From Methanococcoides vulcani (GTDB lineage Archaea; Halobacteriota; Methanosarcinia; Methanosarcinales; Methanosarcinaceae), in NCBI RefSeq assembly GCF_900111645.1, contig NZ_FOHQ01000003.1:113803-177802 (forward strand): 64,000 nt of DNA, read 5' to 3'. The first letter of the stretch is position 1. Every line of letters begins with the position of its first letter. Below the pieces are notes generated by a model. The model did not search any database and was not told the DNA's origin. It worked only from the letters and a program-made list of their open reading frames with translations. A program made the position numbers and the translations under genes. Shown piece after piece: positions 1 through 64,000 of this stretch.

Positions 1-387
1 CTGGTAGCAGCGCATCATCATATCTGCCCATACATCAACATCCCCCTGTGTATATGGGATAATGACAGGACTGCCGGTTGTGCCTGATGACGAATGTATC
101 CTTATGATATCCTCATCCGGGACAGCCTGTAGACCCAGGGGGTAAGCATCCCGTAATTCCTCTTTAGTGGTAAACGGAAGCTTTGCAATATCTTCCAGGG
201 TTTTGATAGAATCGACATCTATCCCAGCCTCTTCGAACTTCCTCTGATAGAAGGAGCTTCCCAATGCAACCCTTTTGAGAAGCTGTTTGAGCTTGACAGT
301 TTGCTCTTCCTCACATAAACTGAATCGTTCATCCTCATTTTCAGGAGCGTTTTCCTTTAGATCATTATTCACACAAACATTGAACAT
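1..387 (-). CDS. paaK: Phenylacetate-CoA ligase family protein, N-terminal part (partial)
   Basis: Would activate an aryl acetate (phenylacetate or indoleacetate) to its CoA thioester with ATP in the cytoplasm. Only the first 129 residues are inside the window; the rest runs off the left edge. The Ser/Thr/Gly-rich AMP-binding loop HSSSGTTGSPVI is readable at about residue 98. ATG 387 is chosen because GAGGTG (394-399) lies 6 nt before it, while the in-frame ATG at 393 touches that site. It starts about 20 nt after the iorB stop, so iorA, iorB and this gene form one operon, the usual arrangement in methanogens for reductive use of aryl acids. The family call is secure from the loop and context; the exact substrate is inferred. 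Confidence 0.87.
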   Translation of the reverse strand, partial: MFNVCVNNDLKENAPENEDERFSLCEEEQTVKLKQLLKRVALGSSFYQRKFEEAGIDVDSIKTLEDIAKLPFTTKEELRDAYPLGLQAVPDEDIIRIHSSSGTTGSPVIIPYTQGDVDVWADMMMRCYQ

Positions 388-406
388 TCGCATCACCTCT
401 GGAAGA

Positions 407-1024
407 TCAGACATCCATTGCCTGCTGTTCAGGGTTCTTTATACCTGAGACCCTTTCGAGGGACATGTCAAAGGCCTTCCTGTTCACATCCCTGTACTTT
501 TCCGGCACCATCTTCTCAAGCACATTCCACAGATCCCCGGAGGAGAATGGAATTAGATCGGCACCTGCAGCTGCTGCCAGCATGGCAACGTTTGCTGCCC
601 TGTAGGTCCCTGCCTGCTTTGCAAGCTGTGTGAAATCGACAGATAAGATATCCCGACAGTTCCCCTTCAGGAATTCGAGGACCTGATAAGGATCGTATTC
701 AACACATCCATTTAGAACAGAGGGCATTACAGCATGCTCATTTACAACAATGCTGCCATTCATGCCCAGAAAATGAATGTTCCTTGCAGCCTCAGCAGGC
801 TCAAGTCCTATTATGAGGTCGGCATTTCCGGATGGGATAAGTGAGCCGCATACCTCATCCCCGATCCTGATATGACTGGTAACCGACCCTTCCCTCTGGG
901 CCATGCCGATGGTCTCAGCGGTGGTTACATGAAAACCAGCATCCATGGCAGCCGTTGCAAGCAGACGGGATGCAAGCACAACACCCTGTCCGCCCACACC
1001 CGCGATAAGAATATCGAATTTCAT
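407..1024 (-). CDS. iorB: Indolepyruvate ferredoxin oxidoreductase, beta subunit
   Basis: Small subunit of the arylpyruvate:ferredoxin oxidoreductase, which interconverts arylpyruvates with aryl-acetyl-CoA plus CO2 and reduced ferredoxin. The 205-residue protein opens with the gamma-type motif MKFDILIAGVGGQGVVLAS, and the start at 1024 is set by that motif and by an ATGA overlap of 4 nt with the iorA stop. The frame is open further upstream, inside the iorA coding sequence, but that extension encodes nothing recognisable. Translationally coupled to iorA and followed closely by the CoA ligase. Length and motif match the family. Confidence 0.93.
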   Translation of the reverse strand: MKFDILIAGVGGQGVVLASRLLATAAMDAGFHVTTAETIGMAQREGSVTSHIRIGDEVCGSLIPSGNADLIIGLEPAEAARNIHFLGMNGSIVVNEHAVMPSVLNGCVEYDPYQVLEFLKGNCRDILSVDFTQLAKQAGTYRAANVAMLAAAAGADLIPFSSGDLWNVLEKMVPEKYRDVNRKAFDMSLERVSGIKNPEQQAMDV

Positions 1025-2904
1025 TGTGAATCCTCCTTTAGAACAATAGCATCCGATGGACAGACCTGTGCACACAGACTGCAACCGGTGCAGTTGTCCT
1101 GTATGACCGGTAGCCCGGAAGATGTCGAGAATATGGCAGGGCATCCAAGCTGAGAGACACACAGCATGCAACCGGTACATTTTCCTTCATCAACCACATA
1201 TTGCTCCTTTCCTTTTGTGATCCCCACACATCTTCCTTTGAACACGACAGCAGAAGGACCTTCGAACTCCATGGCCCTTTTTGCCGTATCTATGCATTCG
1301 CCAAGGTCATTGACCTCTATGGTCTCGACAAGATCCACCCCGCAGCTTCTGAGGACATCGGCTATATCAATGACCTTTGTGGAAACGCCTGTGGCTGTCA
1401 GACCAATACCCGGATGGGGTTGATGACCTGTCATGGCTGTGGTCCGGTTGTCAAGAACAGCTACAGTGATGTCAGCATTGTTGTATACTGCACTTATCAC
1501 AGCGGCAACCCCGGAATGGAAAAAGGTAGAGTCACCGATAAATGCCACCTGTTTTGCCTTCTGGTCCCTTTGATAATGATGTGTATGGGACAGACCTGCT
1601 GCTATACTGATCCCTGCCCCCATGCAAAGACATGTGTCCACCATATTGAGTGGCCTGGCATTTCCGAGGGTGTAGCATCCGATATCCCCTGAGAATATGG
1701 ACTCCATGCCTTTTTCTGTCCTCAATTTCCCGGCAGCCTTTTTGAATGCGTAGAATACCGTCCTGTGCATGCAGCCTGCACATAATGTGGGAGGTCTTAC
1801 GGGAAGTGGAGGTACATTCTCCTTATCGATCACAGGTGATGAATGGTACAGGAAAGGAACGTCTGTATTGATATCTTTAAGTGAGCTGTTCACCCCATCG
1901 ATAACGGTATCGACGTTATATTCTCCGCTTAGAGGGAAATGACCGTTCTTTTTTCCATATATGTTCATATCGAGATGATGCCTGCCTATCAATTGCAGGA
2001 ACTGCTCCTCAAGGTATGGGTCAAGTTCCTCGATCACTATCAGGTCTGTGATATTGCTGAGGAATTCAAGGGCTGCCTTTTCAGGGAAAGGATGGACTGT
2101 CCCGATCTTGAAAAGGGAGAAGGTTTCAGAGCTATCCTTTATAGCTTCCTTTGCGTACAGATAGGAAACACCAGAGGCTACCATGCCGATCTTGCTGTTT
2201 CCTTTTGATATTGAGTTAAAAGAGTTCTCTTTGAAGTACTCAGAAAAACGATCTGAGAGCCTGACCTGGAGCTCTTCAAGCCAGGGGTGCCTTTGGGCTG
2301 TCAGTTTCGGGAATATGACCCACTTTGGATCCTTTACAAAACCCTCTATGTCACGGGATGCCGGGTCTATGTCCTCGATCATTACATCAGCACAGCCATG
2401 GGATACACGCGTCGTGGTCCTGAGTATCACAGGGATCTCCATTTCATGTGATAGCTTGAAGGCCAACTTTGCCATGTCATAAGCCTCCTGAGGAGTGGAG
2501 GGGTCCAGGACAGGGATATTTGAAAAGTGACCAAAGGCCCTTGTATCCTGTTCGGTCTGGGATGAATGGGGGCCGGGGTCATCGGAGACAAGGATCACAA
2601 GCGAACCCTTTACTCCTATGTAGGAAAGGCTCATGAGGGGGTCTGATGCCACGTTCAGTCCCACCTGTTTCATGGTGACCATGGCATTGGCACCCGAGTA
2701 GGCGGCGCCCACTGCTGTTTCAAGTGCCACCTTCTCGTTGGTCGCCCATTCGGCATATATGCCATATTTGTTCGCATTGGAGATGATGGTCTCCATCACC
2801 TCGGTCGAAGGTGTACCCGGATAACCGCTTGCTATCTGAACGCCGGCCTTCATCGCTCCAAAAGCGATCGCTTCGTTGCCCATTAATATACGTTTACTGG
2901 TCAA
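1021..2904 (-). CDS. iorA: Indolepyruvate ferredoxin oxidoreductase, alpha subunit
   Basis: Large catalytic subunit of the arylpyruvate:ferredoxin oxidoreductase (627 residues, normal for the family). An N-terminal pyrimidine/transketolase-like half carries SGYPGTPSTE near residue 26; the TPP-binding half has CAGCMH near 375 and GDST near 457. The C-terminus holds two 4Fe-4S binding motifs: CTGCMLC with a distal CP (576-589) and CTGCSLCAQVCP (605-616). The start is TTG at 2904 with GAGGAA about 7 nt upstream. First gene of the iorA-iorB-paaK operon; the divergent 2905-3123 region should hold its promoter. In methanogens the enzyme serves aromatic amino acid biosynthesis from aryl acids or their oxidation; direction cannot be read from sequence. 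Confidence 0.95.
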   Translation of the reverse strand: MTSKRILMGNEAIAFGAMKAGVQIASGYPGTPSTEVMETIISNANKYGIYAEWATNEKVALETAVGAAYSGANAMVTMKQVGLNVASDPLMSLSYIGVKGSLVILVSDDPGPHSSQTEQDTRAFGHFSNIPVLDPSTPQEAYDMAKLAFKLSHEMEIPVILRTTTRVSHGCADVMIEDIDPASRDIEGFVKDPKWVIFPKLTAQRHPWLEELQVRLSDRFSEYFKENSFNSISKGNSKIGMVASGVSYLYAKEAIKDSSETFSLFKIGTVHPFPEKAALEFLSNITDLIVIEELDPYLEEQFLQLIGRHHLDMNIYGKKNGHFPLSGEYNVDTVIDGVNSSLKDINTDVPFLYHSSPVIDKENVPPLPVRPPTLCAGCMHRTVFYAFKKAAGKLRTEKGMESIFSGDIGCYTLGNARPLNMVDTCLCMGAGISIAAGLSHTHHYQRDQKAKQVAFIGDSTFFHSGVAAVISAVYNNADITVAVLDNRTTAMTGHQPHPGIGLTATGVSTKVIDIADVLRSCGVDLVETIEVNDLGECIDTAKRAMEFEGPSAVVFKGRCVGITKGKEQYVVDEGKCTGCMLCVSQLGCPAIFSTSSGLPVIQDNCTGCSLCAQVCPSDAIVLKEDSQ

Positions 2905-3123
2905 TATCGTTCCTCTTGAATGGTAATAGGTATGAAAAGAAAATAATTAAGCAGATTCACATATTGGAGCTGAAAGATTGCATATATTTATGCATTGATG
3001 TGGACATATGCACTTCTTTGATGAAATATAAATGTTTTGTTTTGAAGTTACTTTTTATAACGTAGGAGCATCATGAAAACTGATTTATGACATTGAACTT
3101 AATAAAATAAAAGGTGTTCAAAA

Positions 3124-3480
3124 TTGAAGAATGTGATCAACAAGAGTTTCGAAATAAAAGATTACGCCATAAAAGATTCACAGATCAATGGATTCTGGAT
3201 GACATTGCTGGACAAGGAAACACTAACAACCGAAATAATCTATAGTCCGGATAAGGATGGAACCTTTGATGCAGGTGAAACAAAAAGGATGATACAGGAG
3301 ATCACAAAAAAATGTGATAATTTCAGCTCATTGCTTCCAGAGAACATTACCTGCGAGGTCATCTTCAAAGACCTTGATGACCTGACATATATTGCAGATG
3401 AAGGCAACTTTGAGGTAGAATACAGGGAAATGGATGAGATAAGGGTTGTTTATAGGTTCCATGTTCAATATCACATTTGA
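3124..3480 (+). CDS. Hypothetical protein, 118 aa
   Basis: Not recognised. The frame opens with TTG at 3124, with AAGGTG (3111-3116) 7 nt upstream, a good archaeal ribosome site that supports a real gene. The soluble, acidic protein of 118 residues has a mixed alpha/beta pattern, no cysteine cluster (a few scattered Cys), no signal peptide and no membrane segment. It is divergent from iorA across a 219-base AT-rich gap, so it may have its own promoter there. Function unknown. Confidence 0.6.
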   Translation: MKNVINKSFEIKDYAIKDSQINGFWMTLLDKETLTTEIIYSPDKDGTFDAGETKRMIQEITKKCDNFSSLLPENITCEVIFKDLDDLTYIADEGNFEVEYREMDEIRVVYRFHVQYHI

Positions 3481-3605
3481 TCATTTCAAGGTTTATATTT
3501 TTAAAAAAATGAGATGTTAAATCCTGTAGAAATCCGATTACCTTCTTAAGATCCTATACATGTAGAAACATTGCTGTTACAGCCCAACTTTGACAGTTCT
3601 ATTTT

Positions 3606-3787
3606 TTAACCCTATAGAATTTGACAGTTGTTACTAAATTAAATATGTGTATTAACTAATGTTATGTAAAAACTATAATTTGTGATATGTTCTTATTTTA
3701 GTTGCAGATTGGGCAAATATTGATGGAAATAAGCAAAATACCACCAAAATTAGCATTAATTTTTATAAACTGTCAAATTAGGGTTAC
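3606..3787. repeat. Imperfect terminal-inverted-repeat element, about 180 bp
   Basis: Left end TTAACCCTATAGAATTTGAC(AGTT) at 3606-3629 and right end AACTGTCAAATTAGGGTTA at 3768-3786 are inverted copies that differ by a 3-base insertion. A further copy of TTTGACAGTT lies outside at 3589-3598. The interior is very AT-rich and has no gene. This looks like a miniature element or the collapsed ends of an insertion sequence. It fills most of the gene-free stretch 3481-3939, in which I see no other feature apart from the C8 run at 3919-3926. Confidence 0.5.
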
Positions 3788-3939
3788 AGTGTCATCATGG
3801 TCAAAGATCAAAATACTATGTCATGGACAATAAATCATGTCTATATGCCATTGTAAATTTCAAAACTCCTGATCTGTTTTTTTCCAGCATATCAGAAGGT
3901 TCTTCAAATTCCATCCTGCCCCCCCCTTAAGCAATTGCA

Positions 3940-4251
3940 TTGCTTGGCTTCTGGTTGCCAATGAGAGGTGTGCACCAGCGGATTCATGAGATCAAAGAAG
4001 CAGAATTAAAATGGACACGCGAAAAGATACACCAATCTGAAACCCTCCTGCATAGCGGTTCACCGGACATATCACCCGGACATATGGCAGATCTGGTTGC
4101 AAATCTTAAACTCATTGAAGATGTGCCGGAATGGCCTTTTGAAAGCTTAACAATTGTGCATGTGATGGCCTATTTACTGATCCCGCTGGCGTCCTGGTTG
4201 GGTGGCCTGCTAATCGAAAGCCTGCTGGAGATCGTTTTTGTCATGGGATAA
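3940..4251 (+). pseudogene. Probable C-terminal remnant of a membrane protein
   Basis: The frame of 103 residues begins at TTG 3940, has no ribosome site, and is preceded by an in-frame TAA (3928-3930) directly after a run of eight C (3919-3926). It has a charged helix with the repeated theme IHEIKEAELKWTREKIHQSE, then a polar stretch, then one strong hydrophobic segment near the C-terminus (about residues 76-102) reaching the stop. This is what the tail of a multi-pass membrane protein looks like, so I read it as a remnant rather than an intact gene. The parent family is not recognised. Confidence 0.4.
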
Positions 4252-4380
4252 TGATGGATGAAACTTAAGTTAACGTATTCAAAATAGGTCTATTTATTTC
4301 GGAAAATGTCTTTGCAGTCTGGAGAGCTGATTCTGATGATCGAAGGCAAAAGATACTGCATATGTTTTATTCTAACTGGT

Positions 4381-4489
4381 AGAAGATGGGATCATCAAAG
4401 GGTACTTTGTATTACATGAAGCAAAACACCAGGAGTGATAAGCCGTTTACTCTCCATCCTCATGTGAGAGAGAGGTTGGAAAAGTGGGA
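4381..4489 (+). repeat. Dispersed coding repeat, copy A (degenerate)
   Basis: Encodes KMGSSKGTLYYMKQNTRSDK followed by PFTLHPHVRERLEKW in one frame. The same peptide theme recurs at 8094, 12780, 14848, 15731, 61500 and 61830. Here a TAG replaces the AAG codon after the Trp codon, so the frame is broken. It is the only feature seen in the gene-free stretch 4252-4648. From memory the peptide resembles the C-terminal tail of some archaeal Cas1 proteins, a resemblance that needs a search. Confidence 0.7.
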
Positions 4490-4648
4490 GGAGATAATTC
4501 GAATTTGTTACTGTAAAAAACATCTACTTTGAATTGCATGAAGTACAACGATAAGCGTGATGACCTGTTGTAGTTTCAAATGATGGTTGCAGATCTACAG
4601 GGGAACTATCTTCTGATCAGATGGATCTGTTAAACCATCTGGAACAAA

Positions 4649-6292
4649 TCAGTAGGATGGGTTTTCAGGTTCATTTGGTATGCTAAATCCAAATGTACTT
4701 CCTTTTCCAAGTTCACTTTCTACCCAGACCTCACCACCATGCATTTCAACAAATTTCTTGACAAGAGCAAGGCCAAGCCCTGTACCGCCATATTCTCTTG
4801 AGTTTGATGAATCCACTTGGAAGAAAGGCTTGAACAGTTTTTCCTGATCCTCCGGTGAAATGCCGATGCCAATATCCTTTACGAAGAAATCAACAGCCTC
4901 ATCAGAAATTTTGCCACCAATGGTCACTGCCCCTCCCTGACCGGTGAATTTTATGGAGTTGTTAACGAGGTTGTAAAGGATATGCTTGAATTTTGGCATG
5001 TCTGCTTTTATGGTAGGCTTTTCGATATCGATGTTACATGTCAGGTCGATGCCCTTCTTTTTTGAAAGAGGTACCATCAATGCTTCTATTTCATCAATAG
5101 CATCGGATACCCGGAATTCATTAACATGAAGTTCCATCTCCCCGGTTTCAATGTTTGAGAAATCCAGAAGATCATTGATAAGCTTCAAAAGATGATTTCC
5201 ATTGTTAAGAATCGTGGATATGTACTTTTTCTGCTGTTCATTCAAAGAGCCGTAATCTTCACTGCAAAGCAGATTCGAGAATCCGATGATCAAAGTAAGA
5301 GGAGTTCTTAGCTCATGGTTTATATTTGAGATGAATTCGGTCTTGGCCGTGTTGGCAGCTTCCGCAGCAAGTTTGGCATGGAGCATTGCCTCCTCTGCTT
5401 CCTTGCGCTCGGTGATATCCTGGACAATTCCCTGGAAGTGAGTTGCTTGTCCCTTGCCGTTCCTCAGAATAAAGGTCTTTTCACTTACCCATAATAACTT
5501 TCCATCCTTTGTTATCAAACGATATTCCGAGGTATAGTTGTCACTACCATCCTCGCACTTCTCTGCAAGTGTATCCCATACCATTTGATAATCATCGGGA
5601 TGGACCAGATCACCATAAGTAATTCGTCCAAGTATGAAATCCTCAGCTGAATAACCAAGCTTTGAAACATTCTCAGAAGTATAATCTGCAGGCCAGAAAT
5701 CCTCTGCCCTCCATAAGAATACCATTGTAGAACTATTGTTTATGATATCTTCCAGAGCCTTCTGTTTCCGAATTGCTTCCTCAAAGGCAAGATCATTGTT
5801 CTTCTGTTCAGTAATATCATCCGCAGTTAGCAGCACAAGTGGTTCATTATTTTGTTGTATCAATGTTGTTGAAATTAAAAAATTAAGTGTTACAGACTTG
5901 TTATTGGTTACGATTTCCAATTCGCCTTCCTTTTTGTAAATGCTTTCACCGGTTTCAAAAGTGTGCATTACAGAGTTTCTTACAGTACATTCTGAGCATT
6001 CTCTGTTTTTCCCGCAACCTTCGCCTTTGATCGAATTCATACATCCAAACAGTTCACCACCAAGGAGGCCAATACTATCTTTTTTTTCTTTCCCTAATGC
6101 AATAGTAGCAGTCCGATTGATGTATTCAACTTTCCCGTCCTGATTAACAAGGATCATGATCATAGGAATATCCTCAAAAACAGGACTTAAGATCTCAGGA
6201 TCTACAAACAATTCGGTAGGATCTTTACAAGATCCTTCGACAGCAAATTCACGCTGAATTATATTACTTCCATCCAGATTAGCCCCCTCCAT
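4649..6292 (-). CDS. PAS-domain sensor histidine kinase
   Basis: Cytoplasmic two-component sensor kinase of 547 residues with no membrane segment. Order: PAS 1 (about 35-160) with an embedded cysteine cluster (C84, C93, C99, C102), PAS 2 with PAC (about 175-298, containing GYSAEDFILGRITYGDLVHP), HisKA with NINHELRTPL and phospho-accepting H326, and HATPase_c with NLVNNSIKFT (N box), DIGIGIS (G1) and GGTGLGLALVKKF (G2). All catalytic boxes are present. The four Cys in PAS 1 suggest redox, metal or cofactor sensing. No response regulator gene is adjacent, so it is an orphan kinase. Start ATG 6292 is the only good candidate. Confidence 0.93.
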   Translation of the reverse strand: MEGANLDGSNIIQREFAVEGSCKDPTELFVDPEILSPVFEDIPMIMILVNQDGKVEYINRTATIALGKEKKDSIGLLGGELFGCMNSIKGEGCGKNRECSECTVRNSVMHTFETGESIYKKEGELEIVTNNKSVTLNFLISTTLIQQNNEPLVLLTADDITEQKNNDLAFEEAIRKQKALEDIINNSSTMVFLWRAEDFWPADYTSENVSKLGYSAEDFILGRITYGDLVHPDDYQMVWDTLAEKCEDGSDNYTSEYRLITKDGKLLWVSEKTFILRNGKGQATHFQGIVQDITERKEAEEAMLHAKLAAEAANTAKTEFISNINHELRTPLTLIIGFSNLLCSEDYGSLNEQQKKYISTILNNGNHLLKLINDLLDFSNIETGEMELHVNEFRVSDAIDEIEALMVPLSKKKGIDLTCNIDIEKPTIKADMPKFKHILYNLVNNSIKFTGQGGAVTIGGKISDEAVDFFVKDIGIGISPEDQEKLFKPFFQVDSSNSREYGGTGLGLALVKKFVEMHGGEVWVESELGKGSTFGFSIPNEPENPSY

Positions 6293-6494
6293 ATTCCCTA
6301 TATATACTGTTGAATTGTTTGTATTATGTCGATATGCTAATTAGTATATTTTATGGTTGTATATATAATCCTATGATTTGATCTTTTGAGCGGTGTAGGC
6401 TTAATTTAATAGTAATTCCCAATAGCAAAAGCAACTTAAAGCAATGCTGTCATAAATTGTTATATTCATAAGTAAAGTTTATTGATAGTTATTT

Positions 6495-6974
6495 ATGGTC
6501 AAAATGCAAACCCAAAATGCGAAACAAAGAAGCTGGCATATACGAAAAGCTTCAATCGATGATGCGAAGTATCTCAAAAGTTGTATGGATCTGGCTTACA
6601 CAAAGTATCTGGACAGGCTCAAAGGGGAACGATTACCGCCTATGGACGTTGATTATGAAGAGGAGATCACCTATTTTCCTGTCTGGGTCGCTGAATCTGA
6701 CAAAGAGATAGTCGGTGGCTTGATCTTGATCTTCGAAGATGATTATACTACAATAGCAAATGTGGCGGTACGACCTGATTTCCAGGGAACTGGTCTAGGC
6801 CGGCGGCTAATGGATCTCGCTGAGTCAGAAGCTAAACGCAGAGGCTATCTGGAAATGCGTTTAGCAACTCATGTATTATTAACCGAGAATATTTCTTTTT
6901 ATCATCATTTGGGGTGGTCAGAGATCGGTCGTGATGATACCCGTGTTTACATGAGAAAAACTATCAATGTTTAA
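6495..6974 (+). CDS. GNAT family N-acetyltransferase
   Basis: Predicted to transfer an acetyl group from acetyl-CoA to an amine; substrate unknown. The 159-residue protein has the GNAT core: beta-4 IANVAVRPDFQGTGLGRRLM with the acetyl-CoA pyrophosphate loop QGTGLG near residues 99-104, then the helix and HLGW motif near the C-terminus. ATG 6495 has no clear ribosome site; the internal ATG at 6504 is a possible alternative. Monocistronic, divergent from the histidine kinase over a 202-base AT-rich gap. Confidence 0.88.
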   Translation: MVKMQTQNAKQRSWHIRKASIDDAKYLKSCMDLAYTKYLDRLKGERLPPMDVDYEEEITYFPVWVAESDKEIVGGLILIFEDDYTTIANVAVRPDFQGTGLGRRLMDLAESEAKRRGYLEMRLATHVLLTENISFYHHLGWSEIGRDDTRVYMRKTINV

Positions 6975-7071
6975 CGATAGACTTGAAGTTCGATAATAAT
7001 TTTTTTAAAGCAGCTTATCTGATGATCGTGTGCTAAATTGCAGACCCATAGTGTTTTTTGTGATAATTATA

Positions 7072-7091
7072 TCCCCCATATTTTTGGGGGA
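7072..7091. terminator. Hairpin TCCCCCA/TGGGGGA
   Basis: A 7-bp perfect stem (7072-7078 with 7085-7091) around a 6-base loop, lying between the plus-strand GNAT gene and the minus-strand ORF ending at 7101. It may act as a transcript end for either gene. Confidence 0.35.
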
Positions 7092-7100
7092 AGGAATCCC

Positions 7101-7322
7101 TTAATTTCCATCAACTATGTTCTCTGTAACTGAAGATTTACAGGAACCACCCGAGCAACTGTAGAGACCCATGGACATGGAATGTTCACCACTAACAAAA
7201 AGAGCATTTAAGACCCTGTCTGCAAACCTTCCTGCGACAACCGTAAATGAAGGGGCATTTAGACCAATTACACGACTCATTGTATTTTCACCTGTAACTA
7301 TAGGATATTCGCAATAATACAT
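7101..7322 (-). CDS. Hypothetical protein, 73 aa
   Basis: Not recognised. A 73-residue frame from ATG 7322 with two Cys near the end in SCSGGSCK and one at residue 4. The central part (VIGLNAPSFTVVAGRFADRV) reads like a folded domain, but there is no ribosome site and no close neighbour. It may be a real small protein or the truncated end of a larger one. Confidence 0.3.
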   Translation of the reverse strand: MYYCEYPIVTGENTMSRVIGLNAPSFTVVAGRFADRVLNALFVSGEHSMSMGLYSCSGGSCKSSVTENIVDGN

Positions 7323-7497
7323 AAGGATATCGATATTAATTACTGGAAGTAATAATGCGTTGTTGTTAGTTCCGGCATAGTTCTGACAAGCTTATGTCTT
7401 TTATCCCCAGACATCCGCTTGCGGATCATATCCCAAATCCTACGGAACGTTTTTTAAAAAATGTTGTGCAGATACTTCGCACCATCTGGTACACCTT

Positions 7498-7640
7498 TCT
7501 AGCGTTGTATATATCCCCTCTTTTTTATGTGGGGATATTACAAAGAAAATATGGCAACGGTTTATGTGGTAATTACCACAACCCAGTTACTGCTTAAAAG
7601 AACAGCTCTATATTTCTGCAAAGTTGGACACATCCCAAAA
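7498..7640 (+). repeat. Dispersed repeat family 2, copy 1 (dyad plus ATGGCAACGG leader)
   Basis: About 140 bp shared with 13019-13165. Both copies contain a dyad (here ATATCCCC 7511-7518 and GGGGATAT 7531-7538), then AAAGAAAATATGGCAACGGTT and further patches ending near a TTCTGCAAAGTTGG-like block. It lies directly upstream of the 2TM gene at 7685, inside the gene-free stretch 7323-7684, so it may carry that gene's promoter or leader. Confidence 0.6.
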
Positions 7641-7684
7641 TATCAAATAGTTATCCCTCATTTTACAAAAGGGAGTGGTATTAA

Positions 7685-7951
7685 ATGGAAGAAAGAGATG
7701 ACAAATTATTACGTGCCCAGGAACGAGTAAAGGAACTCAAAAAGTTCTACAACCATCTAGCAGTATACTTGGTGATTATGGTCGTGCTATTTTTTATCGA
7801 CTATTCTGATGGGGGAAGCTGGTGGGTTCACTGGCCGATTATTGGATGGGGAATCTTTGTAGTGCTACAAGGAATTAGTGTGAGCAAATTCGGTAAAGGT
7901 TGGGAAGATAAGAAGATCAAAGAGATCATGGAAAAAGAAGAAAAAGAATGA
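7685..7951 (+). CDS. 2TM domain-containing small membrane protein
   Basis: An 88-residue protein: charged N-terminal helix (ERVKELKKFYNHLAVY), membrane helix 1 (about 25-40, LAVYLVIMVVLFFI), a Gly/Trp-rich hairpin, membrane helix 2 (about 48-65, WPIIGWGIFVVLQGISV), then a charged C-terminal tail. This is the layout of the 2TM domain family, found alone or fused to histidine kinases. ATG 7685 has GGGAGTGG about 7 nt upstream. The second half of the dispersed repeat at 7498-7640 lies just upstream and may regulate it. Function unknown. Confidence 0.75.
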   Translation: MEERDDKLLRAQERVKELKKFYNHLAVYLVIMVVLFFIDYSDGGSWWVHWPIIGWGIFVVLQGISVSKFGKGWEDKKIKEIMEKEEKE

Positions 7952-8030
7952 GCTCTCCCTTAATAGTGCCCATCCTCTGACTCAACTTATTCAGAATAAG
8001 ATCCACGGCTAATTAGAATTAAAATCTACA

Positions 8031-8231
8031 TTGTGGTCTACTGTTTCAACGGCAAATGTCCTTAGAGGATTCAGGGGATTTAATGCAGGTAAGAAATGGA
8101 AGAAGATGGGTTTCTCTAAGGGTACTTTGCATTATATGAAGCAGAACGCTAAGAGCAATACGCCGTATATTTTGAATGCTCATGTTAGGAATAGGTTAAG
8201 AGAATGGGATATGACGGTTAAAGGGGTCTGA
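8031..8231 (+). repeat. Dispersed coding repeat, copy B (open frame)
   Basis: An open frame of 66 codons ends with the shared peptide WKKMGFSKGTLHYMKQNAKS and NAHVRNRLREW (about 8094-8210). The upstream 20 residues differ from those in copy C and look unrelated. The frame is intact through the repeat. This is the only feature found in the 7952-8421 stretch apart from the AT-rich promoter zone of the next gene (TATA-like TAATATTTATTA at 8389-8400). Whether it is translated is unknown. Confidence 0.65.
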
Positions 8232-8421
8232 TAGCTTAAACTATGGTTAGCCTCTTGTACTTGATTTTATATCCTTTATATCCAGTTTAAGATAGTATAG
8301 TCTATCAGCAAATATTATGTCTCCTGCTTTTGTTAATACAAAATAAGAAGATTATGGCTGAAATTCTTGAGAAATCTTGAAAGACGCTAATATTTATTAA
8401 TGTAAACTCCAATTCTTATTT

Positions 8422-9378
8422 ATGAGAACTAATACAATCCTTTTTACTGTTGCACTCGTACTGATAGCTGTCCTTGGCGCCGGCTGTACAGACACCGATA
8501 CCGCTCTTCCTCAGAACCAATCGGAAGCAACGCCGACCGATGCGCTGTCGCCAGCTTCCAGTTCCACCGTATCTCCAGGTGAGCTCGTGGCATTCGTCGA
8601 AATAGCCTATGAATATGCGCATGTCCATGGACAGGAAGCCGCTCTCAGGGAGTTCAATAACCAGACTGGCCAGTTCGTTGACGGCGAACTTTATATCTTC
8701 GCCTACGATACCGAAGGCACCACACTGGCCCTTCCATTCCAGCCCGAGGTCCTCGGGATGAACCGGTGGAACATCACTGATGCAAACGGCACCGCGTTTA
8801 TCCAGGATATGGCAGCCACCGCACAGTCCGACGGGGGCTTCGCCCGGTATCTCTATGTAGACCCTGCAGATAACTTCACGGTCAAACAAAAACTCAGCTA
8901 CGTGATGATGGTGGACGAGGGCTGGTTCATCGGAGCCGGTATCTACGATCCGCAGGAGGATTCGCCGGTCGTGAGGACGGGCACAGATTCCCAGGTAAGA
9001 GAGAGCTTGGAATCCTTTGTAGGGGAAGCGATTGCGTATGCCCATACGAACGGAAAGGATGCCGCGATCGCGGAGTTCAATGACCAGAACGGTACGTTTG
9101 TCCGCGACAATCTCTACATTTACGCCTTCGATTATAATGGATCGACCCTGGCGCTCCCCTATCAGCCCCAGTTGATTGGAACCGATCTCTCCGGGCTTCA
9201 GGACCCCTATGGCGTAAATTACACCCAGGTCGAGATCCTTCTGGCGCAGCAAGATGGTGGTTTCATCTTCTACCATTACCATAACCCAGCTCACAATATG
9301 ACCCTTGAACCCAAGATGAGCTATGTCCAAAAGGTCGATGATACCTGGTGGCTCGGTGCAGGAGTCTATTTGAGCTAA
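8422..9378 (+). CDS. Lipoprotein with two tandem single-Cache-like domains
   Basis: Secreted, membrane-anchored protein of 318 residues. The N-terminus is a lipoprotein signal with lipobox GAGC (Cys 22), followed by a Ser/Thr/Pro/Gln-rich linker. Two homologous domains follow (about 52-185 and 190-318). Each has the same order: (A/V)xxYAHxxG-(K/Q)(D/E)AAxxEFN, then LYIFAYD or LYIYAFD, LALP(F/Y)QP, QxDGGF and the end motif WxxGAGxY, typical of small extracellular Cache domains that bind small ligands. Codon use is much richer in G and C at third positions than the neighbours, suggesting recent transfer, perhaps from a Methanomicrobiales relative. A TATA-like element about 25-30 nt upstream and lack of a ribosome site suggest an almost leaderless transcript. 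Confidence 0.85.
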   Translation: MRTNTILFTVALVLIAVLGAGCTDTDTALPQNQSEATPTDALSPASSSTVSPGELVAFVEIAYEYAHVHGQEAALREFNNQTGQFVDGELYIFAYDTEGTTLALPFQPEVLGMNRWNITDANGTAFIQDMAATAQSDGGFARYLYVDPADNFTVKQKLSYVMMVDEGWFIGAGIYDPQEDSPVVRTGTDSQVRESLESFVGEAIAYAHTNGKDAAIAEFNDQNGTFVRDNLYIYAFDYNGSTLALPYQPQLIGTDLSGLQDPYGVNYTQVEILLAQQDGGFIFYHYHNPAHNMTLEPKMSYVQKVDDTWWLGAGVYLS

Positions 9379-9388
9379 TAACGAGAAC

Positions 9389-9426
9389 GGATGCATCTAA
9401 ATTTTTTTCAGTTCCTCGATGCATCC
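9389..9426 (+). terminator. Inverted repeat with T-tract downstream of the Cache lipoprotein
   Basis: GGATGCATC (9389-9397) pairs with GATGCATCC (9418-9426) around a loop holding seven T. It lies 11 nt after the lipoprotein stop and is a plausible transcript end. Confidence 0.5.
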
Positions 9427-9601
9427 ATCTCTTACCTTTATATCCTTTTGAAAATATAGATAATGTGGGGCAGAATAGCTTTGCAAAACAGTCGTTGCTC
9501 AAGGATTTTAATTCCTCGCCGAAAAATTATAGCATTGATAACGGAAAAACTGTATCTTAAGACCAATTCAAAGACCAATGTCCACAGGAGATCATTAATT
9601 C

Positions 9602-11089
9602 ATGGAAATTACATCCGGAAACCAGAGTGTTGTAATCATAATTGCATTATATCTGCTTTTTATGCTAGCGATCGGTTTTTACTATTATAAGAGAACCGAG
9701 AACCTGTCCGACTATATTCTTGGTGGCAGGAAACTGAACAAATGGGTAACCGCTTTAAGTTCCGAGGCATCGGACATGAGCGGCTGGCTGCTTCTGGGAT
9801 TACCCGGTTATGCGTACCTTGCAGGAATGGAAGCGATATGGATCGCCCTTGGACTGGGAATCGGAACATACCTTAACTGGAAGTTCGTTGCCAAGAGGCT
9901 TCGAAAATATTCAATGGAAGCAGGTGATGCCCTCACAATTCCAGTGTATTTCGAGAACCGTTTCCGTGACAAGAGCAAACTCCTGAGAACGATCTCAGCC
10001 CTATTCATCCTGATATTCTTCCTCTTCTACACATCCTCCGGTTTCGTTGCCGGCGGTAAGCTTTTCAGCACGGTCTTCGGGGGCGAATATGTCACAGCGC
10101 TTACCATCGGAGTGCTTGCCATCATCTTCTATACTTTCATGGGAGGATTCATGGCAGTCTGCTGGACCGATTTCTTCCAGGCCCTGCTCATGATCCTTGC
10201 TATTACATTAGTACCTTTAACAGCCATGAACGGACTTGGAGGTATCTCTTCGACAACTGATATCATAAGGACGATCGATCCAAGCCTCCTGAGCCCATTA
10301 ACAGGTTCTGACGGGACCATGATCTCATTGATGGCAATAGTATCTCTCATGGCCTGGGGATTCGGTTATTTCGGACAGCCACACATCCTTGTGCGTTTCA
10401 TGGCCATCAACAACCTTGGGGAGATCAAGCAGTCCCGTGCAATAGCCATGTCATGGGTCACCATCTCCCTCGTATTTGCAGTGTTCATCGGTCTTGTCGG
10501 AAGGGCCTTTGTTCCCGAGTTCCTTGCAGGAGCAACAAGCGAGACCGTGTTCATAGTAATGGTCAACAGCCTCTTCCACCCGATCGTTGCAGGAGTAATG
10601 CTGGCAGCGATCCTGGCAGCCATAATGAGTACTGCTGACTCACAGTTACTTGTGGCATCTTCTGCTTTTACAGACATATACACGCTGCTCTTCAAGTCAG
10701 ATGCCAGCCAGAGACAACTTGTCTGGATGGGACGGTTCACGGTTATCGGAATCTCCCTTCTTGCATACTATTTCGCACTCGACCCGGAAAGTTCAGTCCT
10801 TGAACTTGTAGCCTATGCATGGGCAGGATTTGGTGCAGCTTTCGGCCCTGCCATCATCTTCTCACTATTCTCAAAGAAGATGACAAGGAATGCAGCCCTT
10901 GCAGGAATACTCATTGGTGGTATCACGGTCATCGTCTGGAAACAGCTCTCAGGTGGAATCTTCGATCTCTACGAGATCGTACCGGGATTCGTGCTTTCCA
11001 GCATTGCTATCTGGCTGGTTACCAGATTTGGTGAGGAGCCGGAACAGGAAATACAGGAAGAGTTCGAGAAAGTTCAGAGGTCGGTCTGA
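9602..11089 (+). CDS. putP: Sodium:proline symporter family protein (SSS family)
   Basis: Na+-coupled solute uptake across the cell membrane; best match in memory is the PutP branch of the SSS family, so proline is likely and a betaine is possible. 495 residues with about 13 membrane helices. Recognisable segments: YYYKRTENLSDYILGGRKLN with the SSS signature, LSSEASDMSGWLLLGLPG (helix 2, Na+ and substrate site), FYTSSGFVAGGKLF, GGFMAVCWTDFFQALLM, and ILAAIMSTADSQLLVASSAF (helix 9). AGGAG at about 9586 lies 11 nt before ATG 9602. Single gene; a T-rich tract follows the stop. In a marine methanogen this would help osmotic balance, which is inferred. Confidence 0.9.
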   Translation: MEITSGNQSVVIIIALYLLFMLAIGFYYYKRTENLSDYILGGRKLNKWVTALSSEASDMSGWLLLGLPGYAYLAGMEAIWIALGLGIGTYLNWKFVAKRLRKYSMEAGDALTIPVYFENRFRDKSKLLRTISALFILIFFLFYTSSGFVAGGKLFSTVFGGEYVTALTIGVLAIIFYTFMGGFMAVCWTDFFQALLMILAITLVPLTAMNGLGGISSTTDIIRTIDPSLLSPLTGSDGTMISLMAIVSLMAWGFGYFGQPHILVRFMAINNLGEIKQSRAIAMSWVTISLVFAVFIGLVGRAFVPEFLAGATSETVFIVMVNSLFHPIVAGVMLAAILAAIMSTADSQLLVASSAFTDIYTLLFKSDASQRQLVWMGRFTVIGISLLAYYFALDPESSVLELVAYAWAGFGAAFGPAIIFSLFSKKMTRNAALAGILIGGITVIVWKQLSGGIFDLYEIVPGFVLSSIAIWLVTRFGEEPEQEIQEEFEKVQRSV

Positions 11090-11168
11090 ACTTTTACCTT
11101 TTTTGTTTACTTCTAACTATTTCGGCAAATATAAAATAATCAAGCACAGTCCCAACAAAGACGCCTAG

Positions 11169-11477
11169 TTGATAAAAGTCGAAGGTACACTATCCGATAT
11201 TGATGAGTTATGGGATGCATTATCAAACGAAGTTACTGCAAGGACTGCCGCTGATGAGATTCTGCAAGACCAAATCTCACAGTTTGAAGAATGGAATGAA
11301 AGTTCCTTTAATGCAAGTGAGTACAAGGGGTGTCAATTTCAGATAGCATCGCTTGATAAGGTACATGCTGAAAACAAGGATTTCACGCTATTTCCTGGAA
11401 ATGACGTTGAGTATAATCTTCTAAGGAAGACTTTGGAGCTGAACGGTAATTTTGCAGAAAGTATTAAAAAATACTGA
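11169..11477 (+). CDS. Hypothetical protein, 102 aa
   Basis: Not recognised. The frame starts at TTG 11169 and is preceded by TAG. The acidic protein has an N-terminal helix containing IDELWDALSNEVTARTAADE, suggestive of a coiled coil, and a C-terminal part with one Cys. No signal peptide, no metal motif and no clear ribosome site. It lies 79 bases after the symporter stop. It may be genuine or a fragment. Confidence 0.35.
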   Translation: MIKVEGTLSDIDELWDALSNEVTARTAADEILQDQISQFEEWNESSFNASEYKGCQFQIASLDKVHAENKDFTLFPGNDVEYNLLRKTLELNGNFAESIKKY

Positions 11478-11562
11478 TCTAGGGTGATTCCAGATCAAAT
11501 ATAAGAAAATATGCTGGATGAGATACTAATATTTACCTCTTTAAAAAAGGTGGAATGATAGA

Positions 11563-12459
11563 TCACTCCAATATTTGTTCATTCTCTTTTGCCCAGGCAG
11601 GTTGGTCTATAACAAAGATCTCAAGGTCAACATCCCCAGTGTTTTCAGTGTACTGCTTTGAGTTTGCAGGTATGTGGACAAGCTTTCCTTTGCTCAGTTC
11701 AAATGGCACATCTTCTATGTAGAGCACACCTTCACCTTCAAGAACATAGTATACCTCGGGGTTCTTCATTATGTGAGGTTCAATAGACTGCCCTGCATCG
11801 ATTATCACATGTGTAAAGCTGAAATCTACATCCAGATCCCTGTCAACTTTTGCTGGGTGGATGAGATATCCAACGGATGTGTTTCCATAGCGGGTGTAAT
11901 CAACGTCTTCAAGAGTATTGGTATAGATATAGTCATTAACGTAGAACCCTGATCCTACAAGGTAGGTCTGGTTATCAAAGGATGCTGCTTTGATGAAGGT
12001 GTATTTATTTGAGGGTTCTGTCTCATCGGGTTTTGGCCAGTAGTAATCAATCCAGCCCTCTCCTTCTTCGCTCTGAGCTATGTCTATGAACAGCTGGCCT
12101 GTTGGTTTACCGTTGAAATCTTCAAGATTGCTCGTGTCCTGTCCTTCTCTGCTGACATTGGGCGGATATACCATACGTATTCCATCGTTTCTCCAGACAA
12201 AGATGTAGAAATCATCATGGAACCACTGACTGTTCTTTTCCCTGAACTGCGGGAAGGCCTGCTCTCCTTCCTCCTCTATTAACTCGACGGCTGAATTGAC
12301 CTGTGAGGCAGTAAATTCTCTTTGGGAAGCCAGTTCATTCTGTTCCTCAATTATACCCTGTTCGTCTTCACCAGTATCATCTGGTTGCACACACCCTGCA
12401 ACTACAAAGAACATTACAAGGATTAATAGAACGCAAATTACTTTCTTCAGCTCGATCAT
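11563..12459 (-). CDS. Lipoprotein with an extracellular Cache domain and a C-terminal cupin domain
   Basis: Secreted lipoprotein of 298 residues: signal and lipobox VAGC (Cys 23), an acidic linker, a Cache-like domain at about 55-180 with FHDDFYIFVWRNDGIRMVYP, WIDYYWPKP and YLVGSGFYVNDYI, and then a cupin at about 205-298 with HIMKNPEVYYVLEGEGVLYI and VHIPANSKQYTENTG. The cupin keeps the His, Glu/Tyr and turn pattern of cupin 2, so metal or small-molecule binding is likely. The two ligand-binding folds in one exported chain are unusual. Own transcript; the minus-strand upstream region holds the repeat at 12504-12585 and GTTAAC-AGT-GTTAAC (about 12645-12659). Confidence 0.83.
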   Translation of the reverse strand: MIELKKVICVLLILVMFFVVAGCVQPDDTGEDEQGIIEEQNELASQREFTASQVNSAVELIEEEGEQAFPQFREKNSQWFHDDFYIFVWRNDGIRMVYPPNVSREGQDTSNLEDFNGKPTGQLFIDIAQSEEGEGWIDYYWPKPDETEPSNKYTFIKAASFDNQTYLVGSGFYVNDYIYTNTLEDVDYTRYGNTSVGYLIHPAKVDRDLDVDFSFTHVIIDAGQSIEPHIMKNPEVYYVLEGEGVLYIEDVPFELSKGKLVHIPANSKQYTENTGDVDLEIFVIDQPAWAKENEQILE

Positions 12460-12503
12460 GTCGCAACACTCCTATATCATGTATTATTTTAGTTTCTCTT
12501 TAA

Positions 12504-12585
12504 CGTCGTGTGGGTAATTTCACCGTCCTACAAAAAATATTCACAATTCTATATCATCTCCCTGCACAATCCTTCAATTGTGATT
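12504..12585 (-). repeat. Dispersed repeat family 3, partial copy
   Basis: About 82 bp that matches the reverse complement of roughly 36430-36508: CGTCGTGTGGGTAATTT, then CCGTCCTAC, ATATTCACAATTCTA, ATCATCTCCCTGCACAATCC and TTCAATTGTGA. The end element GTGGGTAA is the inner part of the 14-bp terminal repeat of the complete copy. The other end is missing here. It lies just upstream of the Cache-cupin gene start. Confidence 0.65.
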
Positions 12586-12704
12586 TTGCTCTGATATAAA
12601 AGAGTTTGAATTTTGCGCGTAAATACTTTTGCTACATTATAAAAGTTAACAGTGTTAACATTAATTTATTAAATACGTTATACCTGTTATAATATGGAAC
12701 TTAA

Positions 12705-12959
12705 TCACCAAACATCGATTACATAAAACTTCACTTCTTTTACTTGGTTTCTATACTTTCTTGCACAAAACTCACCCCAAGTCTCCAACCTCACATGAGT
12801 ATTGAGAGTAAACGGCTTATCGCTTTTGACATTCTGCTTCATGTAATGCAATGAACCCTTAGAGAATCCCATCTTCTTCCATTTAGTATAAGACATGTCA
12901 AGGATCTTCTTTCTCAACAGATCGAAATCATCCCTTACTCCCACATGAACAGGTTTCAT
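12705..12959 (-). repeat. Dispersed coding repeat, copy C (longest open frame)
   Basis: An 84-codon frame from ATG 12959 with the longest N-terminal extension of any copy: FDLLRKKILDMSYTKWKK joined to MGFSKGSLHYMKQNVKSDKP and FTLNTHVRLETW. Compared with other copies two codons (Arg-Glu after HVR) are deleted in frame. The extension DLLRKKILDMSY is shared with copies F and G, so the family is longer than 110 bp at its 5' side. It may be a fragment of a larger gene (a Cas1-like tail from memory). Together with the family 3 repeat at 12504-12585 and the family 2 repeat at 13019-13165 it accounts for what I see in 12460-13347. Confidence 0.65.
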
Positions 12960-13018
12960 GAATTCAACGGCTTTTCTCTAGTTTGGAACAAGGTGGTGGG
13001 AGGTGTATACACAACCTC

Positions 13019-13165
13019 GTACACTTTTTTTTAGATAACTATATTCCCGAAAAGTTATGCAGGGATATATATAAAGAAAATATGGCAACGGTTTTTTGTC
13101 AATCTACTACACAACCATATTACTACCTAAAAGTGCAATGCTAGATTTTTGTAAAGCTGGAATTT
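13019..13165 (+). repeat. Dispersed repeat family 2, copy 2
   Basis: Matches 7498-7640: a TATATTCCC/GGGATATATA dyad, then AAAGAAAATATGGCAACGGTT, CAACCATATTACTACCTAAA and TTTTTGTAAAGCTGG. No gene follows on the plus strand here (the next gene is on the minus strand), so this copy is not serving as a promoter for an obvious downstream gene. Confidence 0.6.
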
Positions 13166-13347
13166 TTTGTGTAAAATGAATTTAATCAATGCCTAAAATT
13201 AGTAACAAATATTACTAATTCAGTTTCCAAAAAAGTATTAGATGAATGAGTTCTAAAAGGGAAATCAACCTGCTTGGGGTAGAGGAACATCCTTAAAGAA
13301 CTATCTTTTATACAAATCAAAGGACGTGTAATACACTTATCTACGGT

Positions 13348-14145
13348 TTATTTCGAAACGTTTGCTTTTCTCCATAGTATATTTCTTTTATCATCAATGC
13401 ACTCTATACGTCCCCTTTCATTCAAGTCTTTAAGTATTTCTGTCAGATCAGATCGTTTTATAGTTATACTGTAGCAGGCATCAAATTCATTACAAATTTG
13501 TTTAGGGGTTAAAGTCTTGTCAGCAATTATATTTTCGGTAAATCCTGTAAGATCTTCATAAGCAGCCCATGGGTAAATGATCCAGCGCCATTTAATAATT
13601 TTCTCAGCATAATAATCCGGCACGAAATCTGAACATGTTTTGTGCTGGAGGACTGCCGTTTTGATCTCTGCTGGTTTAAGGCGTTCCAGGTATTCTACGG
13701 CAAGACTTAGTGTTTTACCCGTATCTGTAACATCATCCACAACAAAGATCTTTTTACCATGAATATCAACAGAGAGTGGGAACTTTAGCTTTGCCGTCTC
13801 TTGAATGTCTGCGGCTCTTTTGTAGTGCTCGATCTTTATTGTTGTCAGGTCATCAAAAAGCAGAAAATCGCATACGAGCCTGGCAGGCACATAGCCACCT
13901 CTGCCTATCGCAATTATGATGTCAGGAACATATCCTGAATCTTTTATTTTTTGAGAAAGTGTCTTAGAAAGACTGTGTACTTCTCTAAAACCTATCAAAT
14001 CACATTTAAATGCATTACGATCAACAGGTGGATATTTATTCGCAGTTGCCATTAATATAGAATCATTTCTCATTCTGTAAAAATGTTTCGAATATTGATT
14101 TTTATATTTAGTTTCAGCCATGCATTCATTGATAGTCAAAACCAT
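13348..14145 (-). CDS. Phosphoribosyltransferase with a C-terminal winged-helix-like tail
   Basis: Cytoplasmic purine salvage-type enzyme. The PRPP-binding signature IFVVDDVTDTGKTLS and the upstream DIIIAIGRGGYVPARLVCDF place it in the xanthine/hypoxanthine-type phosphoribosyltransferase family; WRWIIYPWAAYED is another family block. After the enzyme domain about 60 residues (LTPKQICNEF to the end) look like a winged helix. The frame is open back to 14244, but its first ~20 codons lie antisense to a terminase remnant (14182-14328) and are not conserved-looking. I choose ATG 14145 with GGATGA about 5 nt upstream; 14121, 14073 and 14052 are alternatives. Substrate unknown. Confidence 0.8.
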   Translation of the reverse strand: MVLTINECMAETKYKNQYSKHFYRMRNDSILMATANKYPPVDRNAFKCDLIGFREVHSLSKTLSQKIKDSGYVPDIIIAIGRGGYVPARLVCDFLLFDDLTTIKIEHYKRAADIQETAKLKFPLSVDIHGKKIFVVDDVTDTGKTLSLAVEYLERLKPAEIKTAVLQHKTCSDFVPDYYAEKIIKWRWIIYPWAAYEDLTGFTENIIADKTLTPKQICNEFDACYSITIKRSDLTEILKDLNERGRIECIDDKRNILWRKANVSK

Positions 14146-14181
14146 TTTTTCATCCAGAATATCTTCAAGCATGTCAAGCTT

Positions 14182-14328
14182 GTGCAGGGTAGCTGGATCT
14201 ATGCATTCCTGGCAGAGCTTGAGCAGTTTCCGGAAGGTTCGCACGACGAACAGGTTGATGCATTGAGTGGTGCTGCAAGCGTGTTGATGAAAAAGAAGAA
14301 GTTCTCGTCTTATGCTGTGTTGCAGTGA
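14182..14328 (+). pseudogene. Phage terminase large subunit, C-terminal remnant
   Basis: The last ~48 codons of a terminase large subunit: GSWIYAFLAELEQFPEG followed by SHDEQVDALSGAASVL, the distinctive end of the RNase H-like nuclease domain (HDDQVDALSGA in many tailed-virus terminases). The rest of the gene, including the ATPase domain, is absent upstream, where the phosphoribosyltransferase gene occupies the other strand. The frame ends at TGA 14326-14328. Read as the scar of an excised or decayed head-tail virus. Confidence 0.75.
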
Positions 14329-14385
14329 ATCGGTATTAGTGTAAATATTTTTATACGAGTGAGAAGTTTGTATAGAAGTGGTAGT

Positions 14386-14733
14386 ATGGATTCAATAAAA
14401 AAATGCTTATATTGCAAAAATTGGGTAATAATTGAAGTAAATTCGGGATCAGCTAAAGGAGAGTGTCGGAAGCATACTCCCTTCCTTGAGGGATTCCCCG
14501 AAACTGATGTCGATACGTGGTGTGGAGAATGGGAAGACTACCATGACCCTGAATTAAAACGCGACGATTGCACCTTATGTGAACATTTTAAATACTGGAC
14601 CTCCTTCCCGAGCGAAAGGGGATATGAGTACACGTGTAAAAAGTTGAATCGTTTAATCAAACATGAAACGGTTGAAGCCCATAAATCTCCAATATGGTGC
14701 CCAGGATTTGAACATAAGAATCGATTAATGTGA
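14386..14733 (+). CDS. Cysteine-rich protein with two similar zinc-binding-like halves
   Basis: 115 residues from ATG 14386. Half 1: CLYCKNW, then GECRKHTPF, then TWCGEWEDY. Half 2: CTLCEHFKYW, then YTCKKLN, then IWCPGFEH. Each half has C-x2-C, a single Cys and a final W-C with Gly and an acidic residue, so the gene arose by internal duplication and each half probably binds one metal ion. The sequence is otherwise unrecognised. It sits 57 bases after the terminase remnant on the same strand and may be virus-derived. No clear ribosome site; an in-frame upstream start at 14359 is possible. Confidence 0.6.
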   Translation: MDSIKKCLYCKNWVIIEVNSGSAKGECRKHTPFLEGFPETDVDTWCGEWEDYHDPELKRDDCTLCEHFKYWTSFPSERGYEYTCKKLNRLIKHETVEAHKSPIWCPGFEHKNRLM

Positions 14734-14847
14734 AGGCGATCTTTACCATTGTTTTTTAATCTTAATTTGAGAAGATAATTATGGAAGAAAATGAAAAAGA
14801 GTGAGTCCCTGTGATCAGGGACTAACAAAATACGAATTTTGTCTGTC

Positions 14848-14930
14848 ATACTTTGCATTATATGAAGCAGAACGCTAAGAGCAATAAGCCGTATATTTTG
14901 AATGCTCATGTTAGGGAGAGGTTGGAGAGT
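14848..14930 (+). repeat. Dispersed coding repeat, copy D (5'-truncated)
   Basis: Begins abruptly at ACTTTGCATTATATGAAGCA and encodes LHYMKQNAKSNKPYILNAHV then RERLESF. The WKKMGFSKG part is missing. Closest to copy B at the base level (shared AAGAGCAATA and CCGTATATTTTGAATGCTC). Confidence 0.65.
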
Positions 14931-15020
14931 TTCGAAGTGAGGGTGGGTGACTTCTGCATTAGTGCCTCCTGAAAGGGGTGGGTGGAGTGTTTGCTTTTCT
15001 TTTTGGGTGGATAATGAGTA

Positions 15021-15605
15021 TCAGCTCCAGTAACCCCTGACATATGACCTTGTATTACTCAGATAGGGTGTTACGAACCTGAGCAGAAGAGGAGTTATAA
15101 GGATTGTAACAACCAGATTGCCAATGAACCATCCCCTGAAAACATTCCCGTATTCAGACCATGGGACAATTCCCCCGGCAACAAGTATGGAAGAGCCCCA
15201 TACAGCACCCACTAGATTATTGAGGAAAAGCCCAAACACAAGAAAAATGACCACATCTCTCCGAGTCCTTAGGGTGATGTCAGCGCCCAGTGAAACGAAT
15301 GCAACAAGCGGTATAAGAACCTGCCATAAATCTGCAAGGGACCATATGATATTCATTGAAAGTGGCATGTCGATAAGAGTCCCCCCACCTATCAGACAGC
15401 CCAGGTAGGCAGATATAGCACCCCACATTCCATACCACAGCCCAAAAGCGATCATGAAAGCCACTGCAAAATATATTCCAGAGACACCCGGAGCCGGAGA
15501 TATCGGGGAATTGACAATTGCAAACCTTGAAAGGAGTGTGTTGATAAGGACCAGAATTAAAAAGATACTTAGATACATTGATAAAGAATCTTTTTTAGAT
15601 TCCAT
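15021..15605 (-). CDS. Multi-pass membrane protein, MASE1-like
   Basis: A 194-residue membrane protein with five to six hydrophobic helices and little else. Segments: YLSIFLILVLINTLLSRFAI, GIYFAVAFMIAFGLWYGMWG, SLADLWQVLIPLVAFVSLGA, VVIFLVFGLFLNNLVGAVWG and WFIGNLVVTILITPLLL. The Gly-Leu-Trp-Tyr-Gly block and the helix order resemble the MASE1 sensory membrane domain, here without any attached kinase or cyclase. An ECF-type substrate-binding component is an alternative reading. ATG 15605 has GAGGG about 7 nt upstream. Function unknown. Confidence 0.65.
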   Translation of the reverse strand: MESKKDSLSMYLSIFLILVLINTLLSRFAIVNSPISPAPGVSGIYFAVAFMIAFGLWYGMWGAISAYLGCLIGGGTLIDMPLSMNIIWSLADLWQVLIPLVAFVSLGADITLRTRRDVVIFLVFGLFLNNLVGAVWGSSILVAGGIVPWSEYGNVFRGWFIGNLVVTILITPLLLRFVTPYLSNTRSYVRGYWS

Positions 15606-15730
15606 TTAAAATCCCTCTTTTATCTTTGATTAATGTGAACATAATCCAAGATCCCCGCTGAATAGACATATACAATAATTGTAGAAATACATTAATAAAT
15701 CTTTGTAATTCTTGTTTTGGAGGGAGATGA

Positions 15731-15862
15731 ATGGCAACAAGGAAGAATATGGTGTTCTCTAAGGGTACATTGCATTACATGAAGCAGAATGCCAAAAGCG
15801 ACAAGCCGTTCACTTTGAATGCTCATGTCAGGGAGAGATTAGAAACTTGGGGAGGGGTTTAA
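15731..15862 (+). CDS. Dispersed coding repeat, copy E: intact 43-aa ORF
   Basis: The only copy with a clean start, ribosome site and stop: GGAGGGAG at 15719-15726, ATG at 15731 and TAA at 15860-15862. The peptide starts MATRKNMVFSKGTLHYMKQN and continues through NAHVRERLETWGGV. The first six residues replace the WKKMG part of other copies. It could encode a stand-alone microprotein or be a repeat copy fused to a leader; the MATxx beginning echoes ATGGCAAC in repeat family 2. Confidence 0.5.
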   Translation: MATRKNMVFSKGTLHYMKQNAKSDKPFTLNAHVRERLETWGGV

Positions 15863-15883
15863 GCAAAAATATTTAGATTCGAT

Positions 15884-16699
15884 TTATATATTATTTAAAA
15901 TACGAACTAAAAAAATCACTTTATGATTTATGTCTGTTTTGTCATTAGCAAAGTTTTCGATTCTTAAATCGACATCAATAGAATGAGCACCCGAATTGCC
16001 GTATTCCCTATATTTGTTAAGCTCAGCAATAAGTTCTTTATTTAAGTTAGAAGAAATGTAATGAAAATCACTTTTATTTAAATCCAAGTTTTTCAAAAGT
16101 AATGAAAAATCATGGAATCTCCTTTTTACTATATTATAATACTCTTCCATTTCTTGAGTACCATATTTTTTTCTTAGAATGTCAATAATTAAATTTTCAA
16201 ACAATTTTCGTATCAAAATAGATAGAGACATTGGGTGTTTGCTTGAATATTGAAAGTTTATTTCATCTATTAACTTTTTGTAAAAATCATCAGGGTAGTT
16301 TGTTAATGTAATGAATTTTTCAGGTTCTGACACATTAAAACTTAAAGTATAATCAGAAACACAAACATCCCCATTACTAAAAAATGTGAGTATTTCATTT
16401 AATTCTATTTTTGCCTCATCATTTAATGTGTCTTGTGAAACAATCTCATTGATAAGTAAAAGACCTACAGCTTCATTATATTCAAAAACATCGATTAAAA
16501 ATCTAGAGATAGCAGTTGGATAATCAGGATCTCCAAAAGTTTGAGCACGTGTAACACGTTCATATTTATTCAAAATTTCAGATACACCACAGCAAGTTGC
16601 TATTAAGTTCCAATCAGTGTCATAAAGGTATCTTTCGACAAAACGAGAAAAACGCATAATTCCCATACTATTTTTTTGTTTTTTATTAAGTTCGATCAT
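15884..16699 (-). CDS. AT-rich hypothetical protein with a HEPN/DUF4145-like C-terminal region
   Basis: A 271-residue soluble, almost all-helical protein, markedly more AT-rich than core neighbours. The N-terminal third has VERYLYDTDWNLIATCCGVS and TFGDPDYPTAISRFLIDVFE; the last ~100 residues include HPMSLSILIRKLFENLIIDI and ELNKYREYGNSGAHSID, a pattern like the N/G-x-x-AH segment of HEPN-type or DUF4145 domains found in abortive-infection proteins. No catalytic motif is certain. ATG 16699 starts the gene; stop is close to copy E. Its place among viral and repeat remnants fits a defence role, which is inference only. Confidence 0.6.
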   Translation of the reverse strand: MIELNKKQKNSMGIMRFSRFVERYLYDTDWNLIATCCGVSEILNKYERVTRAQTFGDPDYPTAISRFLIDVFEYNEAVGLLLINEIVSQDTLNDEAKIELNEILTFFSNGDVCVSDYTLSFNVSEPEKFITLTNYPDDFYKKLIDEINFQYSSKHPMSLSILIRKLFENLIIDILRKKYGTQEMEEYYNIVKRRFHDFSLLLKNLDLNKSDFHYISSNLNKELIAELNKYREYGNSGAHSIDVDLRIENFANDKTDINHKVIFLVRILNNI

Positions 16700-17138
16700 A
16701 TACTATATCTGTATATTCACGATCTATTTTAAGTTTATTAAAAAATAACAAAATAAATTATTTGTATTTCGGTTTTTTTGGGGATTGCTATATTTCAACA
16801 CCTCTTTTGAAGCGTTTAACCAACTACAGTAGTTCGCTAATTTCAGTTTAAACTTATATAAACGACATCATACGATACATTTATATGTGGTAAAGTTCCC
16901 TCTGCATGTATTTCCAATCGCAAAAGAAAGCCTCTACTACTCGATTTGAAATGAAGTTTTAATGTTATTATGGTTATATATTATCTATCAATTGACAAAT
17001 CACTTTTATAGGATGTGTCCAAAGTAATATTTAGGATAAGTTTCAGTTGTGTAAATTGCATCTATCAAGACTCATGAGTTAAAATGCTACAAAATGAGTC
17101 TATAAACTGTCTCTATTAGATTATGGGACAAAAGGGGA
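16700..17138. other. Gene-free AT-rich stretch
   Basis: About 440 bases without a credible gene. TATA-like elements are visible (CTTATATAAACG at about 16854, CATTTATATG at about 16879). I see no repeat or RNA gene. It presumably holds promoters for the HEPN-like gene and the universal stress protein. Confidence 0.4.
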
Positions 17139-17588
17139 GTGGATAAGACGAAAGAGAATATTTGTAAGAAAATTATGATTGCAACCGACGGTTCAGATAA
17201 TGTCAAAAACGCAGTTTCTTATTGTATTGAAATTGCAAAAGGGACTGGGGCTGAAGTTTATGCAGTATATGTTGTTTCTGATGAGTATGCCCTGGTTGCA
17301 CGAAGGGGCATAAGCTGGGCGAAGGGAATTGAAGAAAAGTTAGTTGATAGGGGAGGACGTGCAACAGCATATGTAGAAGAAGCTGGAAAGGAAGCTGAAG
17401 TTCAGGTGGAATCTGTATTGCTCAAAGGCAGACCAGCTGAAGAGATCATCGATTATGCAGAGAAAAATGATATTGACCTGATAGTGATGGGCACACTTGG
17501 TTTGACGGGAGTTAAGAGGTTCTTAATCGGTAGTGTAGCAGAGAATGTTGTTAGACATTCCAAGGTACCGGTGCTGGTTGTGCGATGA
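17139..17588 (+). CDS. Universal stress protein, UspA family
   Basis: A 149-residue cytoplasmic USP-fold protein. It begins with [20 protein letters not shown] and ends with the ATP-binding signature [20 protein letters not shown] followed by [13 protein letters not shown], so it belongs to the nucleotide-binding branch. The frame starts at GTG 17139 directly after AAAGGGGA, which is close for a ribosome site; a start nearer the conserved IMIATDG at 17176 is possible. Single gene. Role in stress tolerance is inferred from the family. Confidence 0.9.
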
Positions 17589-18085
17589 TATGTGGGATTC
17601 TGAAAATCTGTTAATTTTCATATGTAAAAACTGTTGCGGAATGGGTGAGACGGAAGCTAAAACCGATGTTAACAATTGAATATTGTAGATAAATGTGGAT
17701 TATTATAGAAGGGGTTAAATATTAGTGAACTGCTGAACTAATAGAAACTCAAAGTAGAAAGTTTATTGCTTCTTTCCAGTCTTCTGGTCTACCTACTGCA
17801 CCATTTTTTTTTAATTTTTGAAATTTTATGTGTTAATTAAAAATGTAGATGTTTCAATAATAACCAAAATATAAAAATATAAAATAAGAATTGATCCGAT
17901 TTGAACTGTACTTGAGTTTAAAATTTTGGGAGTTCGGTTTTTCTTGCTTACCTATATCCCCGACTTTCTTTGCGGGGTGTAAGATTCGAACTCAGTAAAT
18001 TATCAAAACTCCCATTTCCCAAAAATCCAACAAATCTCCCCAACTCTCACAAATCATTTAATACTAAAAGTACAAATAGCAGACT
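17589..18085. other. Gene-free stretch with one short hairpin
   Basis: About 500 bases, very AT-rich. The only structure is CCCCG (17958-17962) facing CGGGG (17973-17977) around a 10-base loop, followed by TTCGAACTC, which at first glance resembles a tRNA arm but no cloverleaf can be built. The 3' end should hold the promoter of the transporter operon. Confidence 0.35.
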
Positions 18086-18706
18086 ATGTCTCACAGCTCC
18101 CACGCTGAAGAAGACGACGATGTTGAGATAGAAGAGGAATACCTGGGAGATTATGCCAGTATTCGGTCTATTGTGAAAGAGGCATTGCCGTTCCAGATCC
18201 TTGCGACTATAGGAGGAGCTGTGGCTGGTCTTATTCTTGTGGGGATGACGGATGAGCTTGAGCTTATACCTGGGCTGATCGTTATTGCGCCTGCGGTTCT
18301 TGGTATGCGTGGGAATATATCATGTACCCTTGGGTCACGGCTTGGAAGTGCAATCCACATGGGTCTTATTACGAAGATCGAGAACAATCCGGAGCTTACC
18401 AATAACATCCTCGGATCGCTTTTACTTGGTTTGATCCTGTCAGTAGTTCTCGGGATGCTGGGGCATGGTATGACGGTGCTGCTGGGGCTTGAAAGTGCAG
18501 GTGTATTGTCACTTACATTGATCGCAGTGCTTGCAGGTGTATCATCGGGGATCATCCTTTCTGTGATCGCTGTATTCCTTGCAATAGGTATGTTCAGGTT
18601 CGGTTTCGATCCTGACAACGTGGTAACGCCTGCCATTGCCACTATCGGCGACATTGTTTCCATTCTTATGATTTTCCTGTCTGCAAAGGTGGTGCTTATG
18701 TTATGA
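18086..18706 (+). CDS. MgtE-like divalent cation transporter half, first paralogue
   Basis: A 206-residue membrane protein made only of the membrane domain of MgtE, without the cytosolic N-domain and CBS pair. An acidic N-terminal tail (SHAEEDDDVEIEEEYLGDY) precedes five helices. Family marks: IAPAVLGMRGNISCTLGSRL with the conserved Pro-Ala and Gly residues, and FGFDPDNVVTPAIATIGDIV, which contains the ion-binding Asp of the last helix. It overlaps the second paralogue by 4 nt (ATGA), so the two are probably made in equal amounts and form the pore together. Mg2+ or another divalent ion is the likely substrate. Confidence 0.85.
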   Translation: MSHSSHAEEDDDVEIEEEYLGDYASIRSIVKEALPFQILATIGGAVAGLILVGMTDELELIPGLIVIAPAVLGMRGNISCTLGSRLGSAIHMGLITKIENNPELTNNILGSLLLGLILSVVLGMLGHGMTVLLGLESAGVLSLTLIAVLAGVSSGIILSVIAVFLAIGMFRFGFDPDNVVTPAIATIGDIVSILMIFLSAKVVLML

Positions 18707-19263
18707 GCTACTATACCATACGCGGCATCATCAACAGGGGACTTCCTATACTGTTTCTCACATCACTGCTTGGACTTACTGCAGGACAGATGTTAAACTC
18801 GCAGCTTGACAACCTTATTGCTATTCCGACCATACTTCTGCTGATCCCTGCACTGATCAAAATAGGCGGGGATACCGGCAGCATGCTGGGTGCAAGACTG
18901 GCTTCTGCATTCCATATGGGTATCGGTACAACACACATCCAGAAGAACCCTGTAGTGAAGAACAGCGTGATCGCAGCTTTCATCGTGGGAATGTCCGCTT
19001 CAGTGGTCCTGAGTATAATTGCCTGGATAATAGGCAGTTTTGTTGGGAATGGATTTGGATTCTTTACGCTCTTCAAGATATGTACTATCTCAAGCATGTT
19101 CGAGCTGTTAGCGGTATTCTCAGCCACCATAGCCATAGCATTTGCTTCTCACAAGTTCGGTATTGACCCGGATGACACTGTCATTCCAATAATCGCCACG
19201 CTGGGTGACCTCGTGGGTATCACAGCCATCTTCGTAACATTACATCTAATGCAGATCATTTAA
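18703..19263 (+). CDS. MgtE-like divalent cation transporter half, second paralogue
   Basis: A 186-residue membrane protein homologous to the preceding one: IPALIKIGGDTGSMLGARLA corresponds to its PAVLGMRGN block, and FGIDPDDTVIPIIATLGDLV to the final helix. Five predicted helices and no cytosolic domain. Start ATG overlaps the upstream stop. The next gene, 70 bases on, is a PhoU/TrkA-C protein that could supply the missing regulatory part. Full-length bacterial MgtE carries one such membrane domain per chain and works as a dimer, so this pair may form a heterodimer. Confidence 0.85.
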   Translation: MSYYTIRGIINRGLPILFLTSLLGLTAGQMLNSQLDNLIAIPTILLLIPALIKIGGDTGSMLGARLASAFHMGIGTTHIQKNPVVKNSVIAAFIVGMSASVVLSIIAWIIGSFVGNGFGFFTLFKICTISSMFELLAVFSATIAIAFASHKFGIDPDDTVIPIIATLGDLVGITAIFVTLHLMQII

Positions 19264-19333
19264 AAAAACGATCATGAAAAACGATTATATATAAATAATT
19301 AAAAGATCATAGATAACAGCTGGTACAAGTAAC

Positions 19334-20539
19334 ATGAGCCTCAAAGAAATCAAGTACATTCCCAGAAATCTAAAGGACCTTCTCATTGAAATGAAGGACA
19401 CATCGGAACTGATGGTAGATCTTGCTTATTCTGCAATGGTATATGATGATGAGGACATTGCCGAAGAAGTACTTCATCTTGAAGAAAAGATGGATACTCT
19501 TTATTACCACATGAAAATGGCTGCAATGTTAAGCACACGCCGCATCGATGAGGCCGAGGAGATGTCAGGTGTTCTTCAGGTAGCAGCATCTGCTGAGAAC
19601 ATTGCCAACGCAGCAGGTGACATTGCAAAGATCGTAGAGATGGACATGGGCATTCCTCTTGAGCTTAAACTTGCACTCCGGGAAGCCGAAGAGACCATTG
19701 TGCGAGCTACTATTAGTGAAGACTCTCAGATGTGCGGACGCACCCTGGGAGATCTTGAACTTGAGGTCGAGACCGGTATGTTGGTAATTGCGATCCGCAG
19801 GCACGATGACTGGATATACGACCCACATCACGACACACGCATCCGTGCAGATGATGTGATCTTTGCAAGAGGTCACGATGAAGGTGTTCCGCTGCTTGTT
19901 GAGCTTGCCACCCAGAGGGCATACACCCCACGCAAGGTCGAGCACGAGAGGGTATTAAGGGATCTTGAAAAAGCAGTTGACATCATTGTTGATATGAAGA
20001 ACACCGCAGAACTTTCTGTAGGACTTGCATATTCAGCCTTGCTCTTTGACAACACGGATATCGCTGAAGAAGTAAAAGCCCTTGAATCCGAAATGGATGA
20101 AATGAAATACGATCTCCAGCACTGGGTCCTTGAAACTGCAAAACATGTTCCTGACGTGAACCAGCTGCGTGGTCTGCTTCACCTGGCCAATGCATCCGAA
20201 TTCATCTCAGACGCTGCATACGGCATTGCAGACACTGTTCTTCGTGATATAGACCTGCACCCGATCATCACCATAGCAGTACGTGAATCCGATGAGGTCA
20301 TAACAAAGATACAGGTTGATGGCTGTTCACCGATCATAGGTAAAAGTCTCAGGGAACTAAAGCTTGAAACCGAGACCGGTGTTCATATTATGGCCATCAA
20401 GCGCGATGACCGCTGGGTGTACAGCCCAAGTGCAAGAACAGAGGTCAAGGAAGGAGATCTCGTTATAGGACGTGGTTCACAGACAAGTGAGGAAGCATTA
20501 CTTGAGATGTGTGCCTGTCCGATGAGAGAGGATGACTGA
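19334..20539 (+). CDS. Duplicated PhoU-TrkA_C domain protein
   Basis: A 401-residue cytoplasmic protein with an internal duplication: PhoU-like helical bundle (about 8-100), TrkA_C/RCK-C domain (about 115-200), PhoU-like (about 215-305), TrkA_C (about 315-400). Paired blocks are MKDTSELMVDLAYSAMVYDD with MKNTAELSVGLAYSALLFDN, and GDLELEVETGMLVIAIRRHD with RELKLETETGVHIMAIKRDD. TrkA_C domains bind nucleotides or other small ligands and gate cation transporters. Placed directly after two MgtE halves, it is a strong candidate for their regulatory subunit. No membrane helix. Confidence 0.85.
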   Translation: MSLKEIKYIPRNLKDLLIEMKDTSELMVDLAYSAMVYDDEDIAEEVLHLEEKMDTLYYHMKMAAMLSTRRIDEAEEMSGVLQVAASAENIANAAGDIAKIVEMDMGIPLELKLALREAEETIVRATISEDSQMCGRTLGDLELEVETGMLVIAIRRHDDWIYDPHHDTRIRADDVIFARGHDEGVPLLVELATQRAYTPRKVEHERVLRDLEKAVDIIVDMKNTAELSVGLAYSALLFDNTDIAEEVKALESEMDEMKYDLQHWVLETAKHVPDVNQLRGLLHLANASEFISDAAYGIADTVLRDIDLHPIITIAVRESDEVITKIQVDGCSPIIGKSLRELKLETETGVHIMAIKRDDRWVYSPSARTEVKEGDLVIGRGSQTSEEALLEMCACPMREDD

Positions 20540-20918
20540 TCCTCCCTGGCTCTTTTTTAACCCAAATTTGACATTCAAAATTAATCTGAATATTCTTAGT
20601 TTTGATCGAGTCTATCAAAACATTCAACAAAAACTAAGAACATATGACATTGTTCCAGATGACAATATCTCTTTTTCGATCGGAACGATTCTGGCCGTTG
20701 AAAAACTCGATGTAATCCTTGATCTTCCCTGGATGGATAGATCGTTGTGAGGATCTGGAATAATTTATTTAAAACTGCTAAGATGTAGATAAAATAAGTC
20801 ATCAACACAATTCAAACAAATCCAAATTTTGAGGCAAAATTGGCCGATGTTAACACCAACTCCTTTAAGTATTAACAACTGATTTATATGGGATGGAGAA
20901 AAAACAATCGAATATACA
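20540..20918. other. Gene-free stretch before the four-gene cluster
   Basis: A weak 72-codon frame runs to 20750 on the plus strand but has no recognisable content. A TATA-like GATTTATATGGG at about 20880-20891 lies 30-40 nt before the first cluster gene and may be its promoter. Confidence 0.35.
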
Positions 20919-21668
20919 ATGAACTCAGACTACAGCAATAGTGGTAATGGAGTTATAACTACAGCATTACTATTGGCAGCTGGTAAGGGTAGCCGTCTTT
21001 ATCCTCTTACACACGATACACCCAAATGTCTCACAATGGTTCATGAGGTGTCCATACTTGAACGACTTGTCATCAATTTAAAAAAGCAAGGTTTCAAACG
21101 TCTTGTTGTGGTCACAGGGTACAAGGAAAAATGCATTGTTGAGTTTCTAGAAACGCGAGCTTGCGGTATGAAAATCGATTATGTTGTAAGCCCCCTTTAT
21201 GAGACCACCAATAATATCTATTCACTCTGGATGGCCCGTGATATCATTAATGAGCCGTTTCTGCTGATTGAAAGTGATCTTGTTTTTGACGGATCTCTTC
21301 TGGATGACATGTGTTCTCCTGACAGAATTGCCGTTGCACGCATGCAACCGTGGATGAATGGTTCCACTGTCACAGTCAATCAATCCCAACATGTTAAGGA
21401 ATTCCAAAACGGTATTGCCGGGACTTTTGATGAGATCAGATACAAGACTGTTAATATTTACAGTTTTTCGCTCTCTTCATGGCATAGTATTACAGAAAGA
21501 CTAGACCAGTACATTTCAGCCGGCAGAGTAAACGACTATTATGAAACCGTATTTGCGGAAATGGTGGCTGATGGTAGTCTCGCCCTTAAAACAGTCTCTT
21601 TTGACAGCAAACGATGGTATGAAATAGACACAGTTGCGGATCTGGCAAAGGCTGAGACACTATTTTAG
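20919..21668 (+). CDS. LicC/PntC-like nucleotidyltransferase
   Basis: Predicted cytidylyltransferase that activates a phosphorylated or phosphonylated small alcohol or amine with CTP. 249 residues with the Rossmann-type nucleotidyltransferase signature LLLAAGKGSRLYPLT, the lysine in TPKCLTMV, and YETTNNIYSLWMA, the Thr-Asn-Asn block characteristic of phosphocholine and 2-aminoethylphosphonate cytidylyltransferases. LLIESDLVF carries the metal-binding Asp, and KRWYEIDTVADLAKAE the second one. First gene of a plus-strand cluster with an aminotransferase, a CDP-alcohol phosphatidyltransferase and an ATP-grasp enzyme. Substrate unknown; no phosphoenolpyruvate mutase gene is in the window. Confidence 0.85.
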   Translation: MNSDYSNSGNGVITTALLLAAGKGSRLYPLTHDTPKCLTMVHEVSILERLVINLKKQGFKRLVVVTGYKEKCIVEFLETRACGMKIDYVVSPLYETTNNIYSLWMARDIINEPFLLIESDLVFDGSLLDDMCSPDRIAVARMQPWMNGSTVTVNQSQHVKEFQNGIAGTFDEIRYKTVNIYSFSLSSWHSITERLDQYISAGRVNDYYETVFAEMVADGSLALKTVSFDSKRWYEIDTVADLAKAETLF

Positions 21669-21865
21669 GCAGACAAATATGAAACAATAATTCCTTACGA
21701 CACCACGCCGCATACTTCTGGAAGATCAAAGCCGTTTTTTCAACAATCATAATGCGGGGTGAAGGTGAGGATTGCTCGTTCACTTTCCGGTTTAAAGCCA
21801 ATTCGTCAGGCTAAGACTTTAAAAAAGTGAAGTACCACCTTAAATCAATTCAAGGAAGAGAATAC

Positions 21866-22984
21866 ATGATGAAATCTAATTATGAGACTCAAACTGAAAA
21901 ATATGAATTCATTTCCGGACAGCATGGTGGTTACTATCGCCATGACTTTATAGATCATGCTTATCTTTACAATCTATATTTCCCGCCAGAAGCAGTTTTT
22001 ACAAGCTTTAAAGATCAAATTCACGACATTGTCCTTAACTATCCGATCGCACAGGATGCTCTTGCCGGTCTTATAGGTGATCTGATCCATCAACCTGCTG
22101 AAAGAATTGTTGTAGGAAACGGCGCTGCCGAACTTATCAAAATTATATCCGGGCACATATCCAACAAGTTGATCGTTCCAGTACCCTCTTTTAATGAATA
22201 TGCGAATGCAGCGCCAATAGGCAAAGTAGTTGAATTTCCTCTTGAATTTCCATCTTTTCAATTGGATGTAGACAAATTTGCTGCTGAAGCGATCAAGGTT
22301 AAAGCAGATGTTGCTGTCGTGGTAACACCTAATAATCCAACATCTATAGTGGTTCCCAAGTCCGATCTAATATCTCTTGCACAAAAACTTGCAAACCATG
22401 ACTGTATGCTGATCATCGATGAATCCTTCATGGATTTTGTACATGACCCTGATCAGACAACTCTGGAACATGAAATCGAACGTTACCCAAATATAGCGAT
22501 CCTTAAAAGCATGAGCAAAGCCTATGGTATCTGCGGTCTCAGGATCGGTTATATGCTAACTGCAAATTCAGCATTTGCTGAATCTGTAAGAAAAGGCGTA
22601 CATATCTGGAATATTAACGGATTTGCCGAAGAGTTTCTGCGGATATTGCCCGATTACAGACAGGAGTTTGTCGAAAGCTGTAAACAGGTGCGGATCGACA
22701 GGGATAATCTGTATAAAAGCCTGTGTGCTATTCCGGGAATGACTGTTTACAAACCCGATGCAAACTTTATTTTCTGCCGCCTACCGGATCACGCACAAAG
22801 TGGTCCTGAAGTCACGCGGAGATTGTTCATTGAGCATAACATGTACATAAAACACTGCCAAGACAAGACTTTACCTGACTCTGGCCGTTATGTTCGTATT
22901 GCCAGCCGTACTGATACAGAAAATTGCAAATTAGTTGAAGCATTGGTAGATGTCATTGACTTGAATAAAGTGGAAGTATCCTGA
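21866..22984 (+). CDS. Class I/II PLP-dependent aminotransferase (HisC/CobD-like)
   Basis: PLP enzyme of 372 residues. Fold-type I marks: VVGNGAAELIKIISGH (cofactor phosphate loop), VVVTPNNPTSIVVPKSDLI, LIIDESFMDF (Asp pairing with PLP nitrogen), and ILKSMSKAYGICGLRIGYML with the PLP lysine. Closest groups from memory are histidinol-phosphate aminotransferase and threonine-phosphate decarboxylase, both acting on phosphorylated substrates, which suits its neighbours. Start ATG 21866 follows GGAAGAG; a GTG at 21827 is a weaker alternative. The stop overlaps the next start by 1 nt, so it is coupled to the phosphatidyltransferase. Whether it transaminates or decarboxylates cannot be read here. 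Confidence 0.85.
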   Translation: MMKSNYETQTEKYEFISGQHGGYYRHDFIDHAYLYNLYFPPEAVFTSFKDQIHDIVLNYPIAQDALAGLIGDLIHQPAERIVVGNGAAELIKIISGHISNKLIVPVPSFNEYANAAPIGKVVEFPLEFPSFQLDVDKFAAEAIKVKADVAVVVTPNNPTSIVVPKSDLISLAQKLANHDCMLIIDESFMDFVHDPDQTTLEHEIERYPNIAILKSMSKAYGICGLRIGYMLTANSAFAESVRKGVHIWNINGFAEEFLRILPDYRQEFVESCKQVRIDRDNLYKSLCAIPGMTVYKPDANFIFCRLPDHAQSGPEVTRRLFIEHNMYIKHCQDKTLPDSGRYVRIASRTDTENCKLVEALVDVIDLNKVEVS

Positions 22985-23640
22985 TGAACGATCCAGACCA
23001 TCAACGATTACATCAGACAGGAATGCTTGCTTTCGCCCGTGATCTTCCAAATATCTGTTCGCTTGCAGGATTGTTATGTGCGGTCCTTAGTATATACTAT
23101 GCCATATTAGGTAATTTACCGATTGCAATAATTGGGATGATCTGGGCTGTTGTTTTTGACTGGGGAGACGGACTCATTGCCCGCCGGATGAAGGGGCGAA
23201 CTGATGAATATCGAGCTTTTGGGGGACAACTTGACTCATTGATAGATATAGTAAGTTTTGGCATTTGCCCCGCTGTATTTCTCTTGAGCTATGGAGAATT
23301 CAGTCCATGGTTCTTGCCTGGAGCATTCGTGATTGTAGCCGTCAGTGCAATACGGTTGAGTTATTTCAATGTTTTCGGCCTGGTCGATGATTCGACATAC
23401 ATGGGATTGGCACTTGACAACAATGTCCTAATTCTTGCTTTTGTCTTTCTGTTTGACGGTTTATTCGGGCATACAATTTTTTCAGTCATTATATATGCAA
23501 TGTTTATGATTATGGCTGTCTTTAATTTAGCACCAATACGAACACCCAAGTTTGCAGGTAGGTGGTTTTATGTTCTCTTGGTTTATGTCCTGGCATTAAC
23601 AGTCATCTATAGCTGGATACTGTGGATCAAGTATCAATAA
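22984..23640 (+). CDS. CDP-alcohol phosphatidyltransferase family membrane enzyme
   Basis: Integral membrane enzyme that moves a phospho-alcohol from a CDP-alcohol to a second alcohol. 218 residues, about six helices. The family motif is present in the first cytosolic loop: DWGDGLIARR followed by GGQLDSLID, that is D-x2-D-G-x2-A-R, then G-x3-D-x3-D, with a slightly longer spacer than usual. All catalytic Asp residues are kept. Coupled to the aminotransferase stop (TGATG). With the upstream cytidylyltransferase it makes the standard two-step route to a lipid headgroup or a phosphodiester solute such as di-inositol phosphate; the acceptor is not predictable. Confidence 0.87.
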   Translation: MNDPDHQRLHQTGMLAFARDLPNICSLAGLLCAVLSIYYAILGNLPIAIIGMIWAVVFDWGDGLIARRMKGRTDEYRAFGGQLDSLIDIVSFGICPAVFLLSYGEFSPWFLPGAFVIVAVSAIRLSYFNVFGLVDDSTYMGLALDNNVLILAFVFLFDGLFGHTIFSVIIYAMFMIMAVFNLAPIRTPKFAGRWFYVLLVYVLALTVIYSWILWIKYQ

Positions 23641-23675
23641 AATTGAAACAATTAATCTAAAAAAAGGGAACAGAT

Positions 23676-24947
23676 ATGTATGGCTATCAATCACTCAGGA
23701 AATGTATCTCTAATAATGACAATGAGTTAATAATTTACGGAGCAGATAATTTTTCACAGTTCCCGCGCCGTGATGCATCTGTTAATTCAAAATGTGACAG
23801 AGCACTTCCGGTAGCACGCCGGGATGATCTGGTAGTTCTACGCGGAAAGCTGGACCACGAGTACCATAAATGGCTGCGCTCTCATGGTCTTGGATCAGAT
23901 CATGTTGTTGAATATAATGCTCATTCAAGAGAGATGACTCTCTCGGAACTTATTGTTAATGATCCGGAACCAGTTAAAAAAATTATCCGGCAGATCGGGA
24001 AAAAACCTGTATATGTGCCATGGTTTTCAGGGCGCATGGAAACTGAAGCTGCAAATGCTCTTGGATCTGATCTTTTCGGAGCAACTGAAACTGCAACACT
24101 AAAATATAATGATAAGTCAGCTTTTAAGACCGTATGTCGACAATTAGGCGTGTCTGTTGTTGAAGGTACTTTATTTGAAATGCATCCTGAAAACAATAAA
24201 AATTGTATAGAGATGAAAAACATTATTAACGGATATCTGTCAACCTGCAAAACTGTTATTATTCGCGGTACTTTGGGTGAAGCCGGTATGTCGTTATATA
24301 AAACCAAAGGCAATGATATTTCTGAAATATATCACGAAATTGCAGTTAGCGGTGAAAAATCTATTATCATTGAGCCTTTTCTGAACGTTTTTTCTTCTCC
24401 GACTGATCAGTGGGTAATCAACAGAGATGGAAATATAAACTCTCTTGGTATGCGGGATCAAATATGCGAAAGAGGTATGGTACACATTGGTACTCTCAAA
24501 GGAGCAAAAACTTCACCAGACATTTTAAATTACATTACAAAAACATCTGCAAAAATTGTAAACAATATGGCTGAATTCGGATATCGGGGTGTAGTCGGTA
24601 TCGATTATATTGTATCGGATGATGGTATATTTCCTGTTGAAAATAACGCTCGTTTTAACGCTTCCTCTTATGTGAGCATGATCGTAGATAACATTGAAGA
24701 ATTGATTTCCCCCATTCCATACTGGAAATTTATAAAAATCAAGACAGCAGCATGCTCATTTCTTGAGCTTACAGAACGTATTAAACCAGTACTTTATGAC
24801 GGCAAAAAATTAAATTCCGTATTTCCTTTTAACTGCGATACATTGCCGTTGTCCGGCGATTTTGCCGTTATACTCTTAGCCGAGAATATGGATGAGATAT
24901 ATAACATGGAAGAATCATTGAAAGAAATGGGGGTTAAAAGGGTTTGA
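23676..24947 (+). CDS. ATP-grasp ligase of unknown substrate
   Basis: A 423-residue cytoplasmic protein with a pre-ATP-grasp N-terminal domain (about 1-140), a central lid (TVIIRGTLGEAGMSLYKTKG) and a catalytic half ending in GVVGIDYIVSDDGIFPVENN then ARFNASSY, the paired acidic and Asn residues that bind Mg-ATP in ATP-grasp carboxylate-amine ligases. The C-terminal ~80 residues look like an added domain. GGGAAC lies about 6 nt before ATG 23676. It follows the phosphatidyltransferase by 35 bases and is the last gene of the cluster. Expected reaction: ATP-driven amide bond formation, perhaps adding an amino acid to the product amine. Confidence 0.83.
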   Translation: MYGYQSLRKCISNNDNELIIYGADNFSQFPRRDASVNSKCDRALPVARRDDLVVLRGKLDHEYHKWLRSHGLGSDHVVEYNAHSREMTLSELIVNDPEPVKKIIRQIGKKPVYVPWFSGRMETEAANALGSDLFGATETATLKYNDKSAFKTVCRQLGVSVVEGTLFEMHPENNKNCIEMKNIINGYLSTCKTVIIRGTLGEAGMSLYKTKGNDISEIYHEIAVSGEKSIIIEPFLNVFSSPTDQWVINRDGNINSLGMRDQICERGMVHIGTLKGAKTSPDILNYITKTSAKIVNNMAEFGYRGVVGIDYIVSDDGIFPVENNARFNASSYVSMIVDNIEELISPIPYWKFIKIKTAACSFLELTERIKPVLYDGKKLNSVFPFNCDTLPLSGDFAVILLAENMDEIYNMEESLKEMGVKRV

Positions 24948-25158
24948 TTAAATCTATATTTCTCTACGAGAAAAAGTAAAAACTGTTAAACTGGGGATTT
25001 AAATTGAAAATACAATGGATTTTCAGACAGTAATACTATTTTTTTTGTTACAAATATTCAAATTTAATTATGAAATTAAATATAAAAATTACAAAAAGGT
25101 ATAATGCAGGTTCCGGATTGGTATTAAGGAACCATGCATTGGAAATTCTAAAAAACGA

Positions 25159-25860
25159 TCACTTGATTATCTCAACAGAGCCGTCTTTCCTGCCAACATA
25201 GACCTCGTCTGTGTTAAGGAAAATACCGTGCTCTACAACACCCACGCACATGGATAACTTCTGTGAAAGTTCTGCCGGGTTCTCAATGGTGCCGAATTCG
25301 ACATCCATGATGACATTACCATTGTCAGAAATTACCGGTCCGTCCTTGCGGGATGCAAGTCTTATCTGAGGAGTACCGCCAAGCTCGATAACCTGCTGTT
25401 TTACAAGGTCCCTTGCGTATGGAAGTACCTCTACAGGCACGAAGTGCTCAAGCTTTTCACTCATCTTGGAATCATCAGCGACCACAACAAAGCGTTTTGC
25501 TGAATGGGCCACGACCTTCTCACGAGTGTGTGCTGCACCGCCTCCCTTGATCACATTAAGGTTAGCATCGACCTGGTCTGCACCATCGATGGCAAGGTCG
25601 AGCACAGGGTGCTCTGCAAGGCTTGTAAGTGGCACACCTGCTTCAATAGCAAGCATTTCGGCCTGATAGGATGTAACAACTGCAAGAACATCCAGACCTT
25701 CCTCTCTTACACGTCTGCCAACCTCTGCAATAGCAAAAGCCGTAGTGGAGCCGGTTCCAAGACCGATCACCATGCCATCTTTCACAAGATCAGCAGCTGC
25801 AATACCTGCTGCCTGCTTCTCAGCACTTGATGCATTTGCATTTCTTTCTTTCATTTTCAT
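25159..25860 (-). CDS. rpiA: Ribose-5-phosphate isomerase A
   Basis: Interconverts ribose 5-phosphate and ribulose 5-phosphate for nucleotide sugar supply. 233 residues, normal for RpiA. Marks: [38 protein letters not shown] with catalytic Asp residues, and [13 protein letters not shown] with the catalytic Lys-Glu region. AGAAGGGA precedes two in-frame ATGs (25860 and 25854); the second has better spacing. Lies 39 bases after aspS on the same strand, so probably co-transcribed. Confidence 0.96.
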
Positions 25861-25899
25861 TCCCTTCTGCCGGAAAATAAATGATAGGAACTGCCACCC

Positions 25900-27231
25900 T
25901 TAAGGTGACAGTCGCCTCCTGTCCCTTGGGAACAGAACAGTATCGCGAATATTCTCAACACCGAGCATTGTCATTACAAGACGCTCACAACCGACACCCC
26001 ATCCGGAGTGTGGTGGCATACCGTATTTGAATGCACGCAGGTAGAACTCAAAACCATCAGGATTAAGTCCCTGTGATTCGATCCTTTCCTTAAGCATGTC
26101 ATGCAGGTGTACACGCTGGGCACCGGAGGAAAGCTCCATTGTCCTGTGCATCATATCGAATGACTTGGATATCAATGGGTCGTTCTCATAAGGCATAGCA
26201 TAGAACGGCTTGATCTCGGTTGGCCAGTCAGTAATGAAATAGTGTGATTCTCCGGTTTCCTCGAACACATGCTCACCAATGGTGTGCTCTGCAACTGTTC
26301 CAAGATCTCCACCCCATTCGATCATTTCCTCACCCTTAGCATTGACGATGTCAATAGCTTCACTGTATGGCACCTTCATGAAAGGTGTCTTTGGAACCTC
26401 AAGTTCAATACCAAGGTTCTCAAGGGAAGCTGACTCATTCTCGATAACCTGCTCATAGACGTAAGCGATCATGTTCTCAAGGATCTCCATGACATCAAAG
26501 TGATCGACGAAACTTGCCTCAATATCGATGGAGGTAGCTTCATTAAGATGCCTGCGGGTATCGTGTTCCTCTGCCCTGAAGATAGGACCGATCTCGAAGA
26601 CCCTGTCAAGTCCGCCGGACATCAGGATCTGCTTGAAGAGCTGTGGGCTCTGGTTCAGGAATGCTTCCCTGTCAAAGTATGTGATAGGGAAAAGGGATGT
26701 ACCACCCTCGGTAGCTGTTGCCACGACCTTCGGGCTTGATGTCTCGATAAAACCTTCGTCTGACAGGAAATTCCTCACTGCACGAAGGACCTCATGGCGT
26801 ATCTTGAAGATCGCTGTGGTCTTTTCACGCCTTAGGTCAATGAACCTGGAATCAAGACGTGTGTCAAGTTCAGCATCGACCTTTCCGGTGGTATCCATTG
26901 GAAGTGGTGATTCAGCCTCGTTGAGGACAACGATCTCTTCAGGAATGATCTCATAGCCGTTTGGAGCCTTGCCTTCCGGCTTTGCAGAACCTGTCACAGC
27001 CACTACGGACTCACGCACCAGTTTTCTTGCAGCGTCGAAGATCTCCTTGTCGATCTTCTTCTTGACAAGTGTGATTTGTGCCTTTCCTTCGCGGTCACGG
27101 ACAACCACAAAGCAGATACCGCCAAGGTCTCTTACTTCATGTACCCATCCGCAGACGGTGACCTTCTCATCACCGATCTTTTCCGGATCGATCTGTGAGG
27201 TATAATGTGTTCTTGGGTTTTCTAATGACAT
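25900..27231 (-). CDS. aspS: Aspartyl-tRNA synthetase, archaeal (probably non-discriminating) type
   Basis: Charges tRNA-Asp, and in many archaea tRNA-Asn as well, with aspartate. 443 residues: OB-fold anticodon domain (about 15-105, [20 protein letters not shown]) and class II catalytic core with motif 2 region [20 protein letters not shown] and C-terminal motif 3 [15 protein letters not shown]. Short archaeal form without the bacterial insertion. Upstream of rpiA with a 39-base gap. The upstream 27232-27706 gap contains a TATA-like element on the minus strand near 27300. Confidence 0.96.
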
Positions 27232-27706
27232 ATATTCACCTTACAAAGTTATCAAAATGATATGTATAGCGCTTTATGACGCTTTTGATAAGCCTGTTAG
27301 TATATAAGCTATTCTTGTACTGTAAATTGCATCCATGTAAATATAGCTAACTATTGAAAAAGAGGCAATGGAAATAAGAATAATCGTAAAAACGGCTCTG
27401 TAGAAATCCTCTTCTCTAAACCTGCTTGACCATTTACAATCTTGATAATAACAAGTCTCCTGTATATGTTTGTACCACAAACACAAGTGGATGATCGTTT
27501 TTGTCTAACAGGTGTTTAAACTTTATTGATATATCCATGCGAGTAACAGGAAACTTACGTTTTCACTTTAGGGAAATTAACAAAAAATAAATATAAAAAA
27601 GAGTAGTAGAAGGATAATAATACAAATATTGCCAAATAATAAGTTAACTCTGGATCAAATCTACAAATAATAAATGTAGCTTTTATAACATAGATACGGT
27701 GAAAAG
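27232..27706. other. Gene-free divergent promoter region
   Basis: About 475 AT-rich bases between aspS (minus) and the ASCH gene (plus). GCTTATATAC on the minus strand (about 27297-27308) and CTTTTATAACA on the plus strand (about 27680) are TATA candidates. No credible gene or repeat seen. Confidence 0.4.
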
Positions 27707-28315
27707 ATGGTTCTAAATTCAACATCCACAAGCTCAAACATTAAATTGGACAAAACATGGCAGGTCGATGTTGTTCCAAAAGAACCAACTTATTTTGATC
27801 GTTTCTTACCCACTACACATCAGCAGACCACGCTTTTCGAATGCGGTGTCGACCTGGGAGATGAACATGCATTGCCATATCCGAAGATACATGTCCTTGC
27901 GATAAGGCAGCCATGGGCATCACTGGTAATACATGGGCTAAAAAATATAGACATACGTTCGAAGAATACTTCTGTCCGGGGAACGATCGCTATCTATGCA
28001 AGCAGAGCGCCTATTCGGAAAAAGGACTTGAAATGGGTGAACGAAAACTATGATGTTCCTCTTGAGCAGCTTGATGACCTGCCCACAGGAATGATAATCG
28101 GAACTGTGAACCTCATTGAATGTATGGAGTACGAATCCGATTTTCATTTCAAGCTTGACCATCGCCGTCATTTGAGTCCGGAAGAGAACTATTCCAAGAA
28201 CATAAAAGGATGGCTCTTAAAATCCCCACGTCCGATAGAGCCGATCAATTACAAATTCAATGGTGAGGTAGTCTGGAGTCTGGCAGATACTGAGACCCTC
28301 CAGCAAACGGGTTAA
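27707..28315 (+). CDS. ASCH domain protein
   Basis: A 202-residue protein with an ASCH (PUA-like) RNA-binding fold at about 63-180: ILAIRQPWASLVIHGLKNID-type opening (here VLAIRQPWASLVIHGLKNID), GTIAIYASR, then GMIIGTVNLIECMEY. The first ~60 residues are a poorly conserved extension. ASCH proteins are tied to RNA binding, translation control or amide hydrolysis of modified nucleosides. ATG 27707 has GGTGA 5 nt upstream. The neighbour is the convergent Fic gene. Confidence 0.82.
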   Translation: MVLNSTSTSSNIKLDKTWQVDVVPKEPTYFDRFLPTTHQQTTLFECGVDLGDEHALPYPKIHVLAIRQPWASLVIHGLKNIDIRSKNTSVRGTIAIYASRAPIRKKDLKWVNENYDVPLEQLDDLPTGMIIGTVNLIECMEYESDFHFKLDHRRHLSPEENYSKNIKGWLLKSPRPIEPINYKFNGEVVWSLADTETLQQTG

Positions 28316-28340
28316 AGTCCTCTTAATGAGCTTATTAGTG

Positions 28341-29285
28341 TTATTTCAGTTCCTTCTTACTTTTCTGAGCATGCTTCAGCATGTACTTTTTAATAGAGTT
28401 CTGGGAGCTATACCAGACATTCCCTATTTTAACAGCATCCAGTATTCCCTGTCTTGCTCTTAAACTTAGATACTCCTGAGAATAAGGGGTTTGGACTATC
28501 AATTCCCTTAGAGGAATTAATTCATCTTTTCCTCCATACACGGAAAGGTATGAGCTTAAGCCTGCATCCACAGCTTGTGCAACAAAATTTGCAAAAGGTT
28601 TCAGGTTTCCGGAGTCAGCTGACCTTAAAGCTTTGTAATATTTTAGGCGGTCTTCTTTTTTTAGAACGATTGGTGGATAGTTATTTCCCATCAGATACAG
28701 ATTTGTGATCAATCTTGCAACTCTTCCATTGCCATCAATGAAAGGATGAATTTCAACAAAACCGTGGTGCAATATGGCACTTGTTTCAATAGGATCGCTT
28801 TTAGCTGAATTTACTTTCTCGAAAAGCACATCCAGCATTTTAACAATTTTGGACCAATCCGGAGAAGTTTTTGTGGCACCTGTGATCCTTACGTTCTTTG
28901 TTCTATATTTTCCTGCATCTTCCAGTATGTTCTTTGTCACGATCTCATGTATCTGCTGGACCAATATGTGATCTATCGGCTTTTTGTCCTTTGCAAGTTC
29001 TTCTATCAGATCAAAAGCCCTGGCATTATTACTTGCTTCCAGGTGTTCTCTTAGTGATTTCCCACCAATTGTAATACCTTCTTCCAGAACAAGTTTTGTC
29101 TCTGAAAGCGTCAGAGTATTGCCTTCTATAGCATTCGAATGGTATGTATGCATGATCTTCATTTCATCATGCAATCTATCGAGAACGTCTGCTGAAAGCG
29201 GACGCATAGAATTTAGAAGGTCGTATTTTTCTTCGATGCGTAATAGGACATCTTTTCTGATCAAGGAAGTATCGGTATTGGTCAT
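28341..29285 (-). CDS. Fic family protein
   Basis: AMP-transferase-type enzyme that modifies a hydroxyl of a protein target. 314 residues: an N-terminal inhibitory motif SNAIEGN (residues 50-56, the S/T-x3-E-G/N class II form), the Fic core with EIHPFIDGNGRVARLIT (catalytic His 180, intact), and a C-terminal winged-helix-like segment (about 260-314). Intramolecular inhibition by Glu 54 is expected. Divergent from gyrB; its start codon lies inside a repeated dyad (29270-29354), so autoregulation through the C-terminal helix-turn-helix is plausible. DNA gyrase is a known Fic target in some bacterial systems, making the gyrB neighbour notable. Confidence 0.9.
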   Translation of the reverse strand: MTNTDTSLIRKDVLLRIEEKYDLLNSMRPLSADVLDRLHDEMKIMHTYHSNAIEGNTLTLSETKLVLEEGITIGGKSLREHLEASNNARAFDLIEELAKDKKPIDHILVQQIHEIVTKNILEDAGKYRTKNVRITGATKTSPDWSKIVKMLDVLFEKVNSAKSDPIETSAILHHGFVEIHPFIDGNGRVARLITNLYLMGNNYPPIVLKKEDRLKYYKALRSADSGNLKPFANFVAQAVDAGLSSYLSVYGGKDELIPLRELIVQTPYSQEYLSLRARQGILDAVKIGNVWYSSQNSIKKYMLKHAQKSKKELK

Positions 29286-29354
29286 AATTACACATATCCG
29301 ATATTATCTGATCGTTTATATCGGTATTGCCCGTATCCCGACATATCCGATATT
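29270..29354. promoter_or_regulatory. Two 49-bp-spaced dyads at the fic start (operator candidate)
   Basis: TATCGGTATTG at 29270-29280 and 29319-29329, and ACATATCCGATATT at 29292-29305 and 29341-29354. Each pair makes the dyad TATCGG-N-CCGATA, and the two pairs are 49 bp apart. The first overlaps the fic start codon (29283-29285). Fits binding of a dimeric repressor at two sites. Confidence 0.6.
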
Positions 29355-29537
29355 TAAGCAAATTTGGCGCATAAATAAACCTGATTGTTAATCATACCTT
29401 TATATACATGTAATGCATAGTACGAGCAAATTATTTAGATGAAAATCAATATCGGTAAATTGAAACTAAATTAATTCAGACTGACTTATTATCTACAAAT
29501 ATCATTTACAGGATAAATGATTTTATTTAAGAGCTAA

Positions 29538-31469
<1,932 letters not shown>

Positions 31470-31480
31470 GGTGAGATAAG

Positions 31481-33976
31481 ATGGCAGATAATATGAACAA
31501 TGATCCTACAGATGTACAGCCAGAAGATGAAGCACCTCTGGACATCCGGCCTACCGATACAGGCGAAAGGATCGTACCGGTGCTTATACAGGACGAGATG
31601 AAGAACTCGTATATCGATTATGCAATGAGCGTTATTGTGGGAAGGGCATTACCCGACGCACGTGACGGTCTCAAGCCTGTACACAGACGTATCCTGTATT
31701 CCATGAAGGAAGCGGGAATCACATCTGACAAGGCCTACAAGAAGTCCGCCCGTGTAGTGGGAGACGTTCTTGGTAAATACCACCCGCATGGTGATACTGC
31801 AGTTTATGATTCCCTTGTGAGAATGGTACAGGACTTTTCCCTAAGGTATCCACTCATTGACGGTCAGGGTAACTTCGGTTCTATTGATGGTGATTCAGCA
31901 GCAGCAATGCGATACACTGAGGTCCGCATGGACCGTATCTCGAATGAGATGCTCTCAGACATCGATAAGGAAACCGTAGATTACAAGCCGAACTACGATG
32001 GTTCCCTCAAGGAGCCTTCCGTACTACCTGCAAAGCTACCTAACCTTCTTATTAACGGCTCTACCGGTATTGCAGTCGGAATGGCTACTAATATGGCACC
32101 TCACAACCTTGGTGAAGTGATCGATGCCACATTGAAACTTATTGATGAGCCGGAGACTACGATCCCGGAGCTCATGGAAATAGTCAAAGGACCGGATTTC
32201 CCAACAGGCGCTACAATTCTCGGGACCCAGGGTATCAGGTCTGCATATGAGACCGGACGTGGTCCCATAAAACTGCGTGCAGTTACCAAGATCGAGGAGA
32301 TGAAGAACGATAAGAACCGTATTGTCGTAACGGAACTACCTTATCAGGTCAATAAAGCCAAACTTATCGAGAACATTGCCTCACTTGTGAGAGATAAAAA
32401 AATAGTCGGTATTTCAGATCTTCGTGATGAGTCTGACAGGGACGGTATCCGTGTTGCTATCGAACTTACAAGGAACACTAATCCTGAAGTGATCCTGAAC
32501 CAGCTTTACAAGCACACCCAGATGCAGACTACATTTGGCATCATTAATCTTGCACTGGTGGACGGCATTCCAAGGGAACTGACTCTCAAGGAAATACTTC
32601 AGATATATCTGGAACACAGGATCGAAGTTATCCTCAAACGCTGCCAGTTCGACCTGAGAAAAGCTGAGGAGAAGGCACACATACTCAAAGGCCTGATGAT
32701 CGCACTTGATCATATTGATGAGGTCATCGAACTTATTCGCAGTTCAAAGACCGTAGAGGAAGCAAGGAACGGTCTGATGAACAAGTTCGGACTGGATGAG
32801 ATACAGGCAAAAGCTATCCTTGATATGCGCCTGCAGCGTCTGACAGGACTGGAAAGGCAGAAGATCGAGGATGAACACACAGAACTTATCAAGCTCATCG
32901 GTGACCTGAAGGATATCATCGCCAGTGATGAAAGGAAATACACCATCATTAAGGAAGAGTTGCAGGAGATCCGTGACAAGTTCGCAGATGAACGCAGGTC
33001 AAAGATCACAGGTTCCCACGTTGAGATCGAGGACGAGGACCTTATCCCTGTGGAAGATGTTGTTGTAACTATCACAAATAGCGGTTATATCAAGAGGATG
33101 CCAGTGGACACTTACACCCAGCAGCACAGGGGTGGAAAAGGCATCATTGGTATGGAGACCAAGGAAGAGGATTTCGTTGAGGATATCTTCGTGTCATCCA
33201 CTCATAATTACCTGATGTTCTTCACGAACCGTGGAAGGGTACACTGGCTAAAGGTCTACAGCATCCCGCAGGGAAGCAGGCAATCCAAGGGTAAGGCTAT
33301 CGTCAACCTGCTGGAACTTGCAGAGAACGAATCCGTTACTGCAATGATACCTGTAAAGGAATTCGAGGATGACAAATACCTGTTCATGGCTACCATGTTG
33401 GGGACTGTGAAGAAGACCCAGTTATCTGATTTCAGCAACGTTAGAAAGGCAGGTATTATTGCTATCAACCTTGACGACGGTGATGATCTGGTCAATGTGG
33501 CACTTACCGACGGATCAAAGGAAATACTGATGGTATCAAGGCATGGAAAGGCCATCAGGTTCTCTGAGGACGATGTGCGTTCAATGGGAAGAACTGCAAG
33601 AGGTGTTCGCGGTATGAAACTTGCCGGCGATGATGTTGTGGTAAGCCTGGACATCGTTGATCCGGAAAGCAAGTTGCTCACAATAACTGAGAACGGATAT
33701 GGAAAACGTACTTCCTTTGATGAATACCGTGGCATGAGACGAGGCGGTCAGGGTGTCATTACCATAGTAACCAGCCTGCGTAATGGTCCGGTCATAAATG
33801 TGAAGGCCGTTCATGAGGACGATGAGGTCATGGTTACCAGCTCTGAAGGGATCATTATCAGGATACCTGTGAAAGACATACGTGCACAGGGCAGGAACAC
33901 ACAGGGTGTTAAAATAATGAATGTACGCTCCGGCGACAAGGTCGTGGGTGTTGCAAGAATTAAGTATGAGGAATGA
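31481..33976 (+). CDS. gyrA: DNA gyrase subunit A
   Basis: Cleavage-religation subunit of gyrase, 831 residues. Winged-helix domain with [23 protein letters not shown] gate motif [18 protein letters not shown], and catalytic Tyr 145 in [10 protein letters not shown]. The C-terminal pinwheel domain starts at about residue 515 and its GyrA box reads QHRGGKG, close to the usual QRRGGKG, supporting true gyrase rather than topoisomerase IV. An acidic N-terminal leader of about 28 residues is present. GAGGTGAG precedes ATG 31481. Second gene of the gyrBA operon. Confidence 0.97.
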
Positions 33977-34041
33977 CACGAACTAAACACTTTTAAGCAT
34001 TGACTATATTTAGTACACTAAATCGACAGAAGGATGATCTT

Positions 34042-34938
34042 ATGGAACTTGAAAAATTACGACATGGTACCGAACTTATCAAGCGCGGGTTTGCAAAGAT
34101 GCAGAAAGGCGGCGTTATTATGGACGTTACAACTCCTGAAGAAGCAAGGATCGCTGAAGAAGCAGGAGCTGTTGCAGTTATGGCACTCCACGCTGTACCT
34201 TCCGATATCAGGAAGGAAGGCGGTGTTGCAAGGATGGCAGACCCACAGGTCACTGCTGACATCATTGAATCCGTAACAATTCCGGTAATGGCAAAAGCAA
34301 GAATAGGTCACTTCGTTGAAGCTGAGATCCTGCAGGCACTTGGCTCTGACATGATCGATGAGTCAGAAGTACTCACACCTGCTGATGAAAGCTTCCATAT
34401 CGATAAGACACAGTTCACAGTTCCTTTCGTATGTGGTGCACGTAACCTCGGTGAAGCACTCAGAAGGATCAACGAGGGTGCAGCTATGATCCGTACAAAG
34501 GGTGAAGCTGGTACCGGTGACGTCAGGGAAGCTGTACGCCACATGAAGCAGATCCAAGGTGAGATCAGGACCCTTAAGGGTATGACAAAGGAAGAGCTTA
34601 TTATGGCTGCAAGAGACATCGAAGCACCTATTGAGCTTGTCATGGAGACCGCAGAGATGCAGCGTCTTCCTGTTGTGAACTTTGCAGCCGGCGGTGTTGC
34701 AACTCCTGCTGATGCAGCTCTCATGATGAGACTTGGCTCTGACGGTGTTTTCGTCGGATCAGGTATCTTCAAGGCAGAGAACCCTGCATTGATGGCAAAA
34801 GCTATCGTTGAGGCTGTTAACAACTACGACAATCCTGAAGTGCTCGCAGAGATCTCAAAAGGTATCGGCGCAGGCATGAAAGGAATCAGCGTGGATACTA
34901 TCCCGGATGATCAGGTTCTCCAGACACGCGGCTGGTAA
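34042..34938 (+). CDS. pdxS: Pyridoxal 5'-phosphate synthase, PdxS subunit
   Basis: Makes PLP from ribose 5-phosphate, glyceraldehyde 3-phosphate and ammonia delivered by PdxT. 298 residues, TIM barrel. Marks: [57 protein letters not shown] (catalytic Lys) and [17 protein letters not shown] (second Lys). ATG 34042 follows AAGGATGAT; upstream in-frame codons back to 34000 are not part of the family. pdxT follows after a T-rich gap of 36 bases. Confidence 0.97.
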
Positions 34939-34974
34939 CCTTCTTTTTTTCTTTCTTTTTTTACGGTGTTTATA
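34939..34974 (+). promoter_or_regulatory. T-rich tract between pdxS and pdxT
   Basis: CCTTCTTTTTTTCTTTCTTT (from 34939) resembles an archaeal oligo-T termination signal but sits between two genes that should be co-expressed; it may cause partial termination and set the PdxS:PdxT ratio. GGTG (34964-34967) is the pdxT ribosome site. Confidence 0.35.
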
Positions 34975-35568
34975 ATGCGTATAGGTGTAATTGCTATTCA
35001 GGGCGATGTTGCCGAACATGTGGAATCTATTGAGAGAGCACTTGCCGAACGTGGCGAGACTGCCGAGGTAGTTACGATCAAGCACAAAGGAATAGTTCCT
35101 ACATGCGACGGCCTTGTATTCCCGGGCGGGGAAAGCACAACTCTTGGCCGCCTGATCCTCAGGGAAGGCATTGACGAGGAGATCAAACAGGCAAAAGAGA
35201 ACGGTATTCCAATACTTGGTACCTGTGCAGGCCTGATCCTTCTTGCAAAGTCAGGAGATTCACAGGTAGAGAAAACGCATCAATACCTGCTTGGACTGAT
35301 GGATATCAGGGTCAACAGGAACTCTTTTGGAAGGCAGTTCGAATCTTTCGAGATCGAACTTGATGTATCAGTACTTGATTCACCATACAATGCGATCTTT
35401 ATCAGGGCACCGGCTATTCTTGAGGCAGGAGAGAATGTAAAGGTCCTTGCATCAATTGATGACAAGATAGTTGCTGCCGAGCAGGATAATGTTCTGGCAC
35501 TGGCATTCCATCCTGAGCTTACTGAGGATATGAGAATTCACCAGTATTTCCTTGACATGCTGTTCTGA
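34975..35568 (+). CDS. pdxT: Pyridoxal 5'-phosphate synthase, PdxT glutaminase subunit
   Basis: Class I glutaminase that feeds ammonia to PdxS. 197 residues. Marks: MRIGVIAIQGDVAEHVESIE, FPGGESTTLGRLI (oxyanion and substrate loop), LGTCAGLILLAK with the nucleophile Cys, RNSFGRQFESFE, and FHPELTED with the catalytic His-x-Glu. ATG 34975 is set by GGTG 7 nt upstream and by the family N-terminus. Follows pdxS. Confidence 0.97.
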   Translation: MRIGVIAIQGDVAEHVESIERALAERGETAEVVTIKHKGIVPTCDGLVFPGGESTTLGRLILREGIDEEIKQAKENGIPILGTCAGLILLAKSGDSQVEKTHQYLLGLMDIRVNRNSFGRQFESFEIELDVSVLDSPYNAIFIRAPAILEAGENVKVLASIDDKIVAAEQDNVLALAFHPELTEDMRIHQYFLDMLF

Positions 35569-35673
35569 TAACAAAACCACGCAACAAATAAGAAATTCTT
35601 ATTAAGGTGTAGCGTGTCCTCTCTTTAAGGTCTCAGAAGAGATCATTATTATTTATTAGAAATGGTGATTTAG

Positions 35674-36078
35674 ATGGTCAAACTAACAGAAGACATGAAG
35701 GAAGCATTTTCCAAAGTAAAGATATTCCCATTTGCAACAGCATCAAAGGCAGGAATGCCAAATGTCATCCCTATCGGCATGTGCCAGCTGGCAGATGATG
35801 AAACTATCTGGATAACAGACAACTATTTCCTGAAGACCCGCCAGAACCTGGATGAGAACCCGGTTGCATCTATCTTTGTCTGGGGACCTGAGGTCGGTGG
35901 CTGCTTCCAGATCAAGGGAGATGTCGAGATCAAGACAAGTGGTGATGACTATGAGAAAGCCTATGCTGGCGCAAAGGCAAAGGGAGACAAGTTCCCTGCA
36001 AAAGCTCTTATGGTCATGAAGATCACCGAGGTCTTCGAATGTAAATCCGGAGACGATGCCGGAAAGAAGCTCCTTTGA
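35674..36078 (+). CDS. PNPOx-like split-barrel flavin-binding protein
   Basis: A 134-residue single-domain split barrel of the pyridoxamine 5'-phosphate oxidase-related family: FPFATASKAGMPNVIPIGMC, IWITDNYFLKTRQNLDENPV and GGCFQIKGDVEIKTSG. Such small archaeal members bind FMN or F420 and are usually not true PNP oxidases. It follows pdxT by 105 bases on the same strand with its own AT-rich leader. A B6-related role is possible from position but not shown by sequence. Confidence 0.85.
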   Translation: MVKLTEDMKEAFSKVKIFPFATASKAGMPNVIPIGMCQLADDETIWITDNYFLKTRQNLDENPVASIFVWGPEVGGCFQIKGDVEIKTSGDDYEKAYAGAKAKGDKFPAKALMVMKITEVFECKSGDDAGKKLL

Positions 36079-36108
36079 GCGTGGTGAGTTAATTTATTGG
36101 ATTTTAAG

Positions 36109-36183
36109 CTAATGGTAAGTTTATAACTTTCATTCATTCACCTGATAAGTGAATTAAAGATGAGAAGGTGAATTTACCATTAG
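36109..36183. repeat. Inverted repeat CTAATGGTAA/TTACCATTAG
   Basis: Perfect 10-bp arms at 36109-36118 and 36174-36183. The interior contains a further hairpin ATTCAC/GTGAAT. It lies 30 bases after the split-barrel gene and may end its transcript. Confidence 0.45.
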
Positions 36184-36330
36184 GATTACTTTTTTGATCT
36201 GATATTCCACATTTATTCATCGATTGTTTAATTGATTGAGTTATTGATCATAGTGGCAACTATAATCAAAACATCTCATTATAGCTTAAAATCTCTAAAA
36301 AACGAAAATAAGAAAAAGGGATCTCCTCAA

Positions 36331-36510
36331 CATCGAGTGGGTAACTGAATTTATCTACATCTACCTTTCAAGCGTCATGGAATTCAAAGAACTAATACAA
36401 ATCGCAATCGAATGAATAAAAATACCACCTCACAATTAAAGGATTGTGCAGGAAGATGATCTACAATTGCGAATATTTGCTTGCAGGACGTTAAAATTAC
36501 CCACTCGATG
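36331..36510. mobile_element. MITE-like element with 14-bp perfect terminal inverted repeats
   Basis: CATCGAGTGGGTAA at 36331-36344 and its exact complement at 36497-36510 bound a 180-bp element. Inside, ATG 36377 starts a 12-codon frame MEFKELIQIAIE ending at TGA, possibly the beginning of a lost transposase, and the right half matches the partial copy at 12504-12585. No clear target duplication is visible. This is a non-autonomous insertion-sequence derivative. The remaining bases of 36079-36850 are AT-rich promoter DNA. Confidence 0.65.
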
Positions 36511-36850
36511 CTAATGAGAAACAGAAAAAGGAAGAAACCCAGTTATTCCTTTTCCGGAACAGACAGGCAAATACCAGAATGAACATGGATATGGGCATAG
36601 AAATTCCTGGGTTCTGGCGAAATATCAGATGAGATGATCAATTCGATCGTTGCTTTTATTGTTACTAATGTCCGGGATCAATAATTATTTTCCTTTTTTA
36701 GTAGTAAATTATAAATAAAATACTATTTTCAAGACCATTTTATTTAAAACCTCTTCTGATTTTGATTTTAAATCGAATGATAGTTAAATTTAAATAATAT
36801 AAAGACGGAAGAGAGCTTCATATTACCGTACTATGATCAGGAGAACAATT

Positions 36851-38071
36851 ATGTTTGACACAGGAACAACAGGTTTTATGTTAATTTCAACAAGTCTTGT
36901 CATGCTCATGACTCCGGCACTGGCTTTTTTTTATGGTGGACTTGCATGTAAAAGGAATATTCTTGGAATAATGATGCAAACTTTTCTTTCATTGGGAATT
37001 ACAACGATCTTATGGTTCATTATCGGCTATTCTTTATGCTTCAGTGGCGGAGAGGGAGGGATCATTGGGAACTTTGATAAGATATTCCTGAACGGAGTAA
37101 CAATGGACTCTGTATTTTCAGGTAATGGAATGATCCCTGAGATCGTTTTTGTTTCATATCAAATGATGTTTGCGATCATTACTCCCGCTCTGATAACCGG
37201 TGCATTCGTAAATCGTGTCACTTTCAAAGCATATGTGATCTTTCTGGTATTGTGGCAGATATTCGTCTACTACCCATTCGTCCATATGGTATGGGGTGGT
37301 GGCTTATTGGCAACATTGGGCGTGCTTGATTTTGCAGGAGGTATCGTCGTCCATGCAACTGCAGGGTTTGCAGCTCTTGCATCGGTATTCTATGTTGGCT
37401 CCAGGATGGATACAAAATCAAACCCAAATAGTATTCCACTTGTTGCTATTGGTACAGCTTTACTCTGGTTTGGATGGTTCGGATTCAATGCAGGAAGTGA
37501 GCTTAACCTGGATGGGATCACAACATTAGCATTTATAAACACAGATATATCTGCATCATTTGCAGCTATCACATGGCTGATCATAGAATGGAAAAAGGAA
37601 GGCAAGCCCAAATTCGTAGGATTATTGACTGGATCTGTTGCCGGTCTGGCAACAATAACCCCTGCTGCTGGCTACGTATCAATGCCAGTTGCTGCAATAA
37701 TGGGGATCTTTGCAGGGATTGGATGTTACTCTGCCGTTCACATCAAGAACAGGTTTGGATGGGATGATGCTCTTGATGTATGGGGTGTACATGGAATGGG
37801 CGGAGTCATAGGAACGATCCTATTGGGTGTTTTTGCATCCACAGCAATAAATCCGGCAGGTGCTGATGGGTTGATATATGGAGGAACGACCTTCTTCATG
37901 ATCCAGTTTGCCGCTGTAGCAGGAACCTCGGTCTATGCATTTGTATTCACATACATGATGCTGAAAATGATCGATACTATAACACCGGTCAAAGTCTCAG
38001 AAGAGCATGAATGTCTGGGACTGGACTGGGCAATACATGGAGAAAATGCATATGACCATGATTTTAGCTAA
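36851..38071 (+). CDS. amt: Ammonium transporter, Amt family
   Basis: Membrane channel or transporter for ammonium/ammonia. 406 residues, 11 helices. Marks: MTPALAFFYGGLACKRNILG, FVHMVWGGGLLATLGVLDFA with the first pore His, FAGGIVVHATAGFAALASVF, LLWFGWFGFNAGSELNLDG, and DALDVWGVHGMGGVIGTILL with the second pore His. ATG 36851 follows AGGAG by 7 nt; the ATG at 36833 has none. Unusually, no GlnK/GlnB regulator gene follows. No GGTA-N6-TACC type NrpR site was seen upstream. Confidence 0.95.
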   Translation: MFDTGTTGFMLISTSLVMLMTPALAFFYGGLACKRNILGIMMQTFLSLGITTILWFIIGYSLCFSGGEGGIIGNFDKIFLNGVTMDSVFSGNGMIPEIVFVSYQMMFAIITPALITGAFVNRVTFKAYVIFLVLWQIFVYYPFVHMVWGGGLLATLGVLDFAGGIVVHATAGFAALASVFYVGSRMDTKSNPNSIPLVAIGTALLWFGWFGFNAGSELNLDGITTLAFINTDISASFAAITWLIIEWKKEGKPKFVGLLTGSVAGLATITPAAGYVSMPVAAIMGIFAGIGCYSAVHIKNRFGWDDALDVWGVHGMGGVIGTILLGVFASTAINPAGADGLIYGGTTFFMIQFAAVAGTSVYAFVFTYMMLKMIDTITPVKVSEEHECLGLDWAIHGENAYDHDFS

Positions 38072-38098
38072 TTAAATGATGTAGTTAAAAGCTTCAAT

Positions 38099-38137
38099 AA
38101 TGGATCAATCCTTCATATTGGACAGGATCGATCCATT
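38099..38137 (+). terminator. Inverted repeat downstream of amt
   Basis: AATGGATC (38099-38106) pairs with GATCCATT (38130-38137), followed by T-rich DNA, 28 bases after the amt stop. Confidence 0.45.
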
Positions 38138-38147
38138 TAATTTACCT

Positions 38148-38324
38148 TTATTGCTCTCTGCTTTTCACCCTGAGGTAAATGAAAGTAACAACTCCTGCAA
38201 TTGTGCCGGCAGGGAGTCCTACAAACACAGAGAAAAATATCCTTTCCTAAAGCAGAGCTGTTACAGCAACAGCTATTATAGCGAATACGATGAAAGCTAT
38301 CAAAAAGTGAACTATTCTTATCAT
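38148..38324 (-). CDS. Small two-helix membrane protein with an in-frame TAG (pyrrolysine or nonsense)
   Basis: From ATG 38324 the frame reads MIRIVHFLIAFIVFAIIAVA then VTALL, meets TAG at 38247-38249 (codon 26), and continues in the same frame as ERIFFSVFVGLPAGTIAGVV then TFIYLRVKSREQ to TAA 38148-38150. Both parts are clean membrane helices with positively charged ends, and the joined product is a plausible 58-residue two-helix protein. Methanosarcinales can decode UAG as pyrrolysine, so this may be a Pyl protein; a simple nonsense mutation in a small gene is the alternative. No strong ribosome site. It lies 40 bases after vorA with a hairpin in between. Family unknown. Confidence 0.5.
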
Positions 38325-38364
38325 GGTCGCTAAAAAGCAAAGTTAGCCGGAAATGACCGGCAAC
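38325..38364 (-). terminator. Hairpin and T-tract after vorA
   Basis: On the minus strand GTTGCCGG and CCGGCTAAC pair around TCATTT immediately after the vorA stop, followed by ACTTTGCTTTTTAGC. A good transcript end for the vor genes. Confidence 0.55.
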
Positions 38365-39792
38365 TTATTTAAAATTTTCTTTTGACCATTTTGCACCGGC
38401 TTCAAGGATATCCAGGTTCATCGGGATAAGCTTTGGTTTGCTTGCAAAAGTATCCTCTATCGCTTCCTTAAAGACCTTTTCCGGAAGATGGCTATCTCCC
38501 TGTGCCATGAGCACACCGAGCATGACCGTATTTGCAGCTTTTACTGAACCTGCGTCCTTTGCTATCTGCATAGCAGGTACTGCAATTGCTCTTACCCCTT
38601 CAGGAGCATCGAACTCACCTACGGTGTCATCATAGAGTATGAGACCTCCTTTCTTCACATCCCCTGCGAATTTCTCAAGGGATGGCTGGTTGAGTGCTAC
38701 AAGCACATCTGACCCATAAACAATAGGTGAACCAATGGAGTCTCCTGAGATCACAACTGAACAGTTGGAAGTTCCTCCTCGCTGTTCCGGTCCGTATGAC
38801 GGATACCAGGAAGTGTAGCGCTGATCACGGCATCCTGCACGTGCAAGTGTAAGTCCCATGCTCAAAACACCCTGTCCGCCAAATCCGGCGATCTTTACGA
38901 GCACCTGGCCAAAGTCAGGGTCCTGTACTGCATCAGGGGATGCACTGCTATCGAGACTATAGAGTTCATCGATACCCTTTTTGGAGAAATCACTCTCAGA
39001 GCGCCATAATGGTTCGGTCTCATCGAAATTATCCCTGAAGTTCATGAGAGGGAATTCCTTCTCCATCATCTCGTTGACGAACTCTGTGCTTTGTTCAGCA
39101 TTTTGCCTGAGGTTGGTCGGACATGTGGAAAGCACTTCAACGAATGCATATCCTTTGCCGTCCCTCTGAACCTCAAGAGCTCTCCTGACAGCTTTCTTTG
39201 CTTTCCTGATATGTGAAATATCAGACACTGAAACACGCTCTATGAACACAGGGGCCTTGAGGTTGTCCAGCAGCTCACACATATGCATAGGGTATCCTGT
39301 AAAGCGTGGGTCCCTTCCATCAGGACACGTAACGGTCTTCTCACCGATCAGTGTTGTTGGTGCCATCTGGCCACCGGTCATCCCATAGACAGTGTTGTTC
39401 ACAAAGAACACAGCCATCTTCTCGCCACGGTTAGCTGCCTGCATGGTCTCATTAAGACCGATAGATGCAAGGTCACCATCACCCTGGTATGCGATCACAA
39501 CAGAGTTGTCCTGTGCCCTTGACATACCTGTACCTACAGCAGGTGCACGACCGTGTGCAACCTGGAGGTTTCCACAATCAAAGTAATAGTAAGCAAAAAC
39601 TGCACATCCTACAGGGCTGATCATGACACTCCTGTCCTGGATCTCAAGCTCTTCCATAGCCTCTCCGATCAGTTTGTGCAAAATACCGTGTCCGCATCCC
39701 GGACAATAGTGGGTTGCAGTTGGTGCTGCTCCGCCTTTGCGTGGGAACTCTTCATAAATTCCGGCTGGTCTTCCAATGATCTTTTCTGCCAT
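38365..39792 (-). CDS. vorA: 2-oxoacid (2-oxoisovalerate-type) ferredoxin oxidoreductase, fused TPP and gamma subunit
   Basis: Catalytic subunit converting branched-chain 2-oxoacids and CoA to acyl-CoA, CO2 and reduced ferredoxin, or the reverse. The N-terminal TPP half has [20 protein letters not shown] and [20 protein letters not shown]; the C-terminal half (from about residue 300) is a gamma domain, [20 protein letters not shown]. The beta-gamma fusion in one ~475-residue chain is typical of the methanogen VorA type. ATG 39792 is chosen because GGGAGG lies 7 nt upstream; ATG 39798 overlaps that site. Third gene of vorC-vorB-vorA. Substrate could also be 2-oxoglutarate. Confidence 0.88.
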
Positions 39793-39794
39793 GT

Positions 39795-40856
39795 TCATTC
39801 CTCCCTTGCAGCAATTTCTTTTATTTTATCCATGACCTGATCCATTGTAATGAGGTTTCCACCCATACGATTCACAAGTTCTACAGGCTTAGTGCAACCT
39901 GTAGCAAGGCGTACATCATCGATCAACTGACCATTGCTCATCTCAACAGAAACGAAGGTTTTATCACCTGAATCTGCAAGGGCCTTCAGCTCATTTTCAG
40001 GGAATGGGAACAATGTTATCGGACGGAAAAGTCCTACCTTGATGCCATCCTTTCTTGCAGCTTCCACAGCTGAACGGCAGATCCTGCTGCTGATACCATA
40101 TGAAACCAGCACAATGGATGCATCTTCCATCATGTATTCCTCGTAATCGACCTCATTTTCCTTGACGGTCTCATACTTTTCCTGAAGTTTATAGTTGAAA
40201 TCCTCAAGCTGGTCAAAGTCCAGGAAGATAGATGTAACAAGGTTCTCCCGTGTTTCTTTTGTTCCGCAAACAGCCCACGACTTGTCAATAGCAAGTTCCT
40301 CTGCAGTTTCAGGGAACTTGAGTGGCTCTATCATCTGACCAAGCACACCATCTGCCAGCACTACAACCGGGTTGCGATATTTTGTTGAAAGCTCAAATGC
40401 CTTCATTGTGAGATCACACATTTCCTGGACGGAATTTGGTGCGATGACGATGTTACGATAGTTTCCGTGCCCGCCACCCTTTACGACCTGTGTGTAATCT
40501 CCCTGTTCAGGACCAATGTTACCAAGACCCGGACCTGCTCTCATGATGTCCACGATCACGCATGGGAGTTCTGCTCCTGCAAGGTATGATACACCTTCCT
40601 GTTTCAGGCTCATACCAGGACCTGATGAAGCCGTCAAAACCCTGTGTCCGGCAGATGCTGCACCATATACCATGTTAATTGCAGCTTCTTCTGATTCTGC
40701 CTGTACGAACTTCCTTCCAAGCTTCGGGAATGTCTGGGAAGCCTCGTGCAGGATCTCACTTGCAGGTGTGATCGGATAACCGAAATAACAGTCACAACCG
40801 GCATATAAAGCACCAATGACAACTGCGGAGTTGCCTTTTATTAATTGTGTAGCCAT
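39795..40856 (-). CDS. vorB: 2-oxoacid ferredoxin oxidoreductase, alpha subunit
   Basis: Pyrimidine-domain subunit of the same complex, 353 residues: [60 protein letters not shown], and [20 protein letters not shown]. The C-terminal half is a transketolase-like domain. GAGGTGAT precedes ATG 40856. The stop is 2 nt from the preferred vorA start, indicating coupling. Middle gene of the operon. Confidence 0.9.
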
Positions 40857-40878
40857 AAAATATCACCTCATTTTTGGC

Positions 40879-41121
40879 TTATTCTTCCTTGATCGGGATA
40901 TGCACAGCAATAGCCAGTGGCTCAGGACAGGTGTAGTAACAATTTCCGCATCCTATGCATCCTTCTCCCTTGTATTCAACATAATGGTAGCCGCGCTCGT
41001 TAATGTGTTCACTCATAAAGAGTACATCTTTAGGACATGCAGCTACGCATCTTTCACATCCTTTACATTCAATAATGTTCAGCTCAGGATATGGTTGCAT
41101 CTTTTCCTTATTCTCAGACAT
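40879..41121 (-). CDS. vorC: 2-oxoacid ferredoxin oxidoreductase, delta (ferredoxin-like) subunit
   Basis: An 80-residue protein with two 4Fe-4S motifs, [12 protein letters not shown] and [12 protein letters not shown], which carry electrons from the TPP site to external ferredoxin. First gene of the vor operon, 22 bases upstream of vorB. GTTGATATT precedes ATG 41121. An acyl-CoA synthetase gene lies 138 bases further upstream on the same strand. Confidence 0.9.
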
Positions 41122-41259
41122 AATATCAACTCAATGAACGGATAAATATGATCTCAAATGATCGATCTTACAATATTCTTAGATCAGAATATCTTTAATA
41201 TTTATTAATAAATACATCAGGAAACCTTTAGCTTCCTGACATGAAGTAATCAAAGTTTA

Positions 41260-42933
41260 TCAGTTTGTTGCTTTGTCGTGATCACGTATCTCGACACGTC
41301 TTATCTTACCGCTGATGGTCTTTGGAAGCTCATCCACGAATTCCACAGCCCTTGGATATTTGTAAGGTGCAGTGGCTTTCTTGACATGCTCCTGCAGTTC
41401 CTTCTTAAGCTCTTCACTTGCCTCATACCCTTTTGCAAGAACAATGGTCGCCTTAACGATCTGGCCACGAACCGGATCCGGTACACCGGTGATGGCACAT
41501 TCAAGCACAGAAGGATGCTCGATCAGTGCACTCTCGACCTCGAAAGGACCTATCTTGTAACCGGAGCTTTTGATGATATCATCAGATCTTCCGATGAACC
41601 AGAAATAGCCATCCTCATCTTTCCATGCCATGTCACCTGTATAATAATATCCATCATGCCAGGTAGCTCTGGTCTTTTCCTCATCTGCACGATATCCGGC
41701 AAAAAGACCTATTGGTTTGCCTTTTGAAGTATTGATGACGATCTCTCCTTCCTCACCGGAATCACAGAGCTTCCCGTCAAGGTTCAACAGCTGGATATCG
41801 TACTCGGGTGATGGTCTTCCCATGGATCCCGGTTTTGGTTCCATCCACGGATAGGTTGCAATGGTCACCACACTCTCGGTCTGACCGAAACCTTCCATAA
41901 GTTTTAGTCCTGTGAACTCAAGGAACCTCTCATACACTTCAGGGTTCAATGGCTCACCGGCAACCACACAGTACTCAAGGCTGCTGAAATCATACTGTGA
42001 AAGGTCTTCTTTGATGAGGAACCTGTAGATAGTAGGCGGTGCACAGAAAGTTGTCACACCATACTTGCTTGCCATCTCAAGCATGTTCTTTGCATCGAAA
42101 CGCTCATAATCATAAACAAAGACAGCAGTGCCACAGATCCACTGACCGTAGAGCTTGCCCCATACACATTTTGCCCAGCCGGAGTCTGCAACTGTAAGGT
42201 GTAATCCGTCGTCCATCACGTTCTGCCAGTACTTAGCAGTGATTATGTGGCCAAGTGGGTAGGCGAAATCATGCTGAACCATTTTTGGCAGACCGGTTGT
42301 TCCGGATGAGAAATACAACAGGGAAATATCATCGTTATTTGTTTCCTCATCGCCCTCCGGGCGAGTAAAGTTTTCAGAAGCTTCTTCAAGCTCCTTTTTG
42401 AAATTGATCCAACCCTCTTTCTCAACATTAAGGACAGCCTTGTGGAGCAGGACATCCTCATAACCTTTGTGTGCTTCATCAATGTAGCCCATAAGGCCTT
42501 CATCGTCAGCACTTACTACCATCTTGATCTTTGCAAGCTCGATACGGTAGGTTACATCCTTGGTTGTTAGCATATGGGTAGCAGGAAGTGCGACAGCTCC
42601 GATCTTGTGCAGGGCAAGGATGCAGATCCAGAACTCGTACCTGCCCTTCAAGGTCAGCATTACAACATCGCCCTTCTTGATGCCATATTTTCTGAAGAGA
42701 TTTGCAGCTTTATCGCTGTAGTATTTCAGGTCCCTGAAATTATAGATTAGTTCTTCACCATCATCATTGCACCATACAAGGGCTCTTTTCTCAGGCTGTT
42801 CCTTTGCGTACCTATCGGCCACATCGTATGCAAAATTAAAGTTTTCGGGGATCTTTATCTTAAAGTTCTCCTTGTAGTCATCATACGATTCGAATTCCGT
42901 GCGTGAAACATATTCTTCTAAAAAAGATGACAT
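41260..42933 (-). CDS. AMP-forming acyl-CoA synthetase (medium/branched-chain type)
   Basis: Activates a carboxylic acid with ATP and CoA. 557 residues of the ANL superfamily: [18 protein letters not shown] (P-loop), [40 protein letters not shown], and the catalytic C-terminal Lys in [13 protein letters not shown]. Resembles the medium-chain acyl-CoA synthetases of Methanosarcina, with branched short acids such as 2-methylbutyrate as likely substrates. GTG-GGTG context favours ATG 42933 (GGTG 6 nt upstream) over 42951. Upstream of vorCBA and downstream of an XRE-cupin gene, which suggests a regulated acid-uptake module. Confidence 0.92.
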
Positions 42934-42994
42934 ATTTACACCGTTTTCCATTTCTAATAGATCAATTCTTAAATTGGATTCAATTATATGTTTT

Positions 42995-43549
42995 TCAAAT
43001 GATCATAGCTAGGAACTTTGCAGGTTTATCCCCAAGGGCTTCCATTGCATGACCATAGCTGGAATCAAAATAGATGGAATCTCCTTCCTCAAGAATGATC
43101 TCATTATCATGTATCCTCACCTTAAGGGTACCTTCAAGAACAAAGTCGAACTCCTGTCCCGGATGCGAATTCATGGAATTCTCAGCATCTGTTGATCCGG
43201 CTTCAACCTCAACAAGGAAAGTCTCTGCCTTTTTGTGTATGAAATTTGGTCCAAGATTCTGATACTGGTAAGCTTCCCTTCTCTCAACAGTGGGACCCTT
43301 GTCCTTCCTGGTAACAGTAAAAATATGCATGCGTGGTTCTTCGCCGGTTAAAAGTAGTGTCATATCTACTTTCAGGAACTGTGCGATCTCAAAAAGTATA
43401 CTGGCAGGGATATCAGTTTCACCTGTATCATACTGCTGATAGGTTTCAACAGGGATATTCAGATATTTTGCCATTTCTTCTACACTGATTTCTGACAGCT
43501 CGCGCAATTCATGGATACGTGACGAGATTTCCTTTATTTTTTCCTGCAT
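42995..43549 (-). CDS. XRE-family transcriptional regulator with C-terminal cupin
   Basis: DNA-binding regulator of 184 residues: helix-turn-helix at about 12-68 ([22 protein letters not shown] and [16 protein letters not shown]) and a cupin 2 ligand domain at about 110-184 ([37 protein letters not shown]). Typical sensor of a small acid or amine. It is 61 bases upstream of the acyl-CoA synthetase on the same strand and probably controls it and the vor genes. Start ATG 43549. Confidence 0.9.
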
Positions 43550-43690
43550 GATATCAACTTTTATTGGTTAATAAGGAAGATACTTACAAAATAAAATAGA
43601 ATTTTGAAAGAAACAATATTCAAGCAACTTAACTTGATATTGCGATCCTTTTCCGTATTTTAACATACAGGAAGTTAAAAAAAGTACCGG

Positions 43691-43712
43691 GTGTCATGTT
43701 AGCACATGACAC
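43691..43712 (-). terminator. Perfect hairpin with T7 downstream of the secreted-protein gene
   Basis: GTGTCATGT (43691-43699) pairs with ACATGACAC (43704-43712) around a 4-base loop. On the minus strand it is followed by CCGGTACTTTTTTT, 24 bases beyond the gene stop. Confidence 0.65.
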
Positions 43713-43736
43713 ACGTCAGTATAATGAACCGGGGTC

Positions 43737-45068
43737 TTATTCAGTCGGACCAATATTGATCGAATATTCAAAGTTCTCTGTGTTATGTGGCATGATCTCA
43801 AGTGTCCACTTACCGACACCACCGTCAACACGATAGGTCTCTGAATATCCGGTAGAACCCTGCTGATAGACATCAGGCTGTTCCATATCCTCACTCATCA
43901 CAGATTCAACTTCCATATAGCTGCTGACAGCTTCATCCATTGCCATCCTGTAAGGGACAGGATACTGCTGTCCAAGACTTACGGAGCCACTGTAGCTTGT
44001 GCTTACAAGTACCGTCTTTACCTCTCCTTTTGTGTTCTTCAATACAACATCAAAGGAAGGTGTTGTAGAAGATGTGCTGCTGCTACCATAGTTGTAATCC
44101 ATTGAGAACACCTTGATGGTGATAGGATCATCGGTTCTTGCATTGAAAGTTGTTGTGAATGGTTCATCTGGTTGTTGCCAGACATCGAAGTTCATGCTTA
44201 CCTTCTGGCTCCATTCATTGATGGTCCTGTCATCGATGTTCAGGTTGATCCTGCCATTGATACTTCCTTCTACATCAGCCGGGATCCTTACATTTACCTT
44301 CACAACAGCTTTCTCTCCTGGCTTGATAACAGAAGGTGCTGTGATGGTCACATCTTTCTCATCAAGAGAGACCTGTGAACTGTATCTGTACCATTCATCC
44401 TCGATCTCCTCGAACTCAGGATCAATGTAAATTGCCTTGTCACCAACGTTCTTGAGCTTGATGTTATACTCATACTCAGCACCGGCTTCCACGCGGTCAC
44501 TGATGTATGAATTAGAGATCTCCACATTTGGTGGCAACCATACATTCACTGAAAGCTCAAGTGCTCCGTTGTAACCCGGATACAGGGAAGCTACATCTCC
44601 CACAAGACCGCTAAAGAAGACGTTCGCACTGTAATGGCCAAGTTCAGCATCTTCAGGAACTGATACCTTGATAGTGAACTCCTGCTTTTCTCCGGTCTCC
44701 AGTTCAGTTTTTGCAGGTGAGATAGTGACCCAATCCTCATCAAGCATATTATCGCTGTAGAACTGTGGTACAAGGTAAGGCTCAACTGTGATTGTCCCTT
44801 CACCGTGGTTGTAGAGCACAACAGTTACTTCCTCGGACTCACCAGGTTTGATTGTAAGATAGGAATATCCCGGATCAACATAGAGGGGAACGGTCTCTCT
44901 TGCAGCTTCAGGGTAGATCATGTCTTGGTAATATCCATCCGCAGCGATCTTTTCAGCTATCAGTACAGGTTCCTCGACCACCGGCTCAGAGATGGCAACA
45001 GCAACACCTGCTGCCGTCATACTGAGCAACAGCAGACCGAGTGTGACAAACGCGAAATATTTCTTCAT
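43737..45068 (-). CDS. Secreted protein with Ig-like/NEW3-type beta domains
   Basis: Exported protein of 443 residues with a cleavable signal (MKKYFAFVTLGLLLLSMTAA) and then several all-beta repeats of about 110 residues: VDPGYSYLTIKPGESEEVTV, VTISPAKTELETGEKQEFTI, AGAEYEYNIKLKNVGDKAIY and TITAPSVIKPGEKAVVKVNV, the style of NEW3/CARDB adhesion domains. A Ser/Tyr-rich stretch follows at about residue 330. No C-terminal anchor is visible, so it is released or bound to other surface proteins. ATG 45068 is supported by AAAGGAG 8 nt upstream; the ATG at 45107 adds a charged leader that would block export. Confidence 0.82.
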   Translation of the reverse strand: MKKYFAFVTLGLLLLSMTAAGVAVAISEPVVEEPVLIAEKIAADGYYQDMIYPEAARETVPLYVDPGYSYLTIKPGESEEVTVVLYNHGEGTITVEPYLVPQFYSDNMLDEDWVTISPAKTELETGEKQEFTIKVSVPEDAELGHYSANVFFSGLVGDVASLYPGYNGALELSVNVWLPPNVEISNSYISDRVEAGAEYEYNIKLKNVGDKAIYIDPEFEEIEDEWYRYSSQVSLDEKDVTITAPSVIKPGEKAVVKVNVRIPADVEGSINGRINLNIDDRTINEWSQKVSMNFDVWQQPDEPFTTTFNARTDDPITIKVFSMDYNYGSSSTSSTTPSFDVVLKNTKGEVKTVLVSTSYSGSVSLGQQYPVPYRMAMDEAVSSYMEVESVMSEDMEQPDVYQQGSTGYSETYRVDGGVGKWTLEIMPHNTENFEYSINIGPTE

Positions 45069-45237
45069 ATCAATTTCTCCTTTATGATCGTGATCGTCTT
45101 TCGACATGTTCCAATATGTGCTGAACTTATTAAAGAATTGTCTAAACTTCGAATTGATCCGTAGTTATCAAATTAAGAAAAAAAGGATTAGCATGCCTAA
45201 AAATGCCATTTGATAATAATTGGTGATGATCTGTTCA

Positions 45238-48054
45238 TCATTTTATCCTGCTTCTTTTCATCAGTAATGAGTTCGTCACAACAGATACCGAGCTCATGGC
45301 CATGAAAGCCGCTGCCATTGCAGGAGTTACAAGTATCTGATGGAACACAGGATAGAGAATGCCTGCTGCTATTGGAATTCCAAGACTGTTGTACCCAAAG
45401 GCCCAGAACAGGTTCTGCTTTATCTTTCGCATGGTCAGACGGCTTAAGCGCAGGGAAGCTACCACATCAAGCAGGTCGTTCCTGATAAGCACGATCTGTG
45501 CCGACTCAATAGCCACATCTGTACCGGCTCCCATGGCTATTCCTACATCCGCCTGGGTAAGCGCAGGAGCGTCATTGATACCGTCACCGACCATTGCAAC
45601 GATCCTTCCTTCATCCTGAAGCTTCCTGACCTCCGCTGCCTTGTCTTCAGGTAACACCTCAGAAAGAACACGATCAATACTCGCTTTAGATGCAATAGCT
45701 GATGCGGTCCTGCTGTTATCTCCTGTGATCATCACAACCTCAAGCCCCAGCTTTTTGAGCCTGGAAACAGCCTCTATGGAATTCGCCTTGAGAGTATCTG
45801 CTACCGCTACGATACCAGTGGCATTGCCATCAACTGAAATCAGCATGCCGGTCTTACCCTGATGTTCAAGCTCCTCAAGCCTGCCGGTAAGGGAAGAAAC
45901 GTCAACATTATTGTCAGCCATGAGCTTTCGGGTACCCAGCAGTATCTCCTGCTCTTTGATCATTGCCTTTACTCCATGGCCCGGTATGGACTCAAAGGAT
46001 GAAACATCAAGGATAGGAACATTACCGTCTACAGCACCGTTCACAATAGCTTCGCCCAGGGGATGCTCTGATCCCTTCTCTGCAGTAGCTGCAAGGGAAA
46101 GCACTTCATCTTCAGTGTGTTCTCCAAAAGCGATAATATCAGTTATTACAGGTTTTCCTTCTGTCAGCGTACCTGTCTTGTCAAATACGATAGTATCGAT
46201 CTTGCGACTGACCTCAAGTGCTTCACCGCCCTTGATAAGTATGCCATTCTCAGCTCCCTTTCCTGTACCTACCATTATGGCTACCGGTGTTGCAAGTCCA
46301 ACAGCACAGGGACAGGATATCACAAGAACTGTGATCCCGATCAGAAGGGAGAACAGGAACGGACTTGTGATAACAGAATACTGTGCAACATCGAACATGT
46401 TGTATCCGATGAAGAACCAGAACAGGAATGAAAGGAGAGCGATCACAATAACTGCAACAATGAAGCGAGCGGCAACAAAGTCAGCTATTCTCTGAATTGG
46501 TGCCTTGGATGTCTGTGCATCTTCTACCAGCTTGATGATCTGTGCAAGTGCAGTATCAGCACCTACTTTGGTAGCCTCGAACCTGAAAGAACCGGTACCA
46601 TTGACAGTAGCACCGATCACCTGGTCACCGATATTCTTCTCAACAGGAATGCTTTCACCGGTGATCATGGATTCGTCGATGGAAGATGAGCCTTCGGTCA
46701 CGATACCATCCACCGGTAGCTTCTCTCCCGGCCTGACAACAACAATATCTCCTGTGACCACATCTTCCACAGCTACTTCGATCTCCTCACCGTTCCTGAT
46801 GACCCGTGCTGTCCTTGCCTGCAATCCGATGAGCTTCCTGATGGCTTCAGATGTCCTGCCTCTTGCCTTTGCTTCAAGGTAACGTCCAAATGTTATGAAG
46901 GTGATCAGCATTGCAGCTGAATCGAAGAAAGTATGCTGGTATCCCGGTCCAAGATCGATGAAGCTTGTCACCACACTGATAGTGTAAGCAGCACCAGTAC
47001 CCGTTGCGATCAGAAGATTCATATCAGCAGAGCCGTGCCGAAGCCCTTTGTAGGCACCGACGAAGTACTGTCTTCCGGGGAAGGCCATTACTATGGTAGT
47101 AAGAACGAAAAGCACACCCCTGTCAGCAAGGATAGGAGGTACAAAATAAAGATACTGCGGGAACCCGCCACTCATTCCACCAAGAGCGATCGGAATTGTC
47201 AGCAGGAAAGCAATTAGCAGATTGTTCCTCTGGCGAGTGATCTCCAGATCCCTTGCAGCCTGTTCACGATCAACGGGTCTTCCTTCCTTCTTTACGGATG
47301 CCGTATAGCCGATCCCTTCTATAGCATTGAGCATGTCAGCGACGGAAACCTTTGAGGAATCATATTCAGCATGTGCACTGGACATCGGAAAATTCACACT
47401 GGCATTGCTTACGCCATCAAGCTTCCTGAGAGCACGCTCGATGTTAGATGCACATGCAGCACAGGTCATGCCTCCCACATCAAGATCGATCTCATCCTTC
47501 AGCACGCCATAGCCTGTATCTTCGATCGTCTCTTCAAGATCACTAACGGTCATGACCTTTGGATCATAGGTCACGGATGCTTTCTCAAGCGGGAGATTGA
47601 CAGTTGCCGAAAGGACACCTGGTTGTTTCTTCAATGCATCTTCTATGCGTAATGCACAGGCAGCACATGTCATACCGGTAACTTTCAATGTGGAATTTGC
47701 CGGTTCTTCGGTAGCTTTTTCTGTCGAATCTTTTATTGAAGCTTCTGTCGGAGACTCTGTAGAGAGTTCTGTCGAAACCTGCAGGGATGAAGGTTGAGCT
47801 TCCTCTTTCACTTCTTCCGGCACCTCTACAGATTTCTCTGAATCAATGTCTTCGCCTACTTCATAACCAGCATCTGTAACTGCCTTCCTGATCTCATCAA
47901 GGGTTACCTTTGCAGGATCGAAACTAACAGTAGCATTGTTCTCCTCAAGGCTTACCTCTACACTTTCCACGCCTTTAAGGGAGGAAATTGCTTTTGTCAC
48001 GCTCTCATGACAATGCATGCAGGTCATTCCATGAACATCGATCGTAGTTTTCAT
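45238..48054 (-). CDS. copA: Copper-exporting P1B-type ATPase with three metal-binding domains
   Basis: Pumps Cu(I) out of the cell with ATP. 938 residues: three heavy-metal-associated domains (GMTCMHC at 9-15, GMTCAAC at 127-133, GMTCAAC at 195-201), a Ser/Thr/Glu-rich linker (about 74-120) between the first and second, eight membrane helices, TGES, CPC (581-583), [11 protein letters not shown] with phospho-Asp 625, SEHPLG, and [20 protein letters not shown]. The first HMA has a CMHC rather than CAAC motif and resembles copZ, so it may be a fused chaperone. Downstream of copZ by 97 bases on the same strand. Confidence 0.96.
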
Positions 48055-48151
48055 GTTATTGTACCAAAAGAAATAGGGTTCGTCTGTCTATCAGTGCTGT
48101 CAGACAGCAAAAAGCAAGAGTATAAATTGGCAGGTGGATTGCAGGCAGGTA

Positions 48152-48355
48152 TTAGGCCTTATATCCGGCATCGTTGACTGCTTTTTTGATTGTATCAATA
48201 TCTGCTGCCTCTTGATCATAAGAGATATTAGCCTCTCCTTTCTCCAGATCAACGTCAACAGAAGAAACACCTTCAACACCTGATATTGCTTTTGTGACAG
48301 TCATCTGGCAATGTCCACAGGACATGCCTTCTACTTTTATAGTTGTTTCAACCAT
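48152..48355 (-). CDS. copZ: Copper chaperone CopZ, HMA domain
   Basis: A 67-residue metallochaperone that carries Cu(I) to CopA. Contains GMSCGHCQMTVTKAISGV with the CxxC site and VSSVDVDLEKGEANISYD. GGGAGTGA lies 6 nt before ATG 48355. Its sequence is closest to the first HMA domain of the downstream CopA, pointing to a duplication. Probably cotranscribed with copA. Confidence 0.93.
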   Translation of the reverse strand: MVETTIKVEGMSCGHCQMTVTKAISGVEGVSSVDVDLEKGEANISYDQEAADIDTIKKAVNDAGYKA

Positions 48356-48446
48356 TTTTTCACTCCCATAATGAAATGTGCAATTATTAGATTAATACTT
48401 TTCCAATATTTTTATGTTAGCGCAAACTACTTAAAGTGTCAGTCGG

Positions 48447-48466
48447 TTAGTTAACGCCGTTAACAT
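48447..48466. promoter_or_regulatory. GTTAAC-GCC-GTTAAC direct and inverted repeat
   Basis: GTTAAC at 48450-48455 and 48459-48464, 95 bases upstream of copZ and 134 bases upstream of nadA. The same GTTAAC-N3-GTTAAC arrangement occurs near 12645-12659. A candidate regulator site. Confidence 0.3.
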
Positions 48467-48597
48467 ACTTAAATATACCATACATAAATGCTACCCATAT
48501 TTATAAAAACGAAAAAGCATAATTGGGTATAATTATCCTTATAAAAATCCAAGAATCTGGATACACTATGCAATATAAATTATGATGTGGTGAGAAT

Positions 48598-49518
48598 ATG
48601 CAGGAAATGAAATATATAATTGACAGGATCAATTCCCTGAAAGCAGAACATAATGCAGTTATCCTCGCCCACAATTACCAGCGTCCGGAAGTGCAGGATA
48701 TTGCGGATTTTACCGGTGATTCCCTGGGTCTCAGCCAGCAGGTTGTCGATTCAGACGCCGATGTCATCGTTTTTTGTGGGGTGGATTTCATGGCAGAGAG
48801 TGCTGCAATACTCAGTCCGGAAAAGACCGTACTCCTGCCTGAAAGGGACGCAGGTTGCCCGATGGCCGAAATGGTCGATGTGATCTCACTTGACGACGAG
48901 AAGAAAAAGCATCCGAATGCTGCTGTAGTTTGTTATGTGAATTCTTCTGCTGAGATCAAGGCCCAGAGTGACATTTGCTGCACATCGGCAAATGCCGTTG
49001 ATGTGGTCAACTCCCTTGAAGAGGACGAGATAATCTTTGTCCCTGACAAGAATCTTGGCACCTATGTTTCAGATTTCACTGACAAGAAGATCATTACATG
49101 GGAAGGCTTCTGTCCGACCCATCACCAGATGCATGCACAGGACGTTCTCAAAGCAAAAGAAGAGCATCCAAATGCCCTGTTCCTCGCACATCCTGAATGC
49201 AGGACCGAAGTACTGGACCTTGCAGATGAGGTTCTCAGCACTACCGGAATACTCAGCTATGCAAAGAATTCTGATGCAAAAGAGTTCATCATCGGAACTG
49301 AGAACGGTTTGCTACACAGGTTAAGAAAAGAGAATCCTGACAAGAAGTTCTACTATGTGTCCGAGTTCACCGTATGTACTAACATGAAGATCACAACCCT
49401 TGATTCTGTGCTCAATTCACTTGAGAAAATGGAATATGTGATCACAGTTCCCGAAGAGACAAGGCTCAAAGCAAAAAAGGCACTTGACAGGATGCTTGCG
49501 GTAAAGCGTACTATGTAA
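48598..49518 (+). CDS. nadA: Quinolinate synthase
   Basis: Condenses iminoaspartate with dihydroxyacetone phosphate to quinolinate in NAD synthesis. 306 residues; the 4Fe-4S ligands are the three conserved Cys in [23 protein letters not shown] and [10 protein letters not shown]. Other marks: [20 protein letters not shown] and [17 protein letters not shown] 48598 after GGTGAG-like sequence. No nadB or nadC nearby in the window; archaea often use aspartate dehydrogenase instead. Confidence 0.96.
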
Positions 49519-49557
49519 TATTATATGAGAGCATAGCCTGAAAACATAAACCACATT

Positions 49558-50430
49558 TCAGTTCAGGCTTCTCATAATGTTTCCCCATATCTCTTTTAGT
49601 TTTTCTGAGAACTCATTTGACAGTTCATTACCTGAATATTCCATCACCGTTCTTTCCTGGATCATTGCCTCGGTCGGAATTCTGCTAAAAGGAAGCTTTC
49701 CCACAACATCGATCCCGTTTTTCCTGCAATAATCTTCAATAACACGGGTGTTCTCTTCATTTATATCGTGCCTGTTTATGCAGACCACAGCCGGAATATT
49801 AAAGTGGCCGGCCACGCCCAGAACCCGTTCAAGATCATGAATTCCTGATACACTGGGTTCGGTTATGACCGCAACCATATCAACACCGGCAATGGAAGCG
49901 ATCACAGAGCACCCTGTGCCAGGGGGACCATCAATGATAATCATGTCTTTGCCATATCTATCAGCAAGGTCTCTGGCATTCTCCCTGACAAACGCTACCA
50001 GTTTACCACTTGCTTCCTCCCCTACACCGAGTTTTGCATCTGCCATTGGTCCGAACCTTGTTTCAGAAAGATAGGCTTCTCCTGCTTTTCTTTCAACCAT
50101 CGTTATGGCCCCTTCAGGACAGATATGAGCACATACTCCACAGCCTTCACATTCGTAGCTATCGATTCTGATATCATCGGTAATTGCATCGAACCTGCAA
50201 TTCTCTTTACACAGGCCGCAGTGAATGCACAGGGAGTCATCAATAGATGCTTCCTTCAGACCATAGAAATCTATTGTTTCAGTTATCTGCGGGTCCAATA
50301 TCAGGTGCATATCGGCTGCATCCACATCACAATCAGCTATCACAGCATTTTCTGCAAGCGAAGCAAAAGCTGCTGCGATAGTAGTCTTTCCTGTGCCGCC
50401 TTTTCCGCTTATTATAGTAAGCTGTTTCAT
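49558..50430 (-). CDS. MinD-family ATPase with inserted ferredoxin domain (first)
   Basis: P-loop ATPase of the MinD/Mrp family with a two-cluster ferredoxin insertion, 290 residues. Walker A SGKGGTGKTTIAAAF, DCDVDAAD, ferredoxin CIHCGLCKENC and CEGCGVCAHICPEGA at about 69-112, and DGPPGTGCSVIAS. Such proteins are thought to handle Fe-S clusters or other metals and normally occur as an adjacent pair, as here with 50821-51675. GGAGAAA lies 7 nt before ATG 50430. Part of a minus-strand run of seven genes ending here. Confidence 0.87.
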   Translation of the reverse strand: MKQLTIISGKGGTGKTTIAAAFASLAENAVIADCDVDAADMHLILDPQITETIDFYGLKEASIDDSLCIHCGLCKENCRFDAITDDIRIDSYECEGCGVCAHICPEGAITMVERKAGEAYLSETRFGPMADAKLGVGEEASGKLVAFVRENARDLADRYGKDMIIIDGPPGTGCSVIASIAGVDMVAVITEPSVSGIHDLERVLGVAGHFNIPAVVCINRHDINEENTRVIEDYCRKNGIDVVGKLPFSRIPTEAMIQERTVMEYSGNELSNEFSEKLKEIWGNIMRSLN

Positions 50431-50469
50431 GTAATTTCTCCGGGCATCTTAAAAGATCTCAGGAAAACA

Positions 50470-50802
50470 TCAGTGTGTTCCCATGATGACCCTGACATCA
50501 CACATATTCCTGATCGCTTCTGCAATTTCTTCAGCATAAGGACACTTAGGCGGATTGGGGATCGGTTTTATCATGCAGGTGCAGAGGAATATCACTTCAG
50601 CTCCTCTCCTTACCATTTCCCGGACCTGTCTTATCGAATCCCTTCCCGGACATCCTCCGCATGTGACCATGCCAATGATGTCAATATCTTCATCCTTGAA
50701 CTCTTCAAGTGTTCCTGTCCCGTTCTTTATCGCCTTAAAACAAGAGGTGCCAGGGCAGGACCTTGAAGCCATTTCACATCTTACCAATCCGATCTTTACC
50801 AT
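50470..50802 (-). CDS. CGGC domain-containing protein
   Basis: A 110-residue redox or metal-binding protein. MVTCGGCPGRDSIRQVREM contains the CGGC motif that names the family; other Cys occur in LVRCEMASRSCPGTSC, FLCTCMIKP and KCPYAEEI, so at least one metal or Fe-S site is likely. ATG 50802 has AAAGGAG 9 nt upstream; the frame is open to TTG 50811. It lies between the two MinD-ferredoxin ATPases, suggesting a shared process. Biochemical role unknown. Confidence 0.82.
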   Translation of the reverse strand: MVKIGLVRCEMASRSCPGTSCFKAIKNGTGTLEEFKDEDIDIIGMVTCGGCPGRDSIRQVREMVRRGAEVIFLCTCMIKPIPNPPKCPYAEEIAEAIRNMCDVRVIMGTH

Positions 50803-50820
50803 TAATATCAACTCCTTTGA

Positions 50821-51675
50821 TCATTGTTCAGTGCGATCCCTCATTTCATATAGTGAGGTAACATCCCTGAAAAGTCTGACAAATCGGTCCTTCCATTCCG
50901 GCATCTCATTAACAAAGGGAATTCCCTGCGAATACAACCTTGCGATCTCACGATCGTAAGGGATCTTCATCAAGACCGGGATCTCCTCTTCAATACAGTA
51001 TTCTTCCACCCTGTTGTCACCGATATCGCATTGATTGATCACCACACCGAACGGTATTCCCAGTATCCTCATCACATCAAGAGCAAGCTTCAGGTCATGG
51101 AACCCAAAAGGTGTCGATTCGGTCACAAGGATGCAGTAATCGACATTCTTCACTGAGGCAATGACCGGGCAGGCAGTACCCGGAGGTGCATCGATGATGG
51201 CAGTCGTGTTCTTATCGATATGTTCCTGCAGGGCCTTGATCACAAGTGATGTCATGGGTTCCCCTATCTTCAACAGGCCCTGATAGAACACGAGGTCCTC
51301 ATTCGTCGAACCTTCGATAACTCCGACTTTCCTGTCCACCTCGCTGATAGCTTCATTCGGACATACAATACTGCATCCACCGCATCCATGACAGAGTGTT
51401 GGGAAGATCATTACATCTTCAGGCAAAACAGCAAGGGCATTGAACTGGCAAAACTCAGAACATTTACCGCAAAGATCACACTTACTCTTATCAATAACCG
51501 GTGTCGGAACATTCACATCCTCGACTTTCTCAAGATCGTACCCAAGGAACAGGTTGCAATTAGGTTCTTCCACATCACAGTCGAATAGCTGCGCATCCTT
51601 TAGAGAGAGTGCGAGATTGACTGCTATGGTGGTCTTACCTGTTCCACCTTTTCCACTTGCGATCGCAATTTTCAT
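50821..51675 (-). CDS. MinD-family ATPase with inserted ferredoxin domain (second)
   Basis: Paralogue of 49558-50430, 284 residues: SGKGGTGKTTIAVNLALSL, CDVEEPNCNLFLG, ferredoxin motifs CDLCGKCSEFC and CHGCGGCSIVCPNEA, and DAPPGTACPVIASVKNVDYC. GGAGAATT lies 9 nt upstream of ATG 51675. The pair probably acts as a heterodimer in Fe-S or metal cofactor handling. Placed between the CGGC gene and the CDF transporter. Confidence 0.87.
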   Translation of the reverse strand: MKIAIASGKGGTGKTTIAVNLALSLKDAQLFDCDVEEPNCNLFLGYDLEKVEDVNVPTPVIDKSKCDLCGKCSEFCQFNALAVLPEDVMIFPTLCHGCGGCSIVCPNEAISEVDRKVGVIEGSTNEDLVFYQGLLKIGEPMTSLVIKALQEHIDKNTTAIIDAPPGTACPVIASVKNVDYCILVTESTPFGFHDLKLALDVMRILGIPFGVVINQCDIGDNRVEEYCIEEEIPVLMKIPYDREIARLYSQGIPFVNEMPEWKDRFVRLFRDVTSLYEMRDRTEQ

Positions 51676-51703
51676 TTATAAATTCTCCAGTTTCTAGATT
51701 ATA

Positions 51704-52939
51704 TTACTCTGTAGGAGACGTGATCACGCTCAGCTCAGGGATCTTTCCAATAAGTGTTTCAACATCCTCCACATCATCCGGCATCTCTAACAGTTTGATA
51801 AAGCTGTCATGGAATCTGTGGAATGGGCCTTCCCCGATATCCTTTCCGATGACAATATTAACACCCTGTTCTTCCAGATACTCCGCTGTCTTTACACCTC
51901 TTTTTCTATCCAGATCGGCAGCAGGGTTCTCACCAATATCCCAGCTCATTATTTTGTTGTCTTTCAGCTCGATGAAAATATAATAGGGAGCTTTTCCGAT
52001 ATGTCTGGATAGCTTCGACTGTAATCCCTCTGGCATCATTACAGGGATCGCGACCCTGAGCACGGATATTTTTCCGGGTTTTACATCGACTGAAAGATGT
52101 TCAAGATTTGGGATCTCACTTTTAACCGCCTCTTCGATCTCAGCGGAAAGCATTTCCACTCTTTTCAGGTCGTATTCTCCTGCACTTTCTACCTGCATCT
52201 CCCCAAAGACCACAAGACCGGATCTTCTGAGCCTGATCTCATCAACCTTGTTAACGCCGGGGGTATGGTCCACTGTATGCCTGATACGTTCGATAGAATC
52301 CCGGTCCAGCCATGCATCCATCAGGGTCAGTGCCGATTCCTTTGCTGTTGTGATCCCGAGCTTGAAGATGATCAATGATATAACAAGAACCCCGGCACTG
52401 TCAAGCCAGTGTATGCCAAACATCGAACCGGTAATAGCAACAACAACGACCATAGAACTGAATACGTCCGTATATGAATGCTTAGCATCCGCGATCAGTG
52501 CCTGTGAACCTATCTGTCTTCCTATTTTGAACTTATACTGTGAAAGGGCATAGATGGTAATTACAGAGAACACAGCCGCTCCAAGCGCCAGTCCCTGGAA
52601 TTCCAGCTCGACAGGGTCCTTTATAGTTTTCAGGGCTCCACGCACAAGTTCGACCCCGGATAATATGATGATAACTGAGACAAAAAGAGCCACCAGATTC
52701 TCTGCTTTGTAGTAACCATAGGGAAAGTGCTCCCCGCTACTTTTCAGGCTTAGCCTTAACCCGATCCATACTGCAAGAGATGTAAAGATATCCATTGATG
52801 TGTGGATCGCATCTGCGATCAGGGAGGAGCTGCCTGAATAGAACCCCACGATACCTTTTATTGCTGCAAGAAAAACCAGTGCAATAGTAGAATTCCTTGA
52901 AGCCTGCACACCTAACCAGAGTTTTTCTTTTACAGCCAC
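51704..52939 (-). CDS. CDF cation-efflux transporter fused to a NifX/FeMo-co-binding-like domain
   Basis: Membrane transporter of the cation diffusion facilitator family (about 1-285: LIADAIHTSMDIFTSLAVWI and LIADAKHSYTDVFSSMVVVV carry the paired HxxxD metal sites) followed by a cytosolic CDF domain and a NifX/dinitrogenase FeMo-cofactor-binding-like domain (about 300-411: ISVLRVAIPVMMPEGLQSKL to GENPAADLDRKRGVKTAEYL). The tail is homologous to the two small NifX-like proteins 3 kb upstream. GTG 52939, 8 nt after GGGAG, is preferred over ATG 52954, whose start overlaps that site. Probable substrate Fe2+, Mn2+ or Zn2+. Confidence 0.87.
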   Translation of the reverse strand: MAVKEKLWLGVQASRNSTIALVFLAAIKGIVGFYSGSSSLIADAIHTSMDIFTSLAVWIGLRLSLKSSGEHFPYGYYKAENLVALFVSVIIILSGVELVRGALKTIKDPVELEFQGLALGAAVFSVITIYALSQYKFKIGRQIGSQALIADAKHSYTDVFSSMVVVVAITGSMFGIHWLDSAGVLVISLIIFKLGITTAKESALTLMDAWLDRDSIERIRHTVDHTPGVNKVDEIRLRRSGLVVFGEMQVESAGEYDLKRVEMLSAEIEEAVKSEIPNLEHLSVDVKPGKISVLRVAIPVMMPEGLQSKLSRHIGKAPYYIFIELKDNKIMSWDIGENPAADLDRKRGVKTAEYLEEQGVNIVIGKDIGEGPFHRFHDSFIKLLEMPDDVEDVETLIGKIPELSVITSPTE

Positions 52940-53012
52940 ATTATATTCTCCCAATAACTAATAAACAATAAAAAAAGAAGAAATGATCCCTCATCGGGAT
53001 CCTTCGTTGCGA

Positions 53013-54932
53013 TTATTCCTTCAGAACTTCACTGATGAACTGACCTTCTCCTACCAGTTCAATGATGTTACCAAGTCGTTCCTTTCCGGGTTTGGTTCGG
53101 TATTTGACAAAGGTCTTACCCACCTTATCTACAAGGGATGGGATCTCCTCTTTTGTGCAGAATGCCTTCAGGAGAACACCATTTGTTGGTCTTCTTCCAT
53201 CGTTCCCGCCGATCCAGACAGAATAACCTTTCTGTTCTTCAACAGCAGCCTCATGTGGGCATCCCCGGACACACCATCCACAGTTGATGCAGAGGTCCCT
53301 GTCAATGACAGCTTTTCCTGAGATCACAGAGATAGCATTCAGTTTGCACAATTCACTGCATCTTCCGCATCCGGTACATTTCTCCGTATCGACCTTCGGA
53401 CGGAGCTGACCTACGATACCTATGTCATTGCTCTCTGCCCTGATACAGCTGTTCGGACATCCGGCCACACCGACCTTCATCTTGTGGGGTGTGAGCTTTT
53501 GGGCGAACTGCATTGTGAGTTCATTTGCAAGTTCTTTAGTATCAACAAGTCCTTCAGGACAGTAAGCCATTCCCGGACAGGCATTAGCATAACCCATTCC
53601 AATGGTCTTCAGCCCGCTACCATAGACATCGGCCATCAGGCCATCGACATTTTCGCCTTTGACACCCTGTATCTCAACGCTCTTCCTTGTGGTAAGCTCA
53701 AGTGTACCGTCACCATACTTCTCTGCAAGTTCAGCAACTCTGGCAATGTAATCATGCTGCACGATACCGGAGTTGGTTTTGATCTTCACGAAATTCGTAC
53801 CATTTGCCTCTGGTCTTACGCCGGGATAATCACGTACCCAGTAGAAGTTCACCTTCTTTCCATCATCAAGACGCTTATCAAGCTCTTTATTGAACTTTCT
53901 CATCTTGATAGCTGCAAAGTCATCTATCATGCTGATATCGACATCATCGATGGTCTCTATGTAGCCTGCTTTTTCAGCTGCTTCAAGAAGTTCCAGGCCC
54001 TTGTCATTGCGGGCTATTAAAGTGGTCCAGCCGGTGGATGAGCCAACATGTCCTGCTGATATATCTGCAACTTTGGAAACAGCATCCCTGCAGATACGGC
54101 ATCCATCACATACACAGTCAGCGATGTCCTTCAGGGAGATCTCAATTTCCCCTTCATCAGTGGAAACGGTCATCTCATCAAGTCTGATAGCATATTTTCT
54201 GATCTTGTCCAGATCGATACCTATGCTTGTCATGTGCTCGGATAACTTTTCATAGTTAAAGTTCTCCATGCAGAACAGACCGATCGTATATGGTATATTT
54301 GGAATGTCAGCCTTTTCACCATTCATTCCGACTTCCACCGGATGAACGTTCAGGCCTGTGAAGAACTGTGTCCTTCTGGTTCCGTATGTCTGGCATGGAA
54401 CACCTACCATTGCAACATTTTTCAGTTCATCCTTGCTCTGGCGCAGTGCAGCCATCACAGGAACTGCTGAATATTTGGCACCCTGGGTGTCTATAAGTTC
54501 TTCTTTGCTTGTAACGAGGCAGGAATCCGGTTTTGTAAAACCTGCAGTGGTGACAGCACCATCGATAAGACCATTGTCAAAGCAGTATCCAAGAAGAGCG
54601 GTCACCGCTCCGCCATCCTGACCTTTTTCAGCTATTGACGGATCTGTAGCCCTTGCAGAAACGATCTTCTGATATTGGCCGATAGGCGATGGTGGTAGTG
54701 ATTTGAAATTGAACACGTTCATTGAGATACGGGCTGCATCTGTCATAACCCGCTGGCAAACATCCTTACAGGCACCTTCTCCGTTCCTGTAGCATTCTTC
54801 CTTTAACTTTGGCCCGTTCTCATCGAATTCGATTATCTCATAGGGGCAAACCGCAGCGCAGGCACCGCATAAGGTACACATTCCGGTATCGACAACTGCA
54901 TCTTTTAAGAACCATTTATATTCTTCTGACAT
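53013..54932 (-). CDS. fsr: F420-dependent sulfite/nitrite reductase-like protein (Fsr)
   Basis: Fusion enzyme of about 639 residues. N-terminal half: ferredoxin CTLCGACAAVCP, then an FpoF/FrhB-like F420H2-oxidising domain (about 90-345). C-terminal half: siroheme reductase with YANACPGMAYCPEGL (C-x5-C) and VGVAGCPNSC (C-x3-C) binding the coupled siroheme-4Fe-4S, and a ferredoxin insert CTGCGRCSELC plus CINCGWCVRGCP. All cluster and siroheme ligands are present. Methanosarcinales carry the group II form, for which nitrite rather than sulfite reduction has been shown in an ANME relative; activity here is unproven. ATG 54932 after GAGATGAG is preferred to 54941. Centre of the metal-protein cluster. 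Confidence 0.9.
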   Translation of the reverse strand: MSEEYKWFLKDAVVDTGMCTLCGACAAVCPYEIIEFDENGPKLKEECYRNGEGACKDVCQRVMTDAARISMNVFNFKSLPPSPIGQYQKIVSARATDPSIAEKGQDGGAVTALLGYCFDNGLIDGAVTTAGFTKPDSCLVTSKEELIDTQGAKYSAVPVMAALRQSKDELKNVAMVGVPCQTYGTRRTQFFTGLNVHPVEVGMNGEKADIPNIPYTIGLFCMENFNYEKLSEHMTSIGIDLDKIRKYAIRLDEMTVSTDEGEIEISLKDIADCVCDGCRICRDAVSKVADISAGHVGSSTGWTTLIARNDKGLELLEAAEKAGYIETIDDVDISMIDDFAAIKMRKFNKELDKRLDDGKKVNFYWVRDYPGVRPEANGTNFVKIKTNSGIVQHDYIARVAELAEKYGDGTLELTTRKSVEIQGVKGENVDGLMADVYGSGLKTIGMGYANACPGMAYCPEGLVDTKELANELTMQFAQKLTPHKMKVGVAGCPNSCIRAESNDIGIVGQLRPKVDTEKCTGCGRCSELCKLNAISVISGKAVIDRDLCINCGWCVRGCPHEAAVEEQKGYSVWIGGNDGRRPTNGVLLKAFCTKEEIPSLVDKVGKTFVKYRTKPGKERLGNIIELVGEGQFISEVLKE

Positions 54933-54967
54933 TGGTCTCATCTCGTTTTAATTTTTACGCTTTATTT

Positions 54968-55339
54968 TCAGTGGTGGTGATGGTGTTCATGGGACTGGCA
55001 GGCATTTTCACGTGTGGCCTTTGGAAGATTTCCGGCTTCCCATGCCATTATAGCCTCTCCTACTGTTCCTTTGGCACCAACATATACTTCTATGCCAAAC
55101 TGTTCGAATTGCTGTACAGCCTTGTTCCCAAGTCCCCCACAAAGCATGACATCAACTCCTGCCTGTGACAGGAGCTCTGGAGGAAGCCCCACTCCTCCCA
55201 TATGTTCACTTTTATTTTCGATCGTTCCAATTTCATTCGTTTCAGTGTCTTTTATGGTGTAGGTCGGTACCCTGCCAAAATGCTGGCCAACGAGATCATC
55301 GAGTCCGCCTTTACCACTTGAAGGTACACATATTTTCAT
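54968..55339 (-). CDS. NifX/NafY-like metal cofactor-binding protein with natural His tail
   Basis: A 123-residue single-domain protein of the dinitrogenase FeMo-cofactor-binding family: MKICVPSSGKGGLDDLVGQH, FGRVPTYTIKDTE and MLCGGLGNKAVQQFEQFGIE. It ends with HEHHHHH, a native metal-binding tail. GAGGTGAT precedes ATG 55339. It is 35 bases upstream of fsr on the same strand and 23 bases downstream of a paralogue. No nitrogenase genes are in the window, so a general Fe-S or Mo role is likely. Confidence 0.85.
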   Translation of the reverse strand: MKICVPSSGKGGLDDLVGQHFGRVPTYTIKDTETNEIGTIENKSEHMGGVGLPPELLSQAGVDVMLCGGLGNKAVQQFEQFGIEVYVGAKGTVGEAIMAWEAGNLPKATRENACQSHEHHHHH

Positions 55340-55362
55340 CTGATCACCTCATAGTACTGAAC

Positions 55363-55827
55363 TTAACGATTCATTCCTCCGCCTCTGCCGGCTCCACCGC
55401 CGCCTCCCATACCTCTGCCGGACCCGCCAGACCTGCCACGTCCACCCATGCCTCTGCCGGGTGCAGCCATAGAGGCATGTGCCTGTGCTGTCGGAGCAGC
55501 AGTTTCATTCAACTGACCTCCCTTGTACTGGCGGATCGCATCTTTAACTGAGCCACTGGCTCCGGTCATTACTTTAATTCCGGCTGCGGAAAGGATCGGG
55601 AAGGCATTAGGACCGACGTTACCGGTAAGGAGAACATTGATCCCTTTGTCAGAAATGTTCTGGGCAGCCTGTATACCTGCTCCTCCTGATGCTGAAGCTG
55701 CCGTGTTGTCAAATGCTTTGAATTCCATAGTTTCCGGATCAACGACGACAAAATACGGGCATCTTCCAAAACGTGGATCCACTGCTGCATCAATATTTTT
55801 ATCTGTGGCTGTTACACATATCTTCAT
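55363..55827 (-). CDS. NifX/NafY-like metal cofactor-binding protein with Gly/Arg-rich tail
   Basis: A 154-residue paralogue: MKICVTATDKNIDAAVDPRF, GRCPYFVVVDPETMEFKAFD and NVLLTGNVGPNAFPILSAAG form the cofactor-binding domain (1-105). A ~45-residue tail rich in Gly and Arg (RGMGGRGRSGG and similar) follows, probably disordered and able to bind nucleic acid or partners. GAGGAAATT precedes ATG 55827. First gene of the minus-strand run ending at 49558. Confidence 0.83.
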   Translation of the reverse strand: MKICVTATDKNIDAAVDPRFGRCPYFVVVDPETMEFKAFDNTAASASGGAGIQAAQNISDKGINVLLTGNVGPNAFPILSAAGIKVMTGASGSVKDAIRQYKGGQLNETAAPTAQAHASMAAPGRGMGGRGRSGGSGRGMGGGGGAGRGGGMNR

Positions 55828-56006
55828 ATAATTTCCTCATTTCGAATTATCCTTTTGTTGTATAATACTCAGATGAGAGGAAATATATAAAGTTTACTAA
55901 AAAGGCCTATATATTTACCCATCGATGAGAGATTATAGAATATGTAATTACCAGGGATAGATGAAATTTTATCCCCGATACAAGTACAAATTCCAGAGGT
56001 ATTAAC
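55828..56006. promoter_or_regulatory. Divergent promoter region with two TATA-like boxes
   Basis: Between the NifX-like gene (minus) and the DUF169 gene (plus). AAATATATAAAG (about 55884) and, on the minus strand, GTAAATATATAGGC (about 55904-55917) face opposite ways, so both transcripts may share regulator binding. Confidence 0.5.
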
Positions 56007-56708
56007 ATGGATTATGCAAAAATGAGTGAGAAGCTTATTGAGACACTGGAACTTAAAGGAAAACCAGTCGCAATATCATTATTAAAGAGAGAAAAGGACA
56101 TTCCTGAAGGCTTAGAAAAGATAGAAAAACCAAGAAGATACTGCCAGATGCTTCAGGATGCAAGGTTCGATGATAAGGTCACTTTTGCTACCATGGATGA
56201 GCATGCCTGCAAAGGTGGTGCTGCAGCTATAGGATTACAGGACTATCCTGACAAGATCAAAACTGGGGAATTGTATTTCGATAAACTGGAAAAGGAAATA
56301 TCCCTGAGTGTCGCCAAACGTGTTGTAGACAACATGCCAAGACCTGCTCCCGGATCGACCGTTGCAACCATCGTTGCTCCACTGGACAGCACACCAACTA
56401 AACCTGATGTTATTATCATTATCGGAAACACCCTGGTAGCCAGAAGGATCGCACATGCTGTGATCTACAGGCGTGGTGGCCGTATGACTGCAAACTTCGC
56501 AGGCATCCAGTCCACATGTGCCGATGCTACCGGTTCACCTTACACCACCGGAGAAGTCAACATCTCTATTGGATGTGATGGTGCTGCCAAGAATGCAGGA
56601 CTCAATGACGATGAAATGGTTGTAGGTATTCCGGAAGAACAGCTTGAGGACATCACAGGCATCCTTGAAATGAAAGCCGGTGCATGGAACGACTGGATGA
56701 GATCCTGA
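56007..56708 (+). CDS. DUF169 family protein (first)
   Basis: A 233-residue protein of a conserved family of unknown function (DUF169). Marks: LKGKPVAISLLKREKDIPEG, RRYCQMLQDARF, EHACKGGAAAIGL and FAGIQSTCADATGSPY. Conserved Cys in YCQM, ACKGG and TCAD suggest a metal or cofactor site. AGAGGT precedes ATG 56007. A paralogue lies 332 bases downstream and the Fsr island is divergent from it; the family is often found near corrinoid and methyl-transfer genes in methanogens, but none is seen here. Confidence 0.85.
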   Translation: MDYAKMSEKLIETLELKGKPVAISLLKREKDIPEGLEKIEKPRRYCQMLQDARFDDKVTFATMDEHACKGGAAAIGLQDYPDKIKTGELYFDKLEKEISLSVAKRVVDNMPRPAPGSTVATIVAPLDSTPTKPDVIIIIGNTLVARRIAHAVIYRRGGRMTANFAGIQSTCADATGSPYTTGEVNISIGCDGAAKNAGLNDDEMVVGIPEEQLEDITGILEMKAGAWNDWMRS

Positions 56709-57040
56709 TTCTCAGGTAGAATGATGCCCTGTAGAGCTCGTTTTTCTATGGGGACATCAAATGCCTTAATATTCTTTATTCTCTATTCTCTTTTCTCTGT
56801 TTTATTTCCCCTTATCCATTATCTTATTCTGTTTTTGATAATATTGAAGCATAAGATCGCCTGAAAAAGATGATCTGCTCTCATTCTTGCAGGAATGATC
56901 CATGGTAAAACTTATATAAAATCAGTTGTGTACACTTGCAGCACAACCGAAATAAACATCTTAAAAACTATCAGAACCACTGCTAACAAAAATAAAGTTG
57001 TTATGAGCAGTTATATCGAATATAATTTAGAGTGATCTAT
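56709..57040. other. Long leader region before the second DUF169 gene
   Basis: 332 bases with no gene. ACTTATATAAAAT at about 56910 is a good TATA candidate, which would give a leader of roughly 100 nt before ATG 57041. A palindrome GTGTACAC lies near 56929. Confidence 0.4.
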
Positions 57041-57724
57041 ATGGACATCAAGGAAATTAACGAATTTGGAAAGCAACTGACCGAAAAGCTCAACCTTAAG
57101 ACAAAACCTGTTGCAGTCTCACTTATTCCGGAAGGTCATGATATTCCTGAGGGCATTGAAAAAATAGATGAGAAAACAAGACACTGCCAGATGGTAGACA
57201 TTGTCAGGAAGACCGGAAAGCAGTTCTACTCCACAGCAGAAGATCAGATGTGCAGGGGAGGATCTGCTGTCATGGGGTTGCAGGAAATGCCACACAAACT
57301 GGCTACCGGGGACACCTACTATAATCTCAAGCGTTTCAGTACCATCAATGCAGCAAGACGCACAATGGAAAAAGTTATAAAAGTAGCACCCGGATCCACA
57401 AAAGCGGTCCTCTACGGATCACTTGAGACAGTAACATTCAAGCCTGATGTTGTCGTTATCGTCGCTTCACCAAAACAGGTCATGCAGCTTTCCCAGGCAC
57501 TTCTCTTTAAGTTCGGTGGCAGGGTCGAAGCAAGCTTTGCAGGCATCCAGAGTGTTTGTGCAGACGGTGTTGTCCTTCCATACAAGGAAGGTAAGATCAG
57601 TGTAACAGTTGGATGCGGAGGAAGCAGGAAATTCGCAAACATCACAGAAAATGAGATGATCATTGGAATTCCTGTGGAAAGACTCCACGATCTCGTGGAA
57701 GCTGTGAATGAGATGTTCGCCTGA
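57041..57724 (+). CDS. DUF169 family protein (second)
   Basis: A 227-residue paralogue of 56007-56708: LKTKPVAVSLIPEGHDIPEG, RHCQMVDIVRKTGKQFYSTA, QMCRGGSAVMGLQEMPH and FAGIQSVCADGVVLPYKEG. The three Cys positions are kept. ATG 57041 follows GAGTGAT by 6 nt; a GTG at 57032 is the longer alternative. It is likely transcribed on its own from the TATA element near 56910. Confidence 0.85.
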   Translation: MDIKEINEFGKQLTEKLNLKTKPVAVSLIPEGHDIPEGIEKIDEKTRHCQMVDIVRKTGKQFYSTAEDQMCRGGSAVMGLQEMPHKLATGDTYYNLKRFSTINAARRTMEKVIKVAPGSTKAVLYGSLETVTFKPDVVVIVASPKQVMQLSQALLFKFGGRVEASFAGIQSVCADGVVLPYKEGKISVTVGCGGSRKFANITENEMIIGIPVERLHDLVEAVNEMFA

Positions 57725-57834
57725 ACATCTTGTTCAAAATAACATCAATCAACTAAAAGTGAAGTAATGCATGAACCTATCCACAAAAAAGTCTGGATCT
57801 GTCATGCTTTTTTTATTTTTGTTTAACTTTTCTG

Positions 57835-60666
57835 TTATAAGTCATCGCGGCCATATAGAGCATTATCAGCTTCCCTTAACTTATCCCGCATTCCCTTTGT
57901 CCCGGCATCATCCGGTTTTAGCCTGAGGGCTTCATTGTATGCTTCAATGGCACCGGTACGGTCTCCAAGAAGCCTCAAAGCTGTACCCTTATTCTTCCAT
58001 ACAACATGACTTTTCCCATAACCAAGGTCCAGCAATCTGTTAAAGCATTGTAACGCCAGCGTATGTTTTCCCATCATGATGTATGTGATCCCTTTATTCG
58101 AAAGTGCGACACTATTATCAGGTTCCAGTTGCAGGGCCTTGTCAAAGCAATCACATGCTTTTTTGTGATCCTTCTTATCCCTTCCGGCAGCGATTCCCAG
58201 TTTTATCCATTCAGCCGCGGATCCTGACCCCTGGCGCTTCAGCTTCCTTCTTGCCCTGTTCAATGCATCCGCAGGATCGTTCTGGTCCTTCTTCTCATGC
58301 TGCCTGTTCACAGCAGGAGATCCTGGCCTCTGCTTTGAGATCTCAGATAGGTGCTTCCTCTTCGGGATATATTCAGGTTTGCCAAGCATCTTTCTGAGGA
58401 TCATTATTGCTGCATCCTTATCCAGAGGACTGTTGTTGTTACCACACTTAGGGGACTGGATACAGCTTGGGCATCCATCCCTGCAGGGACAGCTCTCTAT
58501 AGCCTTCAATGTCACTTCAAGCATTTCGACGATCCTGCCATAACCTGCTTCAGCATACCCGACACCTCCGGCATGACCGTCATAGACAAAGATCCCGCTC
58601 TTCTTCTTCAGGTCAATATGTTCAGGAGTGGAAACTCCACCCACATCGTTCCTGTCGGCAAGAAGATGAAGCGGATACATCGCTATAATGGCATGCTCGA
58701 TCGCATGGATTCCACCATTGAAATCCCTTTCATGCTTTTCCACAAGGTCAGTGAAATTCTCAGGAAGCTCAAGCCAGAGGGCCTCGGTCTCAAGACTGAA
58801 CTTCGGCATCGTGAGGGATGATTGTCCGATCTCCTCATCGGTACGTTGCCTGAATCTCTTAAATCCCGTCACCTGCTGGGTGACATCAACATCACCAAAA
58901 CCAACAGTGACACCATCGCATGTTTGAAGAGGCTTCGTATCGATCACATCCACGATATGTATGTCTGAAGCTACCTGTGACCTTGTGTAATAGCCATCCT
59001 TTGCTTTCTCCACCCGGATGATCTGTTTCTCATGGTCAAGTTCAGTAACAGAATAAGGAGTGCCTTTATTAATGTAGACAGCACCCTTGAAAGCTTCCCT
59101 GTATGCCCTTAGCCTGCCAATATCCTTTTCGAGGGGAGCACGGCTTCCTTTCTCAAAAATGGTATAGCCATCGCCTTCAATTCCCCTGATGGATACACAC
59201 ATATGTGCCTTGCCGTCCGTACAAAGTTTTTCGTGATCGCCTTCAATCAATCCTTCCTCTTCAAGCACTGCCATTATCTCAGCAAAATCACTGCCGAAAT
59301 ACTTCTCATCCTCCGGTCTTAATGCTATCTCCCTTGCTGCACAGAGTAGATGGCCTGCCTGAATATAACGATTAGAGACATTGATCACAGCCTCTTCGCA
59401 ATCCTTCTTGAAAAGGTCAGTTGGATTTCTCATGTAATACTGGTCAAGAGCATTGGAATCCGCGACAAGGGCAACAACACTTTCACGACTCCCACGCCCT
59501 GCACGTCCGGATTGCTGTCTTGCACTCATGATGGTCCCCGGGAACCCATCCATGATACAGGCATCCAGACCTCCGATATCGATGCCAAGTTCAAGAGCCG
59601 TGGTAGAGATAACACCTGTGATGTTCCCGTTCGATAGTCCCTTTTCTATCGCTTCACGCTCGTTCCCGTGATAGCCACCCCTGTAAGGGCTGATGGTCTT
59701 TTGGTCACTTCGCTGCTCAAGTCTCTGCTTTGCTTCAACGTACATCCTCTCGACCTTCTGCCTTGATCTTGCAAATACAATGGTCTGCAGGTCGTTCTGT
59801 ACAAAAGTGGTGAAGAGATCGACAGTCTCACCGAAACTTGCCTTCCGGAGAGTGAAATTGTTGGAGCGTGAACGGGAATAAAGGGGAGGATTCCAGAAAA
59901 TAAACTTCTGCATTCCACCACCTGAACCATCCTTATTGACCAGTGTCACTTCTTTGCCTATCAGGGCAGAAGTGTGTTCTTTCGGATTTCCAATGGTAGC
60001 TGTACAGCAGATGTACTGGGGTTTTGCTCCATAATGATCACAAACACGATTGAGCCTCCTGAGCAGGTTTGCCATATTGCTTCCCATGACACCGCTGTAG
60101 GAATGGCTCTCATCCAGAACAATGAACTTCAGGTTCGAGAGGAACTTCTTCCACTGGTGTTTCCATTGCAGGAAGCTCAAATGGAGCATTTCCGGATTTG
60201 TGAAAAGTATTCTGGGATTCCCGTACTTTACAGCGGATTTCTCCTCAGATGACATGGTACCGATGAACCTGTTGATGTTCATCTCGATCCCCATGAGATC
60301 ACGAAAGTCCCTGAATGTATCAAGCTGGTCATTGACCAGTGCATTCAGGGGTGAAATATAAAGAGCAGTTGCATTTGGATCTTCCATCAATGTCTCGAAG
60401 ATAGGAAGCATATAGCACAGGGATTTGCCACTTGCTGTGCTGGTGGAGAGTACAAGATCCTCACCACTCTTTGCTGTCCTGATGGCCTCTGCCTGATGAG
60501 TATAAAGTTTCTTAATGCCCATTTCACTGAGAGCATACATTATCAACGGTTTCAGTGAAACCTCACCATATTCCGGCTCCTTTGAAGGAATCGTTTCGAC
60601 ATGAACGATCTGGCCTTCATACCTGCGCGAGGAACGGATAACATTGATAAGTTCAGGGACATCCAT
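57835..60666 (-). CDS. Hrq1/MrfA-type DEAD/DEAH helicase with DUF1998 zinc motif and TPR tail
   Basis: DNA repair-type superfamily 2 helicase of 943 residues: Walker A LSTSTASGKSLCYMLPI, DESH in VLDESHSYSGVMG, helicase C domain with TGVISTTALELGIDIGGLDA and QQSGRAGRGSRESVVAL, then a zinc-binding DUF1998/MZB domain ending CPCRDGCPSCIQSPKCGN near residue 725. After a low-complexity linker (about 770-815), three TPR repeats (EWIKLGIAAGRDKKDHKKAC onward) extend to the end; TPR repeats are not usual in this family. ATG 60666 with GGAG 10 nt upstream is chosen over the open frame to 60807, whose first 47 codons look like intergenic DNA. Confidence 0.9.
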   Translation of the reverse strand: MDVPELINVIRSSRRYEGQIVHVETIPSKEPEYGEVSLKPLIMYALSEMGIKKLYTHQAEAIRTAKSGEDLVLSTSTASGKSLCYMLPIFETLMEDPNATALYISPLNALVNDQLDTFRDFRDLMGIEMNINRFIGTMSSEEKSAVKYGNPRILFTNPEMLHLSFLQWKHQWKKFLSNLKFIVLDESHSYSGVMGSNMANLLRRLNRVCDHYGAKPQYICCTATIGNPKEHTSALIGKEVTLVNKDGSGGGMQKFIFWNPPLYSRSRSNNFTLRKASFGETVDLFTTFVQNDLQTIVFARSRQKVERMYVEAKQRLEQRSDQKTISPYRGGYHGNEREAIEKGLSNGNITGVISTTALELGIDIGGLDACIMDGFPGTIMSARQQSGRAGRGSRESVVALVADSNALDQYYMRNPTDLFKKDCEEAVINVSNRYIQAGHLLCAAREIALRPEDEKYFGSDFAEIMAVLEEEGLIEGDHEKLCTDGKAHMCVSIRGIEGDGYTIFEKGSRAPLEKDIGRLRAYREAFKGAVYINKGTPYSVTELDHEKQIIRVEKAKDGYYTRSQVASDIHIVDVIDTKPLQTCDGVTVGFGDVDVTQQVTGFKRFRQRTDEEIGQSSLTMPKFSLETEALWLELPENFTDLVEKHERDFNGGIHAIEHAIIAMYPLHLLADRNDVGGVSTPEHIDLKKKSGIFVYDGHAGGVGYAEAGYGRIVEMLEVTLKAIESCPCRDGCPSCIQSPKCGNNNSPLDKDAAIMILRKMLGKPEYIPKRKHLSEISKQRPGSPAVNRQHEKKDQNDPADALNRARRKLKRQGSGSAAEWIKLGIAAGRDKKDHKKACDCFDKALQLEPDNSVALSNKGITYIMMGKHTLALQCFNRLLDLGYGKSHVVWKNKGTALRLLGDRTGAIEAYNEALRLKPDDAGTKGMRDKLREADNALYGRDDL

Positions 60667-61009
60667 TGTAGTGCAACTCCGTGATTCATAACAGAATTGA
60701 TGATACTTAAAATAGTGCGAAATGGTTCCATCTTGGAATTTATCAGTGAATGTAAACCAAACTTTGATAAGTGGAGTACATAAAACTATCCAAAGAGAAT
60801 AAAACAAAATATTTTATGATGCCTGTTTATGTGACTGAAAGGAATGAATTAGAACTAATATGGTCTTGTTTATGATCCTCAAGACTGCTTAAAACAAAAA
60901 TTGATCTAAAAATTAATCCAAAAATAGATTGTGCGATCATGATAGAAATATTCTATCTAACCGCACATTTCACTTTGATCTTTAAGAAAATATTATTATT
61001 CACATCCAC
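60667..61009. other. Gene-free stretch
   Basis: 343 AT-rich bases between the helicase gene start and the zinc-ribbon gene stop, both on the minus strand. I see no repeat or RNA gene; it should hold the helicase promoter. Confidence 0.35.
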
Positions 61010-61186
61010 TTAGTCTTTTTTAGATGGTTTGTGTTTCTGGAAGCATTCCCTGCAGTATACCGGTCTGTTTGGGTCCGGTACGAAAGGCACTTCTGTTTCC
61101 TGACCGCAGTTAGTACATTTTGATTTGTGCATATCTCTTGGCCCTTTGAAATCTATTTTTTTTATTTGTATTCCTCCCGTTGTCAT
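61010..61186 (-). CDS. CxxC-x17-CxxC zinc-ribbon protein, 58 aa
   Basis: Small protein from ATG 61186: MTTGGIQIKKIDFKGPRDMH, then KSKCTNCGQETEVPFVP and RPVYCRECFQKHKPSKKD. The spacing C-x2-C-x17-C-x2-C defines a zinc-ribbon group first named from Methanosarcina barkeri. Residues FKGPRDMH before the first Cys match that group, which supports this start. It lies upstream of the helicase on the same strand. Probably binds nucleic acid or a partner protein. Confidence 0.85.
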   Translation of the reverse strand: MTTGGIQIKKIDFKGPRDMHKSKCTNCGQETEVPFVPDPNRPVYCRECFQKHKPSKKD

Positions 61187-61462
61187 TGATGAAATATTTA
61201 AATTTCACTCAATATTTTATTGTAGCTACTTGTTCAGTTTGCTTGCAGGGTACAATAGGTTGGTCATAGCACATGAACTGGCCATAACCTTTCTGCCAGA
61301 GACTGATCTTCTGTATCATTTTTCTTCATCAATATTTCAGCATGAGTATAAACGTCAATATTGTATTGATCCAGAAAATCTGCAATACCCCGAATTGCAT
61401 TTCCCCGCTAAAAAAATGTGTGTAATTTAATATATATCTATTGGAAGATTCCAAGACAGATA

Positions 61463-61638
61463 TGTTGAGGAAGAAGACCATTGATATGTCCTACACCGAA
61501 TGAAAGAAGATGGGATTTTCTAAGGGTACGTTGCATTACATGAAGCAGAATACCAAGAGTGATAAACCGTTTACTTTGAACGCTCATGTAAGGGAAAGGG
61601 TGGAAAACTGGAATAATGAAGTTTCTGTTAATGGATAA
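61463..61638 (+). repeat. Dispersed coding repeat, copy F (one nonsense codon)
   Basis: Reads MLRKKTIDMSYTE, then TGA where other copies have the Trp codon, then KKMGFSKGTLHYMKQNTKSD and NAHVRERVENW to TAA. The 5' part matches copy C (LRKKILDMSYTKWKK), confirming that the repeat unit includes this region. A single base change restores the frame. Confidence 0.7.
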
Positions 61639-61683
61639 TTCACATGTGAATTGTGAAATTTACAACTCAAATTTACATGTAAA
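61637..61683. repeat. Two perfect palindromes
   Basis: AATTCACATGTGAATT (61637-61652) and TTTACATGTAAA (61672-61683), both centred on ACATGT, 33 bases apart just after copy F. Confidence 0.5.
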
Positions 61684-61786
61684 ATATGGTTTTACAGGCA
61701 TCACACTTAATTTGTGAAAATAGGGACTACAGGCGTTGAAATATATTTAACAACTTCTTTATGTTGCTGAAGGGGTAATTCTGATC

Positions 61787-61886
61787 TGTTAAGGAAGAAA
61801 TCATTGACATGTCCTACAACTAATGGAAGGAGATGGGATTCTTGAAAGGTACTTTCATTACATGAAACAAAATAATAAAGAGTGAA
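61787..61886 (+). repeat. Dispersed coding repeat, copy G (badly degraded)
   Basis: TTAAGGAAGAAATCATTGAC, then TGTCCTACAACTAATGGAAG, GAGATGGGATTCTTGAAAGG and ACATGAAACAAAATAATAAA align with copies C and F but with several frame changes. It lies 150 bases after copy F in the same orientation, so the pair may come from a local duplication. Confidence 0.55.
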
Positions 61887-62120
61887 GAAGAACTATACAA
61901 CAGAATAAATCAGTATCGAAAGGAGCAAAGAACTGCTGCACTAACTACATATGATGTTCAGCCCTTCATAGAAACTCAATCATGTGACCTGCATCCCGAT
62001 ATAGTTTTGAAAATCATCATATTGGGAAATGTATGTTCATGGGGAACATATGATACAGCCTGCCTTCATTTTGAGGAACATATACATGCTTTCCGGCATT
62101 TTCAAGTATTTAATATATGA
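61866..62120 (+). pseudogene. Open stretch of about 85 codons without a start
   Basis: Beginning just inside copy G the frame reads IIKSEEELYNRINQYRKEQR and continues through SCDLHPDIVLKIIILGN to TGA near 62118-62120. There is no in-frame start codon and no recognised homology. It may be the 3' end of a gene broken by copy G. Nothing else is seen in 61187-62149 beyond the repeats listed. Confidence 0.3.
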
Positions 62121-62149
62121 ATAAACTCTTTTCGGAAAATTTTTAAAGT

Positions 62150-64000
62150 TCAGTTTTTTAATAACTCTAAAATTTTCTCATGTGGAATATAAGGGCTGTA
62201 ATGATTATTCCAACCATCCATTCCTTCAGAACAAAACATTGCATTTAAAACCGCTTCTTCTGTAGCTTCAACTGTTGCCTCATAGAGCTTATTTGTCAAA
62301 CTATCTCCAACCATCTCTAAAGACGTAATTTTTTTTCGTGAATGCTCATATCTGCTTATATGATTACCTGTACTAAATGAAATTATTATTTCCCCACTAG
62401 TTGTTCTTGCATGTGAGCCGACTCTTGCAAGACCTAAAGCGGCTCTTCGTGATAATCTATTCAACTGACTTGATAACATTGGAGCATCAGTTGCAACAAC
62501 TACAATTATAGAGCCGTCACATTTAGTTCTTCTAGTTTCTTTAGGACAAATTTCATCTAAATCTGTGCCAACAACTTTGCCATTAATAGTTAAATTCCTC
62601 ATAATGCCAAAGTTTGATAATACTAATACCCCCACGGTATATCCCCCGTCATTCTTTGGCAAACACCTTGAAGAAGTACCAATCCCTCCTGCAAAATCAA
62701 AACTAGTCATTCCTGTTCCTGCACCAACAGAACCTTGCAGTACTGCCCCAACTTTTGCTGAGTTAATAGCTTTTTTAACATCAGTAATAGTTATAGACCT
62801 AATTCTTGTGTCATTCAAAAAAGAGTCATTAGCTTCACCAACTACAGGAATTATTACGCTTCTATCTCCGTGCAACTTAGGATATTTTTCAAGCATATAT
62901 TCAATAAGTCCATCATGAACTCTCCCGACAGACATGGTATTAGTTAGCATAATTGGAGTTTCTAGCCATTCCCATTCTAATACTTGTGTCATACCTGCCA
63001 TTTCACCTATACCATTTAAAACAAAACCACCAGCCATTAATCTTGTTTCATAGACATCTTTTGCCGGTATTATAGCAGTTACGCCTGATCTTATTTTAGT
63101 TTTTTCCCCTGTTTCAGGTATTACAACATCATTCATATGTGTTGAATGCCCCACCATAACTCCTTTTACATCAGTTATTGCATTAAACTCACCAGTTTTA
63201 TAATATCCAGTGATTATTCCTTCTTCTCTTAATGTTTTGTTCTGTTTATTTTTTAATTTCTCTTGCTTTTTAGAGTTTCTAATAATTGCTTTTAGATTGG
63301 TTCTTTTTATAGCTGAATGAATAATATTATTTATTACATCTTTATATTCTAAACCTACATTCTTTGCTCCTAACATTAAAGAAGCCTTTGGATGAAGTGA
63401 AGGAAGCGGATTCATTTCAATAAAATAAGGAATATTATCTTTGCTGAGTCTTATATCTGCTCTTGCAAAGTCATTATAATTCATCAACTTAAAAATTCTT
63501 TTACAGTCCTCAATTATTTTTTCTTCTACATCTTTGGGTAAATCTGTAGGAATAGATGATTTAACGCAATTATTGTATTCACCACGTTTTATCGTATAGT
63601 CATAGATATTATATTTATAATTTATTTTTTCTATATCAAAAGTATTTTCTACTATATCTAATGCAAGTTCAGGAAAATATTCAAGCATCGGAACAGTAAT
63701 TTCACGTCCTTCAATATATTCTTCAACAATAACTCCAGCAGGATATTTTTTCAGCAATTCACTAACTTTTTCACAACATTCTTCAAAATTAAGAGCGATT
63801 GAATCTTGAGTTATTCCTTTACTTGAACCTTCAAAGTTAGGCTTTATTATTACTGGATAATTTAAATTATTTTTTACTGAATCATTATTTTTCACAAAAA
63901 AACCTTTGGGAACTTTTATATCATGTGACTTTAAAACTTCTTTAGTTAAGTGCTTATCTAAGTTTAAAAACAATAAAGAACAATTACTTCCTGTATATGG
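62150..64000 (-). CDS. D-Ala-D-Ala ligase-like ATP-grasp domain fused to a P1 (DmpA/BapA) peptidase (5' end outside window)
   Basis: The frame is open through the right edge (PYTGSNCSLLFLNLDKHLTK), so the N-terminus is missing; the apparent TTG at 63973 is not the start. N-terminal part (about 1-235): ATP-grasp with YPVIIKPNFEGSSKGITQD, VEEYIEGREITVPML and DFARADIRLSKDN followed by FIEMNPLPSLHP, all D-Ala-D-Ala ligase motifs. C-terminal part (about 250-607): P1 family aminopeptidase with AITDVKGVMVGHSTH, GSVGAGTGMTSFDFAGGIGT and DGSIIVVVATDAP, where the Gly-Ser pair (about 487-488) is the autocleavage site and Ser the new N-terminal nucleophile. More AT-rich than neighbours. Ligase and peptidase in one chain suggests making and trimming a D- or beta-amino acid peptide. 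Confidence 0.88.
   Translation of the reverse strand, partial: PYTGSNCSLLFLNLDKHLTKEVLKSHDIKVPKGFFVKNNDSVKNNLNYPVIIKPNFEGSSKGITQDSIALNFEECCEKVSELLKKYPAGVIVEEYIEGREITVPMLEYFPELALDIVENTFDIEKINYKYNIYDYTIKRGEYNNCVKSSIPTDLPKDVEEKIIEDCKRIFKLMNYNDFARADIRLSKDNIPYFIEMNPLPSLHPKASLMLGAKNVGLEYKDVINNIIHSAIKRTNLKAIIRNSKKQEKLKNKQNKTLREEGIITGYYKTGEFNAITDVKGVMVGHSTHMNDVVIPETGEKTKIRSGVTAIIPAKDVYETRLMAGGFVLNGIGEMAGMTQVLEWEWLETPIMLTNTMSVGRVHDGLIEYMLEKYPKLHGDRSVIIPVVGEANDSFLNDTRIRSITITDVKKAINSAKVGAVLQGSVGAGTGMTSFDFAGGIGTSSRCLPKNDGGYTVGVLVLSNFGIMRNLTINGKVVGTDLDEICPKETRRTKCDGSIIVVVATDAPMLSSQLNRLSRRAALGLARVGSHARTTSGEIIISFSTGNHISRYEHSRKKITSLEMVGDSLTNKLYEATVEATEEAVLNAMFCSEGMDGWNNHYSPYIPHEKILELLKN

What the first reader, a model, noticed from the sequence alone, without database searches (positions are those of the whole stretch)
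38148..38324. Two-helix membrane protein readable only through an in-frame UAG
Seen: the minus strand encodes a hydrophobic helix, TAG at codon 26, then in the same frame a second clean membrane helix, a basic tail and TAA. Both halves have matching composition, and the stop lies in the loop between them. Known: Methanosarcinales with the pyl genes decode UAG as pyrrolysine, and UAG read-through outside methylamine methyltransferases is rarely documented. Inference: a Pyl-containing microprotein, or a gene with one nonsense change.
Basis: partly seen in the sequence, partly recalled or inferred. Interest (0 to 1): 0.75.

Follow-up and report, generated by a model that had tools for sequence, protein, structure and literature searches.

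The report
Membrane microprotein with likely pyrrolysine codon
A methane-producing archaeon carries a tiny two-helix membrane protein gene whose middle 'stop' codon (UAG, in place of a glutamine codon kept by its relatives) is probably read as the rare 22nd amino acid pyrrolysine, because this genome has the complete pyrrolysine machinery and other ordinary genes in it are read straight through UAG.

Summary
In detail: minus strand 38324..38148 reads 25 codons, TAG, 32 codons, TAA. Both halves belong to one family of two-helix membrane microproteins, encoded directly downstream of 2-oxoacid:ferredoxin oxidoreductase genes in Methanococcoides. Nine congeners have CAG (Gln) at the TAG site; the tenth (CAT) is frameshifted; no other copy in 112 Methanosarcinaceae genomes has TAG. 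That rule fails here. The genome has intact pylTSBCD. TAG ends only 8 of 534 coding-like ORFs sampled, and at least five of those eight continue as coding sequence. An FrhB-like gene carries in-frame TAG in six species (Tyr in four) with strong purifying selection after it. A nucleotidyltransferase in this window carries TAG in all nine congeners that have it, while other genera read the same frame without a stop. Aconitase B and a ferritin-like gene carry TAG where congeners do not. Best reading (0.74): UAG26 is translated as pyrrolysine, a neutral replacement of Gln, as shown for Thg1 of Methanosarcina acetivorans. There is no protein-level proof, and the family is dispensable, so a decaying gene remains possible.

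The parts
38148..38324 (-). 58-residue two-helix membrane microprotein gene read through TAG (25 codons, TAG, 32 codons, TAA)
38247..38249 (-). in-frame TAG, codon 26; CAG (Gln) in nine congeners; proposed pyrrolysine
38250..38324 (-). first hydrophobic helix (residues 1-25)
38151..38246 (-). loop with conserved I-[FY]-F-S-x-F-x-G motif, second hydrophobic helix and basic tail (residues 27-58)
38366..38374 (-). TTTTAAATA, candidate archaeal TATA box at the end of the upstream gene (inference; overlaps kor coding sequence, so its conservation proves nothing)
   Evidence: sequence inspection
38347..38360 (-). CCGG-6nt-CCGG inverted repeat between kor and the microprotein, kept with a changed loop in congeners
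   Evidence: sequence inspection
38365..39798 (-). upstream neighbour: 2-oxoacid:ferredoxin oxidoreductase subunit (TPP_enzyme_C + POR domains); same neighbour at the homologous loci of Methanococcoides and Methanohalophilus

Best explanation
The feature is an intact gene for a 58-residue two-helix membrane protein in a Methanococcoides species. In this lineage the glutamine codon CAG at position 26 has become TAG. The cell has tRNA-Pyl (anticodon CUA), PylRS and the PylBCD synthesis enzymes, so UAG26 is decoded, at least in part, as pyrrolysine, giving a full-length protein with Pyl at the first loop residue. Pyl there is most likely a tolerated, neutral replacement of Gln rather than a catalytic residue. 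Shown: the frame, the family, the single-base difference from CAG, the pyl genes, and read-through of UAG in other genes of the genus by comparative evidence. Inferred: that this particular UAG is translated, that the residue is Pyl, and that the change is neutral. The protein's function is not established; its conserved place behind the 2-oxoacid:ferredoxin oxidoreductase genes suggests an accessory membrane role for that operon (weak inference).
For: Complete pylTSBCD: tRNA-Pyl; PylS, PylB, PylC, PylD above curated cut-offs. Two mtmB genes and one mtbB-like gene with in-frame TAG. TAG ends only 8 of 534 coding-like ORFs in 693 kb, and 1 of 51 ORFs of 100+ aa in the window. FrhB-like gene: TAG in 6 species, Tyr in 4, and 43 post-TAG codons with e.g. 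15 synonymous: 1 nonsynonymous change, G000 vs G006. Nucleotidyltransferase at window 20919: TAG in all 9 Methanococcoides genomes that have it, changes concentrated at third positions after the TAG (1/6/11), no start codon in the extension, and an unbroken frame in other genera (Ser at that site in L167). Aconitase B and a ferritin-like gene with G000 TAG. Microprotein post-TAG half: pairwise dN/dS about 0.08-0.18, no further lesion. Literature: a UAG reporter is read through at 20-30% with Pyl in M. acetivorans; Thg1 acquired a Pyl codon in M. acetivorans alone and it is not essential for activity (PMC2933860); no cis element is required (PMC9499178).
Against: TAG is confined to this one genome. 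The gene family is dispensable: 70 of 112 family genomes lack a match, and it is frameshifted in G005, G017 and G026 and shortened by TAA in G013. Purifying selection seen in the second half may predate the TAG. UAG can also terminate (the reporter was mostly terminated; pylB ends in TAG). No transcript or peptide evidence.
Confidence: 0.74

Rival explanations
1. A plain nonsense mutation in a dispensable microprotein: UAG terminates translation, the 25-residue product is degraded or inert, and the gene is starting to decay.
For: TAG only in this genome, CAG in congeners; independent lesions of the same gene in G005, G017, G026 and G013; absence from most family genomes.
Against: No second lesion and a conserved post-TAG half; UAG is read through in other genes of this clade; in the comparison with G001 the clean gene-internal stops in G000 were two TAG, no TAA and one TGA in an already damaged gene (sorted by eye).
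Confidence: 0.18
2. Dual output: UAG26 is a partial stop that gives both a one-helix 25-mer and the Pyl-containing two-helix protein, with the ratio set by methylamine supply, i.e. a Pyl-dependent switch that is itself selected.
For: UAG in Methanosarcina gives both products in a reporter (PMC2933860), and Pyl use depends on substrate in Acetohalobium (PMC8211752).
Against: The TAG is not conserved between species, so nothing shows that a switch is selected; downstream RNA folding is only mildly better than shuffles (z -2.15).
Confidence: 0.05
3. A sequencing or assembly error turned CAG into TAG.
For: Single base, single genome, 15-contig assembly; no second assembly of the species could be examined.
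Against: Near-complete, low-contamination genome (99.95/0.58); the same kind of G000 TAG recurs in other genes without matching TAA cases.
Confidence: 0.03

Closest known systems
Thg1 (tRNA-His guanylyltransferase) of Methanosarcina acetivorans
   Same: ordinary non-methyltransferase gene, in-frame UAG in one species only, sense codon in relatives, Pyl not essential for activity (PMC2933860)
   Different: Pyl was observed experimentally in Thg1; here the evidence is comparative only, and the protein is a small membrane hairpin
Methylamine methyltransferases MtmB/MtbB/MttB
   Same: in-frame UAG in the same genome, same pyl machinery
   Different: UAG there is conserved across species and the residue is catalytic; here it is lineage-specific and in a loop
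Reported archaeal Pyl code in which TAG is generally sense (Kivenson and colleagues, 2025; from memory, not held in the library and not checked)
   Same: this sample of one Methanococcoides genome looks as that work would predict
   Different: only comparative evidence here, on about 30% of one genome, and pylB still appears to end in TAG

Membership tests
Pyrrolysine-containing proteins | host has tRNA-Pyl, PylRS and PylBCD | tested here: met
Pyrrolysine-containing proteins | in-frame UAG followed by coding sequence homologous to the family | tested here: met
Pyrrolysine-containing proteins | UAG is read as sense in this clade outside methyltransferases | tested here: met
   comparative evidence only: FrhB-like gene and nucleotidyltransferase
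Pyrrolysine-containing proteins | Pyl residue observed in the protein | not testable with these tools
   needs mass spectrometry
Conserved (catalytic) Pyl site as in MtmB/MtbB/MttB | UAG conserved at the same site between species | tested here: not met
   CAG in nine congeners, no other TAG in 42 genomes with the gene
Neutral Pyl replacement (Thg1 type) | UAG in one lineage, sense codon one step away in relatives, site tolerant of substitution | tested here: met
   CAG versus TAG; Q, E, A, S or H at the aligned site in relatives
Pseudogene by nonsense mutation | loss of constraint or further lesions after the stop | tested here: inconclusive
   no further lesion and low dN/dS after TAG, but selection may predate it
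Known protein domain family | match to a Pfam or NCBIfam model | tested here: not met
   an intact congener copy matches only DUF3021 at E 0.08, below cut-off, and no NCBIfam model

The most novel reading that the evidence does not exclude
In Methanococcoides UAG has become in practice a sense codon for pyrrolysine across the ordinary proteome, including membrane microproteins, central metabolism (aconitase B) and F420-linked enzymes, so that lineage-specific CAG-to-TAG changes behave as Gln-to-Pyl missense changes; this microprotein is one of the smallest members.
Probability: 0.6. Interest if true: 0.6.

Novelty: new member of a known kind. Interest (0 to 1): 0.45.

Why it matters
If true, standard annotation truncates or drops genes in pyl-bearing methanogens, and 'only this strain has the stop' is not a valid sign of a pseudogene in them. 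The genus offers a natural series of sites (species-specific, clade-wide and genus-wide UAG) in which the spread and tolerance of the 22nd amino acid can be followed and tested by proteomics.

Tried and rejected
A guessed NCBIfam number hit an unrelated family. Raw counts of stops inside aligned ORFs and identity of the sequence after stops were rejected as tests: shadow ORFs and upstream extensions dominate, and the DNA is conserved anyway. A first coding-score filter was too strict because it removed extensions that are ORFs themselves. Downstream RNA structure (z -2.15) is too weak to be called a PYLIS element. The original Thg1 and translation-termination papers are not held; searches for a paper on a whole-genome archaeal Pyl code found nothing in the library.

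Full report
1. Observation. The minus-strand frame is as described: 38324..38148, TAG at codon 26 (38249..38247), TAA at the end. The read-through protein is a real family member: congeners encode the same protein without a stop at 78-83% identity for the nearest five and about 60% for four others. More distant copies occur in Methanolobus, Methanohalophilus, other Methanosarcinaceae and Haloferax. The genus is inferred to be Methanococcoides because contigs of three congeners have the same lengths as contigs of named Methanococcoides records.

2. The site. At codon 26 nine congeners have CAG and the tenth, G005, has CAT in a frameshifted copy. In the family search 42 of 112 genomes have the gene and only G000 shows TAG. 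In more distant copies the aligned residue is Q, E, A or S, read by eye. So G000 differs from its relatives by one C/T step. The model places the site at the first loop residue between helices 2-25 and 33-57.

3. Does UAG terminate here? The genome has pylT with anticodon CTA, pylS, pylB, pylC and pylD in one cluster and two mtmB with in-frame TAG. In 693 kb of G000 (contig C8 1-400000 and contig C9), 534 ORFs score as coding and 8 end at TAG. Six of those have 15 or more further codons, and four of the six continue as coding sequence by codon score: an mtbB-like gene, an FrhB-like gene, a NosD-like repeat protein and aconitase B. The fifth continuing case is the nucleotidyltransferase of paragraph 4. 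The NosD-like case rests on codon score and continuity of the repeats only.

4. Strongest cases. FrhB-like gene (C8:353110-354279): TAG at codon 344 in six species, Tyr in four, with the Pfam FrhB_FdhB_C match running to residue 363, i.e. across the TAG. Between species the 43 codons after the TAG change almost only synonymously (15 to 1 between G000 and G006, 8 to 2 between G000 and G004; the G007 rows of that table are void because its strand was not turned). Nucleotidyltransferase in this window (20919-21752, TAG 21666-21668): TAG in all nine congeners that carry the gene, 27 conserved codons after it, changes by codon position 1/6/11, no start codon in the extension, and the same frame open without a stop at 78-85% identity in other genera, with Ser (TCA) in the one copy I read (L167). 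These are comparative demonstrations that UAG is translated in this genus outside methyltransferases.

5. Cases like the finding. A ferritin-like 94-residue gene (C9:211138-211419) has TAG where congeners have CAG or Gln. Aconitase B (C9:245164-247830) has TAG at codon 779 with the aconitase match running across it. In congeners the stops listed for that query are TAA, which I attribute to the non-coding upstream part of my query without having read each one; G007 also lists one TAG whose place I did not check.

6. Control. Genes of G001 compared with G000 DNA gave, after filtering by synonymous change and sorting by eye, two clean gene-internal TAG (the finding and the ferritin-like gene), no TAA, and one TGA in a gene whose alignment is broken elsewhere. 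Conserved coding after shared TAA or TGA was mostly a following gene with its own start (read by eye). The numbers are small and the sorting was not blind, so I give no probability.

7. Constraint on the microprotein. Pairwise dN/dS after the TAG is about 0.08 to 0.18 against the five nearest congeners, on few changes. That may in part predate the TAG. The gene is dispensable in the family: it is frameshifted in G005, G017 and G026 and shortened in G013.

8. Conclusion. Translation of UAG26 as Pyl is favoured (0.74); a plain nonsense mutation remains (0.18). It works like the Thg1 case of neutral Pyl acquisition (PMC2933860; neutral acquisition is also discussed in PMC3639795). The function of the protein is unknown beyond its conserved place behind the 2-oxoacid:ferredoxin oxidoreductase genes.

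Noticed in passing
window 20919-21752 (+): Nucleotidyltransferase whose apparent stop TAG (21666-21668) is conserved in nine Methanococcoides genomes and followed by 27 conserved codons; other genera have no stop there. In G000 the extension ends in TAA where most congeners read on.
   Followed up: yes
L151 (G000 C8:353110-354279): FrhB-like protein with in-frame TAG in six species and Tyr in four, strongly conserved after the TAG.
   Followed up: yes
G000 C9:245164-247830 (L132 7362-10028): Aconitase B with in-frame TAG at codon 779.
   Followed up: partly
G000 C9:211138-211419 (in L130): Ferritin-like (rubrerythrin/EncFtn-like) 94-residue gene with TAG where congeners have CAG, next to a paralogue without TAG.
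   Followed up: partly
G000 C8:159337-160464: 375-codon frame with TAG at codon 123 that resembles an acetyltransferase by eye; no Pfam match.
   Followed up: no
G000 C9:2387-7126: Long NosD-like repeat surface protein read through TAG.
   Followed up: no
L007, L008, L009, L010: In four congeners the two-helix protein is fused to a PD-(D/E)XK_3 / GxxExxY-like domain of about 150 residues.
   Followed up: partly
L034 2795-3907 (-): pylB itself ends in TAG, as reported for M. burtonii.
   Followed up: no
G000 C9 near 186619: Radical-SAM-like gene with TGA at a Cys codon of G001 and a broken alignment elsewhere; probably a damaged gene.
   Followed up: no
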